From: an uncultured Acetatifactor sp.
GTDB taxonomy: Bacteria > Bacillota > Clostridia > Lachnospirales > Lachnospiraceae
Reading direction: 5' to 3'
Length of the DNA: 64,000 nt
Assembly: GCA_947594835.1 (NCBI GenBank)
Contig: CANQEH010000001.1
Span: 248,001 to 312,000, forward strand
Part shown: positions 1 to 64,000 of the stretch, one piece after another
How positions within the stretch are numbered: position 1 is the first letter of the stretch
Layout of the letters: each line of letters starts with the position of its first letter
Notes under the pieces: generated by a model
Told to the model about the DNA's origin: nothing
Database searches by the model: none
Seen by the model: the letters and a program-made list of their open reading frames with translations, nothing else
Translations under genes and position numbers: made by a program

Positions 1-49
1 TAGAGGTAAAAACTGCCGTCAATACAGTCGAAAAAGAATAATGCAACAT
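1..49 (-). CDS. N-terminus of a membrane protein downstream of blaI (possible BlaR1/M56 sensor), partial
   Basis: Only about 16 codons are inside the window. On the minus strand an ATG at 49-47 follows a plausible ribosome site (AGAGAAG) and opens a hydrophobic reading frame, MLHYSFSTVLTAVFTS, that runs off the left edge. It lies directly downstream of the BlaI-type repressor on the same strand. Genes in that position usually encode the M56 metallopeptidase antirepressor (BlaR1/MecR1). The hydrophobic start fits a membrane protein, but the family assignment rests on context alone. Confidence 0.4.
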   Translation of the reverse strand, partial: MLHYSFSTVLTAVFTS

Positions 50-80
50 AGAGTCTTCTCTCGTATCCCAACGCCGAAAG

Positions 81-473
81 CTAGAACTTTTTCTCAAATT
101 CAGCCAGAATTTTCTTCAGCTTTGCAACCTCTGCCTTCATCTGTTCGGGACTCTGCTCGATGCCCAAAATAGCGGCGCAGAGATCTGACTTTGGTATCAC
201 ATTTTTAAAGTTGGCATAGTCGCCGGCAAAATTGCGCATGATGACTTCCTTGGATTCCTCTGTAGGACGGTAGGTCCGGCTCAATACCTTTCCGCTGTGG
301 GTTACACCTGCCACCTCTACCAGATTGTCCTTTAACAGCTTGCGAAGGACGGCGATGACAGTGCTCTGCGTCAGGCCTCTCTGCTCGTTCACAATGTCGG
401 TAGAGGTCATTGCCTCCTCGTTTTTCCACAGAATATTTAATACGTCAAGTTCCCTGGGATTTAACTGCGCCAT
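81..473 (-). CDS. BlaI/MecI/CopY-family transcriptional repressor
   Basis: This 130-residue protein has the usual length of BlaI/MecI repressors. The N-terminal half (about residues 5-75) is a winged helix: the ELDVLNILWKNEEAMTS and TQSTVIAVLRKLL stretches are typical of the family's helix-turn-helix. The C-terminal half (about 80-130) forms the dimerisation helices, ending in a charged segment. Family members bind as dimers to dyads near their own promoter and are released when an M56 membrane sensor triggers cleavage, or, in CopY, by metal. Translation starts from an ATG preceded by GGAG at a good distance. It is divergent from the glycan locus, and a promoter lies just upstream. There is no beta-lactamase in view, so its target outside its own promoter is unknown. 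Confidence 0.85.
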   Translation of the reverse strand: MAQLNPRELDVLNILWKNEEAMTSTDIVNEQRGLTQSTVIAVLRKLLKDNLVEVAGVTHSGKVLSRTYRPTEESKEVIMRNFAGDYANFKNVIPKSDLCAAILGIEQSPEQMKAEVAKLKKILAEFEKKF

Positions 474-530
474 AGGTAATCTCCATCTCTCTTTTCATTT
501 TCATATAGTAATTTCCTAAACCTTACGGTC

Positions 531-559
531 ATTATATTGCAAACGGTTTGACAAGTCAA
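531..559 (-). promoter_or_regulatory. Promoter of the BlaI-type repressor gene
   Basis: Read on the minus strand, TTGACT (559-554) and a perfect TATAAT (536-531) are separated by 17 bases. This is a close match to a vegetative sigma-A promoter, about 60 bases upstream of the ATG at 473. The -35 overlaps the dyad TTGAC-AA-GTCAA, a plausible autoregulatory operator, although it is not the classical TACA-TGTA BlaI site. Confidence 0.7.
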
Positions 560-712
560 TAGAAATAACGCAATCGAGAGAATATCGCGGTAAATGAACA
601 CAAATTGTCTTGAAATAAGCCTGCAAAAATTAAAGATAATTTACATTGTAACATTTGACATTTCCTGTTAAACTATTATGGAACACTTTTTTACTGAAAT
701 AGGGCAGGAGGC

Positions 713-814
713 AAAAGATTGAAAATTAAAATTTTCAATCGCGAGATTTGTGTCCGCGCGCTGCTTGACACAAACTCGTTATGCGCCAAGAGCAGCGCGG
801 AAATGAGGTATAAA
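713..814 (+). repeat. 102-bp structured leader repeat, copy 1
   Basis: This element ends one base before the ATG of pseC and recurs at 23631-23732 with a single difference (C at 787, A at 23705). It holds two hairpins. The first has arms 717-726 and 731-740, a perfect 10-bp A/T-rich stem around TAAA. The second has arms CGCGCTGCT (757-765) and AGCAGCGCG (791-799) around a 25-base loop. The second hairpin is followed by GGAAATGAGGT, the ribosome site. A diverged third copy lies at 55007-55086. The position right against the start codon argues for a 5' leader RNA acting on transcription elongation or translation. Confidence 0.85.
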
Positions 815-815
815 A

Positions 816-2009
816 ATGGAACAATTGGCGATATTTGGCGGCAGACCTGTGCGGGAAACGCCAATTTATTACGGAAGGCAATGCATTGGGCAGGATGACA
901 TTGACGCTGTGGCGGACGCTTTGCGCAGCCCGCTGATTACCTGCGGTCCCAGAGTGGAGGAACTGGAGCGAAAACTGTGCCAGGTCACAGGGGCAAAATA
1001 CGCCGTCGTAGTGGCAAACGGGACGGCGGCGCTCCATCTGGCCGCCCTGGCGGCAGGGTTTGGGCAGGGGGATGAGGTAATCGTCAGCTCCATCACTTTT
1101 GCCGCGTCTGCCAACTGTATCTTATACAGCGGCGCGACGCCTGTCTTTGCGGACATTGATCCTTCTACCTATAACATTGACCCGGAGTCCGTGCGGCGGC
1201 TGATCACGCCCCGGACAAAAGGCATTGTGGCGGTAGATTTTACAGGGCAGGCGGTGGAATATGATGCCCTGCGCGAAATCTGTAAGGAGCATGGTCTGAC
1301 GATGATCTCAGACGCCGCCCACTCTATCGGGACGCGCTATAAGGGGCAGCCCGTGGGCAGTCTTGCGGATATGACCTGTTTCAGCTTTCATCCGGTGAAG
1401 ACGGTGACTGCCGGAGAGGGCGGAGCGGTGACGACGGATGATGAGGGGCTGTATCACAGGATACTGCGTCTGCGCACCCACGGGATCACCCGCAGGCAGG
1501 AGGAAATGGTACATCCCACAGACGCCATGTGGTATAACGAACAGGTGGAGCTTGGATTTAACTACCGCATGACGGATTTTCAGGCGGCGCTTCTCATCAG
1601 TCAGTTGAACAAGCTGGATCAATTTTCCAGGCGGAGAAAAGAGATTGCGGAAAAATATGACAAAGCCTTTTCCGAAATGCCGGAACTTGTGCTGCAAAAG
1701 GAGATCCCGGAATCCGATACCACCAGGCATCTCTATGTGATCCGCTTAAACCCGGACAAGCTGGCCTGCGACAGGCGGCAGTTCTTCGATGCGCTCTATG
1801 CGGAGAACGTGTGCCCTCAGGTTCACTATCTTCCCGTATACTGGCATTCTTACTACGAAAAACTAGGGTATGGGAAGGGGCTCTGCCCCCAGGCGGAGAG
1901 CTATTATGAGTGGTCCATGAGCATTCCGCTGTATTACAGCTTAAGCGATGAAGAGGTGGACGATACCATCCGCGCGGTGAAGAAAGTGGCAGCGTACTAT
2001 CGGAAGTAA
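816..2009 (+). CDS. pseC: UDP-4-amino-4,6-dideoxy-N-acetyl-beta-L-altrosamine transaminase (PseC)
   Basis: This is a 397-residue DegT/DnrJ/EryC1/StrS-family, fold-type I PLP aminotransferase. The SDAAHS segment (about 165-170) supplies the cofactor-stacking aspartate. The FSFHPVKTVTAGEGG motif places the Schiff-base lysine at about residue 195. The sequence resembles PseC along its whole length, including the C-terminal QVHYLPVYWHSYY region. PseC transfers an amino group from glutamate to C4 of the 4-keto sugar nucleotide in the second step of CMP-pseudaminic acid synthesis. The assignment is backed by pseF, pseI and pseG further along the locus. The first enzyme, the PseB dehydratase, is not in the window. 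The gene stands directly behind the 102-bp leader repeat. Confidence 0.88.
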   Translation: MEQLAIFGGRPVRETPIYYGRQCIGQDDIDAVADALRSPLITCGPRVEELERKLCQVTGAKYAVVVANGTAALHLAALAAGFGQGDEVIVSSITFAASANCILYSGATPVFADIDPSTYNIDPESVRRLITPRTKGIVAVDFTGQAVEYDALREICKEHGLTMISDAAHSIGTRYKGQPVGSLADMTCFSFHPVKTVTAGEGGAVTTDDEGLYHRILRLRTHGITRRQEEMVHPTDAMWYNEQVELGFNYRMTDFQAALLISQLNKLDQFSRRRKEIAEKYDKAFSEMPELVLQKEIPESDTTRHLYVIRLNPDKLACDRRQFFDALYAENVCPQVHYLPVYWHSYYEKLGYGKGLCPQAESYYEWSMSIPLYYSLSDEEVDDTIRAVKKVAAYYRK

Positions 2010-2023
2010 GGTGTGGGATTTGC

Positions 2024-2038
2024 GCCGCAAAAGGCGGC
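2024..2038 (+). promoter_or_regulatory. 15-nt hairpin before the ribosome site
   Basis: GCCGC (2024-2028) and GCGGC (2034-2038) enclose AAAAG. The ribosome site GGAGGTGGGA follows at once. It has the same five-five-five size as the hairpins at 4322, 20997, 35329 and 59475, but lacks the ATGAGAGG sequence after it. Confidence 0.5.
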
Positions 2039-2055
2039 CTGGAGGTGGGAAGGTG

Positions 2056-3339
2056 ATGGAACCCAAGGGGAGGGCCCTTAGCTGGAGCCGGAAAAAAATC
2101 ATAGACGCGGCGGTTTTTGCAGTGCTGCTGGCTGCCGTGTCCGCCGTGACGCTTGTCCTGTTCCACCGGCAGACGCTTGGCAGCCCCGAGACAGGCTACC
2201 ATTCGGATATGAAGGCGTACATCTTGGAAATACAGGGCTTAAACCACAAATACAGTTATCCCTACCCTGTGTTTTTTTGGATCGCCGGCTTCCTTCATCT
2301 GTTCACCACGCCGGAGTTTGCGGTGGCCCTTGCCACCATGCTGTTAAACAGTCTGGGAATCCTTCTGGTCAAACTGGCCATGAACCGGCTGATCCTGCCG
2401 GAATGTGGGGAAAACGGCCTGGGCTTCCTGCACAAGGAATGGCAGATCCGTGTCCTGCTCAGCTTTCTTGCCGTATCTCTGTTTTTTATTTCCATGTTGT
2501 ACCCGCCCCCCGGGATTTATCTGCCGGGGATCAAGTTCAAATACCTGGGCGTATTTACGGCAAACCCGTTTCACAATGCCACTTATCTGGCGGCACGGCC
2601 TTTTGCCATCCTGGCCTTTTTGTGGTTTGTAAAATTGCTGCCGGTGTATGAGAAGGGAGCCTGCCTGAAAAAGGTGGGAGTGTCTGAGGACAGGCCGCCT
2701 GTCACGGATTATGTGTGGTTTGCGGCGTCCCTCCTGCTTGCCACCATGACCAAGCCCAGCTTTACCCTGGTTCTGGTCGGCACAGCCGGACTGCTCATGC
2801 TGTATCGTCTGATTCGGAGCCGGTTTCGGAATCTTGTGCCTACTGTGCAGCTTGGGCTGTGCTTTCTGCCCACCTTTATCGACCTGCTCTACCAGTATAG
2901 AGGAGTGTTTGTGGCAGAGGAAGGGCAAGAGGGCGGCGTTGGGTTCTGCCTAGGCGAGGTGTGGGGCTATTACTGCGACAACATTCCCCTGGCGGTGTGT
3001 CTTGCCGTAGGGTTTCCCCTTCTGGTGCTGGTCTTAAACTGGCGGGAGTGGAAGCAAAGCGCCGGGTATCGGTTTTCCTGGCAGATTTATCTGATGAGCT
3101 TTTTGATGGCGTTCTTTTTATATGAAAAGGGGTTCCGCAAGCCGGACTTTAATTTTTCCTGGGGGTATGAATACGGGATCTTCTTCTGCCATATGGGAGC
3201 GCTTCTGGTACTGTTAAAGGCTGCGGCCCGGAAGGGCAATAAATGGTTTCTGGGGGCGCAATGGCTGGCCTACCTGGCCCATGTGGTGTGCGGCGTTTTC
3301 TATTTTGCGGATTTCATGAGTGGGAAGATGTACTATTGA
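2056..3339 (+). CDS. Polytopic membrane protein, GT-C-like, paralogue of the 10.7-kb protein
   Basis: The protein has about 427 residues with roughly ten hydrophobic spans and no family I can name. The ATG at 2056 is chosen because GGAGG stands 10 bases upstream; a GTG at 2053 is possible. The first extracytoplasmic loop carries an acidic/aromatic stretch (GYHSDMKAYILEIQG), as in GT-C glycosyltransferases that use polyprenyl-phosphate sugars. Blocks shared almost word for word with the protein at 10719 are NPFHNATYLAARPFA, TTMTKPSFTLVLV, LLYQYRG, the KPDFNFSWGYEYG-type segment and the C-terminal CGVFYF...YY. Its neighbours are GT2 enzymes that look like polyprenyl-phosphate sugar synthases, so a role as extracytoplasmic sugar transferase is inferred. 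Confidence 0.6.
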   Translation: MEPKGRALSWSRKKIIDAAVFAVLLAAVSAVTLVLFHRQTLGSPETGYHSDMKAYILEIQGLNHKYSYPYPVFFWIAGFLHLFTTPEFAVALATMLLNSLGILLVKLAMNRLILPECGENGLGFLHKEWQIRVLLSFLAVSLFFISMLYPPPGIYLPGIKFKYLGVFTANPFHNATYLAARPFAILAFLWFVKLLPVYEKGACLKKVGVSEDRPPVTDYVWFAASLLLATMTKPSFTLVLVGTAGLLMLYRLIRSRFRNLVPTVQLGLCFLPTFIDLLYQYRGVFVAEEGQEGGVGFCLGEVWGYYCDNIPLAVCLAVGFPLLVLVLNWREWKQSAGYRFSWQIYLMSFLMAFFLYEKGFRKPDFNFSWGYEYGIFFCHMGALLVLLKAAARKGNKWFLGAQWLAYLAHVVCGVFYFADFMSGKMYY

Positions 3340-3353
3340 GGAGGACTGGGAAA

Positions 3354-4298
3354 GTGGACAGAATCGCAGTGTTGATCCCCTGCTATAACGAGGAGAAGAC
3401 CATTGCCAAGGTGGTGCAGGATGCGAAAAGAGCGCTGCCGGAGGCGGTGGTGTATGTCTATGACAACAATTCAACGGATCGGTCGGCGGCGTTGGCCCAG
3501 GCGGCCGGCGCACAGGTCCGGTGTGAGTATGAGCAGGGGAAGGGAAATGTGATCCGACGGATGTTTCGGGAGATTGACGCGGAGTGCTATCTGATGGTGG
3601 ACGGGGACGATACCTATCCATTGGACAGCGCAAGGGAAATGGTGGACAAGGTTCTGGAGCGGGGGGCGGATATGGTGGTGGGCGACCGGCTCTCTTCCAC
3701 TTATTTCACGGAAAACAAAAGGCCCTTCCACAACTTCGGCAATACGCTGATGCGCTCCGGCATCAACAGCCTGTTTCACTCCGATATCAAGGACATTATG
3801 ACAGGGTATCGGGCGTTCAGCTACGAGTTTGTGAAGACCTTTCCCGTGTTTTCCAAAGGATTTGAGATAGAGACGGAGATGACTATCCATGCGGTCAATT
3901 ACCACATGAGGGTGGAGAACGTGGTGGTAGCGTACCGGGATCGTCCGGAGGGCAGCGTGTCCAAGCTGAACACATATAGCGATGGGATGCGGGTCATCCG
4001 AAAAATGCTGCAGCTATACAGAAATTACAAGCCGCTGCAGTTTTTTTCCGTCTTATGCCTGCTGCTGGTTCTGGTGGCGGCAGCGCTTATGGTGCCGGTG
4101 GTGGCGGTGTATCTGGACACCGGCCTGGTTCCCAGGTTCCCTACGCTGATCGTCTGCGGGTTCATGGTGCTGGCGGGTATCCAGTCTTTCTTTGCGGGGA
4201 TGGTTCTGGAAGTGCTGGCAGCCAAGGACAGGCGGGACTTTGAATACCGGCTCAATCGGATCAGCTCTGAAAAACGCACAAAAATCGGCGGGCGGTAG
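3354..4298 (+). CDS. GT2 glycosyltransferase with C-terminal membrane anchor (DPM1/GtrB-like)
   Basis: The GTG at 3354, behind GAGGAGG, gives about 314 residues that begin at the expected first strand, VDRIAVLIPCYNEEKTI. The GT-A domain covers about residues 1-230, with the diphosphate/metal-binding motif MVDGDDTYP near residue 85. Two C-terminal membrane segments follow, then a basic tail. This is the layout of dolichol- or polyprenyl-phosphate sugar synthases, which make a lipid-linked single sugar on the cytoplasmic face. The gene begins 14 bases after a GT-C-like membrane protein, which fits a donor-synthase and transferase pair. The sugar cannot be told from sequence. Confidence 0.78.
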   Translation: MDRIAVLIPCYNEEKTIAKVVQDAKRALPEAVVYVYDNNSTDRSAALAQAAGAQVRCEYEQGKGNVIRRMFREIDAECYLMVDGDDTYPLDSAREMVDKVLERGADMVVGDRLSSTYFTENKRPFHNFGNTLMRSGINSLFHSDIKDIMTGYRAFSYEFVKTFPVFSKGFEIETEMTIHAVNYHMRVENVVVAYRDRPEGSVSKLNTYSDGMRVIRKMLQLYRNYKPLQFFSVLCLLLVLVAAALMVPVVAVYLDTGLVPRFPTLIVCGFMVLAGIQSFFAGMVLEVLAAKDRRDFEYRLNRISSEKRTKIGGR

Positions 4299-4321
4299 GG
4301 AGAGCCGGGCCGGATGTGAAA

Positions 4322-4354
4322 GCTGTCTCTGACGGCAGAATGCGAGGGAAAATG
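4322..4354 (+). promoter_or_regulatory. Hairpin-plus-ATGAGAGG ribosome-site element, copy 1
   Basis: A 15-nt hairpin (arms GCTGTC 4322-4327 and GACGGC 4331-4336, one G-T pair) is followed by three bases and then ATGCGAGGGAAAATG ending at the start codon (4352-4354). The same arrangement, with different but still pairing stems, occurs at 20997-21029, 22626-22658 and 59475-59507. Confidence 0.65.
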
Positions 4355-4927
4355 GTGGAAAGAGAAAACGGGTTGCGGGACAGTGCAGTTGGGATTTACC
4401 TCCGGCCCATGTCTGACGGGGACACGGATCAGATAGTAAACTGGCGAAACAGCGAGGAAATCCGGCGCAATTTTATCCAGCGGGATGTGTTTACCCCGGA
4501 GGGACATCGGGACTGGGTCAGGCGGATGATCGACACGGGCAAGGCGGTACAGATGATGATCTGCGAGGCGGACACAGGTCGTCCAGTGGGAGCTGTCAAC
4601 ATCCAAAATATTGACAGGCAGCATCACAAGGCGGAATACGGCATTTTCATCGGAGAAGCTTCTGCCCGCGGCAGGGGGATCGGAACCGCCGCTGCAAAAC
4701 TGATGCTGCGGTATTGTTTTGAAACACAGGGCCTCAACCGGGTCTACCTGCGGGCGCTGGCAGAGAACCGGCAGGCGGTACGCAGCTACGAAAAAGCCGG
4801 GTTTGTGCAGGAGGGTCTCTTGCGGGAAGATGTCTGTATCGACGGGCGGTATCACGACATTGTGTGGATGGCGGCGCTCAAGGACAAGGAGAAAGCTGCT
4901 GAAGCGGCGGATGGAGAGAATATATGA
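4352..4927 (+). CDS. pseH: GNAT acetyltransferase, probable PseH (4-amino N-acetyltransferase)
   Basis: A GNAT fold of about 191 residues in the RimJ/RimL-like group. The acetyl-CoA-binding loop is the ARGRGIGTAAAKLM segment at about residues 110-125, and the C-terminal RSYEKAGFVQEG stretch is typical. In the pseudaminic-acid pathway PseH acetylates the 4-amino group made by PseC. This is the only acetyltransferase of that kind in a locus with pseC, pseF, pseI and pseG, so the role is assigned mainly by context. An alternative is acetylation of the amino sugar made by the RffA-type enzyme at 23.7 kb. The start at 4352 follows the hairpin ribosome-site element. An in-frame ATG at 4340 is read here as part of the ribosome site. 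The end overlaps the next gene by four bases. Confidence 0.6.
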   Translation: MVERENGLRDSAVGIYLRPMSDGDTDQIVNWRNSEEIRRNFIQRDVFTPEGHRDWVRRMIDTGKAVQMMICEADTGRPVGAVNIQNIDRQHHKAEYGIFIGEASARGRGIGTAAAKLMLRYCFETQGLNRVYLRALAENRQAVRSYEKAGFVQEGLLREDVCIDGRYHDIVWMAALKDKEKAAEAADGENI

Positions 4928-5865
4928 AAAAAGTCAGTTTTGTGATTCCCTGTTACCGCTCGGAACATACCCTTTCCCATGTGGTGGCCGAGATCGACAA
5001 AAAGATGGAGGAGATGACGCAGTATGCCTATGACATCATTCTGGTCAACGACTGTTCGCCGGATGGGACGCTGCAGGTCATCCGCGGCCTGTGCAAAGGA
5101 CGCGGCGACATAAAGGGGATTGACTTTGCAAAAAATTTTGGGCAGCATTCCGCATTGATGGCTGGGCTGCGCTATTCCGACGGGGATTATGTGGTCTGTC
5201 TGGACGACGACGGGCAGACGCCTGCAGATGAGGCAGACAAGCTGCTGCAGAAGCTGGAGGAAGGCTATGACGCCGTCTATGCAAAATACGATCACAAGCG
5301 GCACTCCTGGTTCCGCAATTTTGGCAGCAGGGTCAACGAGTGGATGGCGAAAGTGATGCTGGGAAAACCCAAAGCTCTTTACGTCTCCAGCTATTTTGCG
5401 GTAAAGCGGTTCGTGGTGGAGGATATGATCCGGTATGAGAACTCGTATCCCTATGTGATCGGTCTGGTGCTGCGGGCCACAAAGCATATCGCCAATGTGG
5501 ACGTAAACCACAGGGAACGGGAGAGCGGGGCTTCCGGTTATACCCTGAAAAAACTGCTGGGACTTTGGCTGAACGGGTTTACCGCTTTTTCCGTAAAGCC
5601 GCTGCGGATCGCCACGGCTGTGGGGGCGTTCAGCGCCGTGTGCGGGTTCCTTTATGGGATTTATACGGTTGTCAAGCGCCTGGTACGGCCGGATGTCCCC
5701 ATGGGATTCAGTTCCATGATGGCTGCGATGGTGTTCTTTGGCGGGATGATCATGCTGCTTTTGGGGCTGATCGGGGAGTACATCGGACGTATTTACATCA
5801 GTCTGAACAATTCCCCTCAGTATGTCATCCGAGAGACCATAAACATGGAAGAGGAGAGGGCCTGA
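4924..5865 (+). CDS. GT2 polyprenyl-phosphate sugar synthase (GtrB/ArnC-like)
   Basis: The protein has 313 residues: a GT-A domain (about 1-225), then two membrane segments (about 230-255 and 265-290), then a short cytoplasmic tail. Visible motifs are SFVIPCYRSEHTL at the nucleotide-binding strand, DFAKNFGQHSALMAG, and CLDDDGQTP, which contains the DXD-type metal site. The FAKNFGQHSALMAGL stretch is a hallmark of GtrB/ArnC-type enzymes that transfer a sugar from a nucleotide to undecaprenyl phosphate. The start overlaps the GNAT gene (ATGA), so translation is probably coupled. It is the second of three such synthases in this locus, suggesting more than one lipid-linked sugar. Confidence 0.82.
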   Translation: MKKVSFVIPCYRSEHTLSHVVAEIDKKMEEMTQYAYDIILVNDCSPDGTLQVIRGLCKGRGDIKGIDFAKNFGQHSALMAGLRYSDGDYVVCLDDDGQTPADEADKLLQKLEEGYDAVYAKYDHKRHSWFRNFGSRVNEWMAKVMLGKPKALYVSSYFAVKRFVVEDMIRYENSYPYVIGLVLRATKHIANVDVNHRERESGASGYTLKKLLGLWLNGFTAFSVKPLRIATAVGAFSAVCGFLYGIYTVVKRLVRPDVPMGFSSMMAAMVFFGGMIMLLLGLIGEYIGRIYISLNNSPQYVIRETINMEEERA

Positions 5866-5869
5866 TGGC

Positions 5870-7465
5870 ATGGAAAAGTTTCTGGATTGGTGGAAACGGG
5901 AAAAGAGATATGCGGTTTTCATAAAATCGCTGCTTCTGGCGTTGTTGCCCATTGCGGGGTGCCTGGTTTACTGCGGGATCCAGGGGAAGACCTTGGGACA
6001 GGTATATCTGCCCAGCTCCGAGTGGAACGACGAGTTGTTCTATTTTAAACAGGTGGAGAGCATAGTGCGCTATGGGTACCCGAGGGGGTATTTCGGGTTT
6101 AACGAGAGCCATGCGCTGAAACTGTCCTTTGCAGCCTGGAGCCCGGTGCTGGTGGCGCCCTGGATTGTATGGGGGCTTTTGTTTGGCTGGAATCTGATGT
6201 CCCCTATCCTGTGCAATATCGTCCTGCTGACGCTTGCCTGCTTTCTGTTTGGATGGCTGGCGCGGCCTTCCTGGAAGCAGATAGGGGTTTTGGTTTTTTT
6301 GTTTTTCCTGTTTACACCCTTTGTCCGCTATATGCTGTCGGGGATGCCGGAGATCATCTGTTTTTCTGCGCTGATTCTTTTCTACAGCCTGGCGGTGAAC
6401 TATCTGGATCGGGAAAAGAACTGGAAATTGGCGCTTTTGTTTGTGCTGGCCGGGTTTATGACCCTGATGCGGCCGTATCTGCTCTTGTTTCTGCTGCTGC
6501 CCGTGTACTTCTGGGTTCGGAAAAGCCGGATCTATGGGGCGGTTGGATCGGCGCTTGTAGTCTGCCTTGTGCTGGCGCTCTACGCCGGTATCAACCATTA
6601 TTTGTCAGCGCCTTACTTTGATCCGCTGTTTTTTACGGACTGGGCGGAAGCTTTTTTGACAAAAGGGCTGTTCGGCGGTATTCACGACACCTTGGGCAAG
6701 CTGTATTATATGGGAATTTCCTTCTGCCGCTACACACTGGAGGGAATACGGACAGGGCTTGCCGCGGGGGCTTTTTTTGGCGGCTACCTGGTGATGGCTG
6801 GAATTTTCGTGTTCCAGGGCATCCGGGATTTTCTGGCCTATCGAAAATCGCACAGCAAAGATGTGCAGAAGCGTCTGATCCTGGAAGCCCATATGGCATT
6901 TTGCATGATTGCCATGCTTTTTGCCCTTCTGCTGATGTATAAGCTGACGGAGGGGAGCAAGCATTTTTTGACCTTCCTGGCGGCGGGAATCTTCCTGGTG
7001 GCGCTGATGGAGACCAGGTTTTACAAAAAAGCGGTGCTTTTGGGAGTGGCCTTTGCCTACTTTTATTCCTATAAGGCGGTGGATCCCTATGATTATCAGG
7101 TGCCCTTTGTGACACAGGAGAGGGAAAGCCAGGTACAGGGCTGGCAGACGGCGTTTTCTGAGAACCTCCGGCTGGCAGAAACGCCAGCCCCAAGCTATGA
7201 GAATGTGGTCTTGTGGGTGTTCAGTGATGAGACTGACAAGGGAAGCGAAAATACAGCCTGGCAGCTTTTGTACGGGCTGCCGGAAGGGTTTGGTATCAGC
7301 TGCTGCACGATAGGTTATGTGTGGGAGCATTTTGATACATTGCATTGCCGGTATCTGGTCGCCCCTGCAGACGGGCAGGTGGACAGGCTTTGCGCACAGA
7401 CAGGGTACCAGGAGCTGCACAGGGATCAGGATATGGCGCTTTACCTTATCGGAGCAGCGCAGTAA
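5870..7465 (+). CDS. Polytopic membrane protein, GT-C-like
   Basis: The protein has 531 residues, about eleven hydrophobic spans and a soluble C-terminal domain (about 420-531). The first outer loop reads SSEWNDELFYFKQVESI; an acidic pair in that place is the catalytic signature position of GT-C glycosyltransferases. It follows the GtrB-like synthase by four bases with GAGGAGAGGG as ribosome site, an arrangement typical of a lipid-sugar synthase paired with its outer-face transferase. I do not recognise a named family. The 3' end overlaps the opposite-strand SGNH gene by 20 bases. Confidence 0.6.
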   Translation: MEKFLDWWKREKRYAVFIKSLLLALLPIAGCLVYCGIQGKTLGQVYLPSSEWNDELFYFKQVESIVRYGYPRGYFGFNESHALKLSFAAWSPVLVAPWIVWGLLFGWNLMSPILCNIVLLTLACFLFGWLARPSWKQIGVLVFLFFLFTPFVRYMLSGMPEIICFSALILFYSLAVNYLDREKNWKLALLFVLAGFMTLMRPYLLLFLLLPVYFWVRKSRIYGAVGSALVVCLVLALYAGINHYLSAPYFDPLFFTDWAEAFLTKGLFGGIHDTLGKLYYMGISFCRYTLEGIRTGLAAGAFFGGYLVMAGIFVFQGIRDFLAYRKSHSKDVQKRLILEAHMAFCMIAMLFALLLMYKLTEGSKHFLTFLAAGIFLVALMETRFYKKAVLLGVAFAYFYSYKAVDPYDYQVPFVTQERESQVQGWQTAFSENLRLAETPAPSYENVVLWVFSDETDKGSENTAWQLLYGLPEGFGISCCTIGYVWEHFDTLHCRYLVAPADGQVDRLCAQTGYQELHRDQDMALYLIGAAQ

Positions 7466-8822
7466 GGCTGTCCGCAATGGCAAAGCGGCCGGCAAAGTTG
7501 GGGTGGACTAAGTCTGTGTTTAAGTAGGTGGTAATCTGCTGCGGGTCAAAGTCCAGCCCGTTGTAATTGTCCAGCACATCTACCTGCAGTTCTTCCGCCA
7601 GACCAAGCACAGCCTGCGCATAATCGGCCAGGACATTTCCCGCATCCCCGTGGGGTTCCGTGCCGCGGTCGAACATACCGATCCGATTGGGTGTGCACAG
7701 GACAATCTGTGCCTGCGGGTCTTGGGCGCGGATGGAGGCCACTGCTGTCCGAAGCGCACCGGTAAAGGTGGAGGGATCGTCCGGGTCTGCGGACGATATG
7801 GGGCATCCGATGAAATAGTCGTTCAGCCCGTAGTTGACGACATAGCACATTTTTTTCCCCACAGGAGGGTCTTGAAGGTAGGCGGCAGTCCCGGTATAGA
7901 CCTGGGTGTCTTCCGGCAGTGCAGAGAGATCCCCGTCAAAAAGGGCCTTGACCTGGCCGGGCAGCGGAGCCGCAGGGCTTCCGCCATAACCGCAGTTGAA
8001 CACCTGGGCCCCGGTGAGCCCGGCGACAACCCCTGGGATGGAGGTGGAGTCGGTATAATTGCCGATCACGCTGTCCCCCCAGAAAACGATGCAGTGGTCG
8101 GATAAGTCGGGATAAGACTTCGGCTGAGTCCTGGCGGAGGCCGTCAGAGCCTCTAAACTGGCGGACAAAGCTGCGGCGTTTTCTGCAGTGACAAGATAAC
8201 CGTGGTCGGGGTCGCTGTGCAGCATGATGGTTCTGGAAATATCTTCGGTGGTCCGCCATTCCTCCTTATAGTTGGCGGGATTTGCGACCAGCCACTCCTG
8301 GCTTGCATAGAAATAAAAATGAGCCCCTGTAAAGGAGGGGACAGCGGCCAGAAACGTCTGATAGGCAGCCAATGCCTTTTCATAGCCGTGCGGGGAAAGC
8401 TTCTGCCAATAGTGCAGGGACGGATAGCTTAGGATAATCTCGAAACTGACGGTGGGATAAAGGCTGATCAGATCCCGCAGGCCGACGGGGTCTATCTGGT
8501 CCGGGCGGATGCCCAGGTAAGCCAGATAGACAGTGTTTCCGAAGGCGGCAATGCGCTGAAGGTATTCCTGCAACGTGGACAAGTCAGGAATGCAGTAGGA
8601 GGCTTTCCAGGCGTTAAGCCCCCGATAGTAAGCAAAGTCCTCTGTATGATAAGTGTCGACAGGGTACATGGAGAGAAAAACGGTGTTGTATTCTTCAGAG
8701 GCGATGGCGCGGTAGTCTTCTCTCTGTGCCTTTGGTTTCCAAAAGAGAAAAAGGCCTATGCCCAAAAGGATACAGAGGATGACTGCCGTACTCACAAAGC
8801 GTATTTTTCTTGTGCCTGCCAT
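7446..8822 (-). CDS. Membrane-anchored SGNH/GDSL hydrolase-like protein (1 of 3)
   Basis: The protein has 458 residues: one N-terminal membrane segment (about 8-28), a 200-residue middle region without recognised motifs, and a C-terminal SGNH domain. All four SGNH blocks can be seen: FWGDSVIGN (nucleophile serine), NCGYGG, YGLNDYF (block III) and DLVHPNFAG (catalytic aspartate and histidine). The domain should face outside. Such proteins in surface-glycan loci remove or transfer O-acyl groups, and this is the inferred role. The paralogues at 20137 and 29826 share the FTGALR/FTGNLE segment. The gene runs against the rest of the locus and overlaps the upstream membrane-protein gene tail to tail. 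A Fur-like dyad lies 28 bases upstream. Confidence 0.75.
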   Translation of the reverse strand: MAGTRKIRFVSTAVILCILLGIGLFLFWKPKAQREDYRAIASEEYNTVFLSMYPVDTYHTEDFAYYRGLNAWKASYCIPDLSTLQEYLQRIAAFGNTVYLAYLGIRPDQIDPVGLRDLISLYPTVSFEIILSYPSLHYWQKLSPHGYEKALAAYQTFLAAVPSFTGAHFYFYASQEWLVANPANYKEEWRTTEDISRTIMLHSDPDHGYLVTAENAAALSASLEALTASARTQPKSYPDLSDHCIVFWGDSVIGNYTDSTSIPGVVAGLTGAQVFNCGYGGSPAAPLPGQVKALFDGDLSALPEDTQVYTGTAAYLQDPPVGKKMCYVVNYGLNDYFIGCPISSADPDDPSTFTGALRTAVASIRAQDPQAQIVLCTPNRIGMFDRGTEPHGDAGNVLADYAQAVLGLAEELQVDVLDNYNGLDFDPQQITTYLNTDLVHPNFAGRFAIADSLTALLR

Positions 8823-8850
8823 GGAAGACCTCGCTTTCCAATGATGAATT

Positions 8851-8869
8851 GAAAATGATTTTCATGATG
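8851..8869 (-). promoter_or_regulatory. Fur-box-like dyad upstream of the SGNH gene
   Basis: GAAAATGATTTTCATGATG matches the 19-bp Fur consensus at most positions, and its core TGAAAAT-G-ATTTTCA (8850-8864) is a perfect dyad. It lies between the start of the minus-strand SGNH gene and any promoter for it, so it could act as an operator. The match may be chance in an A/T-rich spacer. Confidence 0.35.
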
Positions 8870-8941
8870 TATAGATAGAAGTATCTTATCATACCTTTTC
8901 TGGAAATGCCACCCCTTAGAAATGCTGCCTTTTTAAAAATC

Positions 8942-8970
8942 TTGCGAATCGTCCGGGTTTGGGGTATACT
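8942..8970 (+). promoter_or_regulatory. Promoter for the 9.0-kb membrane protein gene
   Basis: TTGCGA (8942-8947) and TATACT (8965-8970) are 17 bases apart and lie 25 bases before the ATG, with AAGGAGGT (8983-8990) between. A near-identical promoter (TTGCGC-17-TATACT) stands before the 59.5-kb membrane protein gene. Confidence 0.65.
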
Positions 8971-8995
8971 AAGAGGAAAATGAAGGAGGTTTGCA

Positions 8996-10654
8996 ATGCG
9001 GCCCTGGATAGAGCGATGGCAGGTGTTTTGGAAAAGCAAAGGGTATATGGGGATGCTGAGTCTGACCGCAGTGCTGTCCTACGGTTTTTTGTTGACCCAT
9101 CAGACAGTGGGGATTGATGACACCCCTGACGTCTATTATTTTGAGGAGGGCCTGGCGGCCATTGTGGGGCGCTGGGTATTTTTTTTGCTGAATAAGATCT
9201 TCCGGGTGGCAGAGTTTGGCCCCTTTGTGACGGATCTGGCAGGTGTTTTGCTGCTGATGGCGGCGGTGACGGTGTGGTGCGTGCTGTTTTATTCCATCCT
9301 GAAGGAGAAAGTGCCCTTCTGGGGCTATGTATTTTTCTCCTGCATCTTTCTCTCCTGCCCGCTGATCAGCGAGGTGTATACCTACTATCTTCACAACGGC
9401 GTCTCCCTGGGGTATCTGTGCACCGGCATCAGCCTCTGTTTTTACCGGGAAATGCTGGAACGGCCGGAGCAAAAAAAGCGTTCCCTGCTCCTGGGACTTG
9501 GATCCGCAGGGCTTCTCTGTGTGGCGCTGGGGTGTTATGAGTCCTTTATGGTGGTGTGGCTGCTGGGGCTTTTTCTGGTGCTGCTTGCACAGCGCTATGG
9601 CGGAAACAGGCAAAGGGTGCTTCCGGCCCTGTTGGGCGGCGCCGCTGCCGCTGCGGCGGCAATGGTATTGCGCAGTCTGACGATCGCAGCGGTCACTGCG
9701 ATTTTTGGGCTTGGGGCAATGCGCGGGGAAGCGGCGCAGCGCTCTGTGGCGGAAATGGCGTCCTGGATGGCGGCGCCCGGCGCTGCTGCGGAATTTGCCA
9801 TGGTGTTAAAGCGGATCTTTGTGATGTACGGCGTGTTCGCCTATGCCTACTATCCCATATGGGTTTTCCTGCTGGCGTCTTTCCTTCTCTGGGGATTGGG
9901 GATTTTCTGGACGTTTTACAGGCGGGATGCGTGGTGTATCCTTCTGACGCTCGGCGGCTTTGCGTCGGCATTTTTACTGGTGCTGGTGGAGGGGAGCGCT
10001 ACCCTGTACCGCTCTGCCCAGTTCCTGCCGGTGATATGCGGGTTCGGGGCGCTGCTGGCATCGTTTGCCCTGGAGCGGCTCAAGGGCAAGCTCCTGCCGG
10101 GAAAGCCGGGGCGCGTCGTAAGCCTGTTTGCCGTCTTTTCCCTGTGCGCCGTCCTCTGGAACCAGTGCTTTGATATGAACAGGTGGTTTTATGTCGACTG
10201 GATGAAATATGAGTCTGCCCGGTCTCTGGCGGGGGAGATCACCGGGCGGCTGAAGACAGAGTTTGACACGGCAAAGCCGGTGGTGTTTACCGGCACTTAC
10301 CAGGTGCCAAAGGGAATCATCCAAGACGCCTATGTGCCCTATGGATCGGAGACATTCTATCGGATGAACCGCATTACCTGTGCGGTGGATGAGCATCTGT
10401 TGGAGAAATTCTATCGGGAATACGGGGTGTGGGTGGCGCAGACCCCGGCCCTGAGCGTTATCGACTGGGGACGTTACGCCTTTGGCGACGACTCGGAGCT
10501 GATCCGATTTTTTTCCATGCACGGATATGAACTGCAGCCTCTGACGGACGCTTCCCTGTATGAGGAGGCGGAGGAATACTCGGTGGCTTTGCCCCATTTC
10601 CCGGCGGAGGGTTCCATCGTGGACAGGGGAGAGTATCTGATCGTACATCTTTAG
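8996..10654 (+). CDS. Glucosyltransferase-II-like (GtrII family) membrane protein
   Basis: The protein has 552 residues, roughly ten to twelve membrane spans and a C-terminal soluble part of about 150 residues. The start MRPWIERWQVFWKSKG, the first outer loop VGIDDTPDVYYFEEG with an acidic pair, and the segment KEKVPFWGYVFFS...YTYYLHNGVSLGYL resemble the glucosyltransferase-domain family that includes phage GtrII, which moves glucose from undecaprenyl-phosphate-glucose to a surface polymer on the outer face. A second member lies at 21027. The strong AAGGAGGT ribosome site and its own promoter suggest a separate transcription start. Family assignment is by pattern; the sugar and the acceptor are unknown. 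Confidence 0.65.
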   Translation: MRPWIERWQVFWKSKGYMGMLSLTAVLSYGFLLTHQTVGIDDTPDVYYFEEGLAAIVGRWVFFLLNKIFRVAEFGPFVTDLAGVLLLMAAVTVWCVLFYSILKEKVPFWGYVFFSCIFLSCPLISEVYTYYLHNGVSLGYLCTGISLCFYREMLERPEQKKRSLLLGLGSAGLLCVALGCYESFMVVWLLGLFLVLLAQRYGGNRQRVLPALLGGAAAAAAAMVLRSLTIAAVTAIFGLGAMRGEAAQRSVAEMASWMAAPGAAAEFAMVLKRIFVMYGVFAYAYYPIWVFLLASFLLWGLGIFWTFYRRDAWCILLTLGGFASAFLLVLVEGSATLYRSAQFLPVICGFGALLASFALERLKGKLLPGKPGRVVSLFAVFSLCAVLWNQCFDMNRWFYVDWMKYESARSLAGEITGRLKTEFDTAKPVVFTGTYQVPKGIIQDAYVPYGSETFYRMNRITCAVDEHLLEKFYREYGVWVAQTPALSVIDWGRYAFGDDSELIRFFSMHGYELQPLTDASLYEEAEEYSVALPHFPAEGSIVDRGEYLIVHL

Positions 10655-10667
10655 GGCAGCCATAACG

Positions 10668-10687
10668 GGGGCGCTGATGCCCCTTTT
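10668..10687 (+). promoter_or_regulatory. Hairpin with T-run between two membrane-protein genes
   Basis: GGGGC (10668-10672) and GCCCC (10679-10683) flank six bases and are followed by TTTT. It could be a weak terminator or attenuator, or one more of the hairpins that precede genes in this locus. Confidence 0.4.
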
Positions 10688-10718
10688 GGAGAGACAGGAA
10701 AGGGAATGATCTGGCAAA

Positions 10719-11939
10719 ATGAAACGGAGCAAAAAATACAAAGGAGTGCTTTTTTTCCTGCTGGTGTTTGTCCTGTATCTTGGAATGACATTCTTTTTAT
10801 TTTACAAGCAGTCCATGCTCTATGGAGGATTGTATTTTTCGGACAGTGAGGCTTATATCGATGAGATTCAGGGCGTATACAAAAATGGCGAGATCTCTTA
10901 CCCCGTCATGTTCTGGATTGCCAGACTTTTGAGTCTTTTTATGACACCGAACCATGCCCTGGCGGTGACGTTGACCGGCTTAAACGGGCTGACGTTTCTG
11001 ACTCTTTTCTGTTGGGTAGACAGGTCGTTACAGACGGCGGGACGGGAGAAGTTTGGCTATGGCGCCTCTGTCCTGACCTTCTGCCTGCTCGTCGTGTCCA
11101 TGCTGTTTCCGTTTGGGTATCTGGGGAAGTACCATGACGCTCTGGATGATGGGTTCCTGTTCCGATATGTGGGCACTTTTTCGCCCAACCCCTTCCACAA
11201 TGCGACCTATCTGGCGGCCCGGCCTTTTGCCGCAGTCACTTTTTTCATGGCGGTGGATATCCTGCGGGACTACGAGCGGAAGGAGGGCTGGTTTCGGAAG
11301 GAGACGGCTGCCTTTTCGGCGATGCTGCTATTGACCACGATGACAAAACCCAGCTTTACCCTGGTCTTGGTAAGCGTGTGCGGGCTGGTCATGCTGTGGA
11401 GGCTGTGCCGCAGCAGGGGAAAGGGGATGAAGGCAGCCTTACAGTTTGGGATTGCTTTTTTGCCGACTTTCCTTGCGCTTTTGTATCAGTACCGGGGGAT
11501 GTTTTCCGGGGAGGTGGCAGGAGAGGAGAACGGGATCGTATGGAGTTTTCTTACGGCATGGAAGGAAAAGACGGACAATGTGCCGCTGTCCATCCTTCTG
11601 GGCACAGCGTTTCCGCTCGGCGTACTTTTGTTTCAGCGCAAAAAGGCGCTGGAAAACGGGGCGCTGAAGCTGGCCTGGCAGTGTTTTGGCGTCGCCTTAT
11701 TTACCATGTTGTTTCTGTGTGAAAAAGGCTACCGCGCGGAGCACATGAACTTTGCCTGGGGGTATATGTACGGCCTGTTCTTTCTGTTTGTTACCAGCGC
11801 CGTCACGCTGGCGGGGGAGACCAGGCGGCGTGGCCAGCCGCTCTGGCAGCTTCTGGTGCAGTGGCTTTTGTTTGGCGCCCATCTGGTGTGCGGGGTGGAT
11901 TATCTTGCCATCCTGCTGCGGGGCGGGCTTTACTATTAG
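10719..11939 (+). CDS. Polytopic membrane protein, paralogue of the 2.0-kb protein
   Basis: The protein has 406 residues and about ten hydrophobic spans. The first outer loop reads YFSDSEAYIDEIQG, aligning with YHSDMKAYILEIQG of the protein at 2056. Other shared blocks are NPFHNATYLAARPFA, TTMTKPSFTLVLV, FLPTFLALLYQYRG, CEKGYRAEHMNFAWGYMYG and the C-terminal CGVDYL...YY. The histidine- and asparagine-rich NPFHNATYL block is likely functional. Topology and loop acids suggest a GT-C-type transferase. The family is not one I can name. The gene lies 64 bases after the GtrII-like gene and ends just before a fresh promoter. Confidence 0.6.
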   Translation: MKRSKKYKGVLFFLLVFVLYLGMTFFLFYKQSMLYGGLYFSDSEAYIDEIQGVYKNGEISYPVMFWIARLLSLFMTPNHALAVTLTGLNGLTFLTLFCWVDRSLQTAGREKFGYGASVLTFCLLVVSMLFPFGYLGKYHDALDDGFLFRYVGTFSPNPFHNATYLAARPFAAVTFFMAVDILRDYERKEGWFRKETAAFSAMLLLTTMTKPSFTLVLVSVCGLVMLWRLCRSRGKGMKAALQFGIAFLPTFLALLYQYRGMFSGEVAGEENGIVWSFLTAWKEKTDNVPLSILLGTAFPLGVLLFQRKKALENGALKLAWQCFGVALFTMLFLCEKGYRAEHMNFAWGYMYGLFFLFVTSAVTLAGETRRRGQPLWQLLVQWLLFGAHLVCGVDYLAILLRGGLYY

Positions 11940-11942
11940 CGA

Positions 11943-11971
11943 TTTACGAAATGGGAGAGCTGTGTTACAAT
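11943..11971 (+). promoter_or_regulatory. Promoter before the DUF4910-type gene
   Basis: TTTACG (11943-11948) and TACAAT (11966-11971) with 17-base spacing, 40 bases upstream of the ATG at 12011. It would drive the DUF4910-GT52-ABC-GT2-pseFIG run. Confidence 0.5.
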
Positions 11972-12010
11972 AAAACGATACCTGAGCGGAAGAGATGGTG
12001 GAGGTGGCAT

Positions 12011-13297
12011 ATGGGCGCAGGAGAGGAAATGTATGGGTTTGCCGGGAAATTGTTTCCCATCGGCAGGAGCCTGACGGGGGAAGGGGTTCGTCAGAGCCTG
12101 CGGCTGATACAGGAACAGATCCCGGAGCTTAAGATCATGTCGGTGCCCAGCGGCACCCAGGCGTTTGACTGGACGGTGCCCCAGGAATGGGAGATCCAGG
12201 AAGGGTATATCGAAGACGCAGACGGAGAGCGGATCGTGGACTACGCCGTCAACAATCTGCACGTGATGGGGTATTCCACGCCGGTGGACAGGTATGTCTC
12301 CCTGGAGGAACTGCTCCCCTGCATCAAGGTGGAGGAGGAGCAGCCGGATGTGATTCCATATGTGACCTCTTACTATGCGCCCAGGTATGCGTTCTGTATG
12401 TCAAAGAGACAGCGGGATGCCCTAAAACCCGGCACTTACCACATGGTCATCAAGAGCCGGCATTTTGACGGGCAGTTAAACTATGGGGAGCTGCTGCTTC
12501 CCGGCGCATCCCAGCGGGAGGTGCTTCTGTCCACCTATATCTGCCACCCTTCTATGGCCAACAATGAAGTTTCCGGCCCGGTGGTGGTCACCTGGCTTGC
12601 AAAGTGGCTGAAAAGCCTGGACAGGAAATTGTCCTATCGGATCGTGTTCGTGCCGGAAACCATAGGCTCCATCGTCTATCTGAGCAAAAACCTTGCGGCG
12701 ATGAAGGAGCGCACCATTGCCGGGTTTGTTCTGACCTGTGTGGGGGATGACCGGGCGTACTCCTATCTGGAGACGAGAAAAGGGAATACACTGACGGACC
12801 GGGTGATGCAGAATGTTCTGGGATTTGCCCACCCGGAGTATCAGCGCTACAGTTATCTGGAGCGGGGCTCCGACGAACGGCAGTACAATGCGCCCGGGGT
12901 GGATCTGCCGGTGTGCGATTTCTGCCGTTCCAAATACGGGGAGTACCCGGAGTATCACACCTCTGCGGACGATATGTCGTTTATTTCTCCCCAGGGGCTG
13001 GCCGGTTCCCTGGATGTGATGCGTCAGGTGATTCTGGCGCTGGAATACAACGACTACTACCGGGTGACCTGCCTTTGTGAGCCCCAGCTGGGCAAGCGGG
13101 GGCTGTATCCCACGGAAAGCCGGAAGGGCATTTACCGCGAAGTGAAGAAGATGACCAACCTGATCGCCTATGCAGACGGCACGGAGGATCTTCTGGCAAT
13201 CAGCAGCCGGATCGGCGTGCCGGTGGAGGAACTGATCCCGCTGGTGGACAAGCTCTGCCAGGCGGGGCTTTTGGAAAGCGCAAAGGAGCGGCGTTAA
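12011..13297 (+). CDS. DUF4910/DUF2172-type aminopeptidase-like protein
   Basis: The protein has 428 residues. The ATG at 12011 follows GGAGG by a good distance. The centre resembles M28-type zinc peptidases with altered motifs: ICHPSMANNEVSG (about 178-190), the glutamate in VPETIGS, and YHTSADD (about 320-326). An inserted DUF2172-like segment and a C-terminal winged-helix region (about 370-425) complete the known layout of this family. Members are found again and again in surface-polysaccharide loci rather than in peptide metabolism, and their substrate is not settled. Here it is followed after one base by the GT52-like gene. A role in trimming or modifying a sugar-peptide or an amino-sugar substituent is possible but unproven. 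Confidence 0.7.
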   Translation: MGAGEEMYGFAGKLFPIGRSLTGEGVRQSLRLIQEQIPELKIMSVPSGTQAFDWTVPQEWEIQEGYIEDADGERIVDYAVNNLHVMGYSTPVDRYVSLEELLPCIKVEEEQPDVIPYVTSYYAPRYAFCMSKRQRDALKPGTYHMVIKSRHFDGQLNYGELLLPGASQREVLLSTYICHPSMANNEVSGPVVVTWLAKWLKSLDRKLSYRIVFVPETIGSIVYLSKNLAAMKERTIAGFVLTCVGDDRAYSYLETRKGNTLTDRVMQNVLGFAHPEYQRYSYLERGSDERQYNAPGVDLPVCDFCRSKYGEYPEYHTSADDMSFISPQGLAGSLDVMRQVILALEYNDYYRVTCLCEPQLGKRGLYPTESRKGIYREVKKMTNLIAYADGTEDLLAISSRIGVPVEELIPLVDKLCQAGLLESAKERR

Positions 13298-13298
13298 G

Positions 13299-14396
13299 AT
13301 GAGCAAGGAACGGATTTACGTCTGCCATACTTATTATCACGTCTATGTGACGTTTTTAAAAGAATTAAACCTGCCCAGGGAAAAGTGGGGGCAGGCGACC
13401 CTGCTCCTGAGCAAAATGTCGACAGATTTTGAACAGCTAAAGGACAGGGTGGAGAGCACAGGACTGTTTGAACAGGTGCTGGAGTATGACGAAAAGCGGG
13501 AAACTTTTTTCCCGGAACTGGCAAAGTACCGGGAGGACAAAGGGAACATTGTCTTCAATATGTTTTCCAGAATCCGCTTTACCAAGAAGCTGGCGAAGCT
13601 GAATGCGCCCTATGTGCCGGTGGATTTTAAGGAGTATGGGGCCATCTATGTATTTTACGACAGCGACCCCATCGGATATTATCTGAACTGGAAGCACATT
13701 CCCTACCATGCCATGGAGGGGGGATTAAATTTTCAGGCCCAGGTGGATGAAGCACGGTATGACAACCGGGGGCATTTTGGCTTGAAAGTCTTTTTTTCCA
13801 GATATCTGAACCTGATTTTTATCCAGAACGGATACGGGAAGTACTGTATCGACATGGAGGTAAACGATATCTCCCTGATCCCCTACCCGTTTCCGAGATA
13901 TGTGGAGCAGTCCAGGCAGGCCCTGGTGGATGCGCTGGATCAGGAGAAGAAGGATCTGATCCTGAAAGCCTTTATCCGGGATAAGGAGACACTGGAGCGC
14001 CAGATCGCGGAGAGCAGCCGGATGGGGGATAAGATATTGGTTCTGACGGAGCCGTTGTGCTCCCTGGATGTACGGGAACGAATCTTCCGGGATATCGCGG
14101 AGCGCTACCAAAAGGAAGGGACGGTCTTTTTCAAGCCCCATCCCAGGGATCTGTTGGATTACCGCACGCTGTTTGCGGAGTATCCGCAGTTTGACCCGTC
14201 CATTCCCATGGAAATGCTGAATTTTTTCCCGGGGCTTCGCTTCCGAAAGGTGGTAGGGGTGTTTACGGAACTGTGCGGGATCTCTTTTGCGGAGGAGAAG
14301 GTCAGCCTTGGCCCCGACTTTATGGATCAGTATGAAGATCCCCGCATCCACAGACAGAACGAACAGATAGAAACGGCAGGCGCAAAACGCCGATAG
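13299..14396 (+). CDS. GT52/sialyltransferase-like protein, candidate pseudaminyltransferase
   Basis: The protein has 365 residues, is soluble and has no membrane segment. It opens with ERIYVCHTYYHVYVTFL, the start seen in GT52 and related bacterial sialyltransferases. It carries the FFKPHPRDLLDY segment (about residue 280), whose HP motif contacts the CMP-sugar phosphate in this superfamily, and a later GVFTELC. Pseudaminic acid is activated as a CMP-sugar like sialic acid. The downstream genes pseF, pseI and pseG make that donor. The most economical reading is a transferase for pseudaminic acid. It is followed by an ABC exporter after ten bases. Confidence 0.65.
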   Translation: MSKERIYVCHTYYHVYVTFLKELNLPREKWGQATLLLSKMSTDFEQLKDRVESTGLFEQVLEYDEKRETFFPELAKYREDKGNIVFNMFSRIRFTKKLAKLNAPYVPVDFKEYGAIYVFYDSDPIGYYLNWKHIPYHAMEGGLNFQAQVDEARYDNRGHFGLKVFFSRYLNLIFIQNGYGKYCIDMEVNDISLIPYPFPRYVEQSRQALVDALDQEKKDLILKAFIRDKETLERQIAESSRMGDKILVLTEPLCSLDVRERIFRDIAERYQKEGTVFFKPHPRDLLDYRTLFAEYPQFDPSIPMEMLNFFPGLRFRKVVGVFTELCGISFAEEKVSLGPDFMDQYEDPRIHRQNEQIETAGAKRR

Positions 14397-14406
14397 GAGG
14401 GACTCC

Positions 14407-16164
14407 GTGATCGGGATGATAAAAAAGCTGAACGTGCTCCTGGACGGGAGACAGAAGCGGATCATGGCAGGGCTGATGGTGCTGATGGCGATTGGCGCCC
14501 TTTTGCAGACCGCTGGCGTGGGACTGCTGGTGCAGGTAGTGAATGTGGTCATTGACCCGGACGCCATTGAGAACAGCCGGGCGGTGGCAAGGCTGTATGA
14601 GCTGCTTGGCAGCAGGGATCATAAGAGTTTTTCCATTACGGTGATGGTTCTTCTGGTCTTGATCTTTGTGGTGAAAAACCTGTTTTTGTACGTCCAGCAG
14701 AAGCTCACCTTTTCCTTTGTGTACACCAATCAGTTCCGCACTTCAGAGCGGATGATGCGCAATTACCTGCGCAGGGGATATGAATTTTACTTAAACGCGG
14801 ATACGGCGGTGGTACAGCGCAGTATCACCTCGGACGTGAACAATATGTACGCCCTGATTCTCTGTCTCCTGCAGTTTTTGTCGGATGGGGCGGTCTCCCT
14901 GTTCATCGTGGGGTATTGTTTTCTCACAAACGGCACCATGACCATGGTTCTGGCGGTGGTGCTGGTAGCGCTGATGCTGGTGGTCAAAAAGGTGTTAAAG
15001 CCTATTATGTACAAGGCGGGAAAGGACAACCAGGATTATTACAGCAGCCTGTTTAAGTGGATTTCCCAGACAGTGCAGGGCATCAAAGAGGTGAAGGTAA
15101 ACGGCAAGGAGCAGTATTTTGTGGGGGAATATATCAAGTGCGGCCGCGGGTATGTAGATGCGGTGCAGCGGTACAGCCTGTACAACAATATCCCCAAACT
15201 GCTGATGGAGACGGCCTGTGTAGCCGCTATGGTGGGCTATATGATTTTTCAGGTAGCCACGGGGGTTTCCACGGAAAATATGCTGAGCGTGCTCTCCACG
15301 CTTGCCGCCGCGGCATTTGTTCTTCTGCCGTGCGTCAACCGGATCAACAATCAGATCAATTCCATTGCCTATTTTGAGCCTTTCTTCATGGGGGTCAGCG
15401 ACAATCTGCAGGATGAGATCCGGGGGGAGAAGGTGGATTTGTCCATTTTCTCTGCGGAGGCATCCAAACTGCCCGTGAAAGAACAGATCACGCTGCGGGA
15501 TATCACATACGCCTATCCCAATACGGACAAGCTGATCTTCGACCACGCGGAACTGACGATCCCCGTCGGAAAGGCCGTCGGGATCGTGGGGACGACCGGT
15601 GCGGGAAAGAGCACGGTGGTAGATATCCTGTTGGGGCTTTTGAAAGTCAGGACGGGAGAGGTTTTGGCGGATGGCGTGAACGTGCAGGAAAACTACCGGG
15701 GATGGCTGAGAAACATCGGCTATATCCCTCAGATGATCTTTATGCTGGACGATACGATCCGCAACAATGTGGCTTTCGGTGTGCCACGGGAGGAAGTGGA
15801 TGAAAAGCGTCTCTGGGAGGTGCTTAGGGAGGCCCAGCTGGATGAATTTGTAAAGAGCCTGCCGGAGGGACTTGAGACCGGCATCGGCGAGAGAGGCATC
15901 CGCCTTTCCGGAGGGCAGCGGCAGCGGATCGGCATTGCCAGGGCGCTTTACCACGATCCGGAGGTGCTGGTGATGGATGAGGCCACGTCGGCCCTGGACA
16001 ACGATACGGAGGCGGCGGTGATGGAATCCATCAACCGGCTCCATGGCAGGAAGACGCTGATCATCATCGCCCACAGGCTCCAGACCATTGAAAAGTGCGA
16101 CCTGGTGTATCGGGTGGAAGGTGGGAAAGCCACACTGGAGCGCGGAGAGCTGCCGAGGAGATGA
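14407..16164 (+). CDS. ABC exporter (fused membrane and ATPase domains), possible lipid-linked oligosaccharide flippase
   Basis: The protein has 585 residues. Six membrane spans (about 20-320) are followed by an ATPase domain with Walker A GTTGAGKST (about 397-405), signature LSGGQRQR, Walker B VLVMDEATSALD and a switch histidine in IIIAHR. The GTG start stands five bases after GGAGGG. It sits between a GT52-like transferase and a GT2, inside the pseudaminic module. Exporters of the same build (PglK/WlaB) flip lipid-linked oligosaccharides for protein glycosylation, and lipid A or peptide exporters share the fold. The flippase reading is an inference from the neighbours. Confidence 0.8.
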   Translation: MIGMIKKLNVLLDGRQKRIMAGLMVLMAIGALLQTAGVGLLVQVVNVVIDPDAIENSRAVARLYELLGSRDHKSFSITVMVLLVLIFVVKNLFLYVQQKLTFSFVYTNQFRTSERMMRNYLRRGYEFYLNADTAVVQRSITSDVNNMYALILCLLQFLSDGAVSLFIVGYCFLTNGTMTMVLAVVLVALMLVVKKVLKPIMYKAGKDNQDYYSSLFKWISQTVQGIKEVKVNGKEQYFVGEYIKCGRGYVDAVQRYSLYNNIPKLLMETACVAAMVGYMIFQVATGVSTENMLSVLSTLAAAAFVLLPCVNRINNQINSIAYFEPFFMGVSDNLQDEIRGEKVDLSIFSAEASKLPVKEQITLRDITYAYPNTDKLIFDHAELTIPVGKAVGIVGTTGAGKSTVVDILLGLLKVRTGEVLADGVNVQENYRGWLRNIGYIPQMIFMLDDTIRNNVAFGVPREEVDEKRLWEVLREAQLDEFVKSLPEGLETGIGERGIRLSGGQRQRIGIARALYHDPEVLVMDEATSALDNDTEAAVMESINRLHGRKTLIIIAHRLQTIEKCDLVYRVEGGKATLERGELPRR

Positions 16165-16168
16165 GCAT

Positions 16169-17203
16169 ATGTTGTTAAGCGTGATCGTCCCGGTCTATAA
16201 TATGGCCGCAGAGGGAAAACTGAATTACTGTATGGACTCCCTGGTAGGCCAGACGATCAAAGAGTATGAGATCATCGCGGTGGACGATGCTTCCACGGAC
16301 AATTCCCTGGAGATCCTGCGGGAATATGAAAAGAAGTATCCGGAGAAAGTGCGCGTCATCACCTATTCGGTGAACAGAAGGCAGGGCGGCGCCAAGAACG
16401 AAGGGCTGAAAGCCGCCGCCGGAGAGTGGATCGGGTTTATCGACAGCGACGACTGGGTGACGCCGGATTACTATGAAAAGCTGCTGGCCAAAGCACAGGA
16501 GACAGGCGCCGATGTAGTGGGCTGCGATTACAGTCTGGTCTCGGAGCATACCATGCGGACGGGAAGGGTGGTGCAGAACAACACCGCCGATCAGACGGGG
16601 GAACTGGATGTAGAAAGGCGCAAAAAGCTGCTCCTCCATCCGGGCAGCATGGTAGTCAAAATATACAAGGGCAGTGTGATCCGGGGAAACGGGCTTTGTT
16701 TTCCCGAGGGGATTTTCTATGAGGACAACTGCGCCGCCGCCCTGTGGTGGTTTTACTTTACCCGGTTTGAGCGGGTGGAAGAGCCTCTTTATTATTATTA
16801 TCAGCATGAGGCGTCTACGGTTCACTATATTTCGGAGCAAAAATGCAGAGATCGTATGAAGGCTATGGAGCTCTTTTGTGAGGAATGTGAGCGGCGGGGA
16901 TTTTTAGAACAGTACCGCAAAGAGATCGAGTACCGTTTTACCGAATTGTTTTATGTCAACACGCTGTTTTCGTATCTGCAGGGGGCGCCTCATCCGAAGC
17001 TTTCCTTTGTCCGTGCACTGCGGGAAAAGCTTGAGAGACGGTTCCCGGACTTTGCAGAAAACGGATATTACAGGGAGCTGACCGGGCAGGAGGAACAGAA
17101 GCTGGCGGCGATGCAGGGGCGGTCTGATGCAGGGTTTTACTGGTATTACCGCGCAAAACTCGTCCTGCGGCGTCTTCGGGCCGCGGGCCGGCGGAAAGGA
17201 TGA
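16169..17203 (+). CDS. GT2 glycosyltransferase (EpsJ-like)
   Basis: From the ATG at 16169, four bases after the ABC gene, 344 residues begin with LLSVIVPVYNMAAEG. GT2 motifs are VDDASTDNS (about 36-44), RRQGGAKNEGLKAA, and FIDSDDWVTP (about 92-101), the DXD-type metal site. The C-terminal third is basic and helical without clear membrane spans, so the enzyme should be cytoplasmic and membrane-associated. It probably extends a lipid-linked glycan. The donor is unknown. Confidence 0.82.
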   Translation: MLLSVIVPVYNMAAEGKLNYCMDSLVGQTIKEYEIIAVDDASTDNSLEILREYEKKYPEKVRVITYSVNRRQGGAKNEGLKAAAGEWIGFIDSDDWVTPDYYEKLLAKAQETGADVVGCDYSLVSEHTMRTGRVVQNNTADQTGELDVERRKKLLLHPGSMVVKIYKGSVIRGNGLCFPEGIFYEDNCAAALWWFYFTRFERVEEPLYYYYQHEASTVHYISEQKCRDRMKAMELFCEECERRGFLEQYRKEIEYRFTELFYVNTLFSYLQGAPHPKLSFVRALREKLERRFPDFAENGYYRELTGQEEQKLAAMQGRSDAGFYWYYRAKLVLRRLRAAGRRKG

Positions 17204-17209
17204 AGGAAA

Positions 17210-17917
17210 ATGAGACAGATCGCAGTCATTACCGCCCGGGGCGGCAGCAAGCGCATTCCCCGGAAGAATATCAGAGAATTTTGCGGAAAGCCCATATTGG
17301 CCTATTCCATCCAGGCGGCGCTGGAGGCGAAGGTATTTGACACGGTGATGGTGTCCACCGACGATGGGGAGATCGCGGAAATTGCCCGGGAATATGGGGC
17401 GGAAGTGCCCTTCCTGCGCAGTGCGGAAACTTCCGGCGACCATGCGGTCACCTCACAAGTCCTGGCGGAGGTGCTTGAGGGGTATGCCAGGCGGGGGGAA
17501 CAGTTTGACAATGCGTGCTGTATCTATCCTACGGCGCCTTTTCTCACTGCCGGACGGCTCAGGGAGGCTATGGAACTTTTGGAGCGGACAGGGGCGGACT
17601 GCGTGCTGCCCGTGGTGCGGTTCGGATTTCCTCCCCAGCGCAGTGTGGTGCTGAACGATGGCTATCTGCAGTTTAAATGGCCGCAGCACCGCAATACCCG
17701 CTCCCAGGATTTAGAGCCGTTTTATCACGATGTAGGGCAGTTTTACTGTGTCAATACTTTGCGTTTTGCAGAGCAGAAAGTCCTTGTCATGGAGAAGACG
17801 GTACCGCTTGTGCTGTCCGAGATGGAGATTCAGGACATTGACACGGAGGAGGACTGGATGATCGCGGAGATGAAATACCGTCTCCTGCAGGAGCGCACCG
17901 GGCGGGCAGGGCAGTGA
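17210..17917 (+). CDS. pseF: CMP-pseudaminic acid cytidylyltransferase (PseF)
   Basis: The protein has 235 residues of the NeuA/PseF nucleotidyltransferase fold. ITARGGSKRIPRKNIREF is the CTP-binding loop at residues 6-23, VSTDDGEI follows, and the IYPTAPFLT segment (about 104-112) is typical of PseF. The C-terminal IQDIDTEEDW is the conserved metal and sugar site. It couples CTP to pseudaminic acid, giving the donor for transferases. It lies directly before pseI and pseG. Confidence 0.88.
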   Translation: MRQIAVITARGGSKRIPRKNIREFCGKPILAYSIQAALEAKVFDTVMVSTDDGEIAEIAREYGAEVPFLRSAETSGDHAVTSQVLAEVLEGYARRGEQFDNACCIYPTAPFLTAGRLREAMELLERTGADCVLPVVRFGFPPQRSVVLNDGYLQFKWPQHRNTRSQDLEPFYHDVGQFYCVNTLRFAEQKVLVMEKTVPLVLSEMEIQDIDTEEDWMIAEMKYRLLQERTGRAGQ

Positions 17918-17962
17918 GGCAGCAGAAGAAGTCGGTTTGATCGGAAAGCGAGGAATCGGGAG

Positions 17963-19069
17963 ATGGAAGAAGAGAGAAAGAGCGGAGTGCAGATCCAGAT
18001 CGGGAGCCGCCGGATCGGCGAGGGCTGCCCTGTCTATCTGATTGCGGAGATGTCGGCCAATCATGCGGGCAGCCTGGCCAGGGCCAAGGAGATCATCCAT
18101 GCGGCAAAAGAGAGCGGGGCAGACTGCATCAAGATACAGACGTACACGCCAGATACGCTGACCATTGACTGCGATAATCCTTATTTTCAGGTGAAAAACG
18201 GCACCTGGAGGGGCGAAAACCTCTACGGCCTCTACGGGAAAGCTTATACGCCCTGGGAGTGGCAGGGGGAGCTGAAAGAGGAGGCGGACAAGGTGGGCAT
18301 TGATTTTCTGTCCACCCCCTTTGACAGGACGTCCGTAGACTTTTTGGAAGAATTGGGACTGGCTTTTTATAAGATTGCTTCTTTTGAGATGGTGGATCTT
18401 CCCTTGATCGGGTATGTTGCTTCCAAGGGAAAGCCAATCATCCTTTCTACCGGAATGGGATCTCTGGAGGAGATCCGGGAGGCGGTGGAGACAGTATATG
18501 CAGCGGGGAACAGGCAGCTGGTGCTGTTAAAGTGTTCCAGCGTGTATCCGGCGCTGCCGGAGAAAATGCATTTAAGCACCATCCGGGATATGCGGCAGCG
18601 TTTTGGGATCCCCGTGGGGCTGTCGGATCATTCCCTGGGCAGCCTGAGCGCGGTGGCCGCCGTTGCCCTGGGGGCTTCCGTGATCGAAAAGCATTTCTGT
18701 ATCAGCCGGGAGATCGAAAACCCGGACGCTTCTTTTTCTATGACGCCGGAGGAGTACCGGGCTATGGCCCGGGAGGTGCGGGCCGCCCAGAAGGCCATTG
18801 ATCAGCCCTTTTACGGGATTGCTGAAGGGGAGGAGGACAGCGTGGTCTTCCGCCGTTCCATCTTCTGTGTGAAGGACATCCCGGCAGGAGAACCGCTGAC
18901 GGAAGAAAACATCCGGGTGATCCGGCCCGGGTATGGCTTAAAGCCCAAGTATTACGGAGAAGTGTTAGGGAAAAAGGCAGCAAGGGGCTTAAAGCGCGGG
19001 ACGCCCCTTGCCTGGGAAGACTTGCAAGGGGAGACAGGGGAAAAAGACCATGATCTGGATGAGGGCTGA
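17963..19069 (+). CDS. pseI: Pseudaminic acid synthase (PseI)
   Basis: The protein has 368 residues: a NeuB-type TIM barrel (about 10-285) and a C-terminal SAF antifreeze-like domain (about 300-360). Visible motifs include AEMSANHAGS, DCIKIQTYTPDT, YGKAYTPWEW (the last characteristic of PseI rather than NeuB), STPFDRTSVDFL, GLSDHSLG and the metal-ligand histidine in IEKHFC. It condenses 2,4-diacetamido-2,4,6-trideoxy-L-altrose with phosphoenolpyruvate. The end overlaps pseG by 20 bases. Confidence 0.9.
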   Translation: MEEERKSGVQIQIGSRRIGEGCPVYLIAEMSANHAGSLARAKEIIHAAKESGADCIKIQTYTPDTLTIDCDNPYFQVKNGTWRGENLYGLYGKAYTPWEWQGELKEEADKVGIDFLSTPFDRTSVDFLEELGLAFYKIASFEMVDLPLIGYVASKGKPIILSTGMGSLEEIREAVETVYAAGNRQLVLLKCSSVYPALPEKMHLSTIRDMRQRFGIPVGLSDHSLGSLSAVAAVALGASVIEKHFCISREIENPDASFSMTPEEYRAMAREVRAAQKAIDQPFYGIAEGEEDSVVFRRSIFCVKDIPAGEPLTEENIRVIRPGYGLKPKYYGEVLGKKAARGLKRGTPLAWEDLQGETGEKDHDLDEG

Positions 19070-20084
19070 CGGTGGGGAAAGGATCGGCACAGGGCACATC
19101 ATGCGCTGCCTGTCTATCGCCAGAGCCCTCAAGGAGCTGGGTGAACCGGTCTGCTTTCTGTCGGCAGACCGGGAGCCTGTCCCCCTTCTGGAAGCGCAGG
19201 AGCAGGAATATCTGGTTCTGGGCACTTCCTATCAAAACCCAATGGAGGACTGGGAGCGTCTGGATTCAGTGCTGGAGAGAGGGGAGGACAGCCTGTTTTT
19301 TGCGGACGGCTATTTTTTCTCCCCGCAGTATCTGCAGAAGGCCAGGGAACGGATGCCGGTCTGCCTGCTGGACGATCTGGGGACGGACGGGATGCCGGTA
19401 GACCTGCTGATCAATTACCATATTTTTGCACAAAGAACCCTTTACGGCAATAAGGGGCAGGGGACAGCGTATCTTTTGGGCCCTCGTTTTGCTCCCCTGC
19501 GAAAGGAATTTGGGGAGGCGTTTTGCCCGCCCCGTCAGCGTGCCCGCAGGGTGTTGATCACCACAGGCGGAAGCGATCGGTATGACCTTGCGGGGAAGAT
19601 TCTGGAAAGTATCCTGCGGCATCCCGGGATCCGGGACATGGAGTACTGTGTGGTCAGCGGCGCTTTCAACCGATATCTGCCCCACCTCCGGGAGCTGGAA
19701 AAAGGCCATCCCGGAGTGCGGGTTTACAGCAATGTGGAAAATATGATAGAATTGATGCAGCAGTGCGACATCGCAGTCACAGCCGGGGGCACTACCCTGT
19801 ATGAGCTGTGCGCCGTAGGGCTTCCGGCAGTCTGTTTTTCCTTCGTGGACAACCAGAAAAAGATCGTGGAGGAATTCCAAAGACAGGGCATTGTGTGCTG
19901 TGGGGGGGACTACGGGCAGCTGGGCGATCAGCTGGCCAGCGAAGTGGCGGGACAGGTCGCGCGGCTGGCATCGGACGTTGTCCTGCGCCGCAGCCTCAGT
20001 GAAAGAGGGCACAGCCTGGTGGACGGGGGCGGGGCCATGCGCATCGCCCGGCAGCTGCAGGCGCTGCTTCACGGGACGGCATGA
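19050..20084 (+). CDS. pseG: UDP-2,4-diacetamido-2,4,6-trideoxy-beta-L-altropyranose hydrolase (PseG)
   Basis: The ATG at 19050 is favoured over earlier in-frame ATGs because it opens the conserved start IWMRADGGERIGTGH, with GGGGAAAAA upstream. It gives 344 residues. The RIGTGHIMRCL segment carries the catalytic histidine of PseG, and the C-terminal half has the GT-B-like nucleotide site (ITTGGSDRYD, VTAGGTTLYELCAVG). It removes UDP from the pathway intermediate before PseI acts. Overlap with pseI points to coupled translation. Confidence 0.88.
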   Translation: MIWMRADGGERIGTGHIMRCLSIARALKELGEPVCFLSADREPVPLLEAQEQEYLVLGTSYQNPMEDWERLDSVLERGEDSLFFADGYFFSPQYLQKARERMPVCLLDDLGTDGMPVDLLINYHIFAQRTLYGNKGQGTAYLLGPRFAPLRKEFGEAFCPPRQRARRVLITTGGSDRYDLAGKILESILRHPGIRDMEYCVVSGAFNRYLPHLRELEKGHPGVRVYSNVENMIELMQQCDIAVTAGGTTLYELCAVGLPAVCFSFVDNQKKIVEEFQRQGIVCCGGDYGQLGDQLASEVAGQVARLASDVVLRRSLSERGHSLVDGGGAMRIARQLQALLHGTA

Positions 20085-20136
20085 GAGGTGCGTCCAGAAG
20101 CACTGTGTTCTGCGGGGCGGAGTCAGGGAGGGCAGC

Positions 20137-20988
20137 GTGAGACGGAAGTGGGATCGGGAAAAGAGCATATGCGGCGCAGTGTCGGTGCTGGCGTTTGGAG
20201 TTCTGGCCGCCTTTACCATGCACCTTAGACCCGCCAGGCTGGGGTGCCAGCAGGTGCCGGTGGTTATGTTCGGCGACAGCCTGCTGGCCCTGAGCCGGGA
20301 TGAAACCTCTGTCCCGGCACAGCTGGAACAGCTGCTGGGAGAGCCCATCTACAGCGCAGCGATGGGCGGCACCTGCGTCGGCAGGCTGAACCGGGACGGG
20401 AAAATGGGAAACCCAAAGGACGGGCTTTCCCTGGCGGCTTTGACCAAAGCGGTGTCTGTGGACGACTTTGGCGTGCAGCAGGCCCTGCGGGTGCACGAGA
20501 GCAATACGGAATATTTTCCTGATGTGATAGACGGGCTGGAGGTGACGGATTTCTCCGCGGCGGAGACGGTGGTGATCCTGCACGGAATAAACGATTACTA
20601 CAGCGGGATACCCATTGAAAATCCCAAAGACCCTTATGACGAGTATACCTTTACGGGGGCCCTGCGCAGTTCTGTGGCGGCTCTGCGGCGGGCCAATCCC
20701 GGCCTGCGCATTGTGCTTGTGTCCCCCACTTACACCTGGCATCTTCAGAGCGGCCAGACCTGTGAAGAGTACAACGCAGGATATGGTGTGGAGGAAGATT
20801 ATGTGCAGGCGGAGGTTGCGCTGGCGCAGGAGCTGGGAATAGAGGTGCTGGATCTGTACCACGACGTTTATCCCCATGAGAAATGGGAGGATTGGGAGCA
20901 ATACACCTTTGACGGGCTCCATCCCAACGAAGCGGGCCGCGCTCTGATCGCCGGTTTGATCGCGGAAGGGCTGCGCGGCGGGAGATAG
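20137..20988 (+). CDS. Membrane-anchored SGNH/GDSL hydrolase-like protein (2 of 3)
   Basis: The GTG at 20137, preceded by GGGAGGG, gives 283 residues with an N-terminal membrane anchor (about 10-28) and an SGNH domain outside. Blocks are MFGDSLLAL (nucleophile), SAAMGGT, LHGINDYYSG (block III GxND) and DGLHPNEAG (catalytic aspartate and histidine). FTGALRSSVAALRRANPG closely matches the proteins at 7446 and 29826. It follows pseG by 52 bases, so its substrate may be an acylated sugar of the pseudaminic glycan. Esterase and acyltransferase activity cannot be told apart from sequence. Confidence 0.75.
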   Translation: MRRKWDREKSICGAVSVLAFGVLAAFTMHLRPARLGCQQVPVVMFGDSLLALSRDETSVPAQLEQLLGEPIYSAAMGGTCVGRLNRDGKMGNPKDGLSLAALTKAVSVDDFGVQQALRVHESNTEYFPDVIDGLEVTDFSAAETVVILHGINDYYSGIPIENPKDPYDEYTFTGALRSSVAALRRANPGLRIVLVSPTYTWHLQSGQTCEEYNAGYGVEEDYVQAEVALAQELGIEVLDLYHDVYPHEKWEDWEQYTFDGLHPNEAGRALIAGLIAEGLRGGR

Positions 20989-20996
20989 ATGGGGAT

Positions 20997-21029
20997 GCCG
21001 TTTCAGACGGCGGAATGAGAGGAAAAATG
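20997..21029 (+). promoter_or_regulatory. Hairpin-plus-ATGAGAGG ribosome-site element, copy 2
   Basis: GCCGT (20997-21001) pairs perfectly with ACGGC (21007-21011) around TTCAG. Three bases later comes ATGAGAGGAAAAATG, ending in the start codon (21027-21029). Confidence 0.7.
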
Positions 21030-22610
21030 CGGACACCTTCGCAAGCGTTTGAAAAGCTGAATCAGTGGATAAAGCCGGGATGGCGGACGGCATTTTGCGC
21101 CGCAGTGTGCACCGGTCTTCTGGTGCATCTGCCCGTGATGCTGTCGGATATCCCCAATCACGACGGGTTATCCAGCATCTACTTTGACCAGAATATGATC
21201 ACCTCCGGAAGGTGGTTTCTGACGGTAGCCTGTGGCTTTTCTTCCTATTATACGATCCCGTGGCTGATCGGCCTGCTGGGTCTTTTCTTCCTGGGACTTG
21301 CCGCTGCCGCTCTGACAGAGCTTCTGGAGATGGAGCGCAGCTGGGCTATTGTGCTGTGCAGCGGGCTTTTGGCGGCCTTTCCGGCGATGGCCTCTACCTT
21401 TGCCTATGTCTTTACGCTGGACGGCTATATGTTTGCGCTGTTTCTGGCGGTGCTGGCGGTTCTTCTCACAAAAAAATATCGGTTCGGGTTTCTGGGGGGC
21501 GCGGTCTGCCTGGCTTTCAGCCTGGGGACGTATCAGGCGTATCTCTCCTTTGCCATGATCCTCTCTTTGTTTGCCGTGTGGATGCTTTGGGCCGGAGGGG
21601 CAAAAGCGGCGGACAAGGTAAAGGGGACGCTGTCTTATCTGGGAATGGGAGCGCTCGGCGTGACGCTCTATTATGGGATCCTGCAGATTTTGCTGCGCGT
21701 CCAGGGGAAAGAGCTGGACTCCTATCAGGGCATAAGCGGGATGGCGTCGGGGGCAGCTGCTGGGGAAGGCGGCCGCCTTGCAGGGGCGTTGGGACTCTTA
21801 AAAGAGATGTACCGGGACTTTTTCACTTTTACTTTTCACGGAAGGGTATTGTTCCAAAACTGGATCTCCCTGGCGGCGGTTCTTCTGCTGGTATTTAGCG
21901 CGTCGGTTCTGGCAGTCTCGGTGGCCCGGCAAAGAAAAGGGTGGAAGAATCCCTGGTTTTTCGCTATAATGATAGGAATGGCACTTTTGCTGCCGCTGAC
22001 CGCCAATGTGATCCTTTTGATCTCCCCCGGCGTGACATACCACCTGCTGATGCGGTATCAGTGGGTGCTGTTTTTGATCGGGCTGACTGCCTTTGTGAGC
22101 AAAAACAGCGGACAGGCAAGATGGGGGGCACTGTGGGAGTGGCTTACGCTGGGAGCGGCCTTTGTGCTGGTGTTTTTCTACGGAGTGGTGGACAACATCG
22201 GCTATTCCAATCTGCACAAGCGGTATGAAAAGACCTATGCCTACTGCGTGCGCCTTTTGGACCGGATCGAGCAGACGCAGGGGTATTACCAGGGGATCCC
22301 CATCGCTATGGTGGGGGTGGTCAGCGACGACGAATATCCCGTCACGGATATCACCCTGCCTGTCACCGGCGGGATGATCGGATTAAGCAGTGAGAGCAGC
22401 AGCGACAGCCTGCTCTACACAGGAGAAAATTACAGGGAATTTATCAGGCACTATCTGGGCGCAACGTTGAATATTTTGCCGGCGGAGGCTATGGCGGATA
22501 TGTATTACTCGGAAGAATATATAGCCATGGACAGCTTCCCCGGCCCCGATTCCATGCGGGTGATCGACGGCATCCTGTACATTAAGACGGAAGACGCAGT
22601 GCGCAGGTAG
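21027..22610 (+). CDS. Glucosyltransferase-II-like (GtrII family) membrane protein
   Basis: The protein has about 527 residues and ten to twelve membrane spans; the last 120 residues are soluble. The start segment, the loop SDIPNHDGLSSIYFDQN, and SGRWFLTVACG followed by YVFTLDGYMFALFLAV and SLGTYQAYLS are characteristic of the glucosyltransferase-domain family to which phage GtrII belongs. It is followed by a GtrB-like synthase, so the pair likely forms a donor-and-transferase unit that adds a sugar to an exported glycan. No GtrA-type flippase is seen nearby. The start at 21027 is set by the hairpin ribosome-site element. Confidence 0.72.
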   Translation: MRTPSQAFEKLNQWIKPGWRTAFCAAVCTGLLVHLPVMLSDIPNHDGLSSIYFDQNMITSGRWFLTVACGFSSYYTIPWLIGLLGLFFLGLAAAALTELLEMERSWAIVLCSGLLAAFPAMASTFAYVFTLDGYMFALFLAVLAVLLTKKYRFGFLGGAVCLAFSLGTYQAYLSFAMILSLFAVWMLWAGGAKAADKVKGTLSYLGMGALGVTLYYGILQILLRVQGKELDSYQGISGMASGAAAGEGGRLAGALGLLKEMYRDFFTFTFHGRVLFQNWISLAAVLLLVFSASVLAVSVARQRKGWKNPWFFAIMIGMALLLPLTANVILLISPGVTYHLLMRYQWVLFLIGLTAFVSKNSGQARWGALWEWLTLGAAFVLVFFYGVVDNIGYSNLHKRYEKTYAYCVRLLDRIEQTQGYYQGIPIAMVGVVSDDEYPVTDITLPVTGGMIGLSSESSSDSLLYTGENYREFIRHYLGATLNILPAEAMADMYYSEEYIAMDSFPGPDSMRVIDGILYIKTEDAVRR

Positions 22611-22625
22611 TGTGAGAGGATATGG

Positions 22626-22658
22626 GCCGCCTAAGGCGGCAGAATGAGAGGAAGTATG
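22626..22658 (+). promoter_or_regulatory. Hairpin-plus-ATGAGAGG ribosome-site element, copy 3
   Basis: GCCGCC (22626-22631) pairs perfectly with GGCGGC (22635-22640) around TAA. Three bases later comes ATGAGAGGAAGTATG, ending in the start codon (22656-22658). Confidence 0.7.
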
Positions 22659-23615
22659 GCGAAGTTATCGGTGGTACTGCCTGCTTACAACGAGGAACTC
22701 AACATTGCCAACACGGCGTCGGTGCTGTCCCATCTTCTGGGGGAAAACGGGATCGACTATGAGCTGGTGTTTATCAGCGACGGTTCCAGGGACGCCACCT
22801 TTTCGGAGATCTTAAAGGCATCGGCGGCAGATCCCAGGATACGGGGGGCAGAATTCAGCCGGAATTTCGGGAAGGAAGCAGGGATCTTTGCGGGGCTGGA
22901 ACTGGCCACAGGGGACGCGGTGGTGGTCATGGACTGCGACCTGCAGCATCCGCCGGAGGTCATTCTGAAGATGTGGGAAAAGTGGAAGGACGGCGCCGAG
23001 GTGGTGGAGGGCATCAAGAGCAGCCGCGGCAGGGAGAGCCTGGGCTATAAGCTGTCCGCAGGCCTGTTCTACCGGGTGATGAGCAAGCTGATCAAGATGG
23101 ACATGAACGCCTCCTCCGACTTTAAGCTGCTGGACCGGAAGGTGGTGGACGTGCTGCTGTGCCTGCCGGAGCGGAATACTTTTTTCCGGGCCCTCAGCTT
23201 CTGGGCGGGCTTTCGGACCGAAAGCGTTTCTTACGAGGTGCAGGAGCGGCAGTTCGGCGAGAGCAAATGGTCCCTGCGGGGTCTGATGCGCTATGCCATC
23301 ACCAACGCCACTTCCTTCAGCACGCTGCCCTTGCAGATGGTGACGGTGGCGGGACTGATCTTTCTTTTGTTCAGCCTGGTGTTAGCTGTGCAGACATTGG
23401 TGAGGTTTCTGATGGGCACGGCAGTGGAAGGGTTTACCACGGTCATCCTGCTTCTTCTCATCATCGGGGGGCTTCTGATGCTGAGCCTGGGGGTGATCGG
23501 GCATTACATCGCCAGAATATACGAGGAAGTGAAGGGGCGGCCCAAATACATCATCAGCAGGGTCACGGAAAACGTGCAGGGCCAGGTGATCGGCGCCTGG
23601 CAGAAAAGAAAATAA
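22656..23615 (+). CDS. GT2 polyprenyl-phosphate sugar synthase (GtrB-like)
   Basis: The protein has 319 residues: a GT-A domain, then two C-terminal membrane segments (about 235-260 and 270-295). Motifs are SVVLPAYNEELNI, FISDGSRDAT, FSRNFGKEAGIFAGLE and MDCDLQHPPE (DXD-type site), all characteristic of GtrB/DPM1-type synthases. The layout and QFGESKWSLRGL fit bactoprenol glucosyltransferases well. It comes directly after the GtrII-like gene. It is the last gene before the second copy of the 102-bp leader. Confidence 0.83.
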   Translation: MAKLSVVLPAYNEELNIANTASVLSHLLGENGIDYELVFISDGSRDATFSEILKASAADPRIRGAEFSRNFGKEAGIFAGLELATGDAVVVMDCDLQHPPEVILKMWEKWKDGAEVVEGIKSSRGRESLGYKLSAGLFYRVMSKLIKMDMNASSDFKLLDRKVVDVLLCLPERNTFFRALSFWAGFRTESVSYEVQERQFGESKWSLRGLMRYAITNATSFSTLPLQMVTVAGLIFLLFSLVLAVQTLVRFLMGTAVEGFTTVILLLLIIGGLLMLSLGVIGHYIARIYEEVKGRPKYIISRVTENVQGQVIGAWQKRK

Positions 23616-23630
23616 CGCAGCAGAAGGAGA

Positions 23631-23732
23631 AAAAGATTGAAAATTAAAATTTTCAATCGCGAGATTTGTGTCCGCGCGCTGCTTGACACAAACTCGTTAT
23701 GCGCAAAGAGCAGCGCGGAAATGAGGTATAAA
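23631..23732 (+). repeat. 102-bp structured leader repeat, copy 2
   Basis: This copy is identical to 713-814 except at one base (A at 23705). It is in the same orientation and again ends right before the start codon of a DegT-family aminotransferase. Both hairpins are kept. The two copies bracket 22.8 kb holding every pse gene in the window. Confidence 0.88.
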
Positions 23733-23734
23733 CC

Positions 23735-24874
23735 ATGAGTGAGATGATCAACTTTAACGTACCGCCTTACGTGGACAAAGCGGCGGACTATATGAGGGAT
23801 TGCGTGCGGAATCAAAAAATCTGCGGCGACGGCCCTTTTACCAGAAAGTGTTCCCAGTGGTTTGAAGAGCGCACGGGCACTGTCAAATGTCTGCTCACCA
23901 CCTCCTGTACCCATGCCCTGGAACTGGCGGCGCTGTTGGCACAGATAAAGCCCGGGGACGAGGTCATCATGCCTTCCTATACCTTTGTGTCCACGGCAGA
24001 TGCCTTTGTGCTGCGTGGGGCCACGCCGGTGTTTGTGGATATCCGGCCGGACACCATGAACATCGACGAGAAGCTGATCGAGGAAGCGGTCACCGAAAAG
24101 ACCAAAGCCATCGCGCCGATGCACTATGCGGGGGTTTCCTGCGAGATGGACACCATCATGGAGATTGCGGACAGACATGGCTTAAAGGTCATTGAGGACG
24201 CGGCCCAGGGCGTGCTGTCCTCCTACAAGGGCAAGGCTCTGGGAACCATCGGGGATTACGGGTGCTTCAGCTTCCATGAGACGAAAAATTACAGCATGGG
24301 AGAAGGGGGCGCCCTGCTGATCCGGGATGCGGAAAATGTGGAAGATGCGGAGATCATCCGGGAAAAGGGGACTAACCGCAGCAAATTTTACAGAGGCCAG
24401 ATCGACAAATATACCTGGATGAATTTCGGGTCTTCCTATCTGCCCAGCGATATGAACGCCGCGTATCTTTACGCCCAGCTGGAGATTGCCGATGAGATCA
24501 ACCAGGCCAGGCTGGCTTTGTGGAACCGGTACTACGAGAGGCTGAAACCCCTTGCCCAGGCGGGGAGGCTTGTGCTGCCCACCGTGCCGGAGGGATGTGT
24601 CCACAACGGCCATATGTTCTATGTGAAAGCAAAGGATCTGGAGGAGAGAACCAGGCTGATCGACTATCTGAAGGAGAATGGCGTTCATTCTGTGTTCCAT
24701 TACATTCCGCTCCACACTGCCCCCGCGGGCTTAAAATTCGGCAGGTTCCACGGGGAAGACAGATACACTACCAAGGAGAGCGAGCGTCTGGCCAGGCTGC
24801 CGATGTACTATGGCCTTACCCTGTCCCAGGTGGACTACATCTGCGACAAGGTGACAGCCTTTTATCAAAGCTAG
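23735..24874 (+). CDS. rffA: dTDP-4-amino-4,6-dideoxygalactose transaminase (RffA/WecE)
   Basis: A 379-residue DegT-family PLP aminotransferase that resembles E. coli RffA/WecE along its whole length. Shared segments are ICGDGPFTRKC, IMPSYTFVSTADAFVLRGA, PDTMNIDE, FSFHETKNYSMGEGG with the cofactor lysine near residue 184, REKGTNRSKF and the C-terminal FHGEDRYTTKESERL. It converts dTDP-4-keto-6-deoxyglucose to dTDP-4-amino-4,6-dideoxygalactose. The substrate is made by rfbB (34188), and the GNAT at 4.35 kb could acetylate the product. It is not the same enzyme as the PseC at 816, although both stand behind the same leader. Confidence 0.85.
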   Translation: MSEMINFNVPPYVDKAADYMRDCVRNQKICGDGPFTRKCSQWFEERTGTVKCLLTTSCTHALELAALLAQIKPGDEVIMPSYTFVSTADAFVLRGATPVFVDIRPDTMNIDEKLIEEAVTEKTKAIAPMHYAGVSCEMDTIMEIADRHGLKVIEDAAQGVLSSYKGKALGTIGDYGCFSFHETKNYSMGEGGALLIRDAENVEDAEIIREKGTNRSKFYRGQIDKYTWMNFGSSYLPSDMNAAYLYAQLEIADEINQARLALWNRYYERLKPLAQAGRLVLPTVPEGCVHNGHMFYVKAKDLEERTRLIDYLKENGVHSVFHYIPLHTAPAGLKFGRFHGEDRYTTKESERLARLPMYYGLTLSQVDYICDKVTAFYQS

Positions 24875-24892
24875 CGGGGCAGGGAAGATGAG

Positions 24893-26209
24893 ATGAAAAA
24901 GACGGCCAGGCGGTTTTGCCTTGTGGGGAAAGGAATACTTTGGATAGGATTCAGCGTCCAGATTGCCTGTGGGCTGATCTGGATGTGTCTCCACTTGGCG
25001 CAAAGGCAGGTGTTTGCCCCGGTGGAGACCGGCTTCTATCCGCTGCTTGTAAGGCTGTTTGGCAGGGCGCCTCAGGCGCTGTATCTGATGCAGCTGGCGC
25101 TTGCCTGCGCGGCGGTGTATCTGTCTCTAAGGCGGCCTCTTGCCTCTTTGGGAAAACTGCAGAAGATCTGGTGTGTGCTGGCAGTTTTGACCGTGCCCGT
25201 GGCCATGCAGTGCCACCTGGCGCTGTTGCCGGATTCCTTTGCCGGTTCCCTGTTTCTTCTGGAATTGTATTTTTGTCAACAAAAATCGGACAACGGGCGT
25301 GCCCTGGAGCTTTTAAGTCTAGCAAAGGCCGGCGTCTGCTGGGTTCTGCTGGCGGGGCTTATGGGGGAGTACGTCTGGCTGGGAGCGCTTCCACCTGTGC
25401 TTTCCCTGCTGTTTCGGCTGCCCGATGTGCGCGGGCAGTTCCGCCGGTTTGTCTACGGCGTGATCCTGACGGCTGCCTTCGGCGGTCTGATTGCCGGGAG
25501 CAGCAGTCTGGCAGGTCGTCAGGAGGATCCCAGGCCTTTTTGGTTTTCCATGGCCAGCCGCTTTGCCTGGCCCACCCTCTGGGACGACGCTTCTTACTGG
25601 TCTGACGGTCTCCGCGCGACCACGGCGGACGTGCTCTGGGAAGCGGCAGGCAGTCCGTACAACATGGAGAATCTGCTCCGCCCTGCGGTGGAGAACGGCA
25701 GGGACGGGGAGGCGGTGCGGGCTCTTTACCGGGAGATGGTGCAAGTGGCCAGCAGGCGGCACCTGCCGCAGATCGCAAAGCAGACGGCCTGAGATGCGGC
25801 CACCTATGCGGCACCGCTGTCGGTGCTGCAGCTGCAGCTGTCAGGCCGCGGTTACGACGCTGATTCCGGCGCAAATTATGAGCAGATGCTGATCCGCCAT
25901 CCCCTGCTTGCCAAGCAGTATGTCTCTTACAGCTGCTGGTGGTTTTTTGTTTCTCTGGCGGTTTCTGTCCTGATGTTTGTCTGCCGCCTGGTACAGGGAG
26001 AAGGCAAAAATAGGAAAAAAGTACTAAGACTTTGTCTGGCCCCCTTCCTTTCCCTGGGCGGCCTTATGGTCTTTTACACCCTGCGGGGAGCCGGAATCGC
26101 GGATTATAAGCAAACAATTGTCTTCGCAGAAATATGGGTGATCCTGGCATTGTACGGGATGAGGAGTGAACCGCTTTATGAAGGAACGGCTGAAACGGAA
26201 TCGATATGA
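24893..26209 (+). pseudogene. Polytopic membrane protein gene interrupted by an in-frame TGA
   Basis: Frame 24893-25792 encodes a 299-residue membrane protein start. The same frame continues without another stop from 25793 to 26209 with further membrane segments (SCWWFFVSLAVSVLMFV, and the LCLAPFLSLGGLMVF segment). Only the TGA at 25790-25792 separates them. Joined, they give about 438 codons. The 30 bases after the TGA have no start codon or ribosome site, so a designed two-gene arrangement is unlikely. A single C-to-T change of CGA would explain it. The intact protein would be a GT-C-like membrane protein similar in build to its neighbours. Sequencing error or readthrough remain possible. 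Confidence 0.7.
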
Positions 26210-27932
26210 GATCTTGGCAGTTCTCCTCTGCCTGGCGGTGCTCTGCATCTTTGTGTCCCGGAAGGAGGGATTTCACCAGGATGAGGCACTCAGCTTTGAA
26301 CTGGCCAATGCAGAGTTTAACCCCTGGATCGTCACAACCCAGCCGGAGGGGCGCCTGGCGAAGTTTGTCCACAACGAGATAGAGGGCGCTTCTTTTGGGG
26401 AGACATTGGGAAACCTTATGGACACGGCGCGGGATGTACTGGAAAACGGCCGGGAGAGCAAGCTGCTTACCTATCGGGCGGATGTGTACGAGGAGCCTGT
26501 GTGGATTACGGCACAGCAGTTTGCGGACTATGTCCAGGTGGACAAGGGGGATGCCTTTTCGTACTTATCCGTCTATTTTAATGTAAAGGACGACAATCAT
26601 CCGCCCCTTTACTTTATGCTTCTGCACACGGTATGCTCGCTGTTCCAGGGACGGGCGGAGGCCTGGATGGGATGCCTGGTGAACCTGATGGCGGCGGCGG
26701 GGGTGATGGCGCTTCTGATCTGGAGCGGCAGGCTGCTTGCACAGGAACTGGGCCTGGGAGCGTATGCAGGGCAGGCAGGGATTTTGTGCGCGGCCCTTTA
26801 CGGCGTCTCCGCGGGAGCCATTGCCACAGTCCTCTTGATTCGGATGTATGGCCTTCTCTCTTTCTGGTGCATGGCTTATTTTTCCCTGGTACTGAAAAAA
26901 TGGCGGGACGGGACGTTTGACCGGCAGAATGTTCTGCTGATCCTTGTGACCCTGTGCGGGTTTTTGACCCAGTATTTTTTCCTGTTTTATTGTATCTGTC
27001 TGGCATTGGCAGCAGGCGTCCTGCTGTATCGGCGCAAACGCCTGCGGGAGCTGTTCTGCTTCGGGCGCTCGATGGCGGCTGCGGCTGTAGTGGGAGTGGC
27101 GGCCTTTCCCTTTGCCATATCGGACGTCTTTTCCAGCGGCAGGGGCGTGGAGGCTCTGGGCAATCTGGCGGCGGGGCTTTCGGGGTATGGCGTCAGGCTG
27201 TGGGCCTTTGGGAAGATTCTGGCAGACAGGACGTTCCCCCTGGTTTTCTGGGTGTTGTTTGCGGGCTTGGCGCTCTGGGGACTTTGGTGCGCAAGGGGGC
27301 GGGGAAAAGGGCAGAGGGACGGCGGGAAGACGCCTTATCTCTGGATGCTTCTTGCGCCGCCTGCAGGCGACTTTCTTTTGACTGCCCGTATGGCGCCTTA
27401 TCTGGTGGATCGCTATGTGATGCCACTGTTTCCCTTTGTGATTCTGGCGGTGACGCTTGGGTTTGCGGCGGTCTGGAAAATCCTGGCAGAGCGGCATGGG
27501 TTTCTTGCCCAAAAGCCTTTTTTGCAGTTGTGCTGGGGGATGGCGCTGCTGCTTCAGATGGCTGCGGTGCTGCGCTACGACGGCAGCTATCTCTACCGGG
27601 GCTATGCCGGGCAGGAACGCCTGGCGGAGGAATATGCCGCGCTCCCCTGCATCTGTGTCTATGACGGCGTGGGGTATTACGAAAATCTGCCGGAGTTTAC
27701 CCGGTATGAAAAGTCGCTTCTTTTGACCTTAGAGCAGCTCAGGGACAGAGAGGACAAAGAGAGCATTGCGGCTTTGGACGAGGTGATGGTGTTAATGAAG
27801 CCAAGCCAGGCTTATGCCTGGGAAGATGTGCTGGAAATCCTGCAGAAACAGTACGGGTTTTCGCAGGAGGCCTCCTGGCAGGCCGCGGGAGCGCACGGGG
27901 ACCGGCTGGTGAGGATGGGAAAGGGAGAATAA
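26178..27932 (+). CDS. GT39/ArnT-like membrane glycosyltransferase
   Basis: The protein has about 584 residues with an N-terminal membrane span, a long first outer loop and ten or so further spans. The EGFHQDEALSFELAN stretch right after the first span has the acidic pair found in GT-C catalytic loops. DDNHPPLYFMLLHTV is the HPPLY-type block of the PMT/ArnT-like superfamily. Such enzymes move a sugar from a polyprenyl-phosphate carrier on the outer face. The ATG at 26178 is favoured; a GTG at 26166 is too close to its GAGGA. The 5' end overlaps the broken membrane-protein gene by 32 bases. Confidence 0.68.
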   Translation: MKERLKRNRYEILAVLLCLAVLCIFVSRKEGFHQDEALSFELANAEFNPWIVTTQPEGRLAKFVHNEIEGASFGETLGNLMDTARDVLENGRESKLLTYRADVYEEPVWITAQQFADYVQVDKGDAFSYLSVYFNVKDDNHPPLYFMLLHTVCSLFQGRAEAWMGCLVNLMAAAGVMALLIWSGRLLAQELGLGAYAGQAGILCAALYGVSAGAIATVLLIRMYGLLSFWCMAYFSLVLKKWRDGTFDRQNVLLILVTLCGFLTQYFFLFYCICLALAAGVLLYRRKRLRELFCFGRSMAAAAVVGVAAFPFAISDVFSSGRGVEALGNLAAGLSGYGVRLWAFGKILADRTFPLVFWVLFAGLALWGLWCARGRGKGQRDGGKTPYLWMLLAPPAGDFLLTARMAPYLVDRYVMPLFPFVILAVTLGFAAVWKILAERHGFLAQKPFLQLCWGMALLLQMAAVLRYDGSYLYRGYAGQERLAEEYAALPCICVYDGVGYYENLPEFTRYEKSLLLTLEQLRDREDKESIAALDEVMVLMKPSQAYAWEDVLEILQKQYGFSQEASWQAAGAHGDRLVRMGKGE

Positions 27933-27935
27933 AAA

Positions 27936-29000
27936 GTGATACTACAATTGTTGATTCTGGCGTTTTTTCTGTTGGCGGCGCCCCTTTGGGCGGGTGGTCT
28001 GGCAGCGGGGGCGGAGGATAAGACGGGAAGATGGACGCTGCCCTTTCGCTGGGTCAGCGGGCAGTTTCTGCTGTGGGGCGGATTTCAGCTGATCTGTGTG
28101 CCTTTCATTTTGGCTGGCCGGAACTTTCAGGATGTGGTGATCCTGTTTTCCGGCTATGTGGCGGCGCTTTTGATCCTGGCATTGGCGGCGGGGCTCAAAA
28201 GAAGGGTCAGGATACCCCTTCGGACGGAGGAAAAGGAAGAGGGGGAAAAGGGCCGGGAGGGCCTGCTGTTTTGGGCCATCTTCTGGATGCTTCTGGCGTT
28301 TCAGCTGGTGCAGGCAGTCCGCATGACGTATGGGGACGGGGACGACGCCTTTTATGTGGCCATCTCCACCATTACCAACGAGGCGGACACCATGTACCAG
28401 AAAGCCCCTTACACAGGCGGGGCCATCGGGCTGGCCGCCCGCTACGGGATGGAGCCGTTTCCAATCTGGATTGCTTATCTGGCCCGGATTTCCGGGATGG
28501 AACCGGTGAGCGTGGCCCACACGGTGCTGCCGGTGGCGCTGATCTCCATGACGTATGCCATTTATTATCTCCTGGGCAGCAGTCTGCTGCCCCGCGGGGA
28601 CGCAAGGCTCCCCCTGTTTTTGGTGTTTACGGAAATTTTGACCTTGTTTGGCGATTACTCCTTCCAGTCGGCGGAAAATTTCATGATCGCCAGGAGCCGT
28701 CAGGGAAAAGCGGCGCTGGGCAGTATTGTGATTCCCTTTTTTCTGTTTTTGCTGCTGCTTTTGTGTAAAAAGCTGAGTGAAAAGCAGCGGGTGCCAGGGA
28801 GACTGTATCTGCTGTTTGTCGCGGCGGCCCTGACGGGATGTCTCTGCAGTACCCTGGCGGCGCTGCTGATTGGAGTGTTGTGCGCGGCTGTGGGGCTGAC
28901 GGCGGCGGTTGTTTATAAAAGATGGCAGATTCTGCCGCCTCTGGCCGCCTGCTGTCTGCCCTGTGTCTGTTATGCCCTGCTCTATCTGGTACAGCAATAA
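27936..29000 (+). CDS. Polytopic membrane protein (DUF6077-like)
   Basis: The protein has 354 residues from a GTG start and about nine membrane spans. A loop with YGDGDDAFYVAIS and TNEADTMY around residues 130-150 holds several acids, and SIVIPFFLFL and GCLCSTLAA follow. It resembles a membrane family of unknown function often found in Lachnospiraceae surface-glycan loci (DUF6077, from memory). It is followed after 49 bases by a shorter protein that may be its missing C-terminal part: the family is usually longer, and the next gene has membrane spans followed by a soluble tail. Confidence 0.5.
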   Translation: MILQLLILAFFLLAAPLWAGGLAAGAEDKTGRWTLPFRWVSGQFLLWGGFQLICVPFILAGRNFQDVVILFSGYVAALLILALAAGLKRRVRIPLRTEEKEEGEKGREGLLFWAIFWMLLAFQLVQAVRMTYGDGDDAFYVAISTITNEADTMYQKAPYTGGAIGLAARYGMEPFPIWIAYLARISGMEPVSVAHTVLPVALISMTYAIYYLLGSSLLPRGDARLPLFLVFTEILTLFGDYSFQSAENFMIARSRQGKAALGSIVIPFFLFLLLLLCKKLSEKQRVPGRLYLLFVAAALTGCLCSTLAALLIGVLCAAVGLTAAVVYKRWQILPPLAACCLPCVCYALLYLVQQ

Positions 29001-29049
29001 AAGCGGCGCGGGATAATGTGTGCAGGAAAAACGCGGAAATGGTGAGACT

Positions 29050-29832
29050 ATGAAAAGTATATGGATAGATGTGATAAGTCTGTTTCGGAATTATTTTGGG
29101 GAGGGCCTGATCTCGGTGTGGTATTTGGCGTCGGTGCTGTACCTGTATGTGCGGGAGAAGCGCCGGGAGGTCAGGATCGTCTTTGTCTACGCGCCCATCA
29201 TTCTCCTGCTTGTGTATTTTAACCCGCTGTTTGCGTGGGTGGTGTACTATGTGGCAGGCTATGAAATCTACTATCGGCTTCTCTGGCTGCTGCCCATGAC
29301 CGCAGTCATCGCATATACCTGCTGCAGCATTTACGGATCCTTACAGGGGAAAAAGAAAGGGGCGTTTGCAGTCGGCATGGCCGCCCTGTTGGCGCTGTCA
29401 GGGAGCTTTATCTACGCAAACCCTTTTTTTCACAAGGCGGAAAACCGATATCATATGCCGGACAGCGTGGTGGTAATCTGCGACGCCATCCGGGTTCCGG
29501 GGCGGGAGGTGCAGGCGGCCTTCCCGGCAGAACTGCTGCAGTTTGTGCGCCAGTACTCCCCGGTGGTGTGTATGCCTTACGGGAGGGAGATGCTGGTAGA
29601 GCGCTGGCAGCAGAGCAACGACCTGTTTGACGCCATGGAGATGCCCCAGGCCGACCTGGAAGTGCTTGCCCCACTGGCTACCGAATATAGCTGCCACTAT
29701 GTGATCATCAGACGGGACAAACCGCTGGTGGGCCAGCCGGAAGCGTATCAATGGGAGCTGTTTTTGGAAACCGGTCCTTATGCGGTATATCGGAATCTGG
29801 AAGTGCCCCTGGTCATCCCGGAGGGCTATTGA
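29050..29832 (+). CDS. Membrane protein with soluble C-terminal domain, unknown function
   Basis: The protein has about 260 residues from the ATG at 29050. Three to four membrane spans (about 10-130) are followed by a soluble region of about 130 residues (HYVIIRRDKPLV and YAVYRNLEVP near the end). Similar soluble tails that end in 'tyr-val-ile ... val-tyr-arg' closing strands are seen at the ends of the other GT-C-like proteins at 5870 and 8996. Together with the 354-residue protein upstream it may represent one split gene. The two frames differ and there is a 49-base gap with stop codons, so I keep them separate. It overlaps the minus-strand SGNH gene by seven bases. Confidence 0.5.
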   Translation: MKSIWIDVISLFRNYFGEGLISVWYLASVLYLYVREKRREVRIVFVYAPIILLLVYFNPLFAWVVYYVAGYEIYYRLLWLLPMTAVIAYTCCSIYGSLQGKKKGAFAVGMAALLALSGSFIYANPFFHKAENRYHMPDSVVVICDAIRVPGREVQAAFPAELLQFVRQYSPVVCMPYGREMLVERWQQSNDLFDAMEMPQADLEVLAPLATEYSCHYVIIRRDKPLVGQPEAYQWELFLETGPYAVYRNLEVPLVIPEGY

Positions 29833-30968
29833 GGCAGCGGGTCGAAGCGGGTCAGCGCCTCTACAAACCGTTCTGCCACAAGCTGGCGGCCTTTCTGGTT
29901 TAAATGCACGTTGTCGGTCAGATATTCCCGGGCGTTGTCCTCCGTAATGGTGCCGTAGAGGTTGTCCACGAAGGTAACGCTTCTGAGGATGCAGGAATAA
30001 CATTCCTTGTTCACATAGGTGGAAAGGAATGCCTGGCCGTATGTGATGATATCGCTGCTCTCATATTCCCCGTTTTCGTCCACGCCGAAGGCATAAGTGG
30101 GAGACATGACGATGATGCGGACGTTGGGGGCACAGGATTGCAGCAATTCGATGCTGGCCTCCAGATTCCCGGTGAAGTAAGAAACGTCCGTGGGATTTTC
30201 GTCGCTGTACATAAAATGTCCCAACAGGTAATCGGTGGCGTCGTACATAAATACGGCCACGTCTATGTCTGTTAAATCAATGGTGCTCAGGGTCTTGTAG
30301 ACGTCCTTTGCCTCGGGCGGCAGGTCTTCTCCCAGGGCCTCCTCCCAGCCTGCGTAGGCGCTGGCGTTTAACCTGGTGGTGGCAAGATGCACAAGCTGAT
30401 ACGGCGTGTAGGCATCCATAGGTTGCCCAGAGGCGGCCATATAACTGTTGCTCACGGAGCAGTCATAGATGACGGCGTCTGTCATATCGCTGATGAGATG
30501 GGCAAGGCTGTCGGGGGAATCCTTGTCGTCGGAGAAAGGGGAATTGCCAAAGACCAGAATGGAGAGCCCGTCGCTGTAGTCTATGTGGATGGTTTTCCCG
30601 TCTTCGTCGGTCAGCGGCAGGAACTGGTCAAAGGTATCGCTGTACTCTCCGGGGCCGTCTTTAAAAATTTCTTCCTGATCCACATATTCTCCCCAGGTAA
30701 AAAAGCGGTACACCACGGCGGCGACGAAGAGCAAAGCGGCGCCCAGGAGCACGATGTGGATATTGAAACGAAATTTTTTCCTTGCAGGCGCTTCTTTCGT
30801 TTCTGTGGGTTCGGACGCCTCAAAATCCGCGCTGTCTGCCGCGTCAGTTCTTTCTTCTGTCGCTTCCGTCTGGTCTAAATCGATAATCTCCAGATCTGGT
30901 ATAGGGTGTTCTTTCATCTTAAAATTACAATACCTTTCTACTTTTACGGTTGAGTCATTTACGTCCAT
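29826..30968 (-). CDS. Membrane-anchored SGNH-like protein with altered motifs (3 of 3)
   Basis: The protein has 380 residues if the ATG at 30968 is used; a second ATG at 30917 gives 363. It has an acidic cytoplasmic N-terminus, a membrane span (about 92-112) and an SGNH-like domain outside. Block I reads FGNSPF, so the usual aspartate before the serine is asparagine. Block III reads MYDATDY and lacks the GxND asparagine, while DNVHLNQKG keeps the catalytic aspartate and histidine. The FTGNLEASIELLQ...IIVMSPTYAFG stretch aligns with the proteins at 7446 and 20137. It may be a diverged esterase, an acyltransferase or a binding protein. It faces the rest of the locus and overlaps the upstream gene tail to tail, as the SGNH gene at 7446 does. 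Confidence 0.62.
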   Translation of the reverse strand: MDVNDSTVKVERYCNFKMKEHPIPDLEIIDLDQTEATEERTDAADSADFEASEPTETKEAPARKKFRFNIHIVLLGAALLFVAAVVYRFFTWGEYVDQEEIFKDGPGEYSDTFDQFLPLTDEDGKTIHIDYSDGLSILVFGNSPFSDDKDSPDSLAHLISDMTDAVIYDCSVSNSYMAASGQPMDAYTPYQLVHLATTRLNASAYAGWEEALGEDLPPEAKDVYKTLSTIDLTDIDVAVFMYDATDYLLGHFMYSDENPTDVSYFTGNLEASIELLQSCAPNVRIIVMSPTYAFGVDENGEYESSDIITYGQAFLSTYVNKECYSCILRSVTFVDNLYGTITEDNAREYLTDNVHLNQKGRQLVAERFVEALTRFDPLPQ

Positions 30969-31050
30969 TTTACTATTATCTTCCCCGAAAGTCCATATTA
31001 TGAAGCAGAATTCAAAAGATTTAAGAAATTATGAAGAAAGCTGTTGGTAC

Positions 31051-31079
31051 TTGAAGTGTAGTCCTTCTGGTGCTATAAT
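31051..31079 (+). promoter_or_regulatory. Promoter of the lysozyme-rhamnose operon
   Basis: TTGAAG (31051-31056) and a perfect TATAAT (31074-31079) are separated by 17 bases. This is the strongest vegetative promoter seen in the glycan locus. It lies 87 bases before the ATG at 31166 and should start transcription of the GH25-rfb-ABC run. Confidence 0.75.
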
Positions 31080-31165
31080 GTTACAGAATTATTAACTTGG
31101 AAGAGTATGTGCATCGTCGGAGACAGGCCGGCTGCATACGGAAGCGGCATAAAAGGGGACTTGTG

Positions 31166-34138
31166 ATGAAAAGGATGTTTGGTTGGACGAAGAAACCGGC
31201 ACAGGAATGGGACGGCTGTGAGGAGGAGTATGACTGGGATCTGGACGCCCAGGAGGAAGGGTATGGGGATCCAGAGGAAGAAGACGGCGGTGCAGAGTTG
31301 TTTCAGGCGGATGACGGATACGATCCGGAAGAGGAGGACGTCTTTGATGCGGAGTCTCTGGAGGAGACAGGTTATGATCCGCAGGACGAGCTGTATTACA
31401 GTGAGGACGAGGAAGACGGAACCGGCTATGGCGAAGACATGGCGTATGATAGAGAAGACGGAACCGATTTTGATGGGGACGGGGCGTATTACAGAGAAGA
31501 CGGAACTGATTACAGCGAGGATGAGGCATACGACGGGGAGGACGGAGCCTTCTATGCCGATGAGGAGGACGGAGCGGATCCGGGAGAGGAACTTTACGCG
31601 GAGGAGCTGGAAGATACCGCTGGTTTGGAGCAGATGGCGGAAGAAGACGGCTACGAGTATTACACTTTTGAGGGAAACAGCGACGTCGATGAGGACGGCG
31701 GGAGATCGGAGAGAAGATCCCAAGGCCGGGGGAAAAAGCCCAGCCTTTGGGTGAAGCTGCAAAAAGGTCTGGCCGGGATGACGGCCATGGACAGGGTGAT
31801 TCTGGGAACCGGCGTGGGCGTGTTGATTCTGGCCCTGGTGGTAGGTTCTGTCTTTGCCGGAACCCGGGCGTCCGAAGAAAAGAGCGTGAGCCTTGCTGCG
31901 GTGGGAGCACAGCTGGATGGGATTGAGACCATCGGGGAAACGGGGCTTTTGGCAGTGGCGGATGCGCAGCTTGCAAAGCTGGCGGCGGCGAATGCCGTCA
32001 ACGAAGAAGAACAGGCGGCCTACGACGAGGAAGCGTACCAGAAAGAGGTCACTGTGGCGATGGAGATGGTCTCTGTCCAGCGCGACTTAAAGATCAAATT
32101 CATCAACCAGAAGACGGACAGGCTGATCTCCAACGTGCCCTTTGCCGTGAATGTCACAGACCCGGACGGCGGGTCGGCGGTATGGTCGGACGACGATATG
32201 GACGGCATCATCTATAAAACCGAGATCAAGCCCGGAAATTATAAGGTAGTGATGGAACCCCTCGCAGATGAGCGGTATGCCGGATATGTGCTGAACACCA
32301 CCTCGGCGGAAAAGGTGGAGGTGCGCAAGAACATCGCTTACCAGGCGGTGAATGTGTCAAATGAGGTAAAGAGCGAGAAAGAGGTAAACGCCAAGGCAGA
32401 GGATACCAAGGTCAACGAGACCCAGGTGGAGTCCGTGCTGCAGGATACCGTGGAATGGGTGGAGAGCAGGGTGGTCGCTTCCGCTTATAACGAGGTGCCA
32501 AAGTCTTCCATCCCTGATCCCATGACGCTGGCGCTGAGCAAGACATTTGAGCGGGCGTCGGAGGTGTCGCCTGGAGATGCCTCTACGGAACCTTCCACCG
32601 ACCCCTCCTCAGAGCCAACCGAGGCTCCCAGCGCGTCGCCCACCGCCTCCCCGGAGGCCACAGAGTCCCCTGCGCCCACGGATACGCCCACTCCTACACA
32701 AACCCCGGTATATCCGGACGCCAAGCTGACGGTGACGCCGGGGGCGCTCAGCCTGACGGTAAACGGAACTGCGACGGCAACAGCAACTGCACCGGGGGTG
32801 CCGGAAGCGGTGAAGTCCTCTGTCAAGTATGAGATCAGCACCGCGCCGAAAAGCGAGATCGCGACGGCGTCTGTGGAATCTTCCTCTGGCGTCATCACTG
32901 TAAAAGGTGTGGGGGCTGGAGAGACGTCGGTGGGGATCAAGGTCACTTACACTGCGGAGAACACAACCCAGGTCACCTCTACGGAAGCCACGCTCAAGAT
33001 CACCGTAGCGGCTGCCCGCACCATTACCCTTGACAAGACCGCAGCCACCGTATATTTGGGCGAGCCGGTGACCATAAAAGCCACCGTGAGCGGTGTCGCG
33101 GATCCTGCCGTAACGGTGGTATCCTCGGATGCCAATGTGGCCACCGTCAAGGCGGACAAGGGCGTGATCACCATCACCGGCGTTAAGGCGGGTACCGCCA
33201 CCATCACGGTAGGCTATTCAGAGAACAACGTGGCCTCTCCCAATGTGACCTGCGCAGTCACCGTAAAAGACAATCCGAAGAACAACAAGACGGCGAAGCT
33301 GAAGGATGCTTCCGGTCATCAGGTTTATGTGAATGAGAACGGCGCTTACCGGGAAGCTGTTTACGCGGACTACTACACCGCCGCGAAATTCTACCTGATG
33401 GGCGAGGCGAAATACACCGGGTGGCAGACCCTGGATGGGAAAGTGTATTACTTCCGGGCGGACGGCTCAAAGGTCACCGGAGAGCAGGTCATCCAGGGCG
33501 CAAAGTATAACTTTGCAAGCGACGGTTCCCTGGTGGTAGGAGACGGCAGGATGGGAATCGACGTGTCCAAGTGGAACGGCTCCATCGACTGGAATGCGGT
33601 GAAAAATTCCGGTGTAAACTATGTCATCATCCGCAGCGGTTACAGAGGCTCTTCGGCGGGCAGCCTGATCGAAGACCCCAAGTTTGTGACGAACATCAAG
33701 GGAGCCACGGCGGCGGGCTTAAAAGTGGGCATTTATTTCTTCACCCAGGCGGTGAATGAAGTGGAAGCGGTGGAGGAAGCCTCCATGGTGCTCAATCAGG
33801 TGAGGAATTACACCATTTCTTACCCCATCTTTTTGGATGTGGAGGCCAGCGGCGGCAGGGCGGATGCCATTGACAAGGCCACCCGCACCGCAGTGTGCAA
33901 GGCGTTCTGCCAGACCATCCAAAACGGCGGTTACACCGCGGGCATCTATGCCAACAAGACCTGGCTCAACAGCAAGATAGACGCCGGGGCCTTGGGCGCC
34001 TATAAGATCTGGCTGGCACAGTATGCTTCTACGCCTACCTACACCGGCAGATATGATATGTGGCAGTACCGCTCCACAGGCAGGGTCAGCGGCATCAGCG
34101 GCGACGTGGACATGAACCTGAGCTATCTGGGCTATTGA
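31166..34138 (+). CDS. Membrane-anchored GH25 lysozyme with Ig-like domains
   Basis: The protein has about 990 residues. In order: a strongly acidic cytoplasmic region (1-200) with three 14-residue repeats, a membrane span (about 208-236), a SpaA/prealbumin-like domain (about 310-420), a Ser/Thr/Pro linker (about 470-515), two Big-2-type immunoglobulin-like domains (about 518-618 and 620-701), a glucan-binding-repeat-like segment with GWQTLDGKVYYF (about 711-793) and a C-terminal GH25 domain (795-990). [13 protein letters not shown] (D891/E893) and MWQYRSTG carry the GH25 active-site residues, so it should cut peptidoglycan or a related glycan outside the cell. A second GH25 lies at 36216. 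The start codon is moderately sure; the ribosome site AAAAGGGGA is weak. Confidence 0.85.
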   Translation: MKRMFGWTKKPAQEWDGCEEEYDWDLDAQEEGYGDPEEEDGGAELFQADDGYDPEEEDVFDAESLEETGYDPQDELYYSEDEEDGTGYGEDMAYDREDGTDFDGDGAYYREDGTDYSEDEAYDGEDGAFYADEEDGADPGEELYAEELEDTAGLEQMAEEDGYEYYTFEGNSDVDEDGGRSERRSQGRGKKPSLWVKLQKGLAGMTAMDRVILGTGVGVLILALVVGSVFAGTRASEEKSVSLAAVGAQLDGIETIGETGLLAVADAQLAKLAAANAVNEEEQAAYDEEAYQKEVTVAMEMVSVQRDLKIKFINQKTDRLISNVPFAVNVTDPDGGSAVWSDDDMDGIIYKTEIKPGNYKVVMEPLADERYAGYVLNTTSAEKVEVRKNIAYQAVNVSNEVKSEKEVNAKAEDTKVNETQVESVLQDTVEWVESRVVASAYNEVPKSSIPDPMTLALSKTFERASEVSPGDASTEPSTDPSSEPTEAPSASPTASPEATESPAPTDTPTPTQTPVYPDAKLTVTPGALSLTVNGTATATATAPGVPEAVKSSVKYEISTAPKSEIATASVESSSGVITVKGVGAGETSVGIKVTYTAENTTQVTSTEATLKITVAAARTITLDKTAATVYLGEPVTIKATVSGVADPAVTVVSSDANVATVKADKGVITITGVKAGTATITVGYSENNVASPNVTCAVTVKDNPKNNKTAKLKDASGHQVYVNENGAYREAVYADYYTAAKFYLMGEAKYTGWQTLDGKVYYFRADGSKVTGEQVIQGAKYNFASDGSLVVGDGRMGIDVSKWNGSIDWNAVKNSGVNYVIIRSGYRGSSAGSLIEDPKFVTNIKGATAAGLKVGIYFFTQAVNEVEAVEEASMVLNQVRNYTISYPIFLDVEASGGRADAIDKATRTAVCKAFCQTIQNGGYTAGIYANKTWLNSKIDAGALGAYKIWLAQYASTPTYTGRYDMWQYRSTGRVSGISGDVDMNLSYLGY
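31442..31567 (+). repeat. Three tandem 42-bp units coding acidic repeats
   Basis: The units at 31442-31483, 31484-31525 and 31526-31567 encode AYDREDGTDFDGDG, AYYREDGTDYSEDE and AYDGEDGAFYADEE. They sit in the cytoplasmic, acidic N-terminus of the GH25 protein. Repeat number could vary between strains. Confidence 0.75.
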
Positions 34139-34144
34139 TTCGGC

Positions 34145-34161
34145 GGCCGCGGCGTGCGGCC
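34145..34161 (+). promoter_or_regulatory. Hairpin before rfbB ribosome site
   Basis: GGCCGC (34145-34150) pairs perfectly with GCGGCC (34156-34161) around GGCGT, followed by AGAGAGAAAGTTGAGAGGAA and the start codon. It resembles the hairpin-plus-GAGAGGAA elements but with a longer spacer. Confidence 0.5.
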
Positions 34162-34187
34162 AGAGAGAAAGTTGAGAGGAAATGTGT

Positions 34188-35270
34188 ATGAGAACTTACC
34201 TGGTGACGGGAGGCGCCGGTTTTATCGGCTCCAATTACATTCACTATATGTTCCGCAAGTATGACAATGCGATCCGCATCATCAACGTGGACGCGCTGAC
34301 GTACGCAGGGAATCTGGAAAATTTAAAGGACGTGGAAAACCGGGACAACTATCAGTTTGTGAAAGCAGATATCTGCGACCGGGACGCCATCGCAAAGATT
34401 TTTGCGGAGAACGACATTGACAGGGTGGTGCATTTTGCGGCGGAGAGCCATGTGGACAGGAGCATCCGCACGCCGGAGGTCTTTGTGCAGACCAATGTCT
34501 TAGGGACGGCGGTCATGTTAAACTGTGCGAAAGCGGCCTGGGAGCTTCCGGGAGGCGGTTTCAAGGAGGGAAAGAAATTCCTCCATGTGTCCACTGACGA
34601 AGTGTACGGTTCCCTGCCGGAAGACGAGAATGCCTTCTTTTATGAGACGACGCCCTACGACCCGCACAGCCCCTACTCGGCCAGCAAGGCTGCGTCGGAT
34701 CTGCTGGTGAAGGCCTATATGGACACCTATCGCTTCCCGGCCAATATCACAAACTGTTCCAACAATTACGGCCCTTATCAGTTCCCGGAGAAGCTGATCC
34801 CCCTGGTGATCAACAACGCTCTCCAGGGCAGGAAACTTCCAGTGTACGGGGACGGCAAAAACGTGCGGGACTGGCTGTATGTGGAAGACCACGCAAAGGC
34901 CATCGACATGGTGCAGGAGCAGGGCAGGCTCTTTGAGACCTACAACATCGGAGGCCATAACGAGAAACAGAATATCGAAATTCTCCACATCATCCTGGAG
35001 ACCCTGCGGGAAATGCTGCCGGAGACGGATCCCAGAAGGGCGCATATCAATGAGGATCTGATCACCTATGTGGAAGACCGGAAGGGACACGACCGCAGAT
35101 ATGCGATCGCCCCGGACAAGATCCGGAAGGAGATCGGCTGGGAGCCGGAGACCATGTTCCAGGAGGGGATCCGAAAGACCATCCGATGGTTCTTCGACAA
35201 CGAGGAGTGGCTGAAAAATGCTGCCAGCGGCGAATATCAGAAGTATTATTCTGAAATGTATGAAAAATGA
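34188..35270 (+). CDS. rfbB: dTDP-glucose 4,6-dehydratase (RfbB/RmlB)
   Basis: A 360-residue extended short-chain dehydrogenase. The NAD site [10 protein letters not shown] is at the N-terminus, the [12 protein letters not shown] stretch follows, the catalytic threonine-acid pair lies in [11 protein letters not shown], and the YxxxK pair is in [28 protein letters not shown] is the signature of this family. It makes dTDP-4-keto-6-deoxyglucose for rhamnose and for the RffA-type aminotransferase at 23.7 kb. The ATG at 34188 is preferred over 34182 because the latter touches the ribosome site. Confidence 0.93.
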
Positions 35271-35285
35271 ACACAGCCGGGATAA

Positions 35286-35343
35286 ATGGGGACGATGGAT
35301 GTCGTTCCCATTCGGCGTGTTTTGATGTGCGCTTGCAGAGCGC
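35286..35343 (+). promoter_or_regulatory. Two hairpins between rfbB and rfbA
   Basis: The first (arms 35286-35295 and 35302-35311) is a 10-bp stem with one G-T pair and a six-base loop. The second (GCGCT 35329-35333, AGCGC 35339-35343, loop TGCAG) is a 15-nt hairpin directly followed by GGGAGGG, the ribosome site of rfbA. They may tune rfbA expression relative to rfbB or mark an RNA processing site. Confidence 0.5.
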
Positions 35344-35356
35344 GGGAGGGAAACGC

Positions 35357-36226
35357 ATGAAAGGGATCATACTGGCAGGGGGATCCGGCACAAGGCTGTA
35401 TCCGCTGACCAAAGCTATCTCCAAACAGATCATGCCTGTGTACGACAAGCCCATGATCTATTATCCTCTGTCCACATTGATGCTGGCAGGCATCCGGGAG
35501 ATCCTGATTATCTCCACGCCCAGGGATCTTCCTGTATTTGAAGAACTTCTGGGGGACGGCCGGCAGCTGGGGATGGAATTTTCCTATGCGGTGCAGGAAT
35601 ATCCCAGGGGGCTGGCGGACGCCTTCCTCATCGGGGAATCTTTCATCGGGAAAGACCGGGTGGCGCTGGTACTGGGGGACAATATCTTTTACGGCCAGAG
35701 TTTCTCCAAGGTGTTGAAGGAGGCGGCGGCCCGGGAGAAGGGCGCTACCATTTTCGGCTATTATGTGCGCGATCCCAGGGAGTACGGCGTGGTGGAGTTT
35801 GACGCAGACGGCAGGGCTCTCTCCATCGAGGAAAAGCCTGCGCAGCCAAAGAGCAACTATGCGGTGCCTGGCCTGTATTTCTATGACAACGATGTGGTGG
35901 AAATCGCTAAAAACGTAAAACCTTCCGCCAGGGGAGAGATCGAAATTACTTCCGTAAACAATGAGTACCTCCGGCGGGGAAGCCTCTATGTGGAGACCCT
36001 GGGCAGAGGGTTTGCCTGGCTGGACACGGGCAATCACGACGCCCTTTTAGACGCTTCCGATTTCGTGGCGGCCTTCCAGAAGCGGCAGGGGCTTTACATC
36101 TCCTGCATTGAGGAGATCGCGTATAAGCAGGGCTTTATTGACAGGGAACAGCTGTTAAAGCTGGCGGATCCTCTGATGAAAACCAATTACGGCAGATACC
36201 TGGTTGAGGTAGCAAATGGACTCTAA
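35357..36226 (+). CDS. rfbA: Glucose-1-phosphate thymidylyltransferase (RfbA/RmlA)
   Basis: A 289-residue protein, the usual length for RmlA. The ATG at 35357 follows GGGAGGG and opens with [18 protein letters not shown], the nucleotide-binding loop. [30 protein letters not shown] and LGDNIFYG are characteristic, and [20 protein letters not shown] is the sugar-site region. It makes dTDP-glucose. An earlier in-frame ATG at 35267 is rejected. The end overlaps the next gene by 11 bases. Confidence 0.93.
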
Positions 36227-37493
36227 ACTGCGCAAAATGGCGATCCTGGCGTCTCTTGGGGCGATTCTTCTGATTTCGCTTCTGGTGGTGTACGCCAACC
36301 GCAGCCCCCAAGGCGGCGGAGGGCAGCCGGGCACGGAAGGGACGCAGGGTACACAGGAGAAAGAGGCGGAGAGGGAAACGCCTGGGGCGGACGGACAGGT
36401 GGGGGACGACCTGTCGGCTTTTTTGCGGGATCAGACCTTTTTCGACCCGGAGGAAAACCCGGTGCTGGATGCGGCCCGGGACGCCGCTAACCATCTGTCG
36501 CTTCTGGTGACCTCCGTGGAAAAAGACCTGCGCATCCAGGTGGTGGACATCGACGGCGACCCGGTGGCCGGACACAGTTTTCTGGTGGAACTGGATCAGT
36601 CGGAAAAATATAAGGATTTAGACCAGGACGGCGTGATCTACATCGGCGATCTGGCGGCGGGGGAGTACTCTGTACAGCTTTTGCCGGTGGAGGGGTATCA
36701 GGTGCCTGCGAGCCCCTTGCGCGTGCAGGTCAAAGACAAGGTGGAATATGTGGCCATCGAGGACATTTCCCTGCTTTTGAAGACGGAGGCGGATATCGAC
36801 GCGGCGGCGGAGGACACCGCCGTAGCGGAGGCGCAGTCCGATGCGGACGGCACGGAGGTCAAAGGGTTCCAGACGCCCACAGGGGGCGCCCGGATCGGGA
36901 TCGATGTGTCCAAGTGGAATGGAAGCATCGACTGGGATAAAGTACAGCAGGCCGGCGTGGGGTTTGCCATCATCCGGGCAGGGTATCGTGGTTCCGTCAC
37001 GGGCAGCCTGGTGGAGGATCCCTGTTTTGCCGCCAACATGAAAGGAGCCGCAGCCAGCGGCATTCCGGTGGGCGTGTACTTTTTCACCCAGGCGGTGAAC
37101 GAAGTGGAAGCGGTGGAGGAGGCCTCCGCCGTCCTCCGGCTGATCCAGGAATATGACCTTGCGTATCCCGTCTATATTGATACGGAAGGGGCGGGCGGAA
37201 ACGGGCGGGCCGACGGCCTGGATCCCGAGACCAGGACGCTGGTCTGCGAAGCCTTCTGCCGCACGGTGGAAAATGCCGGTTACCGGGCAGGGGTTTATGC
37301 CAGCCGCAACTGGTACAACAACAATCTCTATGCCAACCGGCTGGAGCAGTATGCAATCTGGCTGGCGGAGTACCGCAGTACGCCGCTCTATCAGGGTTAT
37401 TACGAGATGTGGCAGTATACCTCCAAGGGCAGTGTGGACGGGATTGCCGGAAACGTGGATATGAATATCGCCTATGGCAGACAGGATATGTGA
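36216..37493 (+). CDS. Membrane-anchored GH25 lysozyme, shorter paralogue
   Basis: The protein has 425 residues: a membrane span (about 8-28), a Gly/Glu/Thr linker (30-65), a SpaA/prealbumin-like domain (about 95-190, [18 protein letters not shown]...[12 protein letters not shown]) and a GH25 domain (about 225-425). [13 protein letters not shown] (D230), YIDTEG (D322/E324) and MWQYTSKG carry the active-site positions. It shares the SpaA-like plus GH25 layout with the larger protein at 31166, so the two are likely duplicates. The start lies inside rfbA, so it is probably translated by coupling. Its place between rfbA and rfbC argues for a role in fitting the rhamnose polymer into the wall. Confidence 0.85.
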
Positions 37494-37563
37494 CGGCCAT
37501 GCAGGCAGGGCGGCAGTTCTGCTGCCTGGCATTTGGAAGGATGAGGAAAGAGAGGACTGGAAG

Positions 37564-38115
37564 ATGGGGAAAATTACAGTAGAGGAATGTGGGATAGAAG
37601 GGCTGAAAGTCATCGTCCCCACTGTGTTCGGCGATGCGAGAGGGTATTTCTACGAGACCTATCACTATGAGGCGTACCGGGAGGCGGGTATCCCCGACGT
37701 GTTCGTGCAGGACAATCAATCCGCTTCCAGGCAGGGCGTGCTGCGGGGACTGCACTTTCAGATCAAGCATCCCCAGGCCAAGCTGGTGCGGGTGATCCGC
37801 GGCGAAGTCTTTGACGTGGCGGTGGATCTAAGGCCCGGTTCCGCCACCTATGGGAAATGGCACGGCGTCATCCTGTCCGAGGAAAACAAGAAACAGTTCT
37901 ATGTGCCGCAGCACTTTGCCCATGGGTTTCTGGTGCTCTCTGACTATGCGGAATTCTGCTATAAATGTACGGATTTTTATCACCCCGACGACGAGGGCGG
38001 CATCCTTTACAGCGACCCCAAGATCGGTGTGGAGTGGCCTGTCCGGAAGGGTATGGAACTGATCCTGTCTGAGAAGGATACCCGATGGGGCGGCATAGAT
38101 AGTCTGGAAAGGTAA
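37564..38115 (+). CDS. rfbC: dTDP-4-dehydrorhamnose 3,5-epimerase (RfbC/RmlC)
   Basis: A 183-residue cupin from the ATG at 37564. Family motifs are VFGDARGYFYETY, FVQDNQSASRQGVLRGLHFQ (with the catalytic histidine in LRGLHFQ), KLVRVIRGEVFDVAVDLR, QFYVPQHFAHGF and CTDFYHPDDEGG. It turns dTDP-4-keto-6-deoxyglucose into dTDP-4-keto-L-rhamnose. The reductase RfbD, which would complete dTDP-L-rhamnose, is not in the window. Confidence 0.92.
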   Translation: MGKITVEECGIEGLKVIVPTVFGDARGYFYETYHYEAYREAGIPDVFVQDNQSASRQGVLRGLHFQIKHPQAKLVRVIRGEVFDVAVDLRPGSATYGKWHGVILSEENKKQFYVPQHFAHGFLVLSDYAEFCYKCTDFYHPDDEGGILYSDPKIGVEWPVRKGMELILSEKDTRWGGIDSLER

Positions 38116-38123
38116 CGGAAGGA

Positions 38124-39104
38124 ATGAAGAAGAGGAAAAAAGCCGCCATCGCCCTGTTCTGCGCGGTGGGGTTCTGTATGGCGGCGGCGATTATCCTGCA
38201 TCAGCACGGCCCCACAGCGGATCCCCGGGAGGAACTCTTAAAAAAGATACTCTCCTGTGTTACCATCTTCGCATCCTGCATCGTGTTTGCAAAATGGTAC
38301 GACAAGTTTACCACCCTGCCGGTGGAGCTGTATCAGAGCAGGCATCTGATCTGGAAGCTGGCAAAAAACGATTTTAAAAAGCGGTATGCAGGCTCTTACA
38401 TGGGAGCGTTCTGGGCCCTGGCCCAGCCAGTGGTGACTGTGGCCATGTATTATGTGGTCTTTGACCTGATCATGGATGCGGGGGGAAGGAGCAGCGGCGA
38501 TGTGCCGTATGTGCTCTTTCTCACAGCCGGGCTGGTGCCCTGGTTTTTCTTTACGGAGGCGTTAAACAGCGGCACAAACGCCCTGTTGGAATACAATTAT
38601 CTGGTCAAGAAAGTGGTCTTTAAGATCAGTGTGCTCCCCATCATCAAGATCATAGCGGCAACGTTCATCCATGCTTTTTTTGTGTGCGTGCTTCTGGTGA
38701 TTGCAGCCATTTACGGCTACTATCCCACGGTGTACACCCTGCAGATTTTTTATTACAGCGCCTGCCTGTTCATTTTTGTGCTTGCCCTGTGTTACAGCGC
38801 CTGCGCCATTGTGGTGTTTTTCCGGGATCTGTCCCAGATCATCAACATCGCGCTGCAGATTGGGATGTGGGCTACGCCGATCCTCTGGGATATCAATACC
38901 CTGGATGAAAAGTGGATGATCGTATTGAAACTGAATCCCTTGGTGTATATCGTGAACGGTTACCGCAGCGCAGTGTATGAACAGGAATGGTTTTTCCAGG
39001 ACTTTTTCTCCACCATGTATTTCTGGATCGTGACGGTGGTGCTGTTTGGCCTGGGAGCCGCCGTGTTCAAGCGCTTGAAGGTACACTTTGCAGATGTGCT
39101 GTGA
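38124..39104 (+). CDS. ABC-2 type polysaccharide exporter permease (Wzm/TagG-like)
   Basis: A 326-residue protein with an extra N-terminal membrane span and a linker of about 65 residues before the usual permease of six spans. Motifs of Wzm/TagG permeases are seen: LIWKLAKNDFKKRYAGSYMG (amphipathic entry helix), FWALAQPVVTVAMYYVVF, GLVPWFFFTEALNSG, and the C-terminal NPLVYIVNGYRSAVY. It should form the channel for a lipid-linked glycan, driven by the ATPase at 40675. The additional N-terminal span is unusual. Confidence 0.88.
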   Translation: MKKRKKAAIALFCAVGFCMAAAIILHQHGPTADPREELLKKILSCVTIFASCIVFAKWYDKFTTLPVELYQSRHLIWKLAKNDFKKRYAGSYMGAFWALAQPVVTVAMYYVVFDLIMDAGGRSSGDVPYVLFLTAGLVPWFFFTEALNSGTNALLEYNYLVKKVVFKISVLPIIKIIAATFIHAFFVCVLLVIAAIYGYYPTVYTLQIFYYSACLFIFVLALCYSACAIVVFFRDLSQIINIALQIGMWATPILWDINTLDEKWMIVLKLNPLVYIVNGYRSAVYEQEWFFQDFFSTMYFWIVTVVLFGLGAAVFKRLKVHFADVL

Positions 39105-39122
39105 GAAAGAGGAAAGCTTGAT

Positions 39123-40625
39123 ATGGGTGAAAAGATCAAAAAGATTGTTTTGTGGAAGCCGGCGGCATGGCTGGTGGCGCTGGGGATGCTGGGACTTTTA
39201 GCCCTGGCGCTGGTTCCGCTTTTGCGCATGACGCTGTATACGGCTCCCTGGTACGACGATTATATGTTCGGCAAATTTGTCAAGAGTTTCCTGGCGCAGG
39301 AATATAGCTTGAAAAGCGCCCTGCAGGGGGCTTTTTACTGTGCCAGAACGGAGTGGTACGCATGGCAGGGCTGTTACTCCTGTTCCTTTTTTAACTCCCT
39401 GGTGCCTATGGTATGGAGGGAAGACTTGTATTTTATCGGGCCGCTGTTTCTGATCCTCTTTCTGACCCTGGCAGTCTTTTGGCTGGCCTGGGTGCTGGTA
39501 CGGGATGTGCTGAAAGCGGACAGGCTGTCGGCGCTGACGGTCTCGGCGGTCGTTTCCCTCACTGTGGTCATGCTGCTGCATACTGCCCAGCAGGGCTTTT
39601 ACTGGTATGTGGGCGGGATGTCTTATGTGGGGATGCACGCCTGCTTTCTTCTGCTGGCGGCAGGCTGGATCAAGCTTTTGACAGGCGCAGGGAAAATTAC
39701 AACGGCCCTTTTGGTGCTCTGGACGCTGGCGGCTTCCGTGGTGATTGGGGGAGCCAATTACATCACCGGTTTGCAGGGCGCCGTCCTGGCGGCAGGGCTG
39801 CTCGCCCTTGGCGTATGGCGGAGGAACAAACGGGTCTGGTATCTGGTGCCTTCCGTGGCGGTGGATCTGGTCTGCTTTTACCTGTCGGTGACAGCCCCCG
39901 GAAACGACAAGCGGGCCGAATCCTTTGTCAACATGAAGATGGGGGCGCTGGAGGCCATCGGCAACTCCTTTGTGGAAGGATTCCGGTATATGGGAGAGTT
40001 TACGGGTTGGATCACGGCGGCCATCCTGATCCTTTTGATCCCTGCCTTTTGCAGGATGCTGGAGCGGGCGTCCTTTTCCTTCCGATTCCCCGGTCTGATT
40101 CTGCTGGCCTCCTTTTGCTTTTACGCCACGGGCTTTACGCCGAACCTGTTCGCCCAGGGACACGCAGGGCTGGGGCGTTCTTTGAACGTGGTGAAGATCA
40201 CCTGGCAGATCTTGTTGTTTCTCAATCTGGCCTATTGGATGGGATGGCTTCTGCAGAAACGCAGGGAGAAGCAAAAAAGTCCCCTGCGGCTGGCTGAAAA
40301 GGGAGCGCCCTTTGTCTTTTATGCGGCCATGGGCCTGGTGATGCTCTTTATTTTTTCCAGGGAGTCCAATCCGCTGGGTACTTACTCCTCCGTTGGCGCA
40401 TACTACTGGATACACACGGGGGAAGCCAATGAGTTTCACAAAGAATACCTGGCCCGGGTGGAGACGATCCGAAACGGCAGCGGCACGGTGACGGTGGAGC
40501 CCTATCACTTCCGGCCCTGGTTTCTGTCCCTGGGAGAGCTGACGGACGACCCGGGCAATGAGGCAAACCGTGCGATTGCAGAGTGGTACGGCAGGGAGGC
40601 AGTGATCTGCGTGGGAGAGGAGTAG
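39123..40625 (+). CDS. Polytopic membrane protein (DUF6056-like), candidate GT-C
   Basis: A 500-residue protein with about eleven membrane spans and a short soluble C-terminus. The first outer loop reads TAPWYDDYMFGKFV, an acidic pair as in GT-C enzymes. The block QQGFYWYVGGMSYVG and later GGANYITGLQGA match the pattern of a family of unknown function that also includes the protein at 59505 (TMIFAWNPN...QAGAANYVYSS). It lies between the permease and ATPase genes of the exporter, so a role in modifying that exported glycan is inferred. Confidence 0.58.
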   Translation: MGEKIKKIVLWKPAAWLVALGMLGLLALALVPLLRMTLYTAPWYDDYMFGKFVKSFLAQEYSLKSALQGAFYCARTEWYAWQGCYSCSFFNSLVPMVWREDLYFIGPLFLILFLTLAVFWLAWVLVRDVLKADRLSALTVSAVVSLTVVMLLHTAQQGFYWYVGGMSYVGMHACFLLLAAGWIKLLTGAGKITTALLVLWTLAASVVIGGANYITGLQGAVLAAGLLALGVWRRNKRVWYLVPSVAVDLVCFYLSVTAPGNDKRAESFVNMKMGALEAIGNSFVEGFRYMGEFTGWITAAILILLIPAFCRMLERASFSFRFPGLILLASFCFYATGFTPNLFAQGHAGLGRSLNVVKITWQILLFLNLAYWMGWLLQKRREKQKSPLRLAEKGAPFVFYAAMGLVMLFIFSRESNPLGTYSSVGAYYWIHTGEANEFHKEYLARVETIRNGSGTVTVEPYHFRPWFLSLGELTDDPGNEANRAIAEWYGREAVICVGEE

Positions 40626-40640
40626 GCGGCAAGGCCGCCT
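40624..40640 (+). promoter_or_regulatory. Hairpin over the stop codon before the Wzt-like gene
   Basis: AGGCGGC (40624-40630) pairs perfectly with GCCGCCT (40634-40640) around AAG, starting within the TAG stop codon of the upstream gene. It is part of the general pattern of short GC hairpins before genes of this locus. Confidence 0.5.
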
Positions 40641-40674
40641 GGGTGCGCCAGAGGGGAAAGAGGGCAGCGTAAGA

Positions 40675-42030
40675 GTGGAGCAGACGATGGAAGAAAAGCA
40701 GATAAAAGTGCAGGAGATAGAACGACCTGTCATAGAGGTCAAAGATGTGGTAAAGATCTATAAGCTGTATGACAGGCCGAAGGACCGGGTGAAAGAGGCG
40801 CTGGGGCTGGGGCGCAAGCAGATCCACAAGCTCCACTATGCGCTAAACGGCGTGAACCTGACGATCAACCGGGGGGAGACGGTGGGCATCATCGGCACCA
40901 ACGGTTCCGGCAAGTCCACCATCTTAAAGATTATCACAGGCGTGCTGCACCCTACTTCCGGGGAAGTGCGGGTAGACGGGCGGATTTCCGCACTTTTGGA
41001 GCTGGGGGCCGGCTTCAACCAGGAGTACAACGGCATCGAAAACGTATACTTAAACGGCACCATGCTGGGGTTTTCCGAGAAGGAGATCGACGGGAAGCTG
41101 CCGGAGATCCTGGAGTTTGCAGATATCGGGGACTATGTGTACCAGCCTGTGAAGACGTATTCCAGCGGTATGTTTGTGCGGCTCGCCTTTGCGGTGGCCA
41201 TCAACATCGAGCCGGAGATCCTGATCGTGGACGAGGCACTGTCCGTAGGGGATGTGTTCTTTCAGGCAAAGTGCTATCACAAGTTTGAGGAGTTTAAGAG
41301 CCTGGGAAAGACGATCGTCTTTGTCAGCCATGACCTGAGCAGCATCAGCAAATACTGCGACCGCGTCTTTTTGCTCAACCAGGGAAAGATTTTGGGCGAG
41401 GGCACGCCGAAGGCCATGATAGACGCCTACAAGCGGGTTCTGGTGGGACAGTACGATCTGCCGGAGGAAAACGGGGAGGAGAGACTGCTGGACGACAGGG
41501 AGATCCGGCAGGCGGCAGACCGGGCCGCCGCAGGCGGAAAAGCGGGGCTGGACGGGGCAGTCAACCCCCATCTTTTGGAGTACGGCACGAAGCAGGCCGA
41601 AATCGTCTCCTATTACCTGACGGACGCCCAGGGTGTGCGGACGAGTGCCGTGCTGAAAGGTACGGAGTTTACCCTGCATATGCGTGTGAAGTTTGCCCAG
41701 CCCATCGCCGCGCCTATTTTCGCATTTTCGTTTAAAAATGTACACGGGACGGAGATCACGGGAACCAACTCCATGATCGAGAAGGCATTTTTGGAGCGCG
41801 TGGAGGCCGGACAGGTAAAGGACGTGACGTTTACGCAGAAGATGAGCCTGCAGGGAGGAGAGTATCTGCTCTCCATGGGGGTCACCGGATACGAGAAAGA
41901 CACCTTTCAGGTGTACCATCGGCTCTACGACGCCTTAAACGTGACGGTGATCTCTGACAAGAATACGGTGGGCTACTACGATATGGATTCCAAAGTGGAA
42001 GTGTCGGATGCAGAGGAAAGAGGAGAATGA
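40675..42030 (+). CDS. ABC polysaccharide exporter ATPase with C-terminal glycan-binding domain (Wzt-like)
   Basis: A 451-residue protein. The ATPase (about 20-250) has Walker A GTNGSGKSTI, signature YSSGMFVRLAFA in the form typical of Wzt/TagH, and Walker B ILIVDEALS. A linker follows, then a C-terminal beta-sandwich domain (about 300-450) like Wzt-C, with QGVRTSAVLKGTEFTLHM, FKNVHGTEITGTNS and GGEYLLSMGVTG. In E. coli O8/O9a the Wzt C-domain recognises the cap on the finished chain; the adjacent methyltransferase-kinase gene fits that logic. The GTG at 40675 is used, with an ATG at 40687 as alternative. It overlaps the next gene by four bases. Confidence 0.87.
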   Translation: MEQTMEEKQIKVQEIERPVIEVKDVVKIYKLYDRPKDRVKEALGLGRKQIHKLHYALNGVNLTINRGETVGIIGTNGSGKSTILKIITGVLHPTSGEVRVDGRISALLELGAGFNQEYNGIENVYLNGTMLGFSEKEIDGKLPEILEFADIGDYVYQPVKTYSSGMFVRLAFAVAINIEPEILIVDEALSVGDVFFQAKCYHKFEEFKSLGKTIVFVSHDLSSISKYCDRVFLLNQGKILGEGTPKAMIDAYKRVLVGQYDLPEENGEERLLDDREIRQAADRAAAGGKAGLDGAVNPHLLEYGTKQAEIVSYYLTDAQGVRTSAVLKGTEFTLHMRVKFAQPIAAPIFAFSFKNVHGTEITGTNSMIEKAFLERVEAGQVKDVTFTQKMSLQGGEYLLSMGVTGYEKDTFQVYHRLYDALNVTVISDKNTVGYYDMDSKVEVSDAEERGE

Positions 42031-44126
42031 CAGAGCAGATCGGAAACGTAAAACTGGATTATGGAAAGTACCCGGGGGAAGACTTATACTGCGACGGTTC
42101 CGTGGAGGATGAACTGCTTCGGATCGTACAGGAAAAGACGGCCGGGGAATATGGGGCGGTCATCGAGGAAAAGAAAAGCTGGCCCGTCCTCTATCACCTC
42201 TCTCCCCTGCGGGAAAACATCGTGGAGTGGATCCCGATGACCAAAAAGGATAAGGTGCTGGAGGTGGGAAGCGGCTGCGGCGCCATCACAGGCGTCCTGG
42301 CCCGCAAGGCCGGCAGCGTCACCTGCGTGGATCTGTCCAGGAAGAGGAGTCTGATCAACGCCCATCGGCACAAAGAATGCTCCAATGTGACCATCCATGT
42401 GGGGAATTTCAAGGACGTGGAGCCGGATCTGCCTGTGGATTTTGACTATATCTGTCTGATCGGGGTCTTCGAGTACGGACAGGGGTATATGGGCGGGGAG
42501 CGGCCCTATGCGGATTTTCTGGAGCGGCTGAAGCGCCATCTGGCCCCGGGGGGAAGGATACTCATCGCCATTGAGAACCAATATGGGCTCAAATATTTTG
42601 CAGGCTGTATGGAAGACCATCTGGGCCAGTATTTTACCGGTATCGAGGGTTACCCGGAGGGCGGGGTGGCAAGGACTTTTTCCCGCCAGGGCCTGGAGAG
42701 GATCTTTCAGGAGTGCGGCGTTCAGGAGTACAGCTTCTATTATCCGTACCCGGATTACAAGTTTATGACGACGCTGTACTCCGATGGGTATCTGCCCGGA
42801 AAAGGGGAGCTTTCCAACAATCTGCGGAATTTTGACCGGGACAGGATGCTTTTGTTTGATGAAAAGCGTGCCTTTGACGGCATCGTGCAGGACGGACTGT
42901 TCCCCGTGTTTTCCAATTCCTATCTGGCGGTGCTGGGGCCCGGCTTTCCCCAGGAGTTTGTCAAATATTCCAATGACCGGGCGCCGCAGTATCAGATTAA
43001 GACAGTGATCTCCCGGGATCAGGCGGGGGAGGTATTTGTCTGCAAATATCCCATGGCGTTTCAGGCGAAAGCGCATATCCGGGGGATGGCCTCATCCTGC
43101 GGGCGGTTAAAGGAGCGCTACCGGGGCGGCGGGCTCCTCATCAGTCCCTGTGAGCTGGTGGAAGACGGGGAGGATGTGTATGCCCGGTTCCCGTTTGAAA
43201 GAGGGATTCCGCTGTCGGAACGGATGGACGAGTGTCTGGACAGGCAGGACATGGAGGGGGCAAAATATCTGTTTAACCAGTATGTGGAGAAGATCGGATA
43301 CCATGAGGAGGCGGACGTGGCCGATTTTGACTCGGTGTTCTCAAACATTCTGGTGGACGGGGATGTGTGGACGTTAATTGATTACGAGTGGACGTTTCCG
43401 CGCTCCATCGCCACCAAAGAGCTGGCTTTCCGGGCATTTCACTGCTATCTGCTGGAGGATGGACACAGGGGCCGGATGGAGCTTTCCTGGGTCTTAGACC
43501 GGCTGGGGATCACCGAACAGGAGGCGGAAGACTATCGGCTTAAGGAGCGGGAGTTTCAACAGTCTGTGACGGGGCGGCGGCTTTCCATGGGAGAGATCTG
43601 GGTCAAAGCGGTGCGGGGGGAAGTGCTGCATCCCCTGGAGTGGATCCCCGGGTATCTGCGCAAGCGCTGGATGCGCCGGGTACAGATCTACGAGGACACG
43701 GGAAAGGGGTACACGGAGGAAGCCTCCCGGTTTTTGGAGGATTCCTATCGGAGCAGGGAAGATGTGGAATTTGAGATATCCCTGGACGGGGAGGTAAACA
43801 GAGTGCGCGTCGATCCGGCCATGGAGCCCTGCCTCTGCCAGGTTCTGGAATTTTCCTTAAACGGCGCGCCTGTGCCGCTTTTGCAGAAGAAGTGCGCGGC
43901 GATAAACGGCCGGAGGCTGAGGGCAAGGGATGGGCATCTGAGTTTCCTGTTTTCCACGCAGGATCCCTGGTTTGACATCGATCTGTCTGCGCTGGAGCCG
44001 AAGGGGGAGAGGACGCTGACGGTAAGGCTCAAGATCGCGCAGCTGCCTTTAGATGCGGCGGAGGAGCTGTCCGGCGCGCTGAGAAAGCCCGCAAGAGGCT
44101 TTGGGGAGGATGCAGGATGGAGATAA
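42027..44126 (+). CDS. Methyltransferase-kinase fusion, WbdD-like candidate chain terminator
   Basis: A 699-residue protein. Residues about 30-300 are a class I SAM methyltransferase: motif I VLEVGSGCGAITGVLA (77-92), VTCVDLS (98-104) and IGVFEY (145-150). Residues about 320-560 look like a small-molecule or protein-kinase fold: a lysine in FVCKYPMAF (K340), a hinge-like RFPFERGIPL, a catalytic loop DSVFSN (D435, N440) and LIDYEW (metal aspartate D452). The last 120 residues resemble a beta-sandwich. A methyltransferase joined to a kinase beside Wzm and Wzt-C genes is the layout of WbdD, which caps O-antigen chains with methyl phosphate. The C-terminal coiled-coil ruler of WbdD is not evident. 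Function is inferred. Confidence 0.72.
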   Translation: MTEQIGNVKLDYGKYPGEDLYCDGSVEDELLRIVQEKTAGEYGAVIEEKKSWPVLYHLSPLRENIVEWIPMTKKDKVLEVGSGCGAITGVLARKAGSVTCVDLSRKRSLINAHRHKECSNVTIHVGNFKDVEPDLPVDFDYICLIGVFEYGQGYMGGERPYADFLERLKRHLAPGGRILIAIENQYGLKYFAGCMEDHLGQYFTGIEGYPEGGVARTFSRQGLERIFQECGVQEYSFYYPYPDYKFMTTLYSDGYLPGKGELSNNLRNFDRDRMLLFDEKRAFDGIVQDGLFPVFSNSYLAVLGPGFPQEFVKYSNDRAPQYQIKTVISRDQAGEVFVCKYPMAFQAKAHIRGMASSCGRLKERYRGGGLLISPCELVEDGEDVYARFPFERGIPLSERMDECLDRQDMEGAKYLFNQYVEKIGYHEEADVADFDSVFSNILVDGDVWTLIDYEWTFPRSIATKELAFRAFHCYLLEDGHRGRMELSWVLDRLGITEQEAEDYRLKEREFQQSVTGRRLSMGEIWVKAVRGEVLHPLEWIPGYLRKRWMRRVQIYEDTGKGYTEEASRFLEDSYRSREDVEFEISLDGEVNRVRVDPAMEPCLCQVLEFSLNGAPVPLLQKKCAAINGRRLRARDGHLSFLFSTQDPWFDIDLSALEPKGERTLTVRLKIAQLPLDAAEELSGALRKPARGFGEDAGWR

Positions 44127-46051
44127 CAAACGCGGCAAGGGAGTGGATGGCCAGACGGCTGGATGCGGCCTATGAAAAAATGCTGGCAGGGAAGAAAGTC
44201 ACTTACCACGACTGGGTCAAAAAAGAGGAACAGGGATATGAGGGGGAGACGGCGGGAAGGCCAAAGAGGAACAAGGCTTCCGGACGGGAATTTGTGCTGT
44301 TTTTGCAGCGCCGGGGCAGGCTGCATCCCAGGGCCCTGGAATGGATCGGGGAATATTTCGCAGACGAGCGGGACTGCCTGATCCTGTACGGTGACGAGGA
44401 TGTGATGGGACGGGACGGCGTCCGCCGCAGCCCCTGGTATAAGCCCTGCTGGTCCCCGGATCTGTATCTGGACTGTTTTTATACTGGAAGCGTGATCGCG
44501 CTGCGAAAGGAGTTTGCGGCGCGTTTCCTGTCCGGGAAGGAGCTGGAGCGGGGGAAGGTTCTGTTTTCCCATCCCAAGGAGGTGGGGGAGCGGCTGGATC
44601 AGATTTTTTCCGCCGCGGGCGGCTTTGAAAAAGGCTGCCGCTCCATCCGCAGGCTGCCGCGGATGCTGTTCCAGGCGCAGGAGGAGGCCTGCTTTGAGGA
44701 GTATCTCGCCTCGCCCTCTGAATTGTCTTTCGCGGAACAGGACAAGGGAAGCCTTGTGTCCGTGATCATCCCCTCCAAGGATAACCCGCAGGTGCTGGGA
44801 ATGTGTCTGGAATCCTTAAAGGGGTGCCTGGCAGGAGGGGACGTGGAGGTCGTTGTGGTGGACAACGGCAGCAGCCCTCAAAACCGGGAGGCGGTGGAGA
44901 AGCTGACCCAGGGGATGACGTATCTCTACCGGCCCATGGAATTTAATTTTTCCGCCATGTGCAATCTGGGGGTGGAGCAGGCAAAAGGGGATCTGCTTTT
45001 GTTTTTAAACGATGACATTCAGGCCTGCGGCACTGAGTGGATGGGGCAGATGCGGCAAAAGGCGCTGCTTCCCTATGTGGGCGCCGTGGGGCTGAAGCTG
45101 AGATACCCGGACGGGCGGCGCATCCAGCACACAGGCGTTTTCAACCTTTTTGTGGGCCCTGCCCATATGCTGCACTATCTGGAGGACGAAAAGACATATT
45201 ACTTTGGCCGCAACCGCTTCAACCATGACTGTGTGGCGGTGACGGGGGCCTGCCTGATGATCGAAAAGAAAAAGTATCTGGAGGTGGGCGGTTTCCCCCT
45301 GGAGCTCAAGGTGGCCTACAACGATGTGGATCTGGGTTTTTCCCTCTGCGAGGCTGGCTATCAGAATGTGGTGGTGAACCACTCCTATGCGCTGCACCAC
45401 GAGTCCTTAAGCCGCGGCAACGACGATGAGGACGCGGAAAAGAAAAAACGGCTCAGGCGGGAGTGGGAACTGCTCTATCAGAGGCATCCGGCGTTTCAGG
45501 GGCGGGATCCCTATTTCCCCGACCTTTTGGATCCGAAGCATTCGGAGCTGGATATCATTGACAGCGACATCCACCCGGCCTATGAGATGAAATCGGTCAA
45601 CACCCGGCAGCTCCCCCACTGGCGGATTTTCCGGGGAAAACTTTCCGAGTACCGGGAGGATCCCTGCATGATGGTGCGCGTAGACGTCCAGGGCCCTGCG
45701 TGGCTGCGCGGGTATGCGGTGGTGCTGTGGGATGATAACGCCTGTTATAAAAAATACCTGATTCTGGAATCCCGGGAGGATCCCTCCAGACGGCTGTACA
45801 TGAAGATAGACGGCCAGTACAGGTATGAGCTGGAGCACACCATCCCGGATCAGAAGAACGTGGCCCTCTGCGGCTTCTGGGTCAGCCGCCTGGAGGACAA
45901 GATCCCGCCGGGAACCTACCGGGTAGGGGTTCTGGCCGTACACAGATTCCGCAGGATCAAGCTGGTCGGATGGTCCGGCAGGGATTTGTATTCCGGGGAA
46001 GACGGCGGGGCCCAGATGGAGGAGACAGCGCAAAATGCAAGAGACAGATAA
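44117..46051 (+). CDS. GT2 glycosyltransferase with a partial second GT domain and C-terminal beta domain
   Basis: A 644-residue protein. The N-terminal 200 residues hold LYGDEDVMGRDG and RSPWYKPCWSPDLYL, which match the second half of a GT2 domain but lack the nucleotide-binding first half. The full GT2 domain is at about 214-460, with SVIIPSKDNPQ, VVVDNGSSP, LLFLNDDIQ (about 296-300) and the acceptor-side GACLMIEKKKYLEVGGF. The C-terminal 130 residues (about 500-640) are predicted beta-rich. It overlaps both neighbours, by 10 and 17 bases. It probably extends the ABC-exported polymer; the partial domain could be a relic or a scaffold. Confidence 0.8.
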   Translation: MEITNAAREWMARRLDAAYEKMLAGKKVTYHDWVKKEEQGYEGETAGRPKRNKASGREFVLFLQRRGRLHPRALEWIGEYFADERDCLILYGDEDVMGRDGVRRSPWYKPCWSPDLYLDCFYTGSVIALRKEFAARFLSGKELERGKVLFSHPKEVGERLDQIFSAAGGFEKGCRSIRRLPRMLFQAQEEACFEEYLASPSELSFAEQDKGSLVSVIIPSKDNPQVLGMCLESLKGCLAGGDVEVVVVDNGSSPQNREAVEKLTQGMTYLYRPMEFNFSAMCNLGVEQAKGDLLLFLNDDIQACGTEWMGQMRQKALLPYVGAVGLKLRYPDGRRIQHTGVFNLFVGPAHMLHYLEDEKTYYFGRNRFNHDCVAVTGACLMIEKKKYLEVGGFPLELKVAYNDVDLGFSLCEAGYQNVVVNHSYALHHESLSRGNDDEDAEKKKRLRREWELLYQRHPAFQGRDPYFPDLLDPKHSELDIIDSDIHPAYEMKSVNTRQLPHWRIFRGKLSEYREDPCMMVRVDVQGPAWLRGYAVVLWDDNACYKKYLILESREDPSRRLYMKIDGQYRYELEHTIPDQKNVALCGFWVSRLEDKIPPGTYRVGVLAVHRFRRIKLVGWSGRDLYSGEDGGAQMEETAQNARDR

Positions 46052-48074
46052 AATGCTTTACAGACAGGCCTATGAAAAGGAACGTTTAAAAAACGAAGCC
46101 CTGGCGGAGAGGGTGGCGGAGCTGGAGGAAGCGAAGGAAGAACTGGAGTGGAAGTTAAACCGGATCAAGGGAAGCGTCTTCTGGAAGTGCAGCAAGCCCC
46201 TTCGGAGCGCGGTTCACTGGGCACTGCGCCAGAGGGACAGGCTGAGAAACTGCGGCGGTTTCAGAGGCGTGGTGCAGAAGATCGGATATAAAAGGAGAGA
46301 GAGAGAAGCCCGGCGCCAGTTTGGGACGAAGAGCTTTCCAAGCCCCGAACAGGCGGCCAGGGAGCGGGAAACGGTGTTCCCGCGGATGGTGAAGATCAGC
46401 ATTCTGGTGCCGGTATGGAATAACAGGCGTGATTTTCAGATAGCCATGATGGAGTCCTGCCTGGCCCAGACCTATTCCAACTGGGAGTTGTGTCTGGCGG
46501 ACGGCTCCGACGAAGAACACGCTGAGATCGGAGCGCTGTGCCGGGAATATGCCGGGCGCTCAGGGGGACGGATCCGGTATCAGAAGCTGGAAAAAAACGG
46601 CGGCATATCGGCCAACACCAACGCCTGCCTCAAGATGGCCACCGGGGAATACATCGGCCTTCTGGATCAGGACGATATCCTGCACCCCAGCGTGCTCTAT
46701 GAGTATGTGAAGGCGATCAACGAGCAGGGGGCGGACTACCTGTACTGCGACGAGACCACCTTCCGGGGCAGCGACATCAATCATATGCTCACACTGCACT
46801 TCAAGCCGGATTATGCGCCGGACACTCTGCGGGCAAACAATTACATCTGTCATTTCAGCGTGTTTGCCAGGAAACTGCTGGACGGCGATGAGCTTTTCCG
46901 GCCCAAATATGACGGAAGCCAGGATCACGATATGATCCTGCGGCTGACGGACAACGCAAAGAAGATTGTGCATATTCCCCGGCTGATGTACTATTGGCGC
47001 AGCCATTCAGGCAGCGTAGCGGCGGGGATCGAGGCAAAGCCTTACGCCATTGAGGCCGCAAGGGGTGCCGTGGCGGAGCATTTGCGCAAGCACGGCTTCC
47101 AGAATTTCCGAATCGAGAGCACCAGGGCCTTCGAGACGATCTTCCGGATCCGGTATCAGGTGCTTGGGAATCCGAAGATATCCATTGTGATCCCGAACAA
47201 GGATCACGTGGAGGATCTGCGCCGCTGTATTTCTTCCATTTTACAGAAATCCACTTACGACAATTATGAGATCATCGTGGTGGAGAACAACAGCGGGACG
47301 GCAAAGATCAAAGCCTATTACAGCGAGCTTCTGGGGTTTGACTACGGGCAGGCCCGAGGCCGGAGGTCCGGGGCGGACGGGGGCGTTTTGTACGGGCAAA
47401 ACGGGAAACTGGCCATCGTCACCTACTACGGCGCCTTCAATTACGCGGCTGTCAACAATCTGGGCGTCCAGTATGCGTCAGGGGACTATGTGCTGCTTTT
47501 GAACAATGACACGGAGGTCATCACCGTAAACTGGATGGAGGAGCTTTTGATGTACGCCCAGCGGGAGGATGTGGGAGCGGCGGGCGCCAAGCTCTATTAC
47601 GGGGACAGGACGATCCAGCACGCCGGGGTGGTGATCGGGCTGGGGGCACACAGGACGGCTGGGCACACCCACTACAAAGCGCCCAAGCAGAACTTAGGCT
47701 ATATGGGAAGGCTCTGTTACGCCCAGAACGTATCCGCCGTGACAGGGGCCTGCCTGATGGTGAAAAAGCGGCTCTATGAGGAGGCGGGCGGCCTGGACGA
47801 GGAATTTGCAGTCTCTTTGAACGATGTGGATTTCTGCCTGAAACTGCGGCAGATGGGGCTTCTCAACGTGTGGACGCCCTTTGCGGAGCTGTTCCACTAC
47901 GAGTCGGTGTCCAGGGGGCTTGACGACGCAGGGGAGAAGGCGGAGCGTTATAATCGGGAGTCAGAGCGCTTCCGGGAGAAGTGGAAAGACGCGCTGGCGG
48001 CCGGAGATCCTTACTATAATCCGAATTTTTCCCTGGACAAAAGCGATTTTTCCCTGCGGGTGGAAAATGGTTGA
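46035..48074 (+). CDS. Two-domain GT2 glycosyltransferase with N-terminal coiled coil
   Basis: A 679-residue protein. Residues about 5-50 form a charged coiled coil. The first GT2 domain (about 118-345) has ISILVPVWNNRR and LLDQDDILHP. The second (about 379-620) has ISIVIPNKDH, VVENNSG, LLLNNDTEV and GACLMVKKRLYEEAGGLDEE. Two complete catalytic domains suggest a bifunctional enzyme making two linkages, as in processive rhamnan-type polymerases. It follows the 44.1-kb GT2 gene with a 17-base overlap. The next gene has its own promoter, which starts inside the last codons here. Confidence 0.83.
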   Translation: MQETDKMLYRQAYEKERLKNEALAERVAELEEAKEELEWKLNRIKGSVFWKCSKPLRSAVHWALRQRDRLRNCGGFRGVVQKIGYKRREREARRQFGTKSFPSPEQAARERETVFPRMVKISILVPVWNNRRDFQIAMMESCLAQTYSNWELCLADGSDEEHAEIGALCREYAGRSGGRIRYQKLEKNGGISANTNACLKMATGEYIGLLDQDDILHPSVLYEYVKAINEQGADYLYCDETTFRGSDINHMLTLHFKPDYAPDTLRANNYICHFSVFARKLLDGDELFRPKYDGSQDHDMILRLTDNAKKIVHIPRLMYYWRSHSGSVAAGIEAKPYAIEAARGAVAEHLRKHGFQNFRIESTRAFETIFRIRYQVLGNPKISIVIPNKDHVEDLRRCISSILQKSTYDNYEIIVVENNSGTAKIKAYYSELLGFDYGQARGRRSGADGGVLYGQNGKLAIVTYYGAFNYAAVNNLGVQYASGDYVLLLNNDTEVITVNWMEELLMYAQREDVGAAGAKLYYGDRTIQHAGVVIGLGAHRTAGHTHYKAPKQNLGYMGRLCYAQNVSAVTGACLMVKKRLYEEAGGLDEEFAVSLNDVDFCLKLRQMGLLNVWTPFAELFHYESVSRGLDDAGEKAERYNRESERFREKWKDALAAGDPYYNPNFSLDKSDFSLRVENG

Positions 48075-48100
48075 AAAGACTTGGATATCTATGGTAAAAT
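48071..48100 (+). promoter_or_regulatory. Promoter of the phosphoglucomutase gene
   Basis: TTGAAA (48071-48076) and TAAAAT (48095-48100) with an 18-base spacer, overlapping the stop codon of the upstream gene. The ribosome site AGAAAGG follows at 48116-48122. Confidence 0.6.
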
Positions 48101-48135
48101 AACCTAAAAGTTTACAGAAAGGCATGGTGATCGAT

Positions 48136-49857
48136 ATGGGCTATATGGAAGAATACCGCTTTTGGCTGGACGACGATTATTTTGACGAGGACACCAAAGA
48201 GCAGCTGAGGGCGATAGAGGGAGACCAGAAGGAGATCGAGGAGCGTTTCTATAAAGAACTGGAATTTGGCACCGGCGGCCTCAGAGGAATCATCGGCGCC
48301 GGAACAAACCGCATGAATATCTACACGGTCCGCAAGGCCACCCAGGGGCTGGCAAATTTCATTTTGAAACAGGGGGCCCAGGACAAGGGCGTTGCCATCG
48401 CCTATGACTCCAGGCGGATGTCCCCGGAGTTTGCGGACGAGGCGGCGCTGTGCCTTGCGGCAAACAAGATCAAGGCCTATGTATTCGACGCCCTGCGGCC
48501 CACGCCGGAGCTTTCCTTTGCCCTGCGCACCCTGGGCTGTACCGCTGGCATCGTGGTGACGGCAAGCCACAACCCGCCGGAGTACAACGGCTATAAGGTG
48601 TACTGGGAGGACGGCGCCCAGGTGACGGCGCCCAAGGACCGGGAGATCATCGAGGAAGTCAAGAGCATCAAGGACTATCACACCGTAAAGACCATGGCAA
48701 AGGCAGACGCCCAGGCCCAGGGGCTTTATCAGGTGATCGGCAGCGAGATAGACGACGCGTATATGGCGGAGCTGAAAAAGCAGATCATCCACCCGGAAGT
48801 GATCGCCAGGATGGCGGATGAGATCAAGATTGTTTACACGCCCCTCTGCGGCACGGGCAACCGGCCGGTGAGGCGGATCCTTTCAGAGCTGGGATTTCGG
48901 AATGTCTATGTGGTGCCGGAGCAGGAAAACCCGGATCCCGACTTTACTACCCTGGACTATCCGAACCCGGAGGATCCCAAGGCGTTTACCTATGCGCTGC
49001 GCCTGGCGAAAGAGAAGGATGCGGACATCGTGCTGGCCACGGATCCCGACGCAGACCGTCTGGGCGTTTACGCGAAGGATCAGAATACTGGGGAATATGT
49101 GCCGTTTACCGGGAATATGTCCGGTATGCTGATCGCGGAATATATCCTGCGGGAGAGGACGGCCACAGGCACCATGCCGGAAAATCCCGCACTGGTGACC
49201 ACCATCGTCACCACCAATATGACCAAGGCGATTACTGCCGCTTACGGCGTAAAACTGATCGAGGTGCTCACCGGCTTTAAATTCATCGGCGAGCAGATCA
49301 AGCTGTTCGAGCAGACGGGAAGCAACCACTATGTGTTCGGCCTGGAGGAGAGCTACGGCTGTCTGGCCGGAACCCATGCCCGGGACAAGGACGCCATCGT
49401 TGCGGTGATGTGCCTGTGCGAGGTGGCGGCCTTCTGTAAAAACCAGGGCAAGACCCTCTGGGATATGATGCTGGATATCTATGAAAAATACGGGTATTAT
49501 AAGGAAGGGCAGTACACCATCACGCTAAAGGGGATCGACGGCTCCCGCCAGATCGAAGAGATGATGGAGAAACTAAGAAACAATCCGCCGAAGGCCTTCG
49601 GCAGCTATCAGGTGCTGAAATTCCGGGACTATCAAAAGGATCAGGAAGTAGATATGGCCACTGGGGAAACGGGTTCCACGGGACTTCCCAAGTCCAACGT
49701 GCTCTATTTTGAACTGCCGGACGACGCATGGTGCTGCGCCCGGCCTTCCGGGACGGAACCGAAGATTAAATTTTACATGGGAGTAAAGGGCTCCGGCATC
49801 CAGGACGCCCAGGCAAAACTGGAACAACTGACCGAGGATGTGAAGGCAGCGCTGTAA
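48136..49857 (+). CDS. pgcA: Alpha-phosphoglucomutase/phosphomannomutase (PgcA type)
   Basis: A phosphohexomutase of about 573 residues. FGTGGLRGIIGAGTNRMN, the active serine in VTASHNPPEYNGYK (about S144), the magnesium loop in TDPDADRLG, the sugar-binding GLEESYGCL and the phosphate site ARPSGTEPKIKFY are all present. Length and motifs fit the PgcA-type enzymes of Firmicutes, which convert glucose 6-phosphate to glucose 1-phosphate, feeding dTDP-glucose (rfbA) and UDP-glucose. The start is uncertain: ATG 48124 is only one base from the ribosome site, GTG 48127 is possible, and ATG 48136 matches the usual protein start. Confidence 0.9.
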   Translation: MGYMEEYRFWLDDDYFDEDTKEQLRAIEGDQKEIEERFYKELEFGTGGLRGIIGAGTNRMNIYTVRKATQGLANFILKQGAQDKGVAIAYDSRRMSPEFADEAALCLAANKIKAYVFDALRPTPELSFALRTLGCTAGIVVTASHNPPEYNGYKVYWEDGAQVTAPKDREIIEEVKSIKDYHTVKTMAKADAQAQGLYQVIGSEIDDAYMAELKKQIIHPEVIARMADEIKIVYTPLCGTGNRPVRRILSELGFRNVYVVPEQENPDPDFTTLDYPNPEDPKAFTYALRLAKEKDADIVLATDPDADRLGVYAKDQNTGEYVPFTGNMSGMLIAEYILRERTATGTMPENPALVTTIVTTNMTKAITAAYGVKLIEVLTGFKFIGEQIKLFEQTGSNHYVFGLEESYGCLAGTHARDKDAIVAVMCLCEVAAFCKNQGKTLWDMMLDIYEKYGYYKEGQYTITLKGIDGSRQIEEMMEKLRNNPPKAFGSYQVLKFRDYQKDQEVDMATGETGSTGLPKSNVLYFELPDDAWCCARPSGTEPKIKFYMGVKGSGIQDAQAKLEQLTEDVKAAL

Positions 49858-49890
49858 GCGCTGTCTTCTTTGTAAAAGGAGACAGGGCGT

Positions 49891-51255
49891 TTGAGCAGGT
49901 TCAGCGTTGCCAATGTGCAGAAAACCGTAGATTATCTGCACAGGAATGGATTTAAAAACACTTGTTATGCAATTGGGGAACGGCTGATGCAAAAGAGGCA
50001 GGACGCCTATCGGTGGGAGTGGCCCGCCCAGGGGGAGCTGGAGCGTCAGCGCCAGCTCTGCAGCGGTCTGCAGTCCGCCGCCCTGATCAGCATCGTGGTT
50101 CCCTGCTACCGCACCCAGAAACAGCATCTGCTTGAGATGATAGAGTCCGTCCGGGCGCAGACCTACCCTCTGTGGGAACTGATTCTGGCGGATGCCACAG
50201 AGGACGACAGCGTAGGACAGGCTGTGCGTTTTTTCACAGACAGCCGCATCCGCTACCTGCACCTGCCCCACAACCGGGGGATCGCTGAGAACACCAACTG
50301 GGGCGTCAAGGCCGCTGCCGGGGACTATATCGGGCTTCTGGATCATGACGACCTGCTGTCGCCGGAGGCCCTGTTCTGGATGGCCATGGCCATAGAGGAG
50401 GGCAAGCGGGCCGGGGCAGGCCCTGTGCTCCTTTATTCCGACGAAGACAAGTGCAGCGGCGACGGGACGGCTTTTTTTGAACCCAACCGAAAAGAGAAGT
50501 TCAATCTGGATCTTTTGCTGAGCAATAATTACATCTGTCATTTTATGCTGATGGAGCGGCAGCTGATGCAGGAACTTTTGCTGCGGCAGGAATACGACGG
50601 CGCCCAGGATTACGACCTGCTTCTGCGGGCGGCGGGCAGGCTGATGGGACAGGAGGAGCGCATCGTCCATGTGCCCAGGATTCTGTATCACTGGAGATGC
50701 CACGCTTCTTCCACCGCCGAAAACCCCCAGAGCAAGCGGTATGCTTACGAGGCGGGCAGGCGTGCTCTGCAGGATTTCGCTGACAGCCAGGGCTGGAGGG
50801 CGCTCGCAAAGGATACCGCCCATCTGGGATTTTACCGGCTGGACTATGGATCTGACCTGTTTGCGGTCAGAAAAGACGTGGGGGCCGTGGGCGGGCCGCT
50901 CTTTGAGAAGGGCAGGTTGGTGGGCGGCAGGCTGGGAGAGGACGGCTCCGTCTTCTATCAGGGACTGCGCCGTCACTACAGCGGCTATCTGCACCGGGCG
51001 TTGCTCTCCCAGGACGGGGAGGCGGTGGATATCCGGAATCTCAGACTGCGGAAGGAAGCCAGGGGACTGTTTGAAAAGGCGGTGGGCGTGCCCTGGACGG
51101 CAAGGCCCGGCAGCGATGTCTTTGACGTTTCCGTATTGCCCTCAGAGACGGACTTAACCGCTCTCAGCCTGGCTCTGGGCAGGGCGCTTAAGGAGGCGGG
51201 GTACCGCATTTTGTATCTGCCGGGGCAAAGTATGAATCTAAGGGATCTGAAGTAA
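49891..51255 (+). CDS. GT2 glycosyltransferase with extra C-terminal domain
   Basis: A 454-residue protein from a TTG start behind AAAAGGAGA. The GT2 domain is at about 65-310, with ISIVVPCYRTQKQHL, LADATEDDS, LLDHDDLLSP (DXD-type) and LLYSDEDKCSGDG, a second conserved motif of this GT2 group, then SNNYICHFMLM. The C-terminal 140 residues form an additional region without recognised motifs, ending in a short strand-rich part. It lies between the phosphoglucomutase and another GT2 gene and probably builds the same polymer as the enzymes at 44-48 kb. The donor is unknown. Confidence 0.8.
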   Translation: MSRFSVANVQKTVDYLHRNGFKNTCYAIGERLMQKRQDAYRWEWPAQGELERQRQLCSGLQSAALISIVVPCYRTQKQHLLEMIESVRAQTYPLWELILADATEDDSVGQAVRFFTDSRIRYLHLPHNRGIAENTNWGVKAAAGDYIGLLDHDDLLSPEALFWMAMAIEEGKRAGAGPVLLYSDEDKCSGDGTAFFEPNRKEKFNLDLLLSNNYICHFMLMERQLMQELLLRQEYDGAQDYDLLLRAAGRLMGQEERIVHVPRILYHWRCHASSTAENPQSKRYAYEAGRRALQDFADSQGWRALAKDTAHLGFYRLDYGSDLFAVRKDVGAVGGPLFEKGRLVGGRLGEDGSVFYQGLRRHYSGYLHRALLSQDGEAVDIRNLRLRKEARGLFEKAVGVPWTARPGSDVFDVSVLPSETDLTALSLALGRALKEAGYRILYLPGQSMNLRDLK

Positions 51256-51282
51256 AATCACAGGCAGGGGAAAAAGCGCCGA

Positions 51283-52269
51283 ATGGTGGGAAAAGAAGAA
51301 ATAACAGTTGTTATTCCAAACTATAACGGCATATCGTTTTTGCAGGACTGCCTGCAGTCGCTCTTTTCCCAGGGGCCTGGGACGCCAAAATTCGGGGTGC
51401 TGGTGGTTGACAATGGTTCTGAAGACGGCAGCCTGGATTTTTTGCGGGATACTTTTCCCAATGTGCAGGTAAAGGCCCTGCCGGAAAACACAGGCTTCTG
51501 CCATGCGGTCAACCTGGGAATCCAGATGGCGGAGACGCCTTATGTGATCCTGCTGAACAATGACACCAAGGTAAAGCCCGGGTTTGTGGCGGGGCTCTAT
51601 GGGGCCATCACGGGGAGGGAGAATCTCTTTTCCGTCAGCGCTAAGATGCTTATGTGGGACAGGGAAGACCTTCTGGACGATGCGGGGGATCAGTACTGTG
51701 CCCTGGGATGGGCTTACGGCAGGGGTAAGGGGAAACCCGCCGGAAGATACGCAAGCCCGGCGGAAGTCTTTTCCGCCTGCGGGGGCGCCGCCATTTACCG
51801 GAAAAGCGTGTTTGACCGGATCGGGCTCTTTGACGAGCAGCATTTTGCCTATCTGGAGGATCTGGACATTGGATGGCGGGCGCGGATCTATGGTTATCGG
51901 AACGCTTATGAGCCCTCTGCGGAGGTGGTGCATTACGGGAGCGCTTCCACGGGCTCCAGGTACAACGAGAAAAAAACGCTGCTGGCAGCGTCCAACAATG
52001 TCTATGTGGCGGGGAAAAATATGCCGTTTGTCCAGCTTCTCTGGAATTTTCCCCTCCTTTTGGCCGGATATCTGATCAAATTCCTGTTTTTCTCCGGGAA
52101 AGGGATGGGCGGGATCTACTTAAGAGGGCTTTGGCAGGGCGTAAAAAAGCTGTGTTCGCCAGGGGGGCGGGCAAGCCGCGTCCCTTTTCGGTGGAGGCAC
52201 CTGAAAAATTACTTTGCCATCCAGCTGGAACTTTATGTCAACCTGATACGGATTCTTAAGAAAAATTAA
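51283..52269 (+). CDS. GT2 glycosyltransferase (rhamnosyltransferase WbbL-like)
   Basis: A 328-residue protein. The GT2 domain opens with ITVVIPNYNGISFL, with VVDNGSEDGS, ENTGFCHAVNLGI and LLNNDTKV (metal site). CGGAAIYRKSVFDRIGLFDE and LEDLDIGWRARIYGYR are the acceptor-side motifs of WbbL-type rhamnosyltransferases. A C-terminal membrane-associated segment (FVQLLWNFPLLLAGYLIKFLF, about 245-265) anchors it. With rfbB/A/C nearby it is a good candidate for a rhamnosyltransferase. The stop codon lies in a perfect inverted repeat. Confidence 0.82.
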   Translation: MVGKEEITVVIPNYNGISFLQDCLQSLFSQGPGTPKFGVLVVDNGSEDGSLDFLRDTFPNVQVKALPENTGFCHAVNLGIQMAETPYVILLNNDTKVKPGFVAGLYGAITGRENLFSVSAKMLMWDREDLLDDAGDQYCALGWAYGRGKGKPAGRYASPAEVFSACGGAAIYRKSVFDRIGLFDEQHFAYLEDLDIGWRARIYGYRNAYEPSAEVVHYGSASTGSRYNEKKTLLAASNNVYVAGKNMPFVQLLWNFPLLLAGYLIKFLFFSGKGMGGIYLRGLWQGVKKLCSPGGRASRVPFRWRHLKNYFAIQLELYVNLIRILKKN

Positions 52270-52274
52270 GAATC
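52251..52274. other. Perfect 9-bp inverted repeat across the stop codon of the GT2 gene
   Basis: GATTCTTAA (52251-52259) and TTAAGAATC (52266-52274) enclose GAAAAA. There is no T-run behind it, so an intrinsic terminator is doubtful. It lies 30 bases upstream of a perfect TATAAT (52304-52309) and could be an operator or an RNA stability element. Confidence 0.5.
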
Positions 52275-52339
52275 AGCTTCATAATTTCATAAGTTCTTCT
52301 GCCTATAATAAAACTTGGGTATTTGGTTGGGTGGCGCAT

Positions 52340-53746
52340 ATGATTAAGGATAATCAGAAAGTTTTTAACCGGTTAATGGTAGTAATCGATGTTGCCATCA
52401 CGGCGGCGTCTTTTATTGCGGCCTATTATTTCAAATTTTATGTCTTAAACGACGGCCCCGGCATAGGCGTGCTGCCGGTGGAGGACTATTACCGGCTGCT
52501 GTTTGTCATTGTGCCCCTCTATATGCTGCTCTACTATTTTTGCAGCATATACGCGCCAAAGCGCACGGTGCGGCTGCGGTTTGAGGTTTACGGGATTGTC
52601 AAAGCCAACACCATCGGCATCATGGTCCTGATCATCGTGCTGTACCTCCTGATCCGGGAGATCAACTATTCCCGCTCCGTGATCGCCTTTTTTTACCTGT
52701 TTAACGTATGCCTTACCTCGGGTTTCCGCATCCTGCTGCGGCGGCTTCTGCGGACGATCCGCAGACAGGGATACAACCTGAAGCACATTCTGCTGGTGGG
52801 GTATTCCCGGGCGGCGGAGGAGTATATCGACAGGCTTCAGGACAATCCCCAGTGGGGCTATGTGGCCTGCGGCATTTTGGACGACCACATTCCGGCGGGT
52901 ACCCTCTATAAGGGCGTGAAGGTGCTGGGCCGCCTGGGCAATCTGGAGATCATCCTGCCCGAGAACAAGCTGGACGAGGTGGCCATCACGCTGCCGTTAA
53001 AAGATTATGAGTATCTGGAGCGCATCGTGGGTTTCTGTGAGAAATCCGGCGTGCACACAAAGTTTATTCCCGATTACAACGGGCTGATCCCCAGCAAGCC
53101 CTATACAGAGGATCTGCAGGGCCTGCCGGTGGTCAACATCCGCTATGTGCCCCTGACCAACACGGGAAACAAGCTGATCAAGCGGCTGATGGACATTGTG
53201 GGTTCCCTGGCAGGCATTGTGATCACACTGCCCATTATGGCAGTTGTGGCAATTCTGGTAAAGACCACCAGCCCCGGCCCTGTGATCTTCAAACAGGAGC
53301 GGGTGGGGCTGCACAACAAGCCCTTTTATATGTATAAGTTCCGCAGCATGGCCATGCAGTCTCCCAGGGAGGAGAAGAAAGCCTGGACCGTGCGCAACGA
53401 TCCCAGGATCACAAAGGTGGGGCGCGTGCTCCGGAGGACAAGCTTAGACGAACTGCCCCAGCTGTTCAACATCCTGAAGGGGAACATGAGCCTGGTGGGC
53501 CCCAGACCGGAGCGGCCTTTGTTTGTGGAGAAGTTCAAGGAGGAGATCCCGCGGTATATGGTAAAGCACCAGGTTCGTCCGGGGCTTACCGGCTGGGCCC
53601 AGGTGAACGGCCTGCGGGGGAACACTTCCATCCGCAAACGCATTGAATATGATATCTACTATATTGAGAACTGGACCCTGTTTTTTGATATCAAGATCAT
53701 TTTTATGACATTTTTCACAGGGTTTGTCAATAAAAACGCTTACTAA
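52340..53746 (+). CDS. Polyprenyl-phosphate sugar-phosphate transferase (WbaP/CpsE-like initiating enzyme)
   Basis: A protein of about 468 residues: four to five membrane spans (about 15-140), a Rossmann-like central part (about 140-270, HILLVGYSRAAEEYI) and a further span. The catalytic bacterial sugar-transferase domain (about 280-468) has FKQERVGLHNKPFYMYKFRSM, DELPQLFNILKGNMSLVGPRPE and RPGLTGWAQVNG. Such enzymes move a sugar phosphate to undecaprenyl phosphate and start glycan synthesis. A perfect TATAAT lies 31 bases upstream, so this gene probably opens a new transcript together with the LCP gene. The ATG at 52340 is chosen over a GTG at 52331. Confidence 0.9.
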   Translation: MIKDNQKVFNRLMVVIDVAITAASFIAAYYFKFYVLNDGPGIGVLPVEDYYRLLFVIVPLYMLLYYFCSIYAPKRTVRLRFEVYGIVKANTIGIMVLIIVLYLLIREINYSRSVIAFFYLFNVCLTSGFRILLRRLLRTIRRQGYNLKHILLVGYSRAAEEYIDRLQDNPQWGYVACGILDDHIPAGTLYKGVKVLGRLGNLEIILPENKLDEVAITLPLKDYEYLERIVGFCEKSGVHTKFIPDYNGLIPSKPYTEDLQGLPVVNIRYVPLTNTGNKLIKRLMDIVGSLAGIVITLPIMAVVAILVKTTSPGPVIFKQERVGLHNKPFYMYKFRSMAMQSPREEKKAWTVRNDPRITKVGRVLRRTSLDELPQLFNILKGNMSLVGPRPERPLFVEKFKEEIPRYMVKHQVRPGLTGWAQVNGLRGNTSIRKRIEYDIYYIENWTLFFDIKIIFMTFFTGFVNKNAY

Positions 53747-53761
53747 AAAGGAGAAAGTACA

Positions 53762-54949
53762 ATGGCGACAAAACAGAGACCTAGAAATGCAGCGGAGGCA
53801 AAAAGGCGCAAATCCAGGGCGCGGACAAAGATGGTGATCTTCGGCGTGGAAATTGCGCTCATTCTGGTCATGGTGGTGGGGCTGTGGGCCCTGCTGGGTT
53901 CCGGCGGTTCCGACAGCGGCGACGTGGATGGGGAAGGACAATCGCTTTTTGCCAAGGTCGGCGGCTGGTTCCAGAACATCGGCGCACCCGTGAGGGCGGA
54001 GCCTAAAATCACGATTCTGGACGAGGATAAACTGTCCATCACCCAGCAGGTGCAGGAGGCGACGGAGGAAGGCGGCGCCATGCACGGCTATCGCAACATC
54101 GCCCTGTTTGGCGTGGACGCCACCACGGAAAACCAGCTGTTTAAGGGCAGCAGAAGCGACAGTATCATGATCGCCAGCATCAATCTGGAGACCGGCGACA
54201 TTAAGCTGGTGAGCGTATACCGCGACACCTACCTGAATATCGGCACCGACGAATACTCCAAGGCCAATGCGGCGTACTCTTACGGCGGCGCAGAGCAGGC
54301 CATCAAGATGCTGAACATGAATCTGGACATGGACATCACGGACTTCGTGACGGTGGGTTACGGCGGCTTAAGCGAGGTCATTGACGGCCTGGGCGGCGTC
54401 TATATCGATGTGGACAGCGAGGAGATCAAGCATATCAACAATTACCAGAGCGGCATTGCAGATGTGTTAAAGACCGATTACAAGCCGGTGACCCAGACCG
54501 GGTATCAGCTGTTAAACGGCATACAGGCCACCGCGTACTGCCGGATCCGCTACACCAGGGGCGACGACTTTATGCGTGCCTCCAGACAGCGGGAGGTCAT
54601 CAAGGCCATTGAGGAACAGGCAAAGAAAGCGGATCTCGCAACCCTGACCAAGGTGTATGAGGCAGCAATCGACGATATTTACACCAGCCTGGATTCCAAG
54701 GATGTGCTGGCGCTTCTGGGAGACATCGCCAACTACCGGATTTCGGATGAAAACGGCTTCCCCCAGGAGGATATGCGGGCGACGCCCACCATGGGCGCCG
54801 TTGGAAGCGTGGTAGCGCCTCTGGATCTGGAGTCCAATGTGGTGTGGCTGCACGAGTACCTGTTTGAGGACGAAGGCTATCAGGTCAGCGATACCGTCAG
54901 CGAGATCAATGCCCAGGTCCGCACCAATGTGTCCAAGTATTTAAAATAG
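53762..54949 (+). CDS. LytR-CpsA-Psr (LCP) family glycan-peptidoglycan ligase
   Basis: A 395-residue protein: a basic cytoplasmic start, one membrane span (about 22-42), then an outer LCP domain (about 100-320). Seen are IALFGVDATTENQLFKGSRSDSIMIASIN with the conserved aspartate and arginine/aspartate set, VSVYRDTYLNIG with the catalytic arginine, KANAAYSYGGAEQAIK, GLGGVYIDV and CRIRYTRGDDFMRASRQREV. LCP proteins transfer lipid-linked polymers to peptidoglycan. It follows the initiating transferase by 15 bases, so the polymer made here is likely fixed to the cell wall. Confidence 0.92.
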   Translation: MATKQRPRNAAEAKRRKSRARTKMVIFGVEIALILVMVVGLWALLGSGGSDSGDVDGEGQSLFAKVGGWFQNIGAPVRAEPKITILDEDKLSITQQVQEATEEGGAMHGYRNIALFGVDATTENQLFKGSRSDSIMIASINLETGDIKLVSVYRDTYLNIGTDEYSKANAAYSYGGAEQAIKMLNMNLDMDITDFVTVGYGGLSEVIDGLGGVYIDVDSEEIKHINNYQSGIADVLKTDYKPVTQTGYQLLNGIQATAYCRIRYTRGDDFMRASRQREVIKAIEEQAKKADLATLTKVYEAAIDDIYTSLDSKDVLALLGDIANYRISDENGFPQEDMRATPTMGAVGSVVAPLDLESNVVWLHEYLFEDEGYQVSDTVSEINAQVRTNVSKYLK

Positions 54950-54981
54950 CCGAAGCATAAATTCCATACCAACCGGAAAAG

Positions 54982-55009
54982 AGGGAGAGCTCTTTTGGCT
55001 CTCCCTTTC
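54982..55009 (+). terminator. Terminator-like hairpin after the LCP gene
   Basis: AGGGAGAGC (54982-54990) pairs perfectly with GCTCTCCCT (54998-55006) around TCTTTTG and runs into TTC. It takes the place of the A/T-rich first hairpin in the 102-bp leader copies, so it may be both a terminator and the first stem of the third leader copy. Confidence 0.55.
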
Positions 55010-55086
55010 AATCGCGGGATCTGTGTCTGGACGCTGCCTGGCAGAGGCGCGTCGTGCACAGGGAGGGCGCGGAAACGGAGAAAAAG
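55007..55086 (+). repeat. Diverged third copy of the structured leader
   Basis: From TTCAATCGCGGGAT through CTGTGTCTGG, ACGCTGCCTGG and GCGCGGAAACGGAG to the start codon, this stretch aligns with 734-815 with roughly 70 percent identity by eye and the same length to within a base or two. The first hairpin differs completely in sequence but is kept as a hairpin (54982-55006). The second stem is less perfect. It stands before a GT2 gene rather than an aminotransferase. Confidence 0.65.
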
Positions 55087-56019
55087 ATGACGGTAGATGT
55101 GATCATCCCGGTGTACCGGCCGGGGGAAGCCTTTTTGACCCTGCTGGACAGGCTGATGCGGCAGACCCTGCCGCCGCGGAAGATCATCCTGATGAAGACG
55201 GAGGACAACGCGGGGGAGACTGGGGCGGAAGGGTTCTGGACAGGGGAAAAATGGCGGGAAAAATATCCCAATGTAATTGTGGAGCGCCTTCCCAAGGAAG
55301 CGTTTGACCACGGCGGCACCCGGCACAGGGGGGTGCTCTGTTCCGACGCGCCGGTGTTTGTGACCATGACCCAGGACGCTATGCCGGCGGATCCCTATCT
55401 GCTGGAGCGTCTCACCCAGGCTTTGACGGATAAGGTGGCCGTGTCCTACGCCAGGCAGCTTCCGGGAAAGGACAGCGACGTGGCGGAGCGGATCTCCAGG
55501 GAGTTCAATTATCCCGCCGTCTCCTGTGTCAAGACAAAGGAGGACCTGGGGCGGCTGGGCATCAAGACTTTTTTCTGCTCCAACGTGTGCGCTGCCTACA
55601 GACGGGACGTCTACGACGCATTGGGCGGTTTCTGCCGGCATACTATATTTAACGAAGATATGATTTATGCGGCGGCGGCGGTGAAGGCGGGATACGGTAT
55701 CGCTTACCAGGCCAGGGCCCGGGTGATACACGCCCATCGGTATTCCAACTGGCAGCAGCTTAAGCGGAATTTTGACCTGGGCGTCTCCCAGGCGGATCAT
55801 CCCGAGGTGTTTGCCGGGATCGTGTCCGAGTCGGAGGGCCTTCAGCTGATGCGCCAGGCATGGAAGTATCTGAGGAAAAGAAAGAAGCTTTACTGCTTCC
55901 CGGGATTTTTTCTCCAGGGATGCTTTAAATATGCGGGCTATCTGTTGGGGAAGCGGTACCGGCTGCTCCCGAGAAAATGGATCCTGGCGTTAACCACAAA
56001 CCGGGAATACTGGAATTAG
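55087..56019 (+). CDS. GT2 glycosyltransferase (rhamnosyltransferase-like)
   Basis: A 310-residue protein. The ATG at 55087 follows CGGAG and begins VDVIIPVYRPGEAFL. EAFDHGGTRHRG is the characteristic block of a rhamnosyltransferase-type GT2 group, followed by FVTMTQDAMPAD (metal site), FFCSNVCAAYRRDVYDALGGF and NEDMIYAAAAVKAGY. The C-terminal part is basic and hydrophobic, fitting membrane association. It comes directly behind the third structured leader and 20 bases before glmS. Confidence 0.83.
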   Translation: MTVDVIIPVYRPGEAFLTLLDRLMRQTLPPRKIILMKTEDNAGETGAEGFWTGEKWREKYPNVIVERLPKEAFDHGGTRHRGVLCSDAPVFVTMTQDAMPADPYLLERLTQALTDKVAVSYARQLPGKDSDVAERISREFNYPAVSCVKTKEDLGRLGIKTFFCSNVCAAYRRDVYDALGGFCRHTIFNEDMIYAAAAVKAGYGIAYQARARVIHAHRYSNWQQLKRNFDLGVSQADHPEVFAGIVSESEGLQLMRQAWKYLRKRKKLYCFPGFFLQGCFKYAGYLLGKRYRLLPRKWILALTTNREYWN

Positions 56020-56039
56020 GGCAGGAGGACAAAAAGCGT

Positions 56040-57866
56040 ATGTGCGGTATTGTAGGATATATCGGAAAGGAACAGGCGGCGCCGATCATCCTGGACGGCC
56101 TGGCAAAGCTGGAATACAGAGGCTATGACTCGGCGGGAATGGCCGTCTATGACGGGAAGGCCATCCACACCCAGAAGGCCATCGGGCGGCTGAAGGTGCT
56201 GGAAAATCTGACCAGGGGCGGGGAGACCATGCCCGGGACGGCGGGGATCGGGCACACCCGCTGGGCGACCCATGGCGCCCCCAGCGACAAAAACGCCCAT
56301 CCCCACAGCAACAACGCGGGAACCATCGCGGTGGTGCACAACGGCATCATCGAAAATTACATCCCCTTAAAGAAGAAAATGACGGACAAAGGGTATACCT
56401 TCCAATCGGAGACGGATACGGAAGTGCTGGCGCATCTGCTGGACTATTACTACAAGGGGAACCCTGTGGAGGCCATTGCCAAGGTGCTGCACCGGGTGGA
56501 GGGTTCCTACGCCCTGGGGATCCTGTTTTCGGATCACCCGGATGAAATTTATGCGGCCAGGAAGGACAGCCCGCTGATCGTGGGCCAGAACGAGTCCGGC
56601 TGCTTTATCGCCTCGGACGTCCCGGCGATTTTAAAGTACACCCGCACCGTATACTACATGGACAACCAGGAGATCGCGGCCCTGCGGCAGGACGGCCTGC
56701 AGTTTTTTTCGGTGGACGAGGAGAAACTGGAAAAGACGCCCGTCACCATCGACTGGGACGCCAATGCGGCGGAAAAGGCGGGTTACGAGCATTTTATGCT
56801 GAAAGAGATGTACGAACAGCCCAAGACCGTTGCCGATACCATCTCGCCCAGAATCCGGAACAACGACATCGTCATCGATGAGCTGAAGATGAGCGAGGAA
56901 CAGATGAAGGCCATCCGCAAGATACATATCGTTGCCTGCGGCTCTGCCTATCACGCCGGAGTCACCGGGAAATATGTGCTGGAGCGCCTGGCCCGGATCC
57001 CGGTGGAGGTGGATGTGGCCAGCGAGTTCCGCTACCGGGATCCCATCCTGGAGGAGGGGAGCATGGTCATTGTCATCAGCCAGTCCGGCGAGACGGCGGA
57101 CACCCTGGCAGCGCTGCGGGAATCCAAGGCGAGAGGGTTCCAGGTGCTGGGCATTGTGAACGTAGTGGGAAGCTCCATCGCCCGGGAGGCAGACGCCTGC
57201 CTGTATACCTGGGCGGGCCCGGAGATCGCAGTGGCCACCACAAAAGCTTACAGCGCCCAGCTTGCAGCGCTTTACCTTCTGGCCATGAAGCTGGCCAGGG
57301 TGCGGGGCGTCCTTTCGGCGGAAGCGTTCCAGGAGCTTTTGGGGGATCTGCGCTGTCTGCCCGACCAGATTGAACTGCTGCTGGGGCAGAAGCAGAAGAT
57401 ACAGCACTTTGCAAACCGTTATCTGGGGGCCAGGGACATATTCTTTATCGGGAGAGGGATCGATTACGCCATCTCCCTGGAGGGCTCCTTAAAATTAAAG
57501 GAAGTCTCCTACATCCACTCCGAGGCTTATGCCGCCGGGGAGTTAAAGCACGGCACCATCTCCCTGATCGAGGAGGGCACGCTGGTGGTGGCTCTGTCCA
57601 CCCAGCCTGAGCTGTACCAGAAAACCATCAGCAATATCGTGGAGGTAAAAGCCCGGGGGGCTTTTGTCATGGCGGTGGCCAACGAGGAAAATAAGGCGGT
57701 GGAGAAGGCCTGCGACTATACGGTTTACATTCCCCAGACCAACCCTTGTTTTGCCAATTCCCTGGCGATTATCCCGCTGCAGCTGTTTGCCTACTATGTG
57801 GCGGTGGGCAGGGGCTGCGATGTGGATAAGCCCAGAAATCTGGCGAAGTCGGTGACCGTGGAGTGA
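56040..57866 (+). CDS. glmS: Glutamine-fructose-6-phosphate aminotransferase (GlmS)
   Basis: A 608-residue protein, the usual length. The ATG at 56040 is fixed by the glutaminase start MCGIVGYIG, whose Cys2 is the nucleophile, and by GGAGG at 56024-56028. The glutaminase domain covers about 1-240 (RGYDSAGMA, GHTRWATHG, HPHSNNAG). Two SIS isomerase domains follow (SGETADTL, KAYSAQLAALYLLA), with the C-terminal DKPRNLAKSVTVE. It makes glucosamine 6-phosphate for UDP-GlcNAc, the precursor of peptidoglycan and of pseudaminic acid. I see no glmS ribozyme upstream: the preceding gene ends 20 bases before it. Confidence 0.95.
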   Translation: MCGIVGYIGKEQAAPIILDGLAKLEYRGYDSAGMAVYDGKAIHTQKAIGRLKVLENLTRGGETMPGTAGIGHTRWATHGAPSDKNAHPHSNNAGTIAVVHNGIIENYIPLKKKMTDKGYTFQSETDTEVLAHLLDYYYKGNPVEAIAKVLHRVEGSYALGILFSDHPDEIYAARKDSPLIVGQNESGCFIASDVPAILKYTRTVYYMDNQEIAALRQDGLQFFSVDEEKLEKTPVTIDWDANAAEKAGYEHFMLKEMYEQPKTVADTISPRIRNNDIVIDELKMSEEQMKAIRKIHIVACGSAYHAGVTGKYVLERLARIPVEVDVASEFRYRDPILEEGSMVIVISQSGETADTLAALRESKARGFQVLGIVNVVGSSIAREADACLYTWAGPEIAVATTKAYSAQLAALYLLAMKLARVRGVLSAEAFQELLGDLRCLPDQIELLLGQKQKIQHFANRYLGARDIFFIGRGIDYAISLEGSLKLKEVSYIHSEAYAAGELKHGTISLIEEGTLVVALSTQPELYQKTISNIVEVKARGAFVMAVANEENKAVEKACDYTVYIPQTNPCFANSLAIIPLQLFAYYVAVGRGCDVDKPRNLAKSVTVE

Positions 57867-57875
57867 TTTTTGGAT

Positions 57876-57929
57876 TTCACAATCACTTCATAAACAAAAC
57901 ACAATTCTGACACAATTGATTAGTATACT
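57876..57929 (+). promoter_or_regulatory. Promoter region of htrA-like gene with four hexamers spaced 11 bp
   Basis: TTCACA (57876), TTCATA (57887), AACACA (57898) and GACACA (57909) start exactly 11 bases apart, followed by a -10-like TATACT (57924-57929). Direct repeats at 11-bp spacing are the usual target of OmpR/PhoB-type response regulators. No good -35 is seen, which fits activator dependence. Confidence 0.45.
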
Positions 57930-57985
57930 CAAGTACATAGCAAAGGGAAAACAGTTTTTCATTTTGACGGAAAAGAGGGATGGCT

Positions 57986-59305
57986 ATGTACGAGAATGGA
58001 AACGAAACCTATACTGCTTATCAGGAGGCGCCTGTCTACACGGGAGCATCGGAAAACGGGGGCAAAGGGAAAAAACAAAAAGAGCCAAGGCAGAAGGGAC
58101 GTGCCTGGCGCAAGGTTCTGCTCAGCGTGTGCATGGGGCTGTGCTTCGGCGTATTTGCAGGCTTTGGGTTCTATGCAGTGCAGTTTGGCACCGGGCGGCT
58201 GACCGGCCAGGAGGAACGCGGCAGGGAAGACGAAGAGGAAGTGGACGAGGACGAGACGCTCTCCGCTGAGTTGGAGGACGGGCAGCAGAAGGGCCTGACC
58301 AACATCAGCCATGTGACCTATGTCCAGGGGGATATCCCGGATGTGGTGGACAAGGTGATGCCCGCCATGGTGTCCATCGTCAATTATATGGAGACCACCA
58401 ATTACTGGGGCATGACTACCACAGAACCCGCCGGAGGTTCCGGCATCATTGTCTCGGAAAATGAGGAAGAACTGCTGATCGCCACCAACAACCATGTGGT
58501 GGAAGACTCCCAGACGCTGACGGTCACCTTTGTGGACGGCACGGAGGCGGAAGCCAGCATCAAGGGGCTGGACGCAGGGATGGATCTTGCGGTTATCTCC
58601 GTGCCCTTCTCCGAACTGACGGAGGAGACGAAGAATGCCATCGCCGTGGCGACGCTGGGGGACAGCGACAGCCTGCGGCTGGGCGAGCCCGTCATCGCCA
58701 TCGGCAATGCCATGGGCTACGGCCAGTCCGTAACGGACGGCATCATCAGCGCTGTGGACAGGGAGATGACTCTTTCCGACGGTTCCACGGGGATGTTCCT
58801 GCAGACCAATGCGGATATCAACCCCGGCAACTCTGGCGGCGCACTGCTCAACCTAAACGGGGAAGTCATCGGGATCAATTCCAATAAGATTGCCGACTAC
58901 AAGGTGGAAGGCATGGGATATGCCATCCCCATCAACGCGGCAAACCCGATTCTGGAGGAACTGATGACCCACCAGATGCGAAACGGCAAGGTGGACAAAG
59001 AGGAGCAGGGCTATATGGGCATTACCCTGCAGAACATCACGGAACAGATTTCTGAGATGTACGGGATGCCCAGGGGTGCGTTTGTGTACTCCGTAGAGCC
59101 GGATCTGGCCGCCGACAAGGCCGGGCTTATGAAAGGCGACATCATCGTAGGCTTTGACGGAAGAAGGGTGAGCTCCTCCGATTCGCTGCTTGACATCATG
59201 GAGTACTACAAAGCGGGAGATACCGTGACAGTCTCCGTAAAGCGGGTGGTGCACGGCGAATATGAGTCCTACGATCTGGAGATCACACTGGGGGAGAGAC
59301 CTTGA
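57986..59305 (+). CDS. HtrA/DegP-family membrane-anchored serine protease
   Basis: A 439-residue protein: a cytoplasmic start, a membrane span (about 43-66), an acidic linker (75-100), a trypsin-like domain (about 115-335) and one PDZ domain (about 345-435). The catalytic triad is His170 (NNHVVED), Asp200 (GMDLAVI) and Ser283 (NPGNSGGA). These proteases degrade damaged proteins outside the membrane. The ATG at 57986 has GAGGG six bases upstream; the ATG at 57980 is too close. Regulation by a response regulator is suggested by the 11-bp repeats upstream. Confidence 0.92.
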   Translation: MYENGNETYTAYQEAPVYTGASENGGKGKKQKEPRQKGRAWRKVLLSVCMGLCFGVFAGFGFYAVQFGTGRLTGQEERGREDEEEVDEDETLSAELEDGQQKGLTNISHVTYVQGDIPDVVDKVMPAMVSIVNYMETTNYWGMTTTEPAGGSGIIVSENEEELLIATNNHVVEDSQTLTVTFVDGTEAEASIKGLDAGMDLAVISVPFSELTEETKNAIAVATLGDSDSLRLGEPVIAIGNAMGYGQSVTDGIISAVDREMTLSDGSTGMFLQTNADINPGNSGGALLNLNGEVIGINSNKIADYKVEGMGYAIPINAANPILEELMTHQMRNGKVDKEEQGYMGITLQNITEQISEMYGMPRGAFVYSVEPDLAADKAGLMKGDIIVGFDGRRVSSSDSLLDIMEYYKAGDTVTVSVKRVVHGEYESYDLEITLGERP

Positions 59306-59338
59306 GAAAGGGCATCTGCAGCATGAGATGAGAGAAGA

Positions 59339-59381
59339 AGCGGGAAGCTGAACGCTGAAAAGGGCGGGCTTCCCGCTCTTT
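59339..59381 (+). terminator. Putative terminator after htrA-like gene
   Basis: AGCGGGAAGC (59339-59348) pairs perfectly with GCTTCCCGCT (59368-59377), with a 19-base loop and a weak T-run (CTTTG) after it. It separates the protease gene from the promoter at 59415. Confidence 0.6.
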
Positions 59382-59414
59382 GTGTGAAATCTCTGCAGGG
59401 AGGCAAAGCCGGGC

Positions 59415-59443
59415 TTGCGCAGAAGGCACATTTCCGATATACT
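59415..59443 (+). promoter_or_regulatory. Promoter of the 59.5-kb membrane protein gene
   Basis: TTGCGC (59415-59420) and TATACT (59438-59443) are 17 bases apart. The transcript would start a few bases after the -10 and carry the hairpin ribosome-site element at 59475-59507 in its leader, which supports an RNA-level role for that element. Confidence 0.62.
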
Positions 59444-59474
59444 CATAGTGAAGTGGTATGCCGAAGGCGGGAAA

Positions 59475-59507
59475 GCCGTCGTTTGCGGCAGAATGAGAGG
59501 AAAGATG
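59475..59507 (+). promoter_or_regulatory. Hairpin-plus-ATGAGAGG ribosome-site element, copy 4
   Basis: GCCGT (59475-59479) pairs with GCGGC (59485-59489, one G-T pair) around CGTTT. Three bases later comes ATGAGAGGAAAGATG, ending in the start codon (59505-59507). Confidence 0.7.
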
Positions 59508-60605
59508 GACAGGACGAAAAACCTGGGACGGTGCGTTGCCATTGCGGCCCTATTGGCGCTTGTGTTCATAGAGTTTGCGGCCCATCGCAGTATTCCCTTT
59601 ATGATGGATGATCTGTGGTACGGGACGAATCTGGTCTCCGGCCAGCCGCTGCGGGATTTCGGCGATATTGTGGAAAGCATGGCCTGGCATTTTGACAACT
59701 GGGGAGGACGGGTGATTACCCACGGTATGCTGCAGCTGACCCTGATGAGCGGGGAGTGGTGGGCGGATGTGATCAATCTGGCGGCTACCCTGCTTCTGAC
59801 CGCGCTGGTCTGTGCGGTCATCGGGAAAAGGAGTCTGTCTGCCTTTTTACTGATCCATACCATGATCTTTGCGTGGAACCCCAATGTGAAAATGAGTATG
59901 CTGTGGCAGGCGGGAGCGGCAAACTATGTATATTCCTCGGTTTGGATCCTGCTCTTTTTGCTGCCCTACCTGAAAGCGTTGGAAGATCCGGAGAAAAAGG
60001 CGATGCGGGGAGTGTGTTTCTGGATCCTGCCGGCAGGGCTCTTTGCGGGCTGCAGCAATGAGAATATGGGGCCCACCTGTTTTCTGGCGGCTGTGGGCGT
60101 TATGGCGTATCAGATCTGGCAGAAAGAGAAGAAGCACCTGCCCTGGATGGGCATAGGCGCAGGAGGCGCCCTGATCGGCAGCCTTTTTGTGATCCTGGCG
60201 CCGGGGAACTTTGTCAGGAGTGAATACGTCGCCAGACAGGGGCTGTTTGGCCGTATGTTTTCCATGTTGACGGCAGCAGCGGATTTTCTGCTGCCCTCTG
60301 CCCTGGCGGCGGCAGTGCTTTTGGCGCTGGGCGTGTCTATGGGGCTTCCATGGGAGAAAAAGCAGACGGTGCTGCTCGCCGCAGCGGTGTTATCCTACGG
60401 CGCCATGGTCCTGTCGCCCCATTACCCGGACAGGGCGGCTTTTGGGACGATGATCCTGTGTATTGCCCTGGCGGCGCACGCGATATTCCGGCTGACGGAA
60501 CAGAACCCGAAAGGGGAAAGGTGGCTGCGCCTTGCGGCGGTTTCCCTCTGGCTGAGCGCTGTGGGGAGGCTTCTGTTGGAGATATCCTATGTGAAACCAG
60601 TTTGA
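59505..60605 (+). CDS. Polytopic membrane protein (DUF6056-like), candidate GT-C
   Basis: A protein of about 366 residues with nine or ten membrane spans. The first outer loop reads IPFMMDDLWYGTNL, with an acidic pair. WHFDNWGGRVITHGM and FAWNPNVKMSMLWQAGAANYVYSS match the pattern of the protein at 39123, which is longer at the C-terminus. It is outside the main glycan run but has its own promoter and the same leader hairpin as three genes in the locus, suggesting shared control. It probably adds or moves a sugar on the outer face; this is an inference from build. Confidence 0.58.
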   Translation: MDRTKNLGRCVAIAALLALVFIEFAAHRSIPFMMDDLWYGTNLVSGQPLRDFGDIVESMAWHFDNWGGRVITHGMLQLTLMSGEWWADVINLAATLLLTALVCAVIGKRSLSAFLLIHTMIFAWNPNVKMSMLWQAGAANYVYSSVWILLFLLPYLKALEDPEKKAMRGVCFWILPAGLFAGCSNENMGPTCFLAAVGVMAYQIWQKEKKHLPWMGIGAGGALIGSLFVILAPGNFVRSEYVARQGLFGRMFSMLTAAADFLLPSALAAAVLLALGVSMGLPWEKKQTVLLAAAVLSYGAMVLSPHYPDRAAFGTMILCIALAAHAIFRLTEQNPKGERWLRLAAVSLWLSAVGRLLLEISYVKPV

Positions 60606-60620
60606 GGAAGGATAACAAAG

Positions 60621-61289
60621 ATGGCCTGGGGAAAAAAGATTGGGATCGGCATCGATGGGATGGAGATATGTTTGAGCGCCCTTCTTTTTGTGGGAGCAGT
60701 GTGCGGCATCCATCAGATGCAGGCGGCGGAAGGCATTGGGCTTTACTGGATGGAAAAAACAGGGGGGACGCTGTGGCAGATGAACGCCCTTGTGGACTGT
60801 GCGGCGGCAGGGGCCCTGTTCCTGCTGGCTTTTCTGCCCGCAAGGCTTTTCAAGCACTCGTCCTGGGGAGCGGTTTCCCGGTTTTTGACAGGGTTTCTCG
60901 CCTTGATGCCATCTTTAAGTATGTCCCACCTTCTCCACTTGTTTGACGAGGGGACGGACGGGTTTGACCCGGAACTGCTTTTGTTTGCGCTGGGCACGGT
61001 GCTTCCCCTGGTGGCATTTTTGTTTTTGGGGGTGGAATGCTTTGAACGCGCCTTCCGGGGCTGGTACGGGGCGGCGGGAATCCTGGCCCTGTTGTCTGGG
61101 GTGCTTATGTACTGGGAATCCCAGGTCTTTGGTTTCCTTCTGGTGTATCTGTTTCTTCTGGTGGGGGCTGACCTGTGGGAGAGGCTGTTGAAACCGGGCC
61201 GGAAAACAGGGCTGTTGGGCGGAATCCTGTTCGGAGGTCTCTGGGTGAGGGCAGTGTACTGTATTTTGATGCTTTGGAGTGTGTATTGA
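60621..61289 (+). CDS. Small polytopic membrane protein of unknown function
   Basis: A 222-residue protein with six to seven membrane spans and short loops; no motif is recognised. One loop, HLLHLFDEGTDGFDPE (about 102-118), is acidic. It starts 15 bases after the 59.5-kb gene behind GAGGAAGG, so it is likely co-transcribed with it. The start MAWGKKIGIGIDGMEICLSALLF suggests a cytoplasmic N-terminus. It may be a partner of the upstream protein, or a GtrA-like flippase in function, but the sequence gives no direct support for that. Confidence 0.55.
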   Translation: MAWGKKIGIGIDGMEICLSALLFVGAVCGIHQMQAAEGIGLYWMEKTGGTLWQMNALVDCAAAGALFLLAFLPARLFKHSSWGAVSRFLTGFLALMPSLSMSHLLHLFDEGTDGFDPELLLFALGTVLPLVAFLFLGVECFERAFRGWYGAAGILALLSGVLMYWESQVFGFLLVYLFLLVGADLWERLLKPGRKTGLLGGILFGGLWVRAVYCILMLWSVY

Positions 61290-61299
61290 CGGCAATGCA

Positions 61300-61312
61300 G
61301 CGCAAGGGGCGC
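61300..61312 (+). promoter_or_regulatory. Hairpin before clpX ribosome site
   Basis: GCGC (61300-61303) and GCGC (61309-61312) around AAGGG, followed by AGAAATGAGGAGAT and the start codon at 61327. It is a shorter relative of the hairpin-plus-ATGAGAGG element; here the upstream ATG is out of frame with the gene. Confidence 0.4.
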
Positions 61313-61326
61313 AGAAATGAGGAGAT

Positions 61327-62862
61327 ATGGCAGATTTATATGACGACGACAACAAGGGGAAAGAGCAGGAGGAAAGGGAGACAGACCTGACCAAGGGCCA
61401 TTCCGACGCGTCCAATACGCAGAAAGCGGGAAAGGGCGACAACGCAGACTACGAAGATGTATGCTTTATCTGCCGCAGGCCGGAGAGCAAGGCGGGAAAG
61501 ATGTTTAAGCTGCCCAATAACATCTGTGTCTGCAACGACTGTATGCACAAGACCATGGAGACGGTGAGCCAGTTCGACTACCAGGGGATGCTGAACAATC
61601 CCAATCTGCAGAGTGAGATCGACCAGCTCACAAGGCAGGGCGGCTTTCCCAATATCAGCTTTGTCAATCTGGCAGATCTGCGGGGGGACGGAGGAATCCC
61701 CAACAAGCAGAAGCTGAAACGGAAAGCGAAAAAGGAGGAGGGCGAACTGGCGCTTCAGATCAAGGACATCCCTGCGCCCCATAAGATCAAGGCCAGCCTG
61801 GACGAGTATGTGGTGGGGCAGGAACACGCCAAGAAGGTGATCTCTGTGGCTGTGTACAACCACTACAAGCGGGTGGCCACTGGCACCATGGACGACATTG
61901 AAATTGAAAAGTCCAATATGCTCATGATCGGCCCTACCGGCTGCGGCAAGACCTATCTGGTGAAGACCCTGGCCAGGCTTTTAGACGTGCCGTTGGCCAT
62001 TGCGGACGCCACGTCCCTGACGGAAGCGGGCTACATCGGCGACGACATCGAGTCCGTGGTGTCTAAGCTGCTGGCGGCGGCGGACAACGATGTGGAAAAG
62101 GCGGAGCGGGGCATCATCTTTATCGACGAGATCGACAAGATCGCCAAAAAGAAAAACACCAACACCCGGGATGTGAGCGGGGAAAGCGTGCAGCAGGGGA
62201 TGTTGAAGCTTCTGGAGGGCGCGGAGGTGGAGGTGCCGGTAGGCGCAAACAGCAAAAACGCCATGGTGCCCCTTGCCACGGTGAACACGCGCAACATCCT
62301 TTTTATCTGCGGCGGCGCATTCCCCGACCTGGAGGATATCATCAAGGAGCGCCTGACCAAAACGGCGTCGATCGGTTTTAACTCGGAGTTAAAGGACAAA
62401 TATGACAAGGACAAAAATATCCTCTCCAAGGTGACGGTAGAGGACATCCGGAAATTCGGCATGATCCCGGAATTTATCGGCCGTCTTCCAGTGATCTTTG
62501 CCCTGGAGGGCTTAAGCCGGGAGATGATGGTGAAGATCTTAAAGGAGCCCAAGAACGCCATCTTAAAGCAGTACCAGAAGCTGCTGGAGTTAGACGAGGT
62601 GAAGCTGGAGTTTACCGACGACGCTCTGGAGGCCATCGCGGAGAAAGCCATGGAGCGGGATACAGGCGCCAGGGCCCTGCGCTCCATCATCGAGGAATTT
62701 ATGCTGGACATCATGTATGAGATTCCAAAGGATGACAACATCGGCAAGGTCACCATTACAGGCAGCTATATCAGGGGAACCGGCGGGCCCATCATCGATA
62801 TCCGGAGCAATCAGCTGACGGGCCATATAGAGGATCTGAAAGAAATTCCCGAACAGCAGTAA
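61327..62862 (+). CDS. clpX: ClpX-type AAA+ unfoldase, long variant
   Basis: A 511-residue protein, against about 410-430 for most ClpX proteins. The N-terminal zinc finger has C46/C49 and C69/C72. A linker of about 75 residues, longer than usual, carries a basic KRKAKK segment. The AAA+ core has Walker A GPTGCGKT (about 202-209), the pore loop in AGYIGDD, Walker B IIFIDEIDKI and the IGF-type loop in ASIGFNSEL, which docks ClpP. The C-terminal domain has RDTGARALRSIIEE. It unfolds proteins for ClpP or acts alone. Neither clpP nor tig is next to it, so it may be a second, specialised ClpX. Confidence 0.88.
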   Translation: MADLYDDDNKGKEQEERETDLTKGHSDASNTQKAGKGDNADYEDVCFICRRPESKAGKMFKLPNNICVCNDCMHKTMETVSQFDYQGMLNNPNLQSEIDQLTRQGGFPNISFVNLADLRGDGGIPNKQKLKRKAKKEEGELALQIKDIPAPHKIKASLDEYVVGQEHAKKVISVAVYNHYKRVATGTMDDIEIEKSNMLMIGPTGCGKTYLVKTLARLLDVPLAIADATSLTEAGYIGDDIESVVSKLLAAADNDVEKAERGIIFIDEIDKIAKKKNTNTRDVSGESVQQGMLKLLEGAEVEVPVGANSKNAMVPLATVNTRNILFICGGAFPDLEDIIKERLTKTASIGFNSELKDKYDKDKNILSKVTVEDIRKFGMIPEFIGRLPVIFALEGLSREMMVKILKEPKNAILKQYQKLLELDEVKLEFTDDALEAIAEKAMERDTGARALRSIIEEFMLDIMYEIPKDDNIGKVTITGSYIRGTGGPIIDIRSNQLTGHIEDLKEIPEQQ

Positions 62863-62870
62863 AAAAACAG

Positions 62871-62898
62871 TTGACAAATCCGGGAAGCATGGTATGAT
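62871..62898 (+). promoter_or_regulatory. Promoter of the metal-export operon
   Basis: TTGACA (62871-62876) and TATGAT (62893-62898) with a 16-base spacer, beginning eight bases after the clpX-type stop codon. Confidence 0.7.
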
Positions 62899-62899
62899 A

Positions 62900-62925
62900 T
62901 TCATATGAACAATGGTTCACATGAA
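62900..62925 (+). promoter_or_regulatory. ArsR/CadC-type operator dyad
   Basis: TTCATATGAAC (62900-62910) and GTTCACATGAA (62915-62925) form an 11-bp dyad with one mismatch around AATG, directly after the -10. ATATGAACA-type dyads are typical sites of ArsR/SmtB-family metal sensors. No such regulator gene is in the window. Confidence 0.6.
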
Positions 62926-62992
62926 CAAATCAAACTTTCATGGGGCGCAGATCCCGTTTCGCACAGGAAGGCCCCAGGCGGGAGGGATGGGT

Positions 62993-63214
62993 ATGAAGAA
63001 GACATACAAGATTGAGGTGGACTGTGCAAGCTGTGCGCTGAAGATGGAGGAGGCAGCCCGAAAGGTAGAGGGCGTGGCTGATGCTGCGGTGAGCTTTATG
63101 ACCCAGAAGATGAAGGTAGAGTTTGCAGAGGGCGTCCAGGAGAAGGCGGTCATGGAAGCGGTGCGGAAGGCCTGCAGGAAAGTGGAGAGCGACTGCGAGG
63201 TCTATCTGGACTAG
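62993..63214 (+). CDS. Heavy-metal-associated (HMA) domain protein, small metal chaperone
   Basis: A protein of 73 residues from the ATG at 62993, which has GGAGGG six bases upstream; earlier in-frame ATGs lack a ribosome site. It is one HMA domain: strand YKIEVDCASCALKMEEAARKV with the metal pair C-A-S-C, then VSFMTQKMKVEF. The form DCASC is that found at the N-terminus of cadmium/zinc/lead ATPases. The ATPase downstream starts directly with membrane spans and lacks this domain, so here it is a separate protein. A perfect intrinsic terminator follows, so it may be made in excess over the pump. Confidence 0.85.
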   Translation: MKKTYKIEVDCASCALKMEEAARKVEGVADAAVSFMTQKMKVEFAEGVQEKAVMEAVRKACRKVESDCEVYLD

Positions 63215-63223
63215 AAGACAGGG

Positions 63224-63248
63224 GGAACCGCTTCGGCGGTTCCTTTTT
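63224..63248 (+). terminator. Intrinsic terminator between the HMA gene and the ATPase gene
   Basis: GGAACCGC (63224-63231) pairs perfectly with GCGGTTCC (63236-63243) around a TTCG tetraloop, followed by TTTTT (63244-63248). It lies within the metal operon, so readthrough would set the chaperone-to-pump ratio. Confidence 0.85.
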
Positions 63249-63295
63249 GTAAGGTCAGGCAGAATGTGCGCAAGCGCTTCGGAAGGGAGATTCAC

Positions 63296-64000
63296 ATGAC
63301 AAAAAAGCAAAAGAATGTGTTATACCGGATCCTGATTGCAGCAGTATGGGTGGTCGCGCTGTACTTTGCGCCCGTCACAGGATATCTGCGGTTTGTATGC
63401 TATCTGATCCCTTATCTTGTGATCGGCTATGACATTTTGAGAAAGGCTGCCCTTGGAATCATCCACGGGCAGGTGTTTGACGAGAACTTCCTGATGGCGG
63501 TGGCTACCCTGGGCGCAATGCTGCTCGGCCTCTATCAGGTGTCCCAGGGGCAGGAGGGGGATTTTGCCGAGGGCGTAGCGGTTATGCTCTTTTACCAGAT
63601 CGGGGAGCTGTTCCAGGCGGTGGCGGTGGGAAAGAGCCGGAAAAATATTGCGGCCCTTATGGACATCCGGCCAGATTACGCCAACATCGAGGGGGAGAAC
63701 GGCAGCCTGGAACAGGTGGATCCGGACGAGGTGGAAGTGGGTTCTGTGATCGTGGTGCGGCCCGGGGAAAAAATCCCCATAGACGGCGTTGTGGCGGAGG
63801 GAAGCTCTACGCTGAACACCAGCGCCCTGACCGGGGAGAGCGTACCCCGGGAGATCCGGGAAGGGGAGGCGGTGCTCAGCGGCTGCGTCAACTTAAGCGG
63901 TCTGCTGAAAATCCGCACCACCAGGGAGTTCGGGGAGTCCACCGTGTCAAAAATCCTGGATCTGGTGGAAAATTCCAGTATGAAAAAGGCCCGGACGGAA
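63296..64000 (+). CDS. Heavy-metal P1B-type ATPase, N-terminal part (runs off the window)
   Basis: The ATG at 63296, behind GGAAGGGAGA, opens a frame with no stop to the window's end (235 codons). Membrane spans come first with no HMA domain. The FAEGVAVMLFYQIGELFQ segment then leads into the actuator domain with PGEKIPIDG and NTSALTGESVP, whose TGES is the dephosphorylation motif of P-type ATPases. The CPC-type metal site and the phosphorylated DKTGT would lie beyond the edge. With the DCASC-type chaperone and an ArsR-like operator upstream, the likely cargo is zinc, cadmium or lead. Confidence 0.88.
   Translation, partial: MTKKQKNVLYRILIAAVWVVALYFAPVTGYLRFVCYLIPYLVIGYDILRKAALGIIHGQVFDENFLMAVATLGAMLLGLYQVSQGQEGDFAEGVAVMLFYQIGELFQAVAVGKSRKNIAALMDIRPDYANIEGENGSLEQVDPDEVEVGSVIVVRPGEKIPIDGVVAEGSSTLNTSALTGESVPREIREGEAVLSGCVNLSGLLKIRTTREFGESTVSKILDLVENSSMKKARTE

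Follow-up and report, generated by a model that had tools for sequence, protein, structure and literature searches.

The window, i.e., the whole 64,000-nucleotide stretch of DNA analyzed here, contains copies of what, judged from comparison of genome sequences, is a mobile element of ~100 bases that lies almost exclusively between the ribosome-binding site and the start codon of genes in this gut bacterium and its relatives. We propose, with a probability of about 0.7, that this repeat represents a "start-codon cassette" of Lachnospiraceae, mobile but non-autonomous, in which a pseudoknot and a new Shine-Dalgarno sequence (SD) serve as a portable translation-initiation module. By inference, the element appears to rewire the translation of the genes that it precedes.

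Copies in the window and in its genome

The setting of the window is a cell-surface glycan locus. A 102-nt repeat occurs there in two copies that are 99% identical (713-814 and 23631-23732), each before an aminotransferase gene assigned to DegT by Pfam, and a third, diverged copy is found near 55 kb (Table 1). Repeats of another kind are present as well: three degenerate 42-bp tandem repeats lie within a gene for a GH25/choline-binding protein (31412-31537).

Table 1. Features of the three cassette copies and their surroundings (window coordinates)
Feature	Position	Strand	Remarks
Native SD of DegT gene, now 5' of copy 1	706..711	+	AGGAGG; also kept in G013, whose orthologous site is empty (GCAGGAGGTATACG-ATG)
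Copy 1, mobile cassette (AAGATTG...GAGGTATAA)	715..813	+	97-100% identity to 18 other copies; boundaries set by the flanks of the copies
Copy 1, AT-rich 5' hairpin, 10 bp (GATTGAAAAT TAAA ATTTTCAATC)	717..740	+	Stem pairs covary between families
Copy 1, pseudoknot stem S1	742..778 (742-754 with 767-778)	+	Two-sided changes at all 10 pairs, 107 sequences
Copy 1, pseudoknot stem S2	757..799 (757-766, inside the S1 loop, with 790-799)	+	Two-sided changes at 6 of 9 pairs
Copy 1, cassette's own SD	803..808	+	ATGAGG; 7 nt 5' of the ATG at 816
Native SD 5' of copy 2	23624..23629	+	AAGGAG; insert missing at orthologous sites of G013, G061, G003, G005, and G016
Copy 2, 5' of DegT gene starting at 23735	23633..23731	+	99% identity to copy 1
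9-bp hairpin 3' of LCP gene, putatively ancestral, terminator-like, outside the cassette	54982..55006	+	Similar hairpin at the same place in element-free G013 and G021
Copy 3, putative 5'-truncated, diverged cassette, 5' of GT2 gene at 55087	55006..55086	+	70% identity to copy 1; covariance-model E = 4.6e-9; S1 and S2 weak
Copy 3, SD	55077..55080	+	GGAG; 6 nt 5' of the ATG

The three copies counted by the first-pass annotation underestimate the family, as there are about 20 to 30 in the genome. The window's own genome (G000; 2.76 Mb in 47 contigs) carries 19 copies at 97 to 100% identity on many contigs, plus diverged ones, and a covariance model gave about 30 matches below 1e-5 in it. At one site, three copies stand in tandem with a period of 97 bp.

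Position between Shine-Dalgarno sequence and start codon

All 19 of these copies lie in sense, and an ATG follows their 3' ends at a distance of 0 to 3 nt, except in the tandem, where the next copy takes its place. The element lies within 2 to 3 nt of start codons and, in many cases, inside an operon. The genes that follow encode, according to our reading of the translations (except for DegT, which rests on Pfam), metA, an NlpA-like lipoprotein, dapA, gatC, a MalY-like lyase, an ECF transporter, ABC transporters, a cellulase-like protein, and the two DegT aminotransferases of the window. Among the covariance-model hits examined, 75 of 76 end on the start codon of an open reading frame (ORF) of at least 40 amino acids, with the proviso that the model itself includes the ATG. 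A sequence pattern lacking the gene's ATG was matched 71 times in an independent collection, and an ORF starts 3 to 10 nt farther on in 65 of these cases versus 11% at random places; four of the remaining six also have an ATG there, with a short or contig-edge ORF. Directly 5' of the full copies stands, as a rule, a strong native SD, its predicted pairing with the anti-SD being below -6 kcal/mol in 15 of 18 cases versus 14% in the background.

Empty sites are available for comparison. In 22 other species of the genus, the site before metA is empty and the gene follows directly behind its SD. At the site of copy 1, G013 has GCAGGAGGTATACG-ATGGAAAAA, as against GCAGGAGGCAA, the element, and AAATGGAACAA in the window; the sites of copy 2, gatC, and malY are likewise empty in relatives. 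With sequence identities of 70 to 86%, these relatives do not fix the insertion points to the single base. The comparison also works reciprocally, in that sites filled in G061 are empty, or hold another cassette, in G000, G005, G012, and G013, and sister species therefore gained the element independently at different genes. Where copies are stacked, the newer ones sit behind the SD of the older one and join it exactly at SD-ATAAG. At two loci, L093 (1260-1722) and L097, the element directly follows a T-box leader (an Rfam match in L093 and a T-box-like sequence in L097), and transcriptional and translational leader parts are thus stacked.

Other cassettes occupy the same position. In one family, the order of parts is TTTGAAAGTAAACTTTCAAA hairpin, TTTTGATTGGTATG, second hairpin, and AAGGGGTATAA; this family has many copies in G012 and some in G000, and at loci L050, L052, L055, L056, and L311 it is located in SD-ATG gaps, stacked with the pseudoknot element. 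Another is a short GCCGC-loop-GCGGC hairpin followed by AGAAUGAGAGG, which is found about ten times on contig C1; leaders of this type occur in the window near 4334, 21009, 22638, and 59487, followed by AGAATGAGAGG and, 4 to 6 nt on, an ATG, and they had no counterpart in Rfam. Even orthologous start codons may bear different cassettes, as at the L096 site, which holds the pseudoknot element in G061 and the second, TTTGAAAGTAAACTTTCAAA-type family in G000. The presence of at least two further families at the same kind of site suggests that SD-ATG gaps are subject to a general process, as opposed to a peculiarity of one repeat.

The diverged copy at 55 kb

The first-pass annotation had aligned the region before the 55-kb GT2 gene with the 102-nt repeat, and this alignment is real: from TTTCAATCGCG (55006) to the ATG (55087), 61 of 87 columns are identical to copy 1 (70%), which is far above chance (blastn E = 2.4e-4 against the whole genome), and the covariance model found the same place (G000:C1:303014, E = 4.6e-9). 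We also recovered the perfect 9-bp stem reported there (54982-54990 with 54998-55006). What did not survive was the argument that this hairpin had been preserved while its sequence was not. Between their LCP and GT2 genes, G013 and G021 carry terminator-like hairpins (AAGGGGAGC..GCTCCCCTTTTT and GGGGGAGCT..AGCTCCCCC, respectively) that are related in sequence to the one in the window and are followed by an ordinary SD and start codon, with no element. Because element-free relatives have such a hairpin at the corresponding position 3' of LCP, the hairpin at 54982-55006 is best read as ancestral, an inherited neighbor that is not homologous to the AT-rich hairpin of the repeat itself. The 55-kb element would therefore be an older, 5'-truncated, decaying member of the family behind that hairpin; its pseudoknot stems S1 and S2 are weak and largely broken.

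RNA structure

The element has three parts: an AT-rich 5' hairpin, an H-type pseudoknot, and the sequence RGAAAUGRGG with the new SD, from which it is mostly 5 to 7 nt to the ATG. The stem of the 5' hairpin changes in concert between families (GAT/ATC, GTG/CAC, GAG/CTC, and AAG/CTT), and the idea of a hairpin kept without its sequence, mistaken in the case of the 55-kb copy, is thereby borne out for the family as a whole. Compensatory base changes of the kind expected of structured RNA were found at most pairs: two-sided changes affect 12 of 19 pairs in 31 diverse sequences and 16 of 19 in 107 sequences, the latter alignment having been fitted to S1 and leaning toward S1 rather than S2. All 500 shuffled controls (107 sequences) fell short of the observation on every measure; slid controls, too, were far lower. 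These patterns indicate that the pseudoknot is under selection for pairing. Some copies have extra hairpins inside their loops (L067, L068, L125, and L138), and in the genome of Lachnospiraceae C.B3_9 (L075, L076, L121, and L123) the same pseudoknot is found behind either of two interchangeable 5' hairpins (GAGTGAAAAATAAATTTTTCACTC and AGAACCAACTTTGTTGGTTCT), which sometimes stand in series. The initial description of a structured regulatory leader was thus right in that a family of structured leader elements with compensatory changes exists, but its hairpin argument for the 55-kb copy failed, and neither the mobility of the element nor its insertion into SD-ATG gaps had been recognized. The new SD is predicted to be mostly unpaired and not strongly hidden, and therefore no on/off switch is apparent.

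Distribution

The covariance-model search that had been suggested recovered the element, with real compensatory changes, in many Lachnospiraceae. At E <= 0.001, matches within the order are spread over 44 of 392 genomes and 29 of 173 genera; they are patchy and often multicopy, and copy numbers are very uneven, including between related species. Outside the order, there were only four single weak matches. Among cultured bacteria, Parablautia muri D42-62 carries one match. Plasmid sequences gave no match to the element, and viral contigs gave one pattern match, which lacks the element's upstream part. Carriage by phages was considered because 18 records labeled "Bacteriophage sp." match, among them L331 to L336 (MT83xxxx) from human feces; the longest encodes GH36, PolA, and PTS proteins and is a bacterial chromosome contig. 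We take these records as bacterial contigs and reject phage carriage, and the phage label of L331 to L336 is probably wrong.

Alternative explanations

The first-pass annotation had favored processive antitermination, i.e., a LoaP- or EAR-type leader for glycan operons, and both the structured nature of the element and its setting in a cell-surface glycan locus recall LoaP leader hairpins and EAR elements, which are also structured leaders in polysaccharide loci. We now consider this role very improbable. Proteins with a NusG domain (PF02357) number one in G000 (where we recognize no LoaP) and two each in G061 and G237, and none was found in G012, a 73%-complete genome with 9 or more copies. 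Unlike leaders of long polysaccharide or antibiotic operons, the copies stand at translation starts, beside the ATG and inside operons, before metA, gatC, dapA, malY, and transporters. The proposed link to glycan operons dissolves, since 75 downstream genes matched 103 Pfam families, none of which was hit by more than two genes. Nor did Rfam, EAR included, give a relevant match to the element even at E values up to 10, or in eight loci of relatives apart from the T-box in L093, and an EAR-like role thus lacks a match at any useful score. The single NusG-domain gene of G000 has a cassette ~600 nt 5' of it (G000:C26:21704-22704).

A trans-acting translational regulon, in which a protein or ligand binds the pseudoknot beside the SD and switches all carrier genes, has more in its favor and is still improbable. 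In preQ1 and SAM-II translational riboswitches, an H-type pseudoknot is located immediately 5' of the SD; here, too, the pseudoknot abuts the SD, and RGAAAUGRGG and the L3 sequence are conserved, as in several translational riboswitches. In contrast to those riboswitches, the element is mobile, has no stable association with target genes or with a single pathway, leaves the SD unsequestered in the predicted fold, and has no match in Rfam, and its sites turn over between sister species. A regulon for one pathway can be set aside, as the downstream genes share no pathway.

Two further readings concern how the element spreads and whether it serves its host. REP/BIME sequences (mobilized by RAYT, IS200/IS605-like) and MITEs resemble it in being short, non-coding, palindromic, dispersed, multicopy, and lineage specific and in having spread to empty sites; it differs from them in sitting at SD-ATG junctions in sense and in carrying an SD and a covarying pseudoknot. 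The machinery of the known classes was not found either. No Y1 transposase, as expected for REP/RAYT, was found in G000, G012, G237, G377, or G062, and no reverse transcriptase (PF00078), as expected for a group II intron or other retroelement, was found in the copy-rich G000, G012, and G061; we therefore discarded both enzymes as mobilizers, as neither is present in G000. The ends, AAGATTG and TATAA, form no terminal inverted repeats, and the flanks, which differ between the 5' and 3' sides, show no visible target duplication, so that the hallmarks of a MITE are lacking. Truncation at the 5' end was considered as a sign of target-primed reverse transcription and rejected, because the truncated copies have no SD directly upstream and look like products of decay. 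Candidates for the process are a transposase missing from the draft assembly, a known type of recombinase other than these, and microhomology-driven copying. In the last case, genes would acquire the leader from one another through recombination, by microhomology or template switching, between their SD-spacer-ATG stretches. Such copying would fit the absence of Y1 and reverse transcriptase genes from G000, the resemblance of both element ends to an SD plus A-rich spacer, and the exact SD-ATAAG joins of stacked copies; we nevertheless hold it rather unlikely, as repeated spread to about 20 sites is much to expect of homologies of ~8 bp and the AAGATTG boundary is sharp in nearly all G000 copies even though their flanks share no homology. 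A purely selfish, MITE- or REP-like repeat, whose structure serves movement (as hairpin DNA or RNA) rather than gene control, is a possibility of some weight, if not the one we prefer. SD-ATG sites would tolerate such a repeat because it brings its own SD, and old copies would persist only because that SD is needed, which agrees with the lack of a common function among the genes downstream, with copy numbers that differ greatly between related species, and with the many old copies that retain only the SD-bearing 3' end. However, old copies without the 5' hairpin still show compensatory changes in the pseudoknot core, which suggests a lasting role in the mRNA.

Proposed mechanism

According to the start-codon cassette model, which we prefer, a unit of ~100 bp inserts, in sense, into the gap between native SD and start codon, a step that emerges from the comparison of filled and empty sites. 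The transcript is able to fold into the AT-rich 5' hairpin and the H-type pseudoknot, and the 3' end of the unit provides its own SD, placed to serve the gene. Pseudoknot and new SD may act together in the mRNA as a portable translation-initiation module. Ribosomes loaded at the old SD might translate a short open frame that begins with TTG or GTG and runs through the cassette, and might then pass on to the new SD. This leader frame is open in 9 of 11 families versus 3 of 22 for the other frames (random expectation, about 0.19), although the families are related to each other and some copies break the frame (e.g., L131); the open frame therefore points to translational coupling into the new SD, a step that we put forward only tentatively. 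Translation of the gene would then be set by the cassette and not by the old leader.

Novelty and significance

To our knowledge, no mobile element has the short spacer from SD to start codon as its target, and we know of none that carries a covarying pseudoknot plus a replacement SD. A literature search of partial coverage gave no match beyond the TAACTGA direct repeats of Beggiatoaceae, and a prior description may exist. Those repeats, the nearest published parallel found, resemble the element in being dispersed, a few nucleotides before many start codons, among genes with no shared function, and a role in translation has been proposed for them (PMC4679880). They are, unlike the element, 7-nt units without structure or SD character, an SD being present in only about 10% of the regions concerned, and the passages describing them contain no empty-site evidence (PMC4679880). 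The cassettes may even represent a new class of mobile element, a view to which we give somewhat less than an even chance: SD-targeted, RNA-structured start-codon cassettes that insert by an undescribed mechanism, with several unrelated families of the same plan (AT-rich 5' hairpin, structured middle, and SD) that stack within one gap and repeatedly re-engineer translation initiation in Lachnospiraceae.

The position of these insertions raises the question of what recognizes the SD-ATG junction in DNA. If the effect on translation is true, the cassettes would amount to a natural, genome-wide swap of translation-initiation regions, and core genes, metA, gatC, and dapA among them, could differ in output between sister species of the gut.
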